Positions 1-35,246 of a stretch of 35,246 bases of DNA are shown one piece after another. The stretch is from the NCBI GenBank assembly GCA_022801925.1, contig JAAWTG010000029.1, positions 1 through 35,246 of the forward strand. The letters are read 5' to 3'. Position 1 is the first letter of the stretch, and the number at the start of each line of letters is the position of its first letter. Position numbers and translations under genes: made by a program. The stretch comes from Clostridia bacterium. Lineage in GTDB: Bacteria > Bacillota > Clostridia > RUG12999. Below the pieces are notes generated by a model. It worked only from the letters and a program-made list of their open reading frames with translations. It was not told the DNA's origin and ran no database searches.

Positions 1-147
1 GACTCCGTATGAGTTACGAAGTCAGTATGTTGTCTAGTACTATTAACTTACCATAGTGTGCTTTTTTTGTACTGTCTGCACAAACTGGTTCAGTTCAAAT
101 CCGGTGGCTTTTGTTATGCTTTTTGATTGATTCGTTCCTATGTGGGA
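1..147. other. Window edge, no gene recognised
   Basis: This stretch lies downstream of the minus-strand gene that ends at 148. It holds a T-run near 63-69 and a small inverted repeat (AACTG/CAGTT around 84-96). No convincing terminator, RNA gene or reading frame is visible. Confidence 0.4.
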
Positions 148-3100
148 CTAGTTCACTAACCATGGGGTATAATCGGAAGTCAAAGCGCCCATACGCATGT
201 TAATCAGCATCAAATCGTTGATGTTGATAATTGTTGCGCCGTTTTCATCTGAACCATCATAGAAATTGAAACTTTCCAGCAACACGCCGTTTTCGTTTCT
301 GCTGTTGTAGCGTCCCACCCAATTGATGCGGTATTCGTTGAAATCGTCATACTGAATGCCGCGTTTACCGTCTAGGTCGCCCGGATAGAGCACAATTGGT
401 TTTTCTGCTGTGGAAATTTCAAAATCTTCTGTGGACGGCATGGTGAACATCACCTGCCGCGTCAAATAGTTGGTTTTGCTGATGGTCATCGTGTGCGGTT
501 TTGCAGAGATATATTCTTCAAACTCAAAATATCCATGCAATACGCCATTTGCTTTTGTAGTGGTCGAAATAGATTTTCCGTCACTGCCCACAACATCGTT
601 AATGGTAATGGTAATACCGTCGTGGGTGGCTTTGGTTAATGATTTCGTGTCCAATTTAATATAACCGGAAAGTTTGAGTGCTTTGGGGTTATACATGACC
701 GGAGTTTTTTTGTAGGTGGTTCCATCTGCTTTTGTCAGGCGATAACCAATCGTACCGCCGACAGGATTTAATGCATAGGTGTCGCCATTTACTGTCCGCA
801 CCGGAACATTATAACCGGGACTGAACAACATTCTGATTTGGTCTGCTGTTAAAGAAGTATAAGTGGCAATCGCATCCGTATCAGCATAGTCACGGTAAAT
901 TTCCAGTTTGTCGCCCACTTCCAGCTGAGATTTGTTAGTCCCGACGGAGAACTTGATATAGTCATAGTCCGTACCTTTGGAGTTGATAACGTCAACATAC
1001 ATGTTGGGGGGCGGTACCGCGTCCACGGTATAGACTTTCAGTTTTTTCTGCAATGTCAGCGGCGTACCGTTCAGCGTCTGCTGAATCTGTACGGTCACTT
1101 CATCATAGGACTGCGCGTGGAAATCCTTGTCGGCGCGCACCGGTTCAATCACACCTGCATCTGTGACAATGACGTTCGGTGCAACACGTTTGGCATCATC
1201 GCCGCGGTCTGCGTCGGGACGGTTGTCAACAGCCGTTACCGTTTTAACATATTCAATCGTATAATCTTTTGCATCACCGGGCGCAACCTTCACTTTGTCC
1301 GCCAAATCATAGGTCTGTTTCAGCCCTTCGCCGTATACCAATGTGATGGTGTCGCTTGGCAGAACAATTTCATAAGGCGCGAGACGTACTTTCACATTCA
1401 CATAGTCGTAAATCGACGGGTCAACGCCGGAAGAAATTTTCAGAATAATGTCATCGTCATCTTCCGTCGAGTTTTGTGCAATCACTTTGCAACTGGGTGT
1501 TTTTGGATTGGTGTTTGAACTGTCCGCTGCAATCACCATTGGCGCTTTCGCGTCAGTACCCAGCGCTTCGGTGATTTTGGGAGAACCATCGTCATTGCGC
1601 TCTAACACGCGCAGCAGCTGCCATTTCACGTCTGTGCTGAAATCTTCTTCATCTTCCGCTGTAAAAGCAGCCTGGAACGTATAGGTATCTTCCAAATCCT
1701 CAATGCCTTGATCGTTGAATTCCAACTTGGTGGAAGCGTTTACCAGGAATTTACCGCCCATGCCGGTCAAATAGCCGTCTTTGTTGGTAATGGTAATTCC
1801 GGTCGGTGCAGGAACATCGTTTGTAATTTTAATATAGGCAACACGGAAGCCCTCGGGATTGTTGTCTTTGTTTGGAATGTGAGAGCCGTAACCGGTAATT
1901 TTAATATAGCCCGGAACAAAATTACCCTCGTCGTCCAGCACCGCGTCCGACATCGAAATATTCGGCGCAATCGTAAATTCAAAGGATTTCGAGTCATTGT
2001 CCGATTTTGTCACAGTGATATAGTCGCTAACAGAAGCGCCGGAAGCGTGGGACGTGGAATCCATAAATTCGCATTCCCAGCGGTCGATATTCGGCCACGA
2101 AGCGTTGGTGGGGTCTACCTCTGCTTTGAGTTGATAGGTTGATTCAATGCTTCGTTTGTCAATCCGGTAGTAGTCCGGTTTCCCGCTGCCATCGTTGGCG
2201 ATATCTGTCACCAGAGAATCGTTGTCACGATAGAGGTTCAGAATCATATCCTTGATTTCCACTACCTTGAATTTGGATTCAAAGAAGCTGACGTTGTCGA
2301 ATTCCCAAACAGCGTCTTTTCCAACATCAAGGTCGGAGCTGATATCTAAATCCGTAGAATACCATTTCGCCGGTTTATCTGCCCACATCGGGTCGTGGGG
2401 CGTACCGTCCAGCTTAAAGCCGGTAGTTTGCGGCGTCGGCACGGTTGCCGTTGGCTGAATGGCTTTAAATTCAATGCTGAACATTTTCACCTGACCGGTG
2501 ATACGGCTGATGAGCTCTTTGTCCAGCAATGCAGTACCCATTACGGAGACATAACCGTTGCCGTTGTCAACAACCGGCATACGGCTGTTGTTAGTCAGAA
2601 CACCGTTGACCCAGCTTGTGCTGATGGAATCAGGGGTATTGCTGCCGCTGGTGAGGTTGGTGCGCAGACCGGAGCCGTTGTTGAAGCCGGGACGTATAAC
2701 ATCGTCCGCACTGTAGGGAACGCCGTCCATATTCACGACCTGCAAAATGGACGGGTCAAAGGTAATCGGCATATAGAAACCGGTCAATTTTGCAAAGTCT
2801 TCCATATAAATATTCAGTGTAAATTGCTGTCCGACGCGAATGGACAAATCGTTGATGTTGTTCGCCTGCGCGGAATATTCAATCGGCAGACCACTGTCCG
2901 TGGTGGTGCTGATTGTCATAAACAATTTGTTTGCAGAGGACGGTTTGGTCGGCGGAATGTTCGAGGGTTTTGTTACCTCCGGCTCTTTGGTCGGTGTGCT
3001 GCTGGTGGAACCGTTTCCTGCCAGACCGCCGCTGTTGTCACCTGCAAAATAGTCGTCCTGCGACTGCGTGGTAATATAAAATGCTTTGTTGGTAGCACGC

Positions 3101-4302
3101 ACTGCCAACACGGTTTCTTTTTCCGTCACGTTTTCAAAAATCGGCTGCGGAATCAGATAATCTTTTTCATAAAATGCATTAATATTGCCGCCCCAACCAT
3201 AGAGTTCGTTGTCTGTTGTCATAACAACAACGGAATGGTCTGCAGACGTCATGATATAATGCGCGCGTTTGTTGGAATAGTTTACGCTGCCGGGACCAAA
3301 TGCAGCATAGGGAGTCGCACGGTCGTTGGGATGCACAAAATATTCATGGATTCGTCCATCGCTTTGCTGGGAAACCATCCATTCACCGTTTCCGAGTTTT
3401 CCGCCGGCGCTGCTACCCCACGTCCAGATCGTTCCTTTGTCGTCCAGCGCAACGACTGTATTATATTCTAAAGAAAGTTGTTTGATTTTTCTGCCGCTGA
3501 ATTCAGGGCGACTTGTTACCCGATATGGGGTTGTTTTGGGGATTTCCGTTTTGGTTTTGCCGTCCGCGCCCCAGCCGTTTGGAATCTGCCCACGGAGATT
3601 TTCTCCCCAACCAAATACCTCACCACTTTCCATTAACACTAAAACTGCGTTAATTGGTGTAGCAGGTGTACCCGTGCTAAGAGTAGCCGGACCGGAAACC
3701 CAGACTTCTTTAATCACTTCGTCTCTTCCGGTTGCGCTTTTAAACAGCGCCATCATTTCCGGTGTATCCACGCGATATTGATTATCTGGTGTACGCGGAA
3801 GTACCCACCATTGAATGCTGCCGTCTGTTGCCTGAACCTTTGCGCCCATACCAAAATATGCGCCAAAGGTGGCATCCAAAATTTTGCCACCATCAAACAG
3901 TTGCTGTCCGTTTGTCGGTTTTACCTCTGTCCATGTTGCGGTGGAAGCTTGATACAGTTTTCCTTCTTCGCTCACAGCCATACAGCCGCAATCGTGGAAT
4001 CCGGCTTTAATGACGCCGAAACCGCCGAAAACGGCGCGGTCAATTTTCGTGGGACTGGGATAGTTTTTCAATTCGCCGAGTCCCAAAGGTGATGTGCTGG
4101 CGTTGGTTCCCCATACGTAGAGGTCGCCATCGGTAATCTTAGCCATGACAGGATATCCCACCGATACGGAATGTGCGTCATGCAGCTCGTCCACCGTAGC
4201 CGTACGTGGTCGGGTCGAAGCTGCTGAAGCAACCATATTCGGCAGAACAAAAACAGAACAAAGCAGCGTCAACGCTAAGATAAGACTTACTTGTTTCTTC
4301 AT
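148..4302 (-). CDS. Secreted RCC1-repeat protein with cohesin-like and dockerin-like modules
   Basis: A 1384-residue exported protein. The ATG at 4302 is chosen because it follows AAGGAG and opens a signal peptide (MKKQVSLILALTLL, cleavage near ASA-AS). The longer frame to 4344 would put 14 charged residues in front of it. Residues about 60-420 hold RCC1-type repeats (LYVWGTN, VFGWGEN, IWTWGSS, LYGWGGN), a propeller fold used for protein contacts. A Pro/Thr-rich linker follows. Residues about 485-680 resemble a cohesin domain (VGQQFTLNIYMED, then FYMPITFDPSILQV). The long middle is beta-rich and unassigned, probably Ig-like. The last ~75 residues look like a dockerin: a first calcium loop GDLDGKRGIQYDDFNEY and a second loop around DENGATIININDLMLIN. 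It has no SLH repeat or sortase signal. It is transcribed divergently from the SLH operon. It may be a scaffold or adhesin on the cell surface; the partner is unknown. Confidence 0.85.
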   Translation of the reverse strand: MKKQVSLILALTLLCSVFVLPNMVASAASTRPRTATVDELHDAHSVSVGYPVMAKITDGDLYVWGTNASTSPLGLGELKNYPSPTKIDRAVFGGFGVIKAGFHDCGCMAVSEEGKLYQASTATWTEVKPTNGQQLFDGGKILDATFGAYFGMGAKVQATDGSIQWWVLPRTPDNQYRVDTPEMMALFKSATGRDEVIKEVWVSGPATLSTGTPATPINAVLVLMESGEVFGWGENLRGQIPNGWGADGKTKTEIPKTTPYRVTSRPEFSGRKIKQLSLEYNTVVALDDKGTIWTWGSSAGGKLGNGEWMVSQQSDGRIHEYFVHPNDRATPYAAFGPGSVNYSNKRAHYIMTSADHSVVVMTTDNELYGWGGNINAFYEKDYLIPQPIFENVTEKETVLAVRATNKAFYITTQSQDDYFAGDNSGGLAGNGSTSSTPTKEPEVTKPSNIPPTKPSSANKLFMTISTTTDSGLPIEYSAQANNINDLSIRVGQQFTLNIYMEDFAKLTGFYMPITFDPSILQVVNMDGVPYSADDVIRPGFNNGSGLRTNLTSGSNTPDSISTSWVNGVLTNNSRMPVVDNGNGYVSVMGTALLDKELISRITGQVKMFSIEFKAIQPTATVPTPQTTGFKLDGTPHDPMWADKPAKWYSTDLDISSDLDVGKDAVWEFDNVSFFESKFKVVEIKDMILNLYRDNDSLVTDIANDGSGKPDYYRIDKRSIESTYQLKAEVDPTNASWPNIDRWECEFMDSTSHASGASVSDYITVTKSDNDSKSFEFTIAPNISMSDAVLDDEGNFVPGYIKITGYGSHIPNKDNNPEGFRVAYIKITNDVPAPTGITITNKDGYLTGMGGKFLVNASTKLEFNDQGIEDLEDTYTFQAAFTAEDEEDFSTDVKWQLLRVLERNDDGSPKITEALGTDAKAPMVIAADSSNTNPKTPSCKVIAQNSTEDDDDIILKISSGVDPSIYDYVNVKVRLAPYEIVLPSDTITLVYGEGLKQTYDLADKVKVAPGDAKDYTIEYVKTVTAVDNRPDADRGDDAKRVAPNVIVTDAGVIEPVRADKDFHAQSYDEVTVQIQQTLNGTPLTLQKKLKVYTVDAVPPPNMYVDVINSKGTDYDYIKFSVGTNKSQLEVGDKLEIYRDYADTDAIATYTSLTADQIRMLFSPGYNVPVRTVNGDTYALNPVGGTIGYRLTKADGTTYKKTPVMYNPKALKLSGYIKLDTKSLTKATHDGITITINDVVGSDGKSISTTTKANGVLHGYFEFEEYISAKPHTMTISKTNYLTRQVMFTMPSTEDFEISTAEKPIVLYPGDLDGKRGIQYDDFNEYRINWVGRYNSRNENGVLLESFNFYDGSDENGATIININDLMLINMRMGALTSDYTPWLVN

Positions 4303-4794
4303 AGTTTTGCCACACTCCTTTTTTAATAAATAAACAAAGAACATTCTCTCGCAATCATATACTTTTCAAGAATTTGCCGACTTTGAAATTTCGACAAACC
4401 AATAAAAGTATCCCCACAGACTGCACGAGAAACGGATAACGGCTGCCGCACGCAGACACCATATCCATCTGCGTATACAGCCCAGTCCATGCATTTGCAT
4501 AGAACTATCCTTGTACATTTTACTACGTTTCAGAAGAAATGTCTACATGTTTTTGGCTTTTAATACCTTTATAGTATGAAATCGCAAAAAATGAGATTTT
4601 TAGGGGAAGGTTCCGCAGAAGAACGGAAATGAATCGGAATGGGCAGGAACGAAAGAGGAGAAAAAACGGAAATTGCGTATTTTTGACTGCTGAAAATACC
4701 TATAAAATAAGGGTTTTGCGCATGGGACAAAAAAAGAGAGCAAAAATAGACAATGCAATTCACAAGCAGAAATAACAATCAAAAATATAGGGAA

Positions 4795-4825
4795 TTGCGT
4801 TCCAACGGCGGGGTATGTTACAATA
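4795..4825 (+). promoter_or_regulatory. Candidate promoter of the lipoprotein/SLH operon
   Basis: TTGCGT and TACAAT are separated by 19 bases, about 165 bases upstream of the TTG start at 4991. The spacing is longer than ideal, so this is a weak candidate. It is the best one seen in the region. Confidence 0.3.
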
Positions 4826-4872
4826 AAGTCATGAAAATCATGCAGCGGCGATGAAAGGCAAGGAAGGTCGCT

Positions 4873-4935
4873 GTATCCCTCCACCGTATATCCCTCCGTC
4901 AGCTGCGGCTGCCACATCCCTTTAGGCAAGGGAGG
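4873..4935. repeat. Palindromic GC-rich intergenic element
   Basis: Two small hairpins lie in tandem. One is CAGC-TGCG-GCTG at 4900-4911. The other is CCCTT-TAGGC-AAGGG at 4918-4932, flanked by matching CAT/AGGTG-type ends. The phrase TATCCCTCC also occurs twice (4874-4882 and 4889-4896 region). This resembles the small dispersed palindromes common between genes in gut Clostridia, but no second copy is in this window to prove it. Confidence 0.4.
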
Positions 4936-4990
4936 TGAATTGGGAGGCGAATTGGAGGCGTTGGAAAAGAAACCGAAAGGAGGAGATGTT

Positions 4991-6562
4991 TTGAGAAAAC
5001 CGAAGAAATCTATCGTGGCGGCATTGGCGGCAGGACTTCTTGCCGGCGCGCTATGCGGCTGCAGCGGCGTGAGCGAAAACGTAGCGGGAGAAGAAAATTT
5101 GAAACTGAGCTGGTGGACAATCAATCATCAACCGGCGTACATATCGAATTATAATGAAGTGGCGGCGTTCCGGCAAATGCAGGAAAAAACCGGCGTGGAA
5201 ATTGCATTTTTGCATCCGGCGGCGGGGCAGGAGACGGAACAGTTTAACGTGATGATTTCCTCAAAAGATTATCCCGACATCATTGACTGGCAGTGGGAGA
5301 CAGAATATCCGGGCGGCATGAACAAGGCGGTCAGCGATGGCGTGATTATTAAACTCGATGACTACATGCAATATGCGCCAAACTATGAGAAACTACTGGA
5401 ACAACAGCCGGAATTCCGAAACAGCGTGAAAACAACGGACGGCGCAATTTTAACCTTTAATCAGTTAAAAGATGATGTTGGTATTAACTCTTATTTCGGT
5501 CCCTGTATCCGTAAGGACTGGCTTGATAAGCTAGACTTAGCGGTGCCGCAGACAATCGATGACTGGTATAATGTTTTAAAAGCGTTTAAAACGATGGATC
5601 CAAATGGAAACGGCAATATAGATGAAATTCCGCTGCTGGATTCACGGGAGGGCGGTTTGCAATATTTGTCGGTGGCATGGGGCACTTTAAAAGGAATGTT
5701 TTTTGAAAAAGACGGAAAAATGGTGTATGGCAGCGTCCAGCCGGAATATAAAGACTTTTTGCAAACCATGCATGATTGGTATGCGGAAGGGCTGATTGAT
5801 GCGGAATTTGCTTCTTCAAGCAGAACCAACATTGACGCCAAAATGCTGGGCGGCACGGCGGGCGCGTTTGTGGGATATATGGGCAGTCAAATGGGAAACT
5901 ATTTGGCGCAGCAGCCGGAGATGAATTTGGTCGGCGCGCCTTGGCCCAAAGGCGCGTCCGGCATTTCCTATATCGGTATGCCGGAAATGCTTAAAACAGC
6001 CATTCCGGGCTATGGCAGCGCAATTTCCACGGCAAACAGCCATGTGAAGGAAACCATGGCGCTGCTGGACTATAATTACAGTGAAGAGGGGATTATCGCC
6101 CAAAACTGGGGCGTGGAAGGCGTTACATTTGAACGGAAGGGAGCGCAGTTTCAGTTTTTGGACAGCGTACTGCATGATAAGGGCGGGAAAAATCCTATTG
6201 AAGCCATGAGTCCCTATACGCTAACGACATGGGGCGGTTATGGAAAAGTCATGAACGGCGCCGCCTATACAGCGCTGATGCAGACCTATGACCAGCAAAA
6301 AGAAGCATCCAAAATCTGGACGCAGGGCGACACCAGTCTACTGCTGCCGGCATTTCCGTTCACGGCAGAGGAGTCGCTGCATATCAGCAATATCATGACG
6401 GAAGCGCGGCTCTATGAAAACGAAATGTATATCAAGATGATAATGGGCATTGAACCCATTTCAGGGTTTGAAGAATATGTCGCGCGCATGGAAGCTATCG
6501 GCGTTAATGAAGCGGCGCGGCTCTATGAAATTGCATATAGCAGATATAAAGCGCAGCAATGA
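4991..6562 (+). CDS. Extracellular solute-binding lipoprotein (sugar ABC transporter family 1, LplA/YtcQ-like)
   Basis: A 523-residue exported lipoprotein predicted to bind an oligosaccharide outside the membrane for ABC import. The TTG at 4991 is chosen over the upstream ATG at 4940 because AAAGGAGGAG sits 7 bases before it and the signal peptide (KKSIVAALAAGLLAGALCGC) begins there. The lipobox is LCGC. Typical family signs are the long FNQLKDDVGINSYFGP stretch, KDWLDKL and the calcium-loop-like DPNGNGNIDEIPL. The length fits the 480-560 residues of this group. The two permease genes that normally accompany such proteins are missing on either side, so it probably serves a permease encoded elsewhere. 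The gap to the next gene is 31 bases, consistent with one operon with the SLH proteins. Confidence 0.88.
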   Translation: MRKPKKSIVAALAAGLLAGALCGCSGVSENVAGEENLKLSWWTINHQPAYISNYNEVAAFRQMQEKTGVEIAFLHPAAGQETEQFNVMISSKDYPDIIDWQWETEYPGGMNKAVSDGVIIKLDDYMQYAPNYEKLLEQQPEFRNSVKTTDGAILTFNQLKDDVGINSYFGPCIRKDWLDKLDLAVPQTIDDWYNVLKAFKTMDPNGNGNIDEIPLLDSREGGLQYLSVAWGTLKGMFFEKDGKMVYGSVQPEYKDFLQTMHDWYAEGLIDAEFASSSRTNIDAKMLGGTAGAFVGYMGSQMGNYLAQQPEMNLVGAPWPKGASGISYIGMPEMLKTAIPGYGSAISTANSHVKETMALLDYNYSEEGIIAQNWGVEGVTFERKGAQFQFLDSVLHDKGGKNPIEAMSPYTLTTWGGYGKVMNGAAYTALMQTYDQQKEASKIWTQGDTSLLLPAFPFTAEESLHISNIMTEARLYENEMYIKMIMGIEPISGFEEYVARMEAIGVNEAARLYEIAYSRYKAQQ

Positions 6563-6593
6563 TATAGGAAGAAATCAAAAGGAGGAAAAAAGA

Positions 6594-9248
6594 GTGAAGA
6601 GAATAGTAGCGATGGTGATGGCGGCGGTAATGTTGTTTGCAGCTGCCCATGTATGTGCCGCAGGGGAGAACAACAAAGCGGCGTTTGAACTACAGTCCCT
6701 CGGGATTCTGATTGCGGGAGAGGACGGCGATTTTGCACTTTCGCGGGAGGTGACGCGCGCGGAGTTTGCGGCAATGATTGTGCGGACGCTGGACATGGAG
6801 AGCGCTGTGCAGAGTATGGCGTATGAACCGCGGTACCGTGACGTGCCGCAAAGCGAATGGTTTGCAGGATATGTGAATCTGCTGTCACAGCTTGGCATGG
6901 TAACCGGCAGCGGCAACGGTCTGTTTCAGCCATTGGATACCGTGAGCCTGTCAGAAGCGGCAAAAATTATGGTGAGTTGTTTGGGCTATGGCGCAGTGGC
7001 AAACGAAGCGGGCGGATATCCAAACGGATTCATGAACTATGCGGCGCAGCTGGGATTGTTGAAAAACGTTGGTGCGGCGGGCGTTATGACGCGGGCGGAC
7101 GCGGTGCAGCTTATCTATAATGCGCTGGACGTGAAAACCATGCAGGCATCGTTTGGCGTGGCAGGCAAAACCGAATACACGGTTTCGGACAATGATACGC
7201 TGCGCGGACGGTTTGAAGACCGCGTAAAAATGACCGGTATTGTGACGGCGAACTACGAAAGCTATCTGGTACTGCCGGTGCAGGGACTGCGGGAAGATGA
7301 AATCGTCATTGATGACGTCATTTATCGGACGGGCGGACTGGAAGCGGCGTCTCTGCTGGGACAAAAAGTGGAATTTTATGTGCAGGAAAATGAGGAAACC
7401 GGACGGGATACGCTGGTATCTATCCGCGCGGCAAAAGAAAATGAGATTTTGACGGTAGACGGAGAAGATGTTTCCGCACTCAGTGAAACGCAGCTGCAAT
7501 ATATGCAGGACGGACGGGGGAACGTAACGGAAAAAATCAAGTCCGGCGCGGCATTGCTGCGCAACGGTCGTCCGCTGACGCGTCCCGAAAACGAAGATTT
7601 TGAAGTGAAAAACGGCAGTGTGACGCTGCTGGACAATGACGGCGACAGCGTTTATGACATTGTGATGATAGAAGATTATGAAGCGGCGCGGGTGGACCGT
7701 GTGAGTGGCGATGCTATTTATTTGAAAGACGATATTGGCAAAGAGAAAAAACGGTCGCTGCTGTTAGATGAAAACGACAAAGATTTGACTTTCACACTGC
7801 ACATGGCGGACGGAACCGCGGTGAAAACAGCGGAGCTGAAATCGGACGATATTGTCAGCATTGCGTCCAGCGTGGACGGACAGCTGGTGCGGATTATTGT
7901 CAGCCGGAACACGGTGGAAGGAACGCTGACGGAAATCGGCGAGGACACCATTTCCGTAGACGGAACCAGCTATAAAACGCTGGAGGAAGACATCAAAGCG
8001 GAGCCGGGCGATGATATCCGCGCTTATTTGGATTTCCGCGGAAAAGTTGTGATGACGGAGAAAGTGAAAAATGCGCGGCGGCAGTTCGGATATGTGCTGG
8101 AATGCGGCGGCAGCGGTATGTCGCTGGGACAGATTAAAATTTTGCAGCCTGGTGATTTCCGCGAAGAAATGGTGTCCAACAAGGACGAGAACAATCCGGT
8201 GGAAACAGCAGTATTGCGCGGACGCAACAAAGAGGTTCTGGTGCTGGATTTGGCAGGCAAGGTGAACGTGAACGGGTCGTCCATGTCCCTGTCCGATTTG
8301 CAAGCCTATTTCGGAGAACCGCACAGCGGCATTTTAAACAATAAACGCGTCATTCGCTACACGCTGAACGCGGAAGGCAAAGTGAATACCATCACGCAGC
8401 CAGAACGGATTTATGACCCTGACCGCGGCGTAGACAAAAACAAAACCTATAATTCCTATGAAAAAACGTTTGGCAACAGCGGCAACACACCGTTTGGTGC
8501 GAATGAAACCACCAAAGTACTTTGTATTCCCGACAACAAAGGCGTGAAAACGGAAGAGGACTATTTGGCGACCATTGACCTCAACAACGGTTCCACCTAT
8601 GTGGTTTCCGGTTTTGATATCGACGAAGAAACCGGAATTGCGGATTTGATTGTGATTACCACAACGATGGACGCGGCGGCAACCGGCGTGATTAACGATA
8701 AAAGCGAATTTGCCGTTGTGGCAGGCATGAAAAAACGTATGGACGAAGCGACGGGCGACACCATTACCGTGGTTTCCATGTGGTCGGAGGGGATTTTGCA
8801 GTCCCGTACACCGGCGGATATTGCGGAAGTGAAAAACCTCGCAGCGAATTTGAAGCTGGGCGACGTGATTTACTACAGCGAGGATTCCGACAAGAACCTG
8901 AACAAAATTCAGCGTATTGGCAGACTGACGCCATCTCCAGCGCTTTATTCGGACGGCAGCGCTTCCAATGAAAGAATGTTGTTCGGACAGGTGGATTCCA
9001 TCAAGTTTAACCAGATTGACGATGTACTCAACCGCCGCGTGGATATTGTGACGGCGTGGACAGCGGAGGACAGAAGCGCAAGCGCGGACATTCTGCTGAA
9101 TTGCCGCAATCCGATTCCGCTCTATTTGATTGACAATCAAACGGAAGAAATCACCAAAATTGAGACGGAGGATATCCGTCAGGGCGACAAGATTTTTGCA
9201 CATATCGTGAACTATAAATTACGCTGTGCCGTTATCGTGCGCGATTAA
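6594..9248 (+). CDS. S-layer-homology surface protein (N-terminal SLH repeats)
   Basis: An 884-residue exported protein. The GTG at 6594 is preferred to the ATG at 6450 because GGAGG lies just upstream, it clears the previous gene, and it starts a signal peptide (VKRIVAMVMAAVMLFAAAHVCAAG). Three SLH repeats fill residues about 25-185 (VTRAEFAAMIVRTL, YRDVPQSEWFAGYVNLLSQLGMVTG, MTRADAVQLIYNAL). SLH triplets bind the secondary cell-wall polymer, so the protein should be held on the wall with its ~700-residue C-terminal part outward. That part is rich in short beta-strand and Asp/Gly patterns, and I recognise no enzyme in it. The next gene's ribosome binding site overlaps the stop codon region, so translation is likely coupled. 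Confidence 0.85.
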   Translation: MKRIVAMVMAAVMLFAAAHVCAAGENNKAAFELQSLGILIAGEDGDFALSREVTRAEFAAMIVRTLDMESAVQSMAYEPRYRDVPQSEWFAGYVNLLSQLGMVTGSGNGLFQPLDTVSLSEAAKIMVSCLGYGAVANEAGGYPNGFMNYAAQLGLLKNVGAAGVMTRADAVQLIYNALDVKTMQASFGVAGKTEYTVSDNDTLRGRFEDRVKMTGIVTANYESYLVLPVQGLREDEIVIDDVIYRTGGLEAASLLGQKVEFYVQENEETGRDTLVSIRAAKENEILTVDGEDVSALSETQLQYMQDGRGNVTEKIKSGAALLRNGRPLTRPENEDFEVKNGSVTLLDNDGDSVYDIVMIEDYEAARVDRVSGDAIYLKDDIGKEKKRSLLLDENDKDLTFTLHMADGTAVKTAELKSDDIVSIASSVDGQLVRIIVSRNTVEGTLTEIGEDTISVDGTSYKTLEEDIKAEPGDDIRAYLDFRGKVVMTEKVKNARRQFGYVLECGGSGMSLGQIKILQPGDFREEMVSNKDENNPVETAVLRGRNKEVLVLDLAGKVNVNGSSMSLSDLQAYFGEPHSGILNNKRVIRYTLNAEGKVNTITQPERIYDPDRGVDKNKTYNSYEKTFGNSGNTPFGANETTKVLCIPDNKGVKTEEDYLATIDLNNGSTYVVSGFDIDEETGIADLIVITTTMDAAATGVINDKSEFAVVAGMKKRMDEATGDTITVVSMWSEGILQSRTPADIAEVKNLAANLKLGDVIYYSEDSDKNLNKIQRIGRLTPSPALYSDGSASNERMLFGQVDSIKFNQIDDVLNRRVDIVTAWTAEDRSASADILLNCRNPIPLYLIDNQTEEITKIETEDIRQGDKIFAHIVNYKLRCAVIVRD

Positions 9249-9263
9249 GGGAGGATGAAAAGC

Positions 9264-12200
9264 ATGAAAAAAAGAATTTACGCATTCGCGCTGGCAGTTG
9301 CCATGCTGCTGGGCAGCGCTGCACTGCCGGCGGCAGCGGAGACAGGAGACGTGTTCGGTACCCTTCCGGTGAGCCTGACGGGCGACGTGCTGGACGACGA
9401 AATGGGTTATGCGGATATCAACGCAGTGCCGTTTGGTTATTGGCGAAACGGCGGTGTGGGCAACGGCACGGATAACCCCGCGCCATATCTGTTCATGTAT
9501 ACCACGGGCGGCGTGAACCAGCCGGCAGGATTGAACGGAACTTGGTATGACGATGAATCCAAAGCGACCAAATCCGGAACCATTGCGGTGGAAAACGGCA
9601 ATTTGAAATTGACGCGCACTGCAGCGGCAAATACGGGCGATACGGTAAGTTTGCACAAATTTTTGGCAACAGGCGCACAGCCGGCGGACAAAATGACGCT
9701 GGAGTTTGAATATGTGCGGGAAGCGGGCGTTAAAATGCAGATTGGTATTCAGTACCATAACAATTGGCGCGGACCGATTGCATTGACACAAAATGCAAAC
9801 GGAACCTTTTCAAAGGCGGGAAACAGCAGCGGAACGATAGACGGCAGCATTGCTGCTTCCGGAACCACGAAAGTTACGATGCATTTAGACAAAGGAGCAA
9901 AAAAGGCGGATATCTATGTCAATGACCGACCGCTGGTGAAAGGGTATACCTACGATAACCGTTATGACGGATATTATGACGCAGGAAAACTGGGATTCAC
10001 CATTTTAAAAGACAGCGAACAAAATAAAGGCATTACGCTTCGCTACGTCCGTTACATGGAAACGGCGAAATATGCGAATATCGCTTTAGCAAAAGATGCG
10101 AAAGCAACTGTTGATACATCGGCGCTGCCGGAGGATGGCGCGACTTTGGAAAACGACCTCACGCTGCCGACGCTGAGCACGCTTCCCTATGGCAGTATTC
10201 CCTATCTGGAATCCTCGGACAACAGCATTTTAAATGCGGAAACAGGCGCGGTGACACGGCGGCTGGAGGAGCAAAACGTGACGCTGACGCTGAAACTGAA
10301 AAAACTGAATGAAGCCGGAGAATATGTTTCTTCGGAGCCGGTAAAACAATGGAACTATACCGTGGCAAAATCGACCGCGACTTTGCAAGACGATGTGAAT
10401 GCGTTGAGTGTGAGCGATTTGCTGGGACAAAATGCGGCGGCAAACCAGATTACCACGGCGTTGACGCTGCCGGCTGCCGGAAAATATGCGGGCAGTGATA
10501 TCGTTTGGAGCATGACGCCGGAGAATGCGCCCGTTGACCTTGCGACAGGCGCAGTGACGCGCCCTGTCTATGGGGACGACGTGCCGGTGAAGCTGACGGC
10601 AACGCTTACCGGCGGAGAAGAGACGCTGACAAAAGAGTTTGATATTGTGATTTTAACACAACCGTCTTTTGTGGAAAATTTAGCGCTGGGCAAAGCGGCG
10701 ACTGCCAGCGCAGTTTATGCAGAGACATGGGGAGCAACAGAAGCAACGGACGGGAACAAAACAACAACGCGCTGGGCGTCCAGAGGAACGAACAACTGGA
10801 TTTGCGTTGATTTGGGTGCGCCGGCAAAAGTAAGCGCGTTGCGGTTCTATGAATTCGCCTACCGTATTACGGGCTTTGCAGTAGAATACTCAGACGATGC
10901 ACAAAATTGGACGGCAGCCAAGACGGTAACAGGTCTACCCTCCGGCGGAACGGGCAACCGACCGGCATATACCGCCGAATTTCCGGCGGTGACCGCGCGC
11001 TATTGGCGGCTGCGGCAAACGGCGGGCAGCGCAGATATTTCCATTTTTGAATTGGAACTCTATGACACCACGCAGCATTTCTATGAATCAGCCGTTTCCG
11101 TGAACGATGAAACGCTGGGCGGCGTGCAGAGAACCGGCGGCCCTGGATACGCGCTCGGCGCGGAGGTCGCGCTTGGCGCACAGCCGGCGACAGTGGGAAA
11201 ATTTGTCCGCTGGCAGCTTCCGGAGGGTTTGACATTAACGGAAGGCACAGCACAGTCGCCGGACATCAAATATGCACAGCCGCAAAAAAATATCGAACTT
11301 GTGGCGGAATTTGAAGAAAAAACAGCCGCGTCCATTGACATGGAAAACGCGGTGTATGATAAACATGAAGGTTCAGAGAATCATAAAAGCATTGTGGTGA
11401 ACTTCGCGGCAGGCGATTATACTTTGCAAAGTATCCGCTGCGGCAAAGATACTTTGGAAGAAGGAACGCACTATACAAAAGAAGAAAACGTTATCACGCT
11501 GCTGCAAAGCTGGCTGGAAACGCTGAGCGGAGAACAGACCATTGTGTTCCAGACAGACGGCGGCGCGCAGCCGTCGCTGAAACTGAACGTCAGCGACAGC
11601 AATCCGGCTGTGCTGATTCAGGAGGATTTGGCAGCCATTGCCAAACCGGAATATCAGCTTCAGGACGGCATGACCATTCCGGCAGTGGGGCCGCTGCACG
11701 GTTCGGATATCACCGTAACCAGCAGCAATGAGAGTGCATTGCAAGTGGTGCGTGAGACGCAAAACGGACAATTGGTGAACAAACTTGTGGTGAAAGCGAC
11801 TTCAAGCGCTAACATCACGTTGGTCATTTCCGGAAAGCTGGGCGGCGACACAGCAAGTCTGCCGGAAATCCGCTGCGCTGTCCACGGCAAAGGAAACAGC
11901 AGCGGTTCCGGTGGTTCCGGCGGCGGTGGCGGCGGTAACACTGTGCGTCCTTCCGGCTCCGGCGTGGTGAACTATGGCACCGGAACACCGGTGGCGCCGC
12001 CACAGCAGGGCAATACGGAAACCACACAGCCCGGGCGGTTTGGCGATGTGCCAAGAGAGTATTGGGCGCACGACTATGTGGAATTGTTGGTAGAAAAAGG
12101 TATTGTTTCGGGCGACGATAAAGGGGATTTTTCGCCGGAACAGCAAGTGACTAGAGAAGAATTTGTGAAAATGATTGTGCTGACGCTGGGGCTGAAAACG

Positions 12201-12587
12201 GACAGCGCGGCAGCGCTGCCCTTTGAGGACGTTGCGGCAGGGGATTGGAGTTATCTCTACATTGCGGCGGCATATCAGGCGGGCGTTATCAGTGGAACAG
12301 ACGAAAACACGTTTGGCGTGGGAACGACAATGAGTCGTCAGGACATTGCGGTGGTAACGGCGCGTGCGCTGGACGCGGCACAGGTGAAAATTTTGCCTGT
12401 GACAGAACTGGTTCAGTTCACAGATGCAGCAGCGGCAGCGGACTATGCGGCGGAAAGTATTGCGCGTATTGCGCGCAGCGGCATTGTCGGCGGATATCCG
12501 GACGGGTCATTCCAGCCGCAGGGAACCATTACCCGCGCGGAAGCGGCGAAAGTGCTGGCGCAGGTTATTCGGTTAAAGGAGGAATAA
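9264..12587 (+). CDS. SLH-anchored protein with discoidin (F5/8C) and X2 carbohydrate-binding modules
   Basis: A 1107-residue surface protein. The second ATG (9264) is chosen because AGGGAGG at 9248-9254 sits 9 bases upstream, whereas the ATG at 9255 touches that site. After a signal peptide (KKRIYAFALAVAMLLGSAALPAAAE), residues about 30-270 look like a concanavalin-type beta-sandwich. Residues ~375-464 form an atrophied bacterial Ig-like domain (SDIVWSMTPENAPVDLATGAVTRP). Residues ~470-600 are a clear F5/8 type C domain (ENLALGKAATAS, then TRWASRGTNNWICVDLG and YWRLRQT). Residues ~688-780 match CBM X2. A Gly/Ser linker then leads to three SLH repeats (~925-1107). No catalytic module is obvious, so it probably binds glycan at the surface or carries a lyase-like N-terminal domain that I cannot name. 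Confidence 0.87.
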   Translation: MKKRIYAFALAVAMLLGSAALPAAAETGDVFGTLPVSLTGDVLDDEMGYADINAVPFGYWRNGGVGNGTDNPAPYLFMYTTGGVNQPAGLNGTWYDDESKATKSGTIAVENGNLKLTRTAAANTGDTVSLHKFLATGAQPADKMTLEFEYVREAGVKMQIGIQYHNNWRGPIALTQNANGTFSKAGNSSGTIDGSIAASGTTKVTMHLDKGAKKADIYVNDRPLVKGYTYDNRYDGYYDAGKLGFTILKDSEQNKGITLRYVRYMETAKYANIALAKDAKATVDTSALPEDGATLENDLTLPTLSTLPYGSIPYLESSDNSILNAETGAVTRRLEEQNVTLTLKLKKLNEAGEYVSSEPVKQWNYTVAKSTATLQDDVNALSVSDLLGQNAAANQITTALTLPAAGKYAGSDIVWSMTPENAPVDLATGAVTRPVYGDDVPVKLTATLTGGEETLTKEFDIVILTQPSFVENLALGKAATASAVYAETWGATEATDGNKTTTRWASRGTNNWICVDLGAPAKVSALRFYEFAYRITGFAVEYSDDAQNWTAAKTVTGLPSGGTGNRPAYTAEFPAVTARYWRLRQTAGSADISIFELELYDTTQHFYESAVSVNDETLGGVQRTGGPGYALGAEVALGAQPATVGKFVRWQLPEGLTLTEGTAQSPDIKYAQPQKNIELVAEFEEKTAASIDMENAVYDKHEGSENHKSIVVNFAAGDYTLQSIRCGKDTLEEGTHYTKEENVITLLQSWLETLSGEQTIVFQTDGGAQPSLKLNVSDSNPAVLIQEDLAAIAKPEYQLQDGMTIPAVGPLHGSDITVTSSNESALQVVRETQNGQLVNKLVVKATSSANITLVISGKLGGDTASLPEIRCAVHGKGNSSGSGGSGGGGGGNTVRPSGSGVVNYGTGTPVAPPQQGNTETTQPGRFGDVPREYWAHDYVELLVEKGIVSGDDKGDFSPEQQVTREEFVKMIVLTLGLKTDSAAALPFEDVAAGDWSYLYIAAAYQAGVISGTDENTFGVGTTMSRQDIAVVTARALDAAQVKILPVTELVQFTDAAAAADYAAESIARIARSGIVGGYPDGSFQPQGTITRAEAAKVLAQVIRLKEE

Positions 12588-12591
12588 ACGC

Positions 12592-15500
12592 ATGAAGAAA
12601 TTAGTATCCTTGTTGCTCTGCACCGCGCTTGCCGCGGGCGGAGCGGCAGGTTTTGGATATGGAAGGGAGAGAAATGTGGTGATTGCGGCTGACACAGAAA
12701 ACACCTCCTTTGTGACGCTACCGGAAACCGGTGTGACGGTGGAAACCAATCCTACCGGCTATGCATATCAATCTCCGTATAACGAAGAAACAACGCTGGA
12801 TTTCACCGACCCGCAGTATATGAGCGACGAAGCGTTTTTCGGCGCGTGGGGCGGCGAAAAGTGGACAACAGCGCCGAAGCTGGACTATGAGAACTATATG
12901 GGTCTCAGCCAAGTGGAAAGCTATGCTATGGTCGGTGATTATGAGAGCGCCAAAAGCGCGTTGCTGCAATATTATCAGGAGCGGGAACTGCAATATGCAA
13001 GACCCACGATTGGCGCGAACAACAAAAAAGAAATTTTGACGGCGCAGCTTTTGAAACATAATTATACCTATAATGAAAACAGTAATGCGCAGCTGATTGA
13101 CATTGCCACGGTGGAAAGCCATGAATACAATGAACAGCAACCGGTGGAGGTGGACGTCACCTCATTTGTCAAAACGGTGCTGGATTCCACCACTACCGTG
13201 ATGCCGCTATATTTGACGGCGCGCAACAAAGACGGCGCACAAATTTCCATTCTGTCTAAAGAATATGGCGAGGGGAATTTGGGCGCGCGTATCAGCGTTG
13301 TCAGCAACGGCGTCACCACGGACTATGAAGTGAAAGAGGACGCTATGATTGCAGGCGGATACGGTAAAAATGCAAGCTATAACTACAAAGGAGCAACGGA
13401 ACTTTTGCTGGAGGAAAGCCTTTCTTCTGTCAATACGCGCACACCGAAGGAGGAAGGAGCGGGACAGCCGACAACCTTTCCGGTAGATGAAAATACACGG
13501 CGCGTGCATCTGAAATTTGATTTGGCGGGCGCGGGCGCGTCCAGCGACGTTGCGAGCGCAACACTGAAACTGTATGCCAAAATCAACGACAAGGAAAACC
13601 ATGTGGACAGAAAAGATATGGTGCTGTTCGTTACGAAAAACACCGACTGGAGTGAGGACACCGTTTCCTTTAACAGCACCAACCAATATATCTTTTCCTA
13701 TGAACACGAACCTTCCCTGCGGTGGCACCGTCCTTGGCTGGGTGCGGCGGGACACCGTTATACGGACGAACTGTATCGGTTCAACACCTATTTGAAACAC
13801 CCTATCGGACAGTATAACTATACGACCGAGGACAAAGAAGAATATGCCTATACTGCCCTGCGGCAGTGGGCGGAATTTATTCGCTGGAACGGCAGCAGCG
13901 CGGTAGCGCCGCAGAAACATTGGGCGGAAGGAAACGGCGACGAAGTAATTGACTCCTATTTGGGCGTTGCCTGCCGGAATCAGTTCATGCCGCAGGCGCT
14001 CTTTGCGCTGATTCATTCCAAGCACATGACGCCGGATTTGCTGACGGCTTCCATGAAATATTTGACGCTGACCGCAGACTATTCCTATAATCGCACACCG
14101 AATAAAAATAACATTGGGGCGCAGGAGATTTCAGGGCTATATAATGTAGGGCTCTGTTTCCGCGAAATGAAACGCGACTCTGTTTGGCAGGAACGTGCAA
14201 TCAGCCGTCTGCCTTCCTATACGCAGGGCTATATGATGAACGACGGCACCATCAAAGAGGTGGCGCTGGGATATGTGGACTATGCGCTGAACGGCATTTG
14301 GTCTGTGCAGGATTATGCGGAGCAAATGGACGAACGCGTGGAATACAGTGATGAAGTGAAAGCGGTCATGAAAACCATGGCGTATTACCTCATGCACGCT
14401 TCCGGTCCGGGCGGACGGGAGATTCAGCAGGGGGACGCTTATGGGTATTCCTCCACAGGTGTGAAAAACCAACTCAAAATCATTGCGGAGCTGACGGACG
14501 ACCCCTATATTTGGTACGTTGCGACAGATGGGCAGCGGGGACTGGAACCGGAGGACACCTCGGCAATGTATGCAGATGGCAAAAAATATACCATGCGCAG
14601 CGACTGGAACAAAGCGGCGGTCTTTTTACAGACCAATGCGGATAATGCTTATGAAAGCCATGGACACAAAGATGATCTATCCATTATTTTGTGGGGCTAT
14701 GACCAGTACTTGTTGGCAGACCCGCTCTATTCCAGCTATCAGGGCGGCACGGCGTCCACTTGGCTGACCGGTACCATGGGGCACAATACGGTCGTGGTGA
14801 ACAATGCCAGCCAGTCGGCTTCGGGAAAAACGGACAATCAGGGAATCACCAACAAATGGGAAGCAAATGATATCTATGATTTTGCGGATATCACCACCAA
14901 AAACTATAGCGGACAGGGTGTGAGCCATTCCAGAAAAATTTTGTTTGTGCGCCCGGGCTATTTTCTGGTGTTTGACCACATGAAACCAAGCAATGATACC
15001 GCGAAAAACTATAAACAATATTGGCATTTTCTGCCCGACGCGGATATCAGCATGAACGAAGAAACGGGCGTAGTACGGACGAATTTTCCGCGCGCGAACG
15101 TTCAAATAGCAACGGCGATGAAAGGCGGCATCACACCGACGCTGCGGGAGGATGGCTATTATGGTCTGGGACACTCCGGCGTTATCAACAACGTGAAATA
15201 TGCCTATTATGAGCAAAACGCCACAGAAGCGGCGACATATGAAACGCTGATTTATCCCGAAGAAGTCGGGAAACGCGGCTTGGTGCAAACCAAAGCGGAG
15301 GAAATTCCGCTGACCGGCGTGGCAGCCGGCGCGGCAAGCGCAATGCAATATGTCATTGACGACCGCGCGGACGGTGAAAAAACAGAAGGAACCGCCTATC
15401 TGGTGCACGAGAGCAGCGCGCAGACGGGCCGTATGGTGGGCGATTATGTGACGGACGCCTCTTTACTGCACGTTTCCCACAAAGCAGGAAAACTTTCCGA

Positions 15501-16527
15501 AATTACTTTTTCCGGTGGGAAAACCCTGACTGCACCGGACGGCGCGGCATATATCAGCGCGCCGCAAACGGTGAGCGACTTGGGCGTGCGCTATGGCACT
15601 TCAACTCTGGAATTGGCAACCACGGCAGAGGTGGAACGCGAGGGACTGACCATTTATGCGCCCAAAGCAATCACGACCGTTACATGGAATGGAGAAGAAG
15701 TGAACATACAGCGCAGCGGGAACTACATCTACTTTGGTGCAACACCTTCGGTGGCGGATACCTCTAAAACACCCGAATCCGAAGACGGCAGCACGCCGGT
15801 GAAAACGCCGGAACCTGCCCCAACGCTGCCTTCTCACGGCGGCGGTGGAGGTGGTGGCGGAGCCGCAGTGGCGCCAAAACCAACGCCCACACCGGAGAAT
15901 ACACTAACGCCAACGCCGATTGTTACGCCACAGCCGACTGTAACGCCGGACAATCGTGAATCAGGGACGTTAAGCGAAGGCATGAAGGCGGAACTGGAAG
16001 GGCATTGGGCGCAAAAGGAAATCAGCGAAATGGTGGAAAAAGGAATTGTCAAAGGCGTTAGCGCAGATTCGCTGGGACTGGGCAACGCGACGACCCGCGC
16101 AGAATTTGCCGCTATGCTGGTGCGCGCATTGGGTCTGCCGGAAACGCCGCAGCAAGGCGCATTTTCCGATGTGCCGACAGACGCTTGGTATGCCGGCGCA
16201 CTTGCGGCCGCAAAAGAAGCAGGAATTCTGCAAGGCGCGGACGGCAAAGCCAATCCGGAGGACAACATTTCCAGAGAGGAAATGGCAAAAATGCTGGCAG
16301 CTGTTTGTGCAGGCCGTGGCATAGAAGCGGCGGGAGAAATGAAAGCATTCACCGACAGCGGCACTGTGAGCGAATGGGCGCGGCAGGGTGTGACGGATTC
16401 CGTGAAGATGGGCTTGATGAACGGCATGGAGGATGGTTCGTTTGCACCCAAAGAAGCGGCGTTGCGCGAACAGACCATTGTTGTGCTGGAGAGACTACTT
16501 CAATTGCTGGAAAATACATCAAAATGA
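12592..16527 (+). CDS. SLH-anchored heparinase II/III-like polysaccharide lyase
   Basis: A 1311-residue exported protein starting 4 bases after the previous stop, with AAAGGAGG upstream. After the signal peptide comes the family's helical N-terminal part (GDYESAKSALLQYYQ near residue 120). An inserted beta-domain at ~300-363 has a DNRLRE/CBM96 look (RRVHLKFDLAG, SATLKLYA, WSEDTVSFN). The alpha/alpha toroid follows (~400-650, NNIGAQEISGLYNVGLCF). The heparinase II/III C-terminal beta-sheet domain carries the hallmark H690-G-H692 (SHGHKDDLSI) and GHNTVVV at H731. A poly-Gly plus Pro/Thr linker and three SLH repeats (~1126-1311) end it. The family cleaves uronic-acid polysaccharides such as heparin/heparan sulfate or alginate by beta-elimination. 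The substrate here is inferred from the neighbouring GH89 and GH95 genes and is not proved. Confidence 0.85.
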   Translation: MKKLVSLLLCTALAAGGAAGFGYGRERNVVIAADTENTSFVTLPETGVTVETNPTGYAYQSPYNEETTLDFTDPQYMSDEAFFGAWGGEKWTTAPKLDYENYMGLSQVESYAMVGDYESAKSALLQYYQERELQYARPTIGANNKKEILTAQLLKHNYTYNENSNAQLIDIATVESHEYNEQQPVEVDVTSFVKTVLDSTTTVMPLYLTARNKDGAQISILSKEYGEGNLGARISVVSNGVTTDYEVKEDAMIAGGYGKNASYNYKGATELLLEESLSSVNTRTPKEEGAGQPTTFPVDENTRRVHLKFDLAGAGASSDVASATLKLYAKINDKENHVDRKDMVLFVTKNTDWSEDTVSFNSTNQYIFSYEHEPSLRWHRPWLGAAGHRYTDELYRFNTYLKHPIGQYNYTTEDKEEYAYTALRQWAEFIRWNGSSAVAPQKHWAEGNGDEVIDSYLGVACRNQFMPQALFALIHSKHMTPDLLTASMKYLTLTADYSYNRTPNKNNIGAQEISGLYNVGLCFREMKRDSVWQERAISRLPSYTQGYMMNDGTIKEVALGYVDYALNGIWSVQDYAEQMDERVEYSDEVKAVMKTMAYYLMHASGPGGREIQQGDAYGYSSTGVKNQLKIIAELTDDPYIWYVATDGQRGLEPEDTSAMYADGKKYTMRSDWNKAAVFLQTNADNAYESHGHKDDLSIILWGYDQYLLADPLYSSYQGGTASTWLTGTMGHNTVVVNNASQSASGKTDNQGITNKWEANDIYDFADITTKNYSGQGVSHSRKILFVRPGYFLVFDHMKPSNDTAKNYKQYWHFLPDADISMNEETGVVRTNFPRANVQIATAMKGGITPTLREDGYYGLGHSGVINNVKYAYYEQNATEAATYETLIYPEEVGKRGLVQTKAEEIPLTGVAAGAASAMQYVIDDRADGEKTEGTAYLVHESSAQTGRMVGDYVTDASLLHVSHKAGKLSEITFSGGKTLTAPDGAAYISAPQTVSDLGVRYGTSTLELATTAEVEREGLTIYAPKAITTVTWNGEEVNIQRSGNYIYFGATPSVADTSKTPESEDGSTPVKTPEPAPTLPSHGGGGGGGGAAVAPKPTPTPENTLTPTPIVTPQPTVTPDNRESGTLSEGMKAELEGHWAQKEISEMVEKGIVKGVSADSLGLGNATTRAEFAAMLVRALGLPETPQQGAFSDVPTDAWYAGALAAAKEAGILQGADGKANPEDNISREEMAKMLAAVCAGRGIEAAGEMKAFTDSGTVSEWARQGVTDSVKMGLMNGMEDGSFAPKEAALREQTIVVLERLLQLLENTSK

Positions 16528-16630
16528 ACAAAAATAAACAAAAACAAAGATAAGAACAGGTAAAAAAATAGAAAACAAGAAAAAAGAAGGACTTTTATTG
16601 GTCGGCAGAGAATAAAATAAATAATCAAAT

Positions 16631-16664
16631 AAGGCTGAAGCTGTCAAATGGCAGTTTCAGCCTT
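16631..16664 (+). terminator. Hairpin between the SLH operon and the fucosidase gene
   Basis: AAGGCTGAAGCTG and CAGTTTCAGCCTT form a 13-base stem with one G-T pair and an 8-base loop, followed by only a short T tract (TT before GCAG). It most likely ends the SLH operon. Because it is only ~24 bases before the GH95 start it could also act on leader RNA. Confidence 0.6.
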
Positions 16665-16687
16665 TTGCAGTACGAAAGGAGAACACC

Positions 16688-18955
16688 ATGGAACATCAAT
16701 TGTGGTACAAAACCCCTGCAAACGACTGGAACCATGCGCTGCCGATTGGAAACGGACGCTTGGGCGGTATGGTGTGGGGTGGCGCAGGCGGTGGGAAATT
16801 CGGACGCGAAACGGTGAATTTGAACGAGGACACGCTGTGGTATGGCAAATACCAAGACCGCAACAGCCGCGCTGCAAAAGAACATTTGCCGGAAATCCGC
16901 CGGTTATTGATGGCGGGAAAACCGCGGGAAGCGCTGGATTTGGCGCGTATGAGCATGACCTCCCAGCCGAAATATTTCGGGTCCTATCAGCCGCTGGGTA
17001 ATCTCGTGATAGAGGAACACTATCAGAAAACCATGGAAAACTACCGCCGCGCGCTGGATTTGGATAACGCAGTGATAACGGTAGAATATGATTTGGAAGG
17101 CGTACATGTCAAACGGGAATATTTCGCCAGTCATCCGGATAATGTGTTGGTGATGCGCGTTTGCGCAGACCGTCCGGTTCTGGACTTTTCCTGTAACCTG
17201 ATGCGCCGTCCGTTTGACGGCGGCTGTCAGGTGATTGCGGTAGACACGGTGGCAATGAACGGTTCCTGCGGGCAGGGCGGCGTGGAGTTTACCGCTGCCA
17301 TGCTGGGACGCTGCAATGGGAAAGTGGAAGTGATTGGCGACTATCTGCATTTGTCGGAGTGTTCGCAGGCGGAGGTTATCCTTGCGGCGCATTCTGATTT
17401 TGCGGGAGAAGACCCGCTGGCGGCATGCTTGCGTACGTTGGACGGCGTGAAAGAAAAAACAGCGGAAGAATTGCTTGCGCGGCACATACAGGACTATCAG
17501 GCGCTTGAAAAACGCGTGGCGTTAAACCTCGGCGCACCGGAAAATCCGCTGCCGACAGATGAGCGGCTGGAACGTGTGAAAGAGGGTGGGGAAGATAACG
17601 GATTGCTGGAACTATACTATCGGTTCGGTCGGTATCTCATCATTTCCGCTTCACGACCCGGAACGGCGGCAATGAATTTGCAGGCAATTTGGAACCACAA
17701 TTTCACGCCGGCATGGGAAAGCAACTATACCATCAATATCAACACGGAAATGAACTATTGGCCGGTGGAAGCGGCGAACTTATCGGAATGTCATTTGCCG
17801 CTGTTTGATTTGTTAGACCGTATGCTGCCCAACGGACAAAAGACGGCGCAAATTATTTATGGCTGCAATGGGTTTGTGGCGCACCACTGTACTAACATCT
17901 GGGGAGATACGGCGATAGAAGGGAATGTGTTCCCGTCCCCCATTTGGCCCATGGGCGGCGCATGGCTGGCGCTGCATTTGATGGAGCACTATGAATTCAC
18001 GCAGGACAAAGCATTTTTGCGGCAGCGCGCCTATCCCATTTTGCGCGAAGCGGCGCTCTTTTTCCATGAATATATGATAGAAGATGAAGAAGGATATCTG
18101 GTGACAGGGCCTTCCACATCGCCGGAGAATACCTATATTTTGGAGGACGGAACACAAGGTTCACTGTGTATGGGGCCGGAGATGGATATGCAGATTGTGA
18201 AACAGCTCTACCGCAGCTGTATTACGTGCAGTGAGATTTTAGGGGAGGACAGCGCGTTTGCAGACGAGTTAAAGCAGGAGTTGGAGAAAATCCGTCCGCC
18301 GCGGGTGGGTTCCTATGGCGGACTCATGGAATGGCAAAAGGATTATGGAGAAGCGGAACCGGGACACCGCCATATTTCCCATTTATTTGGTTTGCACCCG
18401 GGAAGGGAAATCAACTACCGTAAGCCGGAACTGATGGAAGCTTGCCGCACAACGCTGGCGCACCGGCTGGCTGGTGGCGGCGGACATACCGGCTGGAGCT
18501 GTGCATGGATTGTGAATTTCTATGCGCGTCTGCTGGACGGAGAAAAAGCGCTGGATATGCTGTATCACTTATTGCGGCAGTCTACCTACCCGAACTTGTT
18601 TGACGTACACCCGCCGTTTCAGGTGGACGGCAATCTCGGCGGAACCGCCGCGATGATGGAATTGCTGCTGCAAAGCCAGTTAGAGGAACTCTATCTGCTG
18701 CCCGCACTGCCAAAAGCATGGAAAGACGGGAGTGTCCGCGGACTGCGCGCGCGCGGTGGATTTGAAGTGAATCTGTCATGGCAGGAGGGGAAACTGACAC
18801 AGGCAGAAATTTTGCCTTCGGCGGGCGGCATGTGCCGCGTGAAACTGCCCTGCAAAATGAATGTGGAACTGAATGGTTTACCGCTGGGCAGTGTGGAGGA
18901 ATTTTCGCTGGATACCGAAGCGGGAAAAACGTATGTTTTGCATTGCAAAGTATAG
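16688..18955 (+). CDS. GH95 alpha-L-fucosidase
   Basis: A 755-residue protein of normal GH95 length, started by GAAAGGAG and ATG at 16688. It opens with the family N-terminal signature ([25 protein letters not shown]). The active-site residues known from the Bifidobacterium 1,2-alpha-L-fucosidase are all recognisable: N350 and N352 in NINTEMNYW, the general acid E480 in SPENTY, and D647 in [23 protein letters not shown] and [16 protein letters not shown] are also typical. There is no signal peptide, so it should act in the cytoplasm on imported fucosylated oligosaccharides. A few GH95 members act on alpha-L-galactosides, so the exact sugar is inferred. It is followed by its own terminator. 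Confidence 0.93.
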
Positions 18956-18984
18956 GCAAACAAAAGTTGTACGCTTACAATAAA

Positions 18985-19016
18985 GGGAACCGCTTTTGGG
19001 AGGTTCCTGTTTTTTC
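18985..19016 (+). terminator. Rho-independent terminator after GH95
   Basis: GGAACC (18986-18991) pairs with GGTTCC (19002-19007) and is followed by TGTTTTTTC. It lies 30 bases after the GH95 stop. Confidence 0.7.
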
Positions 19017-19069
19017 TCTTGATAAAGCGGTGATATGGAAAATTGCAGCATAATATTGCTTTTTGCATG

Positions 19070-19098
19070 TTGCAGTCCCTGCGCAGATAGACTATAAT
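19070..19098 (+). promoter_or_regulatory. SigA-type promoter ahead of the SGNH pseudogene
   Basis: TTGCAG at 19070-19075 and a perfect TATAAT at 19093-19098 are 17 bases apart. It sits 41 bases before the pseudogene start and probably still drives GH89. Confidence 0.7.
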
Positions 19099-19138
19099 AA
19101 TTGCCGCGGACAGAAAAAACAGGAAAGGGGAACTTGCA

Positions 19139-19773
19139 GTGCAGGAAAATGATTTTACCTACGAATCATCATAGCCATCGGCAAAACTTGAGACCTATGA
19201 ATGGGATAATATCTGGTGGGAACATGCGCCGGAATAGGGCGCGCCGCGGGGATTGATTATCGGCGATTCTATTTCCTGCGGTTATCGGAGAATGGTAACG
19301 CGGGAACTGAATGAAACGCTGTATATCGACGGGCTGGGAACTTCTAAAGCGCTTGATAATGCATTTTATCCGGCATTGATAGATTATGTCATTTGCCAAC
19401 AGGGGGAGAGTGAAATTCTACAGTTTAATAACGGACTGCCCGGATGGCATCTGGCGGCGGAAGAATACCGGTATCACTATAGAAAAATCATAGAATATAT
19501 TATGGAGCAATACAGTGAAAAACGAATCATTCTTGCGTTGACTACGCCGGTGCGCGACTGCGACAATCAAAATCATTTTGCAGCCCGCAATGCCATGTTC
19601 TGGAGCGCAACAGAATTGTCAAAGAACTGGCGGAGAAAAAGGGACTGGAGGTAAATGATTTGTATACAGCGATTGCAGATAAACCGGAATTGTGGCGTCC
19701 GGACGGCGTATATTTGCTGGAAGAAGGTTATGCTGTTCTGGCGAAACAAACGGCGGCATTCATGCGAAAATGA
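19139..19773 (+). pseudogene. Decayed SGNH/GDSL-family hydrolase
   Basis: A complete but broken gene for an SGNH hydrolase, a family that removes acetyl or acyl groups from sugars. From GTG 19139 (AAAGGGG upstream) the frame reads through TAG at 19172 and TAG at 19235 with family-like sequence on both sides (LETYEWDNIWWEHAPE, then IIGDSISCGYR holding the nucleophile motif GDS, and FNNGLPGWHL). A one-base loss near 19597 shifts the frame. The other frame continues with VLERNRIVKELAEKKGL and ends at 19773. The usual catalytic DGVH reads DGVY (His lost). TAG is a normal stop in several neighbours, so recoding is unlikely. The intact partner was probably a deacetylase for the same glycan. Confidence 0.85.
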
Positions 19774-19866
19774 GCAGGTTTTGTGCGTCAGTGCAGAGAA
19801 GTTTTTAACGAATCGGAAGCGAAGGCTGCGTTTGATATCCCAAGAATGAGAAAGGGGAAATGGACA

Positions 19867-21978
19867 ATGAAAAAAGCAATGGAAGTGCTGGAACGTGTTC
19901 TGCCCGGGCGCGGTCGGGTGTTCGTGATGGAGACAATAGCGCTGGATGACGGACGGGACGTGTTTGAGGTGGATAGACAGGACGGAAACATAGTGCTGCG
20001 CGGCAACAACACCATTAGCCTGTGTATGGCGCTGCACTGGTATTTGAAATATGTGGCGCAGGTACATCTGTCATGGTGCGGCAGCAATATGGATTTGCCG
20101 GAGCAATTACCGCTGCCGGAGCAGAATTACAGGCAGGTTGTGGCGCAGAAACACCGTTCTTATATGAACTACTGTACCTTTAACTACTCCGCCGGTTGGT
20201 GGGATTTTGAGCGCTGGGAGAAAGAACTTGATTTCATGGCGCTGTGCGGTGTGAATTTGCCGCTGTTTACCGTAGGCATGGAGGGCGTATGGCAGACGAC
20301 GCTGCTGGAAATGGGGTTCACAGAGCAGGCGACGCGGGAATTTTTGTGCGGACCGGCGTTTTTGGCGTGGCAGTGGATGACCAACATTGAAGGATTTTGC
20401 GGTCCCTTGCCGCAAAGCTGGATTGATTCCCATGTGGAAATGGGACAAAAAATCATGAATCGTATGCTGGAACTGGGGATGCAGCCCATTCAGCAGGGAT
20501 TTTCGGGATATGTGCCGCGCAGCATGAAAGAGAAATTTCCTGGGGCGCGCATTGAAATAAAAAAGGATTGGTGTGCACTGCCCGGCACGGCGCAGCTTGA
20601 CCCAACAGACCCGCTGTTCCAAAAGATGGGACGTGTCTTTTTGGAAAAACAAAAAGAACTCTTCGGCGCGCATGGATACTATGCGGCAGACCCCTTTCAT
20701 GAGGGTGCGCCGCCGGAGGACACAAAGGACTATTTGAACGAGGTGGGACGCGCAGTACATAAGCTGTTTACGGATTTCGACGAAAATGCTGTTTGGGTCA
20801 TGCAGTCGTGGTCTATCCGCAAAGAAATTGTGACGCCGGTTCCTAAAGAGGATTTATTGATTCTGGATTTGGGCGGCTGGAAACATGAACAGACGGAACA
20901 TTTCTGGGGCTATCCGTTTGTGACAGGAAACCTGCATAATTTCGGCGGACGCATCAATTTGCACGGCGATATGCCGCGGCTGGCGAAAAATCAATTCTAT
21001 AGCCTAAAAAAACAGGCGGACAACGTTTGCGGGACAGGTCTGTTCATGGAAGGCATTCTCCAAAATCCTGTCTATTACGACTTGGCGTTTGAAATGCTGA
21101 CCTATCCCGAGGAGCGGAATTTGACGGAATGGCTACAGGGATATATCCGCCGCCGCTATGGCAAGAGCAGCGATGCTTGGGAGAAAGCGTGGGACATTCT
21201 GATGAAAACGGTCTACGCGTCCGGCACAAACGGCGTGGAGTATAGTTCTATGATTTGCGCCCGCCCCGCGCTGGATGTGAAAAAATCGGGACCGAATGAA
21301 GGGTTTTTGGTGCCATATGGCAACAAACGGCTGTTGGGCGCACTCAAGCTGTTGTTGGAGACGGAATCGGACGCAGACGGTTATTGGTATGACGCAGCAG
21401 ATTTATTGAGGCAGGTGCTGAGTAATTATGCACAGGAGCTACAGCGGCAGACGGCGCAGGCGTTTAAAAACCGACAGCAGGATACGTTTGAGACGTGCGC
21501 AGGAGCGTTTTTGGAACTGCTGGAGGACGTGGACGCATTGCTGGACGGACGGGAAGAATTTTCTTTGGAAAAATGGATTCGAGAGGCGCGTCGCTGGGGA
21601 CAGACGGAAGCGGAACAAGATTTCTATGAATATAACGCCGGCGTGTTGGTGACGTTGTGGGGGGAAGCCGAAAATCCGGGCATTTTCGACTATTCCTGGC
21701 GGGAATGGTCGGGCATGATTTCCGGTTTTTATAAGGTGCGTTGGGAAAAATTTTTTGCATTTTTGCGCGGGCATTTGCAGGCGGGAACAGAATATAACGG
21801 TATGGGACTGGAACAAGTGCATGGGCGGGAAGCATTTCGCGCAAATGCATTTTATGAAGAACTTGCCGAATTTGAAGTGGCGTGGACGCGGCAGCGAAAA
21901 ACGTTTCCGCAGGAAAAACGCGGCGGCATGGATACTGTCCGCCGGCTGCTGAAAAAATATGAAGATGTAATTATGTAA
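19867..21978 (+). CDS. GH89 alpha-N-acetylglucosaminidase (NAGLU family)
   Basis: A 703-residue protein. The ATG at 19867 follows GAAAGGGG and gives a normal N-terminus. The upstream in-frame ATG at 19783 lies close behind the pseudogene stop and has no good binding site. The family core is clear: YRQVVAQKHRSYMNYCTFNYS, WWDFERWEKELDFMALCGVNLPL and AFLAWQWMTNIEGFCGPLP. The two catalytic glutamates should be E279 (DPFHEGAPP) and E395 (GLFMEGILQNPVYYDL), which align with human NAGLU E316 and E446. The enzyme removes terminal alpha-GlcNAc, as found in heparan sulfate and in class III mucin caps. There is no signal peptide, so it acts inside the cell, like the GH95 enzyme. Confidence 0.93.
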   Translation: MKKAMEVLERVLPGRGRVFVMETIALDDGRDVFEVDRQDGNIVLRGNNTISLCMALHWYLKYVAQVHLSWCGSNMDLPEQLPLPEQNYRQVVAQKHRSYMNYCTFNYSAGWWDFERWEKELDFMALCGVNLPLFTVGMEGVWQTTLLEMGFTEQATREFLCGPAFLAWQWMTNIEGFCGPLPQSWIDSHVEMGQKIMNRMLELGMQPIQQGFSGYVPRSMKEKFPGARIEIKKDWCALPGTAQLDPTDPLFQKMGRVFLEKQKELFGAHGYYAADPFHEGAPPEDTKDYLNEVGRAVHKLFTDFDENAVWVMQSWSIRKEIVTPVPKEDLLILDLGGWKHEQTEHFWGYPFVTGNLHNFGGRINLHGDMPRLAKNQFYSLKKQADNVCGTGLFMEGILQNPVYYDLAFEMLTYPEERNLTEWLQGYIRRRYGKSSDAWEKAWDILMKTVYASGTNGVEYSSMICARPALDVKKSGPNEGFLVPYGNKRLLGALKLLLETESDADGYWYDAADLLRQVLSNYAQELQRQTAQAFKNRQQDTFETCAGAFLELLEDVDALLDGREEFSLEKWIREARRWGQTEAEQDFYEYNAGVLVTLWGEAENPGIFDYSWREWSGMISGFYKVRWEKFFAFLRGHLQAGTEYNGMGLEQVHGREAFRANAFYEELAEFEVAWTRQRKTFPQEKRGGMDTVRRLLKKYEDVIM

Positions 21979-21992
21979 TGGGATATAGTAAG

Positions 21993-22024
21993 AGGGGACG
22001 CTTGTCAAAAAACAGGCGTCCCCT
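21993..22024 (+). terminator. Terminator after GH89
   Basis: GGGGACGCTTGT (21994-22005) pairs with ACAGGCGTCCCC (22012-22023) around the loop CAAAAA, with one G-T pair, and is followed by TTTGTTTG. An almost identical hairpin recurs at 23324. Confidence 0.85.
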
Positions 22025-22071
22025 TTGTTTGAAACTGCATAATAAAATACAAAATTTAAAAAGATTTTACA

Positions 22072-22100
22072 TTGACATTGGCGAAAAGACAGTATATAGT
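22072..22100 (+). promoter_or_regulatory. Consensus promoter of the UroD-like gene
   Basis: TTGACA at 22072-22077 and TATAGT at 22095-22100 are 17 bases apart, 66 bases before the start at 22167. AGGAGGAG precedes the ATG. The gene is thus a separate, probably strongly expressed unit. Confidence 0.85.
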
Positions 22101-22166
22101 AGTACATAATGTGATGGTGATACAGAGTGAATATGTATTGCTAAAAAATGCAGGAGGAGAACGGCT

Positions 22167-23240
22167 ATGGCTATGGCAAAAATGAATGCACGAGAAAATT
22201 TGCTGTCGTTGCTGAAACGTCAGGGATATGATAAAGTGCCGGTGGAATTTTCGCTGTGTCCCAGCCTACGGGAAACATTTCGGGCGAGAACCGGAGAAGA
22301 GGATTATCGAGAATATTTTCATTTTGCAAACCGTAATGTGCGTGGATTGCAGGACAAGGCATTTGACCCTGAAGTGTTCAAAAAATACTATGATAACCTA
22401 CACCCTAAAGCAACGATTGACCGCTACGGCATAGCACATGAACCGGGAAGTGATGCGGCAAAGCATATGACATATATGCGCAATCCGATGGCAAATATGG
22501 ACAGTTTGGAGGAAATGAAGGAATATCCGTTTCCGGTACTGGATCTTTCCGCACAGGCACAGCAGGTAGAGGAGGTAAAAAATGCCAGAGAACGTGGGCT
22601 GGCAACTGTTGGCAATATGCAGTGCACGATTTGGGAAACTGCTTGGTATATGCGCGGCATGGAAAACCTGATGGTGGACATGATGATGGAAGATGAAAAA
22701 GCGGAATTTTTGTTGAATTGGGTGATGGAGGACGCCTGTACCCGCGCGGAAGCGTTTGCGCAGGCAGATGTGGATATTTTATATTTAGGCGATGATATCG
22801 GTATGCAAAGCAGCATTATGATGGGCGAAGATTTATACAGAACATGGCTGAAACCGCGGTTGAAAAACGTGATTGACAGGGCGCGCGCTATCAAACCCGA
22901 CATCGTTGTGTTTTATCACTCCTGCGGTTTTATTAAACCTTTCATTCAGGATTTGGTTGACGTAGGTGTGGATGTACTGAATCCTGTGCAGCCGGAATGT
23001 ATGGATTTTGAAGAGATTCATGCGGAGTTCGGAGACAGGCTTTCGTTTCACGGCACCATTGGCACACAGAGCACCATGCCATTCGGCACGCCGGATGAAG
23101 TGCGCAGCGAGGTGTTCCGCAATTTGGAAATAGCGGGAGACAAGGGTGGCTTGTTCTGCGCGCCGACGCATTTGCTGGAACCGGAAGTGCCTTGGAAAAA
23201 TATTGAGGCATATGTTAAAGCCTGCGAAGATTTTAAATAA
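22167..23240 (+). CDS. Uroporphyrinogen decarboxylase-fold protein (possible corrinoid methyltransferase)
   Basis: A 357-residue URO-D superfamily protein. H251 and C253 (YHSCGF) together with C331 (LFCAPTH) form the H-x-C...C zinc set seen in methylcobamide:CoM methyltransferase-like members and absent from true HemE. The arginine-rich N-terminal signature of HemE is also lacking. A TIM-barrel methyltransferase role, taking a methyl group from a corrinoid protein, is therefore more likely than haem synthesis. Such genes are common beside sugar-degradation loci in gut Clostridia with unknown function. No corrinoid protein or MtaB-type gene is in the window. It has its own strong promoter and terminator, with the convergent decarboxylase gene beyond. 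Confidence 0.8.
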   Translation: MAMAKMNARENLLSLLKRQGYDKVPVEFSLCPSLRETFRARTGEEDYREYFHFANRNVRGLQDKAFDPEVFKKYYDNLHPKATIDRYGIAHEPGSDAAKHMTYMRNPMANMDSLEEMKEYPFPVLDLSAQAQQVEEVKNARERGLATVGNMQCTIWETAWYMRGMENLMVDMMMEDEKAEFLLNWVMEDACTRAEAFAQADVDILYLGDDIGMQSSIMMGEDLYRTWLKPRLKNVIDRARAIKPDIVVFYHSCGFIKPFIQDLVDVGVDVLNPVQPECMDFEEIHAEFGDRLSFHGTIGTQSTMPFGTPDEVRSEVFRNLEIAGDKGGLFCAPTHLLEPEVPWKNIEAYVKACEDFK

Positions 23241-23323
23241 GAATGTGATTTGCAGCGGCGTGGACATCGACTATGACAGAATGAGAAATTGATGTCGGCA
23301 GTCTGTAATAATAGAAATGAAAC

Positions 23324-23355
23324 AGGGGATGCTTGTCAAAAAACAGGCGTCCCCT
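23324..23355. terminator. Bidirectional terminator between convergent genes
   Basis: GGGGATGCTTGT (23325-23336), loop CAAAAA, and ACAGGCGTCCCC (23343-23354) are followed by TTCGTTTTT on the plus strand and CTGTTTC on the minus strand. It separates the UroD-like gene and the decarboxylase and nearly repeats the hairpin at 21993. Confidence 0.8.
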
Positions 23356-23370
23356 TCGTTTTTATCGGAT

Positions 23371-24720
23371 TTATCGAACCACGCGAAATTGTCCGTTTTC
23401 CAGTCCTGTCACGCTGCCGCCCAGCCGCTGCACTTCTAATAAATAGTCGATATGCGTCTGCGTGATTTCTTCGCCCGGCGCAAGGATAGGGACGCAGGGC
23501 GGGATACTGGTCACTGCCGCCGCGCTGGTTCTGCCCACGGCAGTCTCCGGAGGCAGCAGTTCAGCGCAGCTGAGAAAGGCTTCTCGCGGAGACATGACCC
23601 GCCGCGCGGGCGGCGGCGTGAGAAAGAGCGGCGCGGCGACTCCGCGCGGACAGGAGGAAAGTGCGGTTTCCAGTGCGGCGAAATCTTCGTCCGTGTTGCC
23701 GCCTGTAGCAATGCAAACCACGTTGTTGCAATCCGCCATTTCAACGTCAATGCCCTGTTCGTCCAAATATGCCGCTGCGTCATATCCATGGATACCAAAC
23801 ACCGATGTGTGGAATACTAAGCGGGTGAAGTCGTGGGCTGCCGCACTACCGGACAGCATGGGAAACGGCGTGTGCAGGCGGCTGATTTGTTCTTGCAGGG
23901 TTTGATAGACTGCTGCGCCGTGGGTTTCCATAAACCGCACGGCATAGTCGGTGAGCGCCATCAGTGGATAGGAAGGGCTGGTGGTTTGAAACAGGGAATA
24001 CCAGCGGGAAAATTCCAACGGGTCTATGCGCCCTCCTAAATGAATCAGTGCCGATTGATTTGGCGCGGGCAGCGTTTTATGCGCCGATTGAATCACAATA
24101 TCCGCCCCCTGCCGGACGGCGCTTTCGGGCAGCAGCGGCGAAAAACCGAAATGTGCGCCGTGCGCCTCGTCTACAATCAGCAGTTTGCCCGCCGCATGAA
24201 CGATATCGGCAATGGCGCGGATATCGCTGCATATGCCGAAATAGTTGGGCGAGGTGAGAAAAACGAAATGCGCCGCGGGGTGGGCGGTGAGCGCCGCCGC
24301 AACCGCGTCCGGCGCAACCGCGCCCGTGATACCGAATGACGGCACGGGCTGAGGGTGCAGATAAACAGGGGAAAGACCCGTCAGGCAAAGTGCGTTCACA
24401 GCACTGGCATGACAGTTTCGGTCGATCAAAATTTCAGCCGAACGGGACGCGGTGAAATGCAGCGCGGACAAAATTCCCGCGCTGGAACCGTTCACGGAAA
24501 AATAGCTGTGCGCCGCGCCATATGATGCGGCAATAGCGTCCAGCGACTCCTGTAAAATACCGGAGGGGCAGTGCATGTTGTCCGTGCCGTGCAACTCGGT
24601 TCCGTCAATTTTCAGCAGTTCATGCAGCCGCGCCGGTATCCAGTTCCCGCCTTTGTGTCCCGGCATGGCAAACGATATGCGATTTTGCTTTGCCCGCGCC
24701 GCCAGTTTGTCGTATAGCAT
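23371..24720 (-). CDS. Orn/Lys/Arg decarboxylase family PLP enzyme (short YaaO-like form)
   Basis: A 449-residue fold-type I PLP enzyme. Its start at 24720 has GGGAGGG upstream. Family marks are FAMPGHKGG (18-25), HGTDNMHCPSG (44-54), SVNGSSAGILSA, the cofactor-binding DEAHGAH (184-190) and the Schiff-base lysine K215 in SAHKTLPAP. It is about the size of Bacillus YaaO and lacks the N-terminal wing of the long E. coli enzymes. The substrate (arginine, lysine or ornithine) cannot be told from sequence alone. The product would be a polyamine or cadaverine. The usual tmk/holB neighbours of yaaO are not here. Confidence 0.88.
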   Translation of the reverse strand: MLYDKLAARAKQNRISFAMPGHKGGNWIPARLHELLKIDGTELHGTDNMHCPSGILQESLDAIAASYGAAHSYFSVNGSSAGILSALHFTASRSAEILIDRNCHASAVNALCLTGLSPVYLHPQPVPSFGITGAVAPDAVAAALTAHPAAHFVFLTSPNYFGICSDIRAIADIVHAAGKLLIVDEAHGAHFGFSPLLPESAVRQGADIVIQSAHKTLPAPNQSALIHLGGRIDPLEFSRWYSLFQTTSPSYPLMALTDYAVRFMETHGAAVYQTLQEQISRLHTPFPMLSGSAAAHDFTRLVFHTSVFGIHGYDAAAYLDEQGIDVEMADCNNVVCIATGGNTDEDFAALETALSSCPRGVAAPLFLTPPPARRVMSPREAFLSCAELLPPETAVGRTSAAAVTSIPPCVPILAPGEEITQTHIDYLLEVQRLGGSVTGLENGQFRVVR

Positions 24721-24755
24721 AAAATCCCTCCCACCGAATGTATCGCTTTGTCTCT

Positions 24756-24784
24756 ATTATAAAGGAAGAAACGCGTTTTGGCAA
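24756..24784 (-). promoter_or_regulatory. Promoter of the decarboxylase gene
   Basis: On the minus strand TTGCCA (24784-24779) and a perfect TATAAT (24761-24756) are 17 bases apart, 35 bases before the start codon. Confidence 0.8.
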
Positions 24785-24805
24785 GCCGCGGACGGCATTT
24801 TTGCG

Positions 24806-24834
24806 TTGACAATAGCGGTAAAGCAGTATATAAT
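24806..24834 (+). promoter_or_regulatory. Consensus promoter of the envelope-glycan operon
   Basis: TTGACA (24806-24811) and TATAAT (24829-24834) have a 17-base spacer, a perfect SigA consensus. It sits 52 bases before the acyltransferase start and back to back with the decarboxylase promoter. Confidence 0.9.
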
Positions 24835-24886
24835 GATAAAAGGACAAGTAGGAAATTTTCGGTAACAGGAATAGAGGAGAAAAACA

Positions 24887-25441
24887 ATGGCAAAAAAAAT
24901 TTTGAGTGAATATATGGACATTGCGTGTAAATTGGTGCGCGGCGTGTTTTACCGTCCGCGGTTTTCCCCATGCGGTAAACTGCTGCGGGTGGGGCATGGC
25001 GTGCGCGTGCTGAAAAAAGCAGGAACTATTGCAATCGGCGACAAAGTGCAGCTATACCGCCAGGTGAAATTGAGTTGCTGGGGCGCGGAAGAACAACGGG
25101 CGAACCTCACCATTGGCAGCGGTACGGCGATAGGTGACCGTACAGAAATTCACTGCGGGAAACAAGTGGAAATCGGGCAAAACTGCAACATTTCGTGGGA
25201 CTGCTGTATTATGGACCGCGATTATCATAAACTGGACAGCGACGAAGAAACCTTCCGTCCTGTCAAAATCGGAGACCGCTGCTGGATTGGTTGCAACAGC
25301 ATTATCCTCAAAGGCGTAACGCTCGGAGAAGGGGCTGTGGTGGCAGCGGGCAGCGTCGTGACAAAAGACGTACCGCCGCGGACGCTGGTGGGCGGAAATC
25401 CTGCGCGCGTGCTGCGGGAAAATATTGAATGGAAAGCGTGA
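24887..25441 (+). CDS. Hexapeptide-repeat sugar O-acyltransferase
   Basis: A 184-residue left-handed beta-helix protein with GAGGAG upstream. The hexapeptide turns run from about residue 47 (IAIGDKVQLYRQV, LTIGSGTAIGDRTEIHCG, VEIGQNCNIS) to IGDRCWIGCNSIILKGVTLGEG and VVAAGSVVTKDVPPRTLVGGNPARVL. The HKL after MDRDY fits the catalytic histidine loop of WcaF/Maa-like acetyltransferases. It probably acetylates a sugar of the envelope polymer made by this operon. The next gene begins 8 bases after its stop. Confidence 0.9.
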   Translation: MAKKILSEYMDIACKLVRGVFYRPRFSPCGKLLRVGHGVRVLKKAGTIAIGDKVQLYRQVKLSCWGAEEQRANLTIGSGTAIGDRTEIHCGKQVEIGQNCNISWDCCIMDRDYHKLDSDEETFRPVKIGDRCWIGCNSIILKGVTLGEGAVVAAGSVVTKDVPPRTLVGGNPARVLRENIEWKA

Positions 25442-25449
25442 GTACATAG

Positions 25450-26982
25450 ATGGGAGAACAAAACGGTGTAAAAACAGTCAGCGTCGTGGTCGTCATCAAT
25501 GTGTTCGCGCGTGCGCTGGCGCTTTTGGCAGGTATTATGGTCACGTCGTTTTACGGCGCGACGGTGCAGACGAGCGCATATTCCTATGCGCTGAATTTAA
25601 CAAATATTATCACCACCATTATCGGTACGGCGCTGACAACGTCGGTGGTACCGATTTATACGGATATCCGCGAAAGTCACGGCATAGGGCGGGCGACAAA
25701 GTTTGTCAACAACACCATGTCGCTGACGATTTTGGTGGGCGGTATTTTGATGGTGCTGGGCATGTTGACCGCGCCGCTGACGGCATATTTTGCAAAAGAC
25801 GGCGATTATGGGTTCGCAGTGTATTCCATTCGCGTGATGATGCCGGCGATTGTATTCATCAGTCTATCCTATATTTTCAGCGGCGTTTTGCAGTCGCATA
25901 ACCATTTTTATGTGGCGGCGATGATTTCCCTGCCCAGTTCCTTGGTGAACGTGGGATATATGCTGCTGTTTTCGCGTTTTTTCGGCGTATGGGGACTGAC
26001 AGTGGCGGCGCTGCTGGGATTTTTTGTGCAGGCAGTCTTTTTGCTGGTGCCCCTAAAACGAATGGGATTCGGGCTGGGCATAAGCTGCCGGTGGAAAAAC
26101 GAAGATATCAAACGCATTTTTGTCATGACTGCGCCGGTCATTATCGGCGTTTGCGCCTATCAGATTAATTTGCTGACCAACAGTGCAATTGCCATGGCAT
26201 ATGACGCGGAAAAATATATCGTGCTGAACAACATGCAGAATTTGGGTGTGCAGATTGTCATGACGCTGGTGTTGGCGGTCATGTCAGTGGTCTATCCCAA
26301 GCTGTCACTGCTGGTAGCACAAAAAGACCGCCAGGGATTCTATGACTATTTCACCACCGCTATCAATTCCCTGATTTTGCTGCTGCTGCCGATTTCTTTT
26401 GCGTTTGCTGTCTTGTCGCCGCAAATCGTGGATGCGATTTATGGATACGGCGAGTTTGGCAGCGCAGACGTGGCGCTGGGCGCGGGCGTGTTTGCACTCT
26501 ATGGTGTGAGCGTGCTGGGCATTGGACTGAAAGAAATTGTGGACAGGGCGTTTTATGCCGACCGCAACACCAAAACATCGGCGTATAACGGTGTGGTAAT
26601 TATGGCGGTGAACATTTTGCTGAGTTTGCTGTTTGTAAAATTCGGCGGATTTTACGGTATTGCACTGGCATATTCCCTTGCGGCGCTTGCCGGCGGGTTT
26701 AATATTTTGTTGCTGTTCAAAAAGCATCATAAAGAATTTTCGCTGAAACCGATTATGAAAAGCATTGTCAGAAGTCTCATTGCCTGCGCCGCTATGAGTG
26801 CAGTGCTACTGCTGATACAGATGATTCCCATGCCGGAGGGGAAAATGTTCACGCTGTTGAAACTCGGGGTTTCCGTTGCGGTAGGCGTGCTCTCCTATGC
26901 GGCGGTGCTGATGGCGCTGCGCGTGCCGGAATTTTATAATGTTGTTATGCCTATGGTCAAAAAATTGCTGAAACGAGCATAG
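25450..26982 (+). CDS. murJ: MurJ/MviN-family lipid-linked glycan flippase
   Basis: A 510-residue membrane protein with about 14 hydrophobic segments and MviN-type sequence early on (ALTTSVVPIYTDIRESHGIGRATKFVNN, shown here in part; FSGVLQSHNHFYVAAM). MurJ flips lipid II across the membrane. In a cluster of envelope glycan genes a related carrier-linked sugar could be the cargo, so the symbol is tentative. No good Shine-Dalgarno site precedes the ATG at 25450. It sits 8 bases behind the acyltransferase stop, so translation is probably coupled. Confidence 0.8.
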   Translation: MGEQNGVKTVSVVVVINVFARALALLAGIMVTSFYGATVQTSAYSYALNLTNIITTIIGTALTTSVVPIYTDIRESHGIGRATKFVNNTMSLTILVGGILMVLGMLTAPLTAYFAKDGDYGFAVYSIRVMMPAIVFISLSYIFSGVLQSHNHFYVAAMISLPSSLVNVGYMLLFSRFFGVWGLTVAALLGFFVQAVFLLVPLKRMGFGLGISCRWKNEDIKRIFVMTAPVIIGVCAYQINLLTNSAIAMAYDAEKYIVLNNMQNLGVQIVMTLVLAVMSVVYPKLSLLVAQKDRQGFYDYFTTAINSLILLLLPISFAFAVLSPQIVDAIYGYGEFGSADVALGAGVFALYGVSVLGIGLKEIVDRAFYADRNTKTSAYNGVVIMAVNILLSLLFVKFGGFYGIALAYSLAALAGGFNILLLFKKHHKEFSLKPIMKSIVRSLIACAAMSAVLLLIQMIPMPEGKMFTLLKLGVSVAVGVLSYAAVLMALRVPEFYNVVMPMVKKLLKRA

Positions 26983-27053
26983 GTCAAATAAAAATGAATG
27001 CATGGGAGACGCATGGTTTTTCCTCCTGTGCAGAAGAAAGGCAAAGGTGCAAT

Positions 27054-28142
27054 ATGCTGAATGTATTGTATTTGATTAACCATGCAGGAAAGGCAGGAAC
27101 AGAAAAATACGTTTATAACTTGGTAAAGTGCTATCAGGGGAAACGTGCCAACTGTTTTTTTGCCTATAACGAGGAAGGAGCGCTGTGCGACCAAATGAAG
27201 GAACTGGGCATTCCCATGTTTCAGGTAGCAATGAAACACCCGTTTGATTTGGGCGCAGCGCGGCGGATTGCAAAAATCTGCAAAGAAAACCGTATTGATA
27301 TCATTCACACGCACTATCCGCGCGAAAACTATGTCGCGGTACTGTCGCGGCTGTTTTACAAAAAAGCGCAGGTGATTTATACCTGTCACTTGACGCTGCC
27401 CACCAATTTTGCATGGAAAATGGCGAACAAACTCATCACGCCGCACGACAAAAAGATTATTTCCGTTTGCAACAACGGAAAAGAGTTGATGGTCGGCAAC
27501 GGCGTGAATCCTGATAAAATCACGGTCATATTCAACGGTATGCCGCCCGCGCCCGCGCCGGAAAAATCGAATCAAATCCGGCAGGAACTGGGCGTCGGTG
27601 AAGATACTTTTGTGATAACCACATTGGCGCGCTATCATCTTGCCAAAGGGCTGGACTATTTTGTGGACAGCGTGGTGGAACTGGAGAAAATCGCCAAACG
27701 GGACTATGTGGTACTGTTTGTGGGCGACGGCGAATTATATGACCAAATCAGCAAACAAATTGACGAACGCGGTGTGCGGCATAGAATTTTGCAGCTCGGA
27801 TACCGCAACGATGCAGACCAGATTCTGCGCGGCAGCGATTTGTTTGTCAACAGTGCGAAATGTTATGAGGCGCTCAGTTTTGCCATCCTGGAAGCCTTGT
27901 ATCATAAATTGCCGGTCGTGGCAACCAATATCGGCGGTAACGGCGATATTGTAAATAGCAGGACCGGCTGCGGGAAATTGGTGGAATATGGCGATACCGC
28001 GGGCATGGCGCAGGCAATCAACGCGTTTATGGAAGATGAAACCCTGTACCGGCAGTGTGCGGAAAACGCCTATCAAACCGTCCGCGACATATTTGATTTG
28101 GACAAGTTGTTAGACGACGTCTATCAGGAATATGTCAAATAA
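27054..28142 (+). CDS. GT4-type glycosyltransferase
   Basis: A 362-residue GT-B glycosyltransferase. The ATG at 27054 (MLNVLYLINHAGKAGTEKYV) is preferred to 26994 because it opens directly with the family's first strand and the Gly-rich GTEKYV loop, and AAAGGTG lies just upstream. The C-terminal half shows VITTLARYHLAKGLDYF, VLFVGDG, LGYRNDADQILRGSDLFV and ALSFAILEALYHKLPVVAT, where the usual E-x7-E nucleotide-sugar motif lies. It has no membrane segment and should work at the inner face of the membrane on a lipid-linked glycan. The acceptor and sugar are unknown. Confidence 0.88.
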   Translation: MLNVLYLINHAGKAGTEKYVYNLVKCYQGKRANCFFAYNEEGALCDQMKELGIPMFQVAMKHPFDLGAARRIAKICKENRIDIIHTHYPRENYVAVLSRLFYKKAQVIYTCHLTLPTNFAWKMANKLITPHDKKIISVCNNGKELMVGNGVNPDKITVIFNGMPPAPAPEKSNQIRQELGVGEDTFVITTLARYHLAKGLDYFVDSVVELEKIAKRDYVVLFVGDGELYDQISKQIDERGVRHRILQLGYRNDADQILRGSDLFVNSAKCYEALSFAILEALYHKLPVVATNIGGNGDIVNSRTGCGKLVEYGDTAGMAQAINAFMEDETLYRQCAENAYQTVRDIFDLDKLLDDVYQEYVK

Positions 28143-28161
28143 AAGAGAGGAGAAAAGAACA

Positions 28162-28635
28162 ATGGAACAGAAGAAAAAAATCAGATTTAATGTAGTAGAT
28201 GCGATTATCATTATCGCTGTATTGGCAGTGGTAGCGGTGTTTGGGTATTCCCAATTGAAAGGGAAAACAGAAATGACCAGCGGGAAAACCATTCAAATGC
28301 AGATTATGGCGGAAGAAGTATCGAATTTTGTGGTAGAACAAATGAAGGTTGGCGACAGCGTGATTGACGACGGCACCAATTCATCACTGGGAAAAATCAC
28401 GGATATTCAGGTGGAGGACGCAGAATCCTATGCGCCGGACGCACAGGGAAAATATGTGAAATCCAGCAAGCCGGATAACAAAAAAGTAACTATTACAACG
28501 GAAGTCAAAGGGACGGAATATGAACACGGCGCAATTCTGGGCAACACGAAATACAGCGTGGGTCACAGTTTCACTGTTCGCGCAGGAAAAGCGAAAATCT
28601 TTTTGCGGGTATTTGACATTCAAGTAAAGGAGTAA
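28162..28635 (+). CDS. DUF4330 family membrane-anchored protein
   Basis: A 157-residue protein of unknown function. The start at 28162 is supported by GAGAGGAG upstream. It opens with a basic stretch and one membrane helix (VVDAIIIIAVLAVVAVFGYSQL), followed by an extracytoplasmic beta-rich domain (VEQMKVGDSVIDDG, GKITDIQV, GHSFTVRAGKAKIFLRVFDIQVKE). DUF4330 genes often lie next to O-antigen-ligase-like genes in Clostridia, as here (7-base gap), which suggests a role with that enzyme. Confidence 0.8.
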   Translation: MEQKKKIRFNVVDAIIIIAVLAVVAVFGYSQLKGKTEMTSGKTIQMQIMAEEVSNFVVEQMKVGDSVIDDGTNSSLGKITDIQVEDAESYAPDAQGKYVKSSKPDNKKVTITTEVKGTEYEHGAILGNTKYSVGHSFTVRAGKAKIFLRVFDIQVKE

Positions 28636-28642
28636 TTCCGGT

Positions 28643-30196
28643 ATGTTTGAAAACAGTTTGATTGTTTCCGGTATTGTAAGCATAGCAAACTGGCTGTATC
28701 GGGCGTTCTACCAAAGCGCGATTGTTTGCTGGACCAGCAAAGGCGTCAGCGCACTGGGGCGTTTGTGGAAAAACAGCGGGGTATATAGCTTTTTTGCCAA
28801 AGACAGCCGTTTGGAGCCGAAAATCCAGTCGTCTGCACTCTATTCTTTTGTGGATTGGATTGTGCAGGGCGTTTTGGGCTGGTTTACAAAAATCTACCGG
28901 AAACTTCGGTCTTATAATGAAAACAGCGTAAACGGAACGCTGTATGAACGGTTCGTGCGCGGGTCGTTTGTTTGCAGTTTGAATGGACTGCTTGCCATTT
29001 TTATTTTTTGCGTGGCAATGATTCCGCATACGATGTGGAATAACATGTATATGCTGCTGGGCGCAGTCGGTATTTCAGGCTTGTATTTTTTGGTGCTGCT
29101 TAGTCAGGGCAAACTTGGTAAAAGCGCCAAAGGTATTTGGCTGCCGCTGCTGATTTTTATGATGGCAGCGGTCAGCGGCGTGCTGGTGTCCCATGCGAAA
29201 GGCGACAGTGTCCGCGTGTTTATGTTTTTTTTGGCGTCGTTTTTAATATGCCTGAACATCTATGGGTCAGTGGACTCCTATGAAAAGATGAAACAGTTCA
29301 TGACGTTGGTTTTTGTCGGAATTCTGCTCACCAGCGTATATGCGTTCTATCAAAGGGTGACGGGCGTGGAAATCAGCGCATCGCTGACGGATTTGACGTT
29401 GAATAAAGACATGCCGGGGCGTGTGTTTTCCACCATGGGAAACCCCAATAACTATGCGGAATTTTTGGTGCTGCTGCTGCCGTTTTGCTTTGCCTATGCG
29501 CTGAATGCCAAAACATTGGGCAAAAAAACGCTGCTGCTGGCATTTTGTATGCTGCCGGTCGGCGCGCTGCTTATGACCTATTCACGGTCGGGCTGGATTT
29601 CGTTTGCCATTGCGCTGGTGGTGTTCGCATGGTTTTATAACAAGAAATTGATTCCGATTATGATTCTGGTCGGTATGCTGTGCGTGCCGCTGTTGCCGAG
29701 CAGTATCATCAACCGCATTTTGACAATTGGAAACATGAAAGATTCCTCCAGTTCCTACCGGCTTTTGATTTGGGAAGGTGTTTTGCGAATGCTGGGGAAC
29801 GGATACGCTTTGCAAGGCATTGGGCTTGGACCGAGTTCATATAGTATTGTCTATCCGCCGTTTGCAGAAGCGCGTGCCGCTGTGGCGCCGCATTCCCACA
29901 TGCTGTATTTGGAAATCCTGGTGGAAATGGGCGTAATTGGACTTGTTAGCTTTGTTTGGTTTGTTTGCGCATTGGTGCGCAGAAGCGGCGCGGCAGTGCA
30001 TAGAGCAGTGCAGCCGGAAGTGAAAAATATGTTGATTGCAGGCGTGTCCGCACTTTCGGGTATTGCGTTTATTTCTATGGTGGAATATGTTTGGTTCTAT
30101 CCGCGTGTGATGTTTACGTTTTTTGTTGCGGCGGGACTCACCATGGCAATGATACGCATTGCGCAGCGGGAAGAAACACCGATGCTCACGAAATAG
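28643..30196 (+). CDS. O-antigen ligase / polymerase (Wzy_C) family membrane protein
   Basis: A 517-residue polytopic membrane protein with about 10-12 helices, started after AAAGGAG. The family's active loop is seen around GNGYALQGIGLGPSSYSIVYPP and the HSHMLYLEILVEMGVIGL stretch, and TMGNPNNYAEFLVLLLP and YSRSGW are typical. Such enzymes transfer or polymerise lipid-linked glycans outside the membrane. In a Gram-positive the product is probably a wall polysaccharide or a glycoprotein glycan. It is the last gene of the operon, and its stop is only 5 bases from the CRISPR leader hairpin. Confidence 0.87.
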   Translation: MFENSLIVSGIVSIANWLYRAFYQSAIVCWTSKGVSALGRLWKNSGVYSFFAKDSRLEPKIQSSALYSFVDWIVQGVLGWFTKIYRKLRSYNENSVNGTLYERFVRGSFVCSLNGLLAIFIFCVAMIPHTMWNNMYMLLGAVGISGLYFLVLLSQGKLGKSAKGIWLPLLIFMMAAVSGVLVSHAKGDSVRVFMFFLASFLICLNIYGSVDSYEKMKQFMTLVFVGILLTSVYAFYQRVTGVEISASLTDLTLNKDMPGRVFSTMGNPNNYAEFLVLLLPFCFAYALNAKTLGKKTLLLAFCMLPVGALLMTYSRSGWISFAIALVVFAWFYNKKLIPIMILVGMLCVPLLPSSIINRILTIGNMKDSSSSYRLLIWEGVLRMLGNGYALQGIGLGPSSYSIVYPPFAEARAAVAPHSHMLYLEILVEMGVIGLVSFVWFVCALVRRSGAAVHRAVQPEVKNMLIAGVSALSGIAFISMVEYVWFYPRVMFTFFVAAGLTMAMIRIAQREETPMLTK

Positions 30197-30201
30197 TGAA
30201 A

Positions 30202-30376
30202 TTTAGGTGCGAACCCTAAGTGAACATGGAACCAGTGGGGGATTCGCACCTAAAAAATTTGAATATTTTGTACTTTTGGAGGACACAATGGAATGCTTTT
30301 TGAGAGCAGAGAGCGGACATTGTGCAAAAAAGATAAAGTGAGAAAGAAAATAGGTGAGATTTTGCCTATTTTTGCT
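30202..30376 (+). promoter_or_regulatory. CRISPR leader with a 12-base inverted repeat
   Basis: A non-coding AT-rich stretch just before the first repeat. It begins with a perfect inverted repeat (TTTAGGTGCGAA at 30202-30213 and TTCGCACCTAAA at 30243-30254). From memory, a hairpin of this kind often lies between cas2 and the first repeat in type I-C loci. Here an O-antigen ligase takes the place of cas2. The rest (30255-30376) should hold the array promoter and integration signals, but I see no clear -10/-35 pair. Confidence 0.7.
30288..30341 (+). other. Possible 17-codon leader mini-ORF
   Basis: ATG at 30288, six bases after GGAGG (30278-30282), opens MECFLRAESGHCAKKIK and a TGA. It lies inside the CRISPR leader. 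It could be chance, or a relic of a gene or leader peptide. No homology can be judged at this length. Confidence 0.25.
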
Positions 30377-33044
30377 GTCGCGACCCGTGAGGGTCGCGTG
30401 GATTGAAATTCTCATAGACCTTGTGGACAGTTTGGGTTCCCCCCATGGTCGCGACCCGTGAGGGTCGCGTGGATTGAAATTCTCCATCTTTGGTTACGCA
30501 ACTCCCTCCTGCACGTCGCGACCCGTGAGGGTCGCGTGGATTGAAATCTGCAAGTTTGGTCTTTTCCGCTGTGGTGTAATCAGTCGCGACCCGTGAGGGT
30601 CGCGTGGATTGAAATACCAAACCCGATTTTGATGTCGGAATCTAGCGGTGTCGCGACCCGTGAGGGTCGCGTGGATTGAAATCATGCCAAGGTCTAATAC
30701 TGCAACGCGAAATGCAGTCGCGACCCGTGAGGGTCGCGTGGATTGAAATCGTAAGGTTTATGAACAAGTGGCGCGCAAAAATGGTCGCGACCCGTGAGGG
30801 TCGCGTGGATTGAAATCACAGACGGAATAAACGGTATATCTGTTTTAGAGCGTCGCGACCCGTGAGGGTCGCGTGGATTGAAATTTGTATAAAAAAAGAA
30901 CCGTAAATTAACGGCTCCTTGTCGCGACCCGTGAGGGTCGCGTGGATTGAAATAGATGCATGGATAGCAAAACATCTTGGTATGGAGTCGCGACCCGTGA
31001 GGGTCGCGTGGATTGAAATATTGCCTGTACCATTGCGGGTTCCCGAATTGGTTCTGTCGCGACCCGTGAGGGTCGCGTGGATTGAAATTTCCCTTTTCCC
31101 AATTACCTATTGTACCATTTGAAGTCGCGACCCGTGAGGGTCGCGTGGATTGAAATTATATAGATTGATATAGAGCCGGACTTGATAATGTCGCGACCCG
31201 TGAGGGTCGCGTGGATTGAAATGCAAACAAATTGCAGAACTGCAAAAGCAACAAGGTCGCGACCCGTGAGGGTCGCGTGGATTGAAATCAATATTCGCGT
31301 ATTGTTTGGTCTACAAATTTTAGGGTCGCGACCCGTGAGGGTCGCGTGGATTGAAATTATAAAGCATACCAAGACCCGCAATTGATGAATGTCGCGACCC
31401 GTGAGGGTCGCGTGGATTGAAATCATTTAACTCTACCGGATTATCTGTATCATAACTAGGTCGCGACCCGTGAGGGTCGCGTGGATTGAAATTGGTGTCA
31501 CTGGAACGGTTAATCTATCGCCACCAGTCGCGACCCGTGAGGGTCGCGTGGATTGAAATTTAGAATGTGTTACCATATCCACCAAAGTATGAAGTCGCGA
31601 CCCGTGAGGGTCGCGTGGATTGAAATCTAATGCATTAGCAATCTTTTGGAGGGTTGCTGTAGGTCGCGACCCGTGAGGGTCGCGTGGATTGAAATATAAA
31701 ACGACGGTTGTCACGGCAGATAAACATTATGTCGCGACCCGTGAGGGTCGCGTGGATTGAAATCCCCTTTCCGTGATTAAAGTATATCATATAGCGCACG
31801 TCGCGACCCGTGAGGGTCGCGTGGATTGAAATAGCATTCCCGAACACCATATGTACTGTTGGGTTAGTCGCGACCCGTGAGGGTCGCGTGGATTGAAATT
31901 TCCGGCGCCACATCTGCCAGCAGGAGAAGTTTTGGTCGCGACCCGTGAGGGTCGCGTGGATTGAAATTTTTTCCTCCGGGTCTCTACGTGGCTTTTCCAT
32001 GCAGTCGCGACCCGTGAGGGTCGCGTGGATTGAAATACATAAAGGGGTGAAAACATTGGCAGACAGTGTAGTCGCGACCCGTGAGGGTCGCGTGGATTGA
32101 AATCGTCCTTGAACGTTATAGAGCCCATATCCAGAAGCGTCGCGACCCGTGAGGGTCGCGTGGATTGAAATCTATCACACGCTCATAATACCTAATATCA
32201 TCTTCGTCGCGACCCGTGAGGGTCGCGTGGATTGAAATCGTTGCGATTTGGAAAGAATTTGCGGGGGCTAGAGTCGCGACCCGTGAGGGTCGCGTGGATT
32301 GAAATAGAAGCTTATCCCGACAGTCCATTGCTGCAAGGAAGTCGCGACCCGTGAGGGTCGCGTGGATTGAAATATCTGGTGATACATATACCACAACTAC
32401 TACAGGCGCAGTCGCGACCCGTGAGGGTCGCGTGGATTGAAATTGCTATTTGGCAGCAGCGGGACGGGTGACACCCGACGTCGCGACCCGTGAGGGTCGC
32501 GTGGATTGAAATTTTGCTATGGCTTCTGCTATGTCTAATTCTGTTAGTCGCGACCCGTGAGGGTCGCGTGGATTGAAATCCCCTCACCCTCTGCATTGTC
32601 GATAGACCACAAGGGTCGCGACCCGTGAGGGTCGCGTGGATTGAAATAAGCTGTCTACCCAAGTTTTTACGGTGCTTTCGCTTGGTCGCGACCCGTGAGG
32701 GTCGCGTGGATTGAAATAAAATTTTATGCCGTTTATAGAGGCACTGATACAGTCGCGACCCGTGAGGGTCGCGTGGATTGAAATAAACTGATATAATATA
32801 GGGGCGGGGTCTGAATTGTCGCGACCCGTGAGGGTCGCGTGGATTGAAATTTCTTTGCAATGTATGAGAAAAACGGACGGCCGGTCGCGACCCGTGAGGG
32901 TCGCGTGGATTGAAATATTATGTTATCAAGCATAACAAGCAAGCCGACAGGCGTCGAGCCCTGTGAAGGGCTCGTGGATTAAAATAATGCGACTGATACC
33001 GTCTCGCTCTATTATGACAGTCGAGCCCTGTGAAGGGCTCGTGG
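30377..33044 (+). CRISPR. Type I-C-like CRISPR array, 40 repeats and 39 spacers
   Basis: Thirty-eight identical 33-base repeats run from 30377 to 32916, and two variant repeats follow at 32953-32985 and 33020-33044. The repeat starts with GT, folds as CGCGACCC-GTGA-GGGTCGCG (8-base stem) and ends in ATTGAAAT, the usual type I-C handle. Spacers are 33-38 bases, mostly 34-36, and none repeat. The variant repeats mark the old trailer end, so the leader is at the left and transcription runs rightward. There are no cas genes on either side. Minus-strand frames of the type ISIHATLTGRD are just the repeat translated and are not genes. Confidence 0.98.
32953..33044 (+). repeat. Two variant terminal CRISPR repeats
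   Basis: Both have the stem CGAGCCCT-GTGA-AGGGCTCG. Compared with the main repeat, three base pairs of the stem are exchanged on both arms (C-G to A-T, A-T to C-G, C-G to T-A). The first copy is full length (ATTAAAAT end). The second is cut after CGTGG at 33044. Confidence 0.9.
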
Positions 33045-33076
33045 TTTCGTGCAACATTTGTTTTTGCACAAGGAAA

Positions 33077-33104
33077 AAGACGCAGACCGAAAGGTCTGCG
33101 TCTT
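33077..33104. terminator. Strong hairpin terminator beyond the array
   Basis: AAGACGCAGACC and GGTCTGCGTCTT make a perfect 12-base stem with a GAAA loop. On the minus strand it continues into TTTCC and ends the nuclease gene. On the plus strand it is followed by AAATTTTATTT and may also stop array transcripts. Confidence 0.8.
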
Positions 33105-33109
33105 AAATT

Positions 33110-33748
33110 TTATTTATCCTGATTATTCCATTCGTTTAGTACAGATTCAACCTGCCTGATAAGTTGTTCTTTATTCGGAATATAGGAAACATATCTTGAC
33201 GCGAAGATGTTATTTGACAAACCGCCAAGTGCATATTCCGCCGCAACGCTGTCCTTGTCGGTACAAAGGATAATACCGATAGGAGGAGCGTCGTGTTCAT
33301 CGTTTACTTCGGAAGCATAATAATTCAAATACATATTTAATTGTCCGATTGCTTCCGGCATTAGCTTTGTTGTTTTCAGCTCTATCAGTACATAGGCGTG
33401 CAGTATCTTATTATAAAATACCATATCGACATAGTAGTGCGTATTGTTGAGGGTTATCCGCTGTTGTGTTCCGACAAACATAAAGCCTCGTCCCAATTCA
33501 AGCAAAAACTTTTCAATTTGTGTAACTAATGCTTTTTCAAGGTCACTTTCCAGCATAGGTTTATTTTCGGGTACTCCTAAAAACTCAAATACATATGGGT
33601 CTTTAATGATGTCGCTTGGCTCTGCCATTTCAATTCCTTTTTGAGAAAGGGCAAGCACCGTTTCTTTGTTTGCCTTTCCGTCCGACAGCAATAACCGCTC
33701 ATACAAAGAGGTTGCAATTTGACGCTTCAGCTCACGGACAGACCAGCC
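33110..33748 (-). pseudogene. C-terminal part of a broken DUF1016/YhcG PD-(D/E)XK nuclease gene
   Basis: About 213 codons in frame from 33748 (GWSVRELKRQIATSLYERL) to the stop at 33110. It carries the nuclease half of YhcG-type proteins: YYVDMVFYNK with the metal-binding Asp, IELKTTK with the E-x-K pair, and QLNMYLNYY. It has no start or binding site of its own; the first TTG is at 33706, inside a conserved helix. It must once have been joined to the upstream fragment, and a frame shift at about 33746-33752 now separates them. YhcG/DUF1016 proteins are widespread in variable defence or mobile regions. Confidence 0.85.
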
Positions 33749-34122
33749 TGAATTTCATAAAAGCTGCGCTTGTCTTTATCGGATATTGCTAACAACTCAC
33801 AATAATGCGTCCACGTCAATTTGCCAGTCAGTGACTGGCATTTTTCGTAATTCAAATATAGCGCCCGCATATTTTGAAGATTGGAACGGGAAAATCCCTT
33901 GCCAAATTCGTTTGTTAATTCTTTTGCCAATTCTTTTAATGTTTGTTTACCATATTCGGCGCGAACTTGATTTTGCTGTTCATGTTCAACAATAATTCTG
34001 CCAACATTCCAATAGGTATTTAATAATTCCGTATTTACAGTGGCGACTACACGCCCTCTTGCCGCTGCAAGCAATTCTTTTATTTCCTGTATCATATCCT
34101 TATTATTGATTAGTCCATTCAT
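33727..34122 (-). pseudogene. N-terminal part of the broken DUF1016/YhcG nuclease gene
   Basis: About 131 codons from ATG 34122 (GAGG nine bases upstream; the in-frame TTG at 34137 overlaps that site) to TGA at 33727. It matches the DUF1016 N-terminal helical domain (TYWNVGRIIVEHEQ, YGKQTLKELAKELTNEFGKGFSRSNL, LTWTHYCELLAI). After FYEIQA it runs out of frame, and the other frame resumes with GWSVREL. About two or three residues of the usual linker also seem to be missing, so an 8-10 base deletion fits. The two halves together are close to full length. Confidence 0.85.
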
Positions 34123-34156
34123 AAATATGTACCTCAATATTGCATTTTATAAATAT

Positions 34157-34186
34157 AGTATATCCTATTAAATAGAGGGCTGTCAA
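34157..34186 (-). promoter_or_regulatory. Promoter of the DUF1016 gene
   Basis: On the minus strand TTGACA (34186-34181) and TATACT (34162-34157) are 18 bases apart, 35 bases before the ATG at 34122. Confidence 0.7.
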
Positions 34187-34212
34187 TGTTTTTTGAAAAT
34201 TCTAAAATAAAA

Positions 34213-34236
34213 AGAGTAATCCTTTTCGATTACTCT
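34213..34236 (-). terminator. Terminator after the first XRE gene
   Basis: A 9-base stem AGAGTAATC/GATTACTCT has a 6-base loop. On the minus strand it is followed by TTTTTATTTT, 30 bases past the stop at 34267. Confidence 0.8.
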
Positions 34237-34266
34237 CCGCTATTCATCAATACCTAGTTGAGAAAA

Positions 34267-34611
34267 TTATATTTCGTCAATGCCACAAGATTTTATATAC
34301 GCTTTTATTATTTCCATAAGATGAGATGATTGTTCATTTGTTAACTGTTTCAGATAATAATGCAACGCTGTTTCTACATCGTTTGGAGATGTACCAAATA
34401 ACAGATAATCTGCGTTAATATCTAGTGCCTTGCATATCTCTCTCAGTTTGGGAACAGATATACCACTGCATCCACGTTCTATATTTGACACATGAGTACC
34501 ATTAGAAACATTTATCTTTTCGGCAAACTTTTCTTGGGAAATATTCCTTTTGAGTCTAATTTCCTTTATTCTTGTACCGATACTTTTGTATAATGGATTG
34601 CATTTCTGCAT
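34267..34611 (-). CDS. XRE-family transcriptional regulator, copy 1
   Basis: A 114-residue protein with an N-terminal Cro/CI-type helix-turn-helix (IGTRIKEIRLKRNISQEKFA, then THVSNIERGCSGISVPKLREICKALD), followed by YLLFG and a C-terminal helical tail (HYYLKQLTNEQ, EIIKAYIKSCGIDE). It is preceded by AAGGTGATAAT and an ATG. The neighbour at 34744 is a close paralogue on the same strand. It likely represses its own or an adjacent mobile or defence gene. Confidence 0.9.
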   Translation of the reverse strand: MQKCNPLYKSIGTRIKEIRLKRNISQEKFAEKINVSNGTHVSNIERGCSGISVPKLREICKALDINADYLLFGTSPNDVETALHYYLKQLTNEQSSHLMEIIKAYIKSCGIDEI

Positions 34612-34743
34612 ATTATCACCTTGCTTTTACTTATGCTATATATTATATTTGATTTAGGCATAATGATGAATGGGGTGTTACTATATATACTTTTACTTAT
34701 ACACAACAAAACGCTACTTTATACATAATTCAAAACAGTATTT
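34612..34743 (-). promoter_or_regulatory. Upstream region of XRE copy 1 with an 11-base direct repeat
   Basis: On the plus strand CTTTTACTTAT occurs at 34624-34634 and 34690-34700, 66 bases apart (ATAAGTAAAAG on the transcribed side), around an AT-rich stretch with a TATAAT candidate. This is a possible regulator binding pair. Confidence 0.35.
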
Positions 34744-35094
34744 TCAATCTTTATTTTCATCGATGCCGCAAGCCTTTATATATGCCTTTATTATATCTAT
34801 AAGACAAATAGACTGTTCAGCGGTTAACTGTTTTAAATAATAATGTAGTGGAGTTTCTACATCGCTTGTGGAAATGCCAAATAACAGATAGTCTGCGTTG
34901 ATATCTAATGTTTTACATATAGCTACGAGTCTTGGAACGGATATACCACTGGCACCACGTTCTATATTTGATATATGAGTTCCGCTACAAACACCTATTT
35001 TTTCAGCAAACTTTTCTTGGGAAATATTTCTTTTCATTCTAATTTCTTTTATTCTTTTACCAATAGCGATATTTAATGTATCATCTTTTTGCAT
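34744..35094 (-). CDS. XRE-family transcriptional regulator, copy 2
   Basis: A 116-residue paralogue of the gene at 34267, alike over its whole length (shared EKFAEKI, NIERG, SGISVP, LDINADYLLFG, HYYLKQLT, IIKAYIK-CGIDE). The helix-turn-helix is at residues ~10-65. The start has GTGAGGT upstream. The second helix differs (GVCSGTHISN against NVSNGTHVSN), so the two may read different operators. Tandem duplication with divergence is the simplest origin. It is divergent from the off-window gene on the right. Confidence 0.9.
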   Translation of the reverse strand: MQKDDTLNIAIGKRIKEIRMKRNISQEKFAEKIGVCSGTHISNIERGASGISVPRLVAICKTLDINADYLLFGISTSDVETPLHYYLKQLTAEQSICLIDIIKAYIKACGIDENKD

Positions 35095-35186
35095 GTTGTT
35101 ACCTCACTTTTATTACTACTAATAATTATATAAATTTAAAAACTAAAATTGAATGCAGTAATACATAAAGTATTTTAGGTATAACA

Positions 35187-35246
35187 TTGACTTTTGACAA
35201 AGAATGATATATAATCTAAAAGAAATAGTTATTTTGAAAGGAAGGA
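35187..35246 (+). promoter_or_regulatory. Promoter and ribosome binding site of a gene starting beyond the window
   Basis: TTGACT (35187-35192) and a perfect TATAAT (35210-35215) have a 17-base spacer. The window then ends in AAAGGAAGGA (35237-35246), a strong Shine-Dalgarno sequence. A rightward gene must begin within about ten bases, divergent from the XRE pair that probably controls it. Confidence 0.75.

Follow-up and report, generated by a model that had tools for sequence, protein, structure and literature searches.

The DNA analyzed here (the window) is a stretch of 35,246 nucleotides from a Clostridia bacterium, corresponding to contig C30 of a 2.95-Mb genome assembled in 96 contigs (G000). 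At positions 30377–33044 it carries a type I-C CRISPR array of 40 repeats on the forward strand. The array is oriented with its leader to the left and its trailer to the right, as shown by the tail GTGGATTGAAAT at the end of the repeats and by a leader conserved across species before position 30377. This leader (30206–30376) ends with TTTTGCCTATTTTTGCT, and its BLAST match starts at 30206. It is followed by 38 identical repeats of 33 nt (30377–32916; GTCGCGACCCGTGAGGGTCGCGTGGATTGAAAT) with spacers of 33–38 nt. Each of these main repeats, designated M, contains an 8-bp hairpin with the stem CGCGACCC-GTGA-GGGTCGCG in front of the tail. An ordinary spacer of 36 nt (32917–32952), in which no remnant of a leader was found, separates the last M repeat from the final two repeats of the array, which bear the stem CGAGCCCT-GTGA-AGGGCTCG and are designated V.

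The two V repeats also differ in details that were overlooked in a preliminary description of this DNA. The penultimate repeat (V*, 32953–32985) has, besides three compensated pairs in the stem, the substitution G29A in the tail (GGATTAAAAT). After a spacer of 34 nt (32986–33019), the terminal repeat (33020–33044) retains the full hairpin but is truncated after GTGG, so that 25 nt are left, followed by TTTCGTGC, and is fused to the flank TTTCGTGCAACATTTG. Ordinary trailer wear is therefore present in both V repeats as well, as one tail substitution and one truncation. In the trailer flank (33045–33105), a GTGCAA/TTGCAC hairpin and a terminator-like inverted repeat (GACGCAGACC-GAAA-GGTCTGCGTC) were read from the sequence. 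Further downstream, two tandem paralogous HTH_3 regulators are located at 34267–34611 and 34744–35094, showing 79% identity over 300 nt of DNA.

The genome encodes one complete I-C operon with the order cas3-cas5-cas8c-cas7-cas4-cas1-cas2. PADLOC assigned Cas8c (E=3.5e-146), Cas7c (E=6.6e-108), Cas5c (E=1.7e-73), and Cas3c (E=5e-198) in this single operon, and no cas6 was found among its open frames, in agreement with the type I-C signature of cas8c (csd1), cas7 (csd2), and cas5c together with cas3. Also, the repeats combine the stem-loop and the ATTGAAA(T/C) tail of type I-C, in which Cas5c would be expected to cut at the 3′ base of the hairpin. For comparison, two relatives of the same genus were used, G001 and G002, both metagenome-assembled genomes (MAGs) listed as "uncultured Clostridia bacterium". 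G000, G001, and G002 each yielded a single match for Cas1 and a single match for Cas5. The Cas proteins of G000 and G001 are 96–100% identical (Cas1 99%, Cas2 100%, Cas5 97%). A different cas operon as the driver of the repeat change was rejected on the basis of these single and nearly identical Cas1 and Cas5 proteins. Behind the cas operon, a third leader and an array with a third stem family are present (CGTGCTC-TACGC-GAGCACG, tail GTGGGTTGAAAT; G000:C83 (L094), 14173–14650). The older repeats of this array have another stem apex and loop (CATGTGA), which they have in common with a remnant in G001:C43.

Compared to M, the V repeats differ in six stem substitutions (columns 5, 7, 10, 15, 18, and 20; six of the 22 hairpin positions) which, as stated in the preliminary description, amount to exactly three exchanged base pairs, with all eight pairs and the GTGA loop kept. 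From M to V, a C-G pair is replaced by A-T (32957/32972), an A-T pair by C-G (32959/32970), and a C-G pair by T-A (32962/32967). These are pairs 3, 5, and 8 counted from the base of the hairpin, while the two basal pairs (1 and 2) as well as the tail are unchanged. RNA folding predicts the same 8-bp hairpin for M and V (−16.8 and −15.6 kcal/mol), and hybrids with swapped arms break it (−12.1 and −8.1 kcal/mol). The chance that six random substitutions in 16 stem positions result in three complete Watson-Crick pairs is about 2.6e-4. In the CRISPRmap summary of repeat mutations for the I-C system of Bacillus halodurans, the upper stem and the loop are given as dispensable, and the stem base and the 3′ end as needed (PMC3783184). 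The differences between M and V are confined to this tolerant part and thus fit the reported mutations.

Searching 84,980 species genomes, exact V was found outside G000 only in the two MAGs G001 and G002, and an import of V from a distant host was rejected as no exact V occurred outside the genus. Among 60 relatives, no V within two mismatches was detected outside the genus, and neither M nor V was among the listed repeats of 391 sampled genomes of the class, the listing giving the first places of each itemised genome. Exact viral matches were found neither for M, nor for the V hairpin, nor for the 34-nt spacer between the V repeats, the latter searched in IMG/VR. The three genomes are fragmented assemblies, and at least two are MAGs. 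Contig ends interrupt arrays 1 and 2 in G001 and array 2 in G000. In G001, array 1 and the two ends of array 2 are located on different contigs and were assigned by flanking genes.

The comparison with related genomes proposed in the preliminary description revealed V as a main repeat. On contig G001:C101 (array 2), 47 perfect V copies are present, followed at the old end by one worn M-like repeat (GTCGCGACCTGTGAGGGTCACAG) with 3/22 differences from M and 6 from V. Thereby the genus has an otherwise unmixed array of V under the same Cas type, and its order is the reverse of that in array 1. A trailer orthologue of this array was found in neither G000 nor G002. The orthologue of the trailer of the window array (array 1) in the sister species G001 lies on G001:C51 and has the same flank TTTCGTGCAACATTTGTTTTTGCACAAGG; the trailer flank of the window is conserved in G001 and partly in G002. 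Towards the trailer, this end of array 1 in G001 consists of nine M, five V, one M, and three V repeats, so that M and V alternate in blocks. The fifth V of the block carries the same G29A, and the last three V are worn, the final one being fused to the flank. Accordingly, in G000 as well as in G001, the repeat that closes the array at this flank is a V. One old M lies below a V block in array 1 of G001; in the window array no M lies below V. In G002, V with G29A was found in a remnant array beside an M-like repeat (G002:C143), and V-like and M-like repeats were found on G002:C377. The V* marker thus occurs in three species, each time beside different spacers.

V is a coherent repeat family and not a product of decay. 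That trailer repeats often vary (PMC8047081) and that the genomes are fragmented assemblies could speak for ordinary trailer decay or a misassembled array. However, the three changes are all compensated and occur identically in the two terminal repeats, V is a perfect main repeat elsewhere, and two assemblies independently show V on the same flank, which leaves this explanation hardly credible. Random decay of the trailer repeats, already considered an improbable source in the preliminary description, is refuted by V being the main repeat in G001. The suggestion made there that a distinct, coherent repeat type was present first is also supported, since V is a main repeat in G001 and the terminal repeat on the shared flank in both species.

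No INTERMEDIATES were found among the 136 repeats compared in the three species. At the six discriminating columns, 73 of the 136 were pure M and 58 pure V. The remaining five were worn copies: a worn V in terminal position, single remnants on C377 and on C41, and two V-like remnants that have a third base at one of the columns. The finding named in the preliminary description as speaking against a distinct family, namely intermediates with stepwise changes in relatives, was thus absent, as 131 of the 136 repeats were pure M or V. The leader-proximal repeat might also have evolved step by step through compensatory changes, later deletions of spacers having removed the intermediates. This would be in line with the compensated changes found when I-C repeats are compared across genera of the class, which lie at a similar distance (means of 2.4 compensated pairs and 7.5 differences, compared to three and six between M and V). 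Such a course is nevertheless very improbable, given 0 intermediates in 136 repeats and the back-and-forth of M and V in G001, for which the same six changes and their reversals would be needed more than once.

The leaders allowed the state of the repeat at the growing end to be compared. Leader 1 is orthologous in all three species and located behind the same O-antigen-ligase-like gene (G001:C138, 89% identity over the last 200 nt; G002:C245, 81%). The paralogous leader before array 2 shares 60–64% with leader 1. Directly behind leader 1, both G000 and G001 have an M repeat, and G002 has an M with the loop GCAA; the end of G001:C138 past the second repeat resembles assembly noise. Leader 2 follows the same sulfatase-like gene in G000:C38 and G001:C51, where it closes a block of about 18 kb that is about 91–96% identical between the two contigs. 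The two copies of leader 2 share 90% identity, which rises to 95% in the final 60 nt, but the first repeat is M in G000:C38 and V in G001:C51. Therefore, the repeat allele changed while the leader remained the same. In G001, leader 2 retains its leader-2 character nearly up to the repeat.

These data can be explained by considering M and V as interchangeable hairpin alleles of one I-C system, with the leader-proximal repeat replaced as a whole and then copied, a reading to which we assign a probability of about 0.6. During adaptation, the leader-proximal repeat is copied. With each new repeat copied from this one, the allele adjoining the leader would fill the array from the leader end, and the trailer would record an earlier allele because the replaced repeat is copied at each acquisition. 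The two terminal V repeats of the window would then be the oldest surviving units, made while V adjoined the leader; later, the leader-proximal repeat would have been swapped for M in one step and 38 M units added. Both arms would have to change together, as half-replaced hairpins fold poorly. This whole-hairpin replacement matches the blocks, the lack of intermediates, the unchanged leaders, and the unchanged Cas proteins. One nearly unchanged machinery presumably serves both alleles, because G001 keeps long arrays of M as well as of V. From these large arrays of each type, Cas5c (Cas5d) and Cas1-Cas2 can be expected to accept both.

For the replacement itself, a short gene conversion or a recombination between arrays may be assumed. 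A conversion from another array is plausible because the stem is flanked by shared sequence on both sides: the leader ends have TCTATTTTTGCT/CCTATTTTTGCT (at least the last 12 nt) and GTCG before the stem in common, and the 13-nt tail CGTGGATTGAAAT follows it. Between donor and recipient array, the converted tract would be very short (the stem and perhaps <20 nt of leader), because leader 2 of G001 keeps its character almost to the repeat. A recurrent and bidirectional switching of the leader-proximal allele within the genus by such conversion between arrays, with selection permitting only replacements of the whole hairpin, is put forward tentatively, at somewhat less than even odds. The data point to repeated switching rather than to a single change of the repeat type. 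The preliminary description had suggested an older family with the present one growing in front of it. V is indeed oldest in the window array, but a single old layer under a single new one does not agree with the repeated alternation of blocks in G001. The merger of two arrays suggested there is neither needed nor shown, as no leader remnant lies at the M/V boundary, no spacers are shared, and the alternation in G001 is repeated. The G29A marker, present in three species beside different spacers, is unexplained by the simple replacement model.

Arrays 1 and 2 of G001 have the same orientation and lie about 18 kb apart, so that M and V blocks together with their spacers might also have been moved between arrays or strains by crossing over at repeats. 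The mosaic would then be a patchwork of segments, and a few exchanges would yield the M/V alternation of array 1 in G001. However, no spacer common to different arrays or species was found among 123 compared, M and V share only 13 contiguous nt as a short target, and the switch at the leader of array 2 in G001 would need an exchange of the leader-adjacent unit without the leader. We therefore regard such an exchange of blocks as unlikely, though it is the strongest of the alternatives. In array 1, one spacer of G000 resembles one of G001 (20 nt at 95%) without being the same, and the two probably represent related targets captured independently.

Another mechanism has been shown for type I-F of Legionella pneumophila, where an array collapses and the refilled array adopts the alternate sequence of the last repeat (PMC7056967). 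Here, the first repeat would recombine with an older internal repeat of the other allele, the units between them would be lost, and the old allele would refill the array; array 1 of G001 does contain old repeats of both alleles. However, M and V are identical chiefly in the 3′ tail, and a crossover at this site would leave the leader-side stem as it was. Also, this route cannot give V to array 2 of G001, in which the oldest surviving repeat is M, and it leaves the origin of the second allele unexplained. It is thus improbable, more so than an exchange of blocks.

In order to estimate how common mixed arrays are, 18 array regions were inspected in 16 further genomes of the class with I-C systems, taken from the matches listed. 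Most of them had one stem throughout. A well-paired repeat with two compensated pairs occurred only in a badly worn remnant (G167). Two single I-C arrays of other genera, G261:C6 (L119) and G315:C65 (L126), alternate in blocks between milder variants, with the loop ACAC or GCAT and with A or G in the tail (GGATT/GGGTT). Block alternation is therefore not unique to the genus, and the three-pair exchange in an intact array is exceptional in this sample of 18 regions. The milder alternation suggests that such switching may be general in I-C systems.

The system resembles known I-C systems in its complete cas operon in the same genome, 33-nt repeats, 8-bp hairpin, GTGGATTGAAAT tail, and spacers of 33–38 nt, and differs by two stem alleles in one array and one genome and by the third family beside the cas operon. 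Mixed repeats within an array are already known from Pyrobaculum, where direct repeats (DR) of different types form clustered blocks in one array with one Cas type, and copying of the leader-proximal repeat from another array was proposed (PMC3396285). The DR mixing described there is recognized by repeat families clustered in one array with one leader, as found here for the 38 M and two V repeats of G000 and the alternating blocks of G001, with leader 1 being orthologous. The variation in Pyrobaculum lies in the A-rich core or the 5′ motif of archaeal type I and III arrays, whereas in the present bacterial I-C array the exchanges concern fully compensated stem pairs, and two species differ in the allele behind an orthologous leader. 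The L. pneumophila case is similar in that an alternate variant takes over as main repeat via the leader-proximal position. Its last-repeat variants are single-nucleotide changes, in contrast to the six coordinated substitutions, the alternation within an array, and the opposite states in two arrays of one genome observed here. Degenerate terminal repeats, e.g. in Streptococcus agalactiae (PMC4466440), likewise vary at the trailer end, and the last repeat of the window is also 3′-truncated. A degenerate terminal repeat would not be expected to serve elsewhere as main repeat; V has an intact stem and is the main repeat of an array in G001, and is thus not a degeneration. New here are the compensated stem exchange in a bacterial I-C system, the alternation within an array, the opposite states in two arrays, and the orthologous leader with different alleles.

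It is poorly understood how the repeats of CRISPR arrays come to differ between species although they stay identical within an array. Here, M and V are about as different as I-C repeats of different genera, and yet they are alternative states of the same array and, in sister species, of an orthologous leader with nearly the same Cas proteins. The M/V case thereby separates repeat turnover from Cas co-evolution. If the replacement reading is true, a CRISPR array records the history of its own repeat in addition to past invaders. M and V also provide natural material to study which repeat positions are read by Cas5c and Cas1-Cas2. Furthermore, caution is advised when arrays are typed or clustered by repeat sequence alone.

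Some further observations concern neighboring genes and side loci. Just past the trailer in G000, a YhcG/DUF1016 nuclease gene (33110–34137) is split into two frames (YhcG_C, 33110–33706; DUF1016_N, 33727–34137) and is therefore probably broken. The oldest spacer of the G001 array copy (G001:C51:18050-18083) matches this gene at window positions 33820–33853 (minus strand) with 34/34 identity. The triplet before this 34-nt protospacer is TTT, compared to TTC reported for I-C. The gene is missing from the corresponding place in G001, and the 34-nt site was not detected elsewhere in that genome. A remnant array in G000 (G000:C41 (L095), 3490–3717) contains four repeats with four different stems and nearly the same tail. 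On the reverse strand of G002:C377 (L100), at 146–1681, tandem units of about 550 bp are made up of repeats resembling V and M, of a truncated repeat together with the trailer flank, and of a short hydrophobic ORF (MENILEYTMIIIVLLLLKEILKYIKK), which by eye appears type I toxin-like. Similar ORFs are located at G000:C50 and G001:C10, where G002:C143 has the CRISPR remnant.
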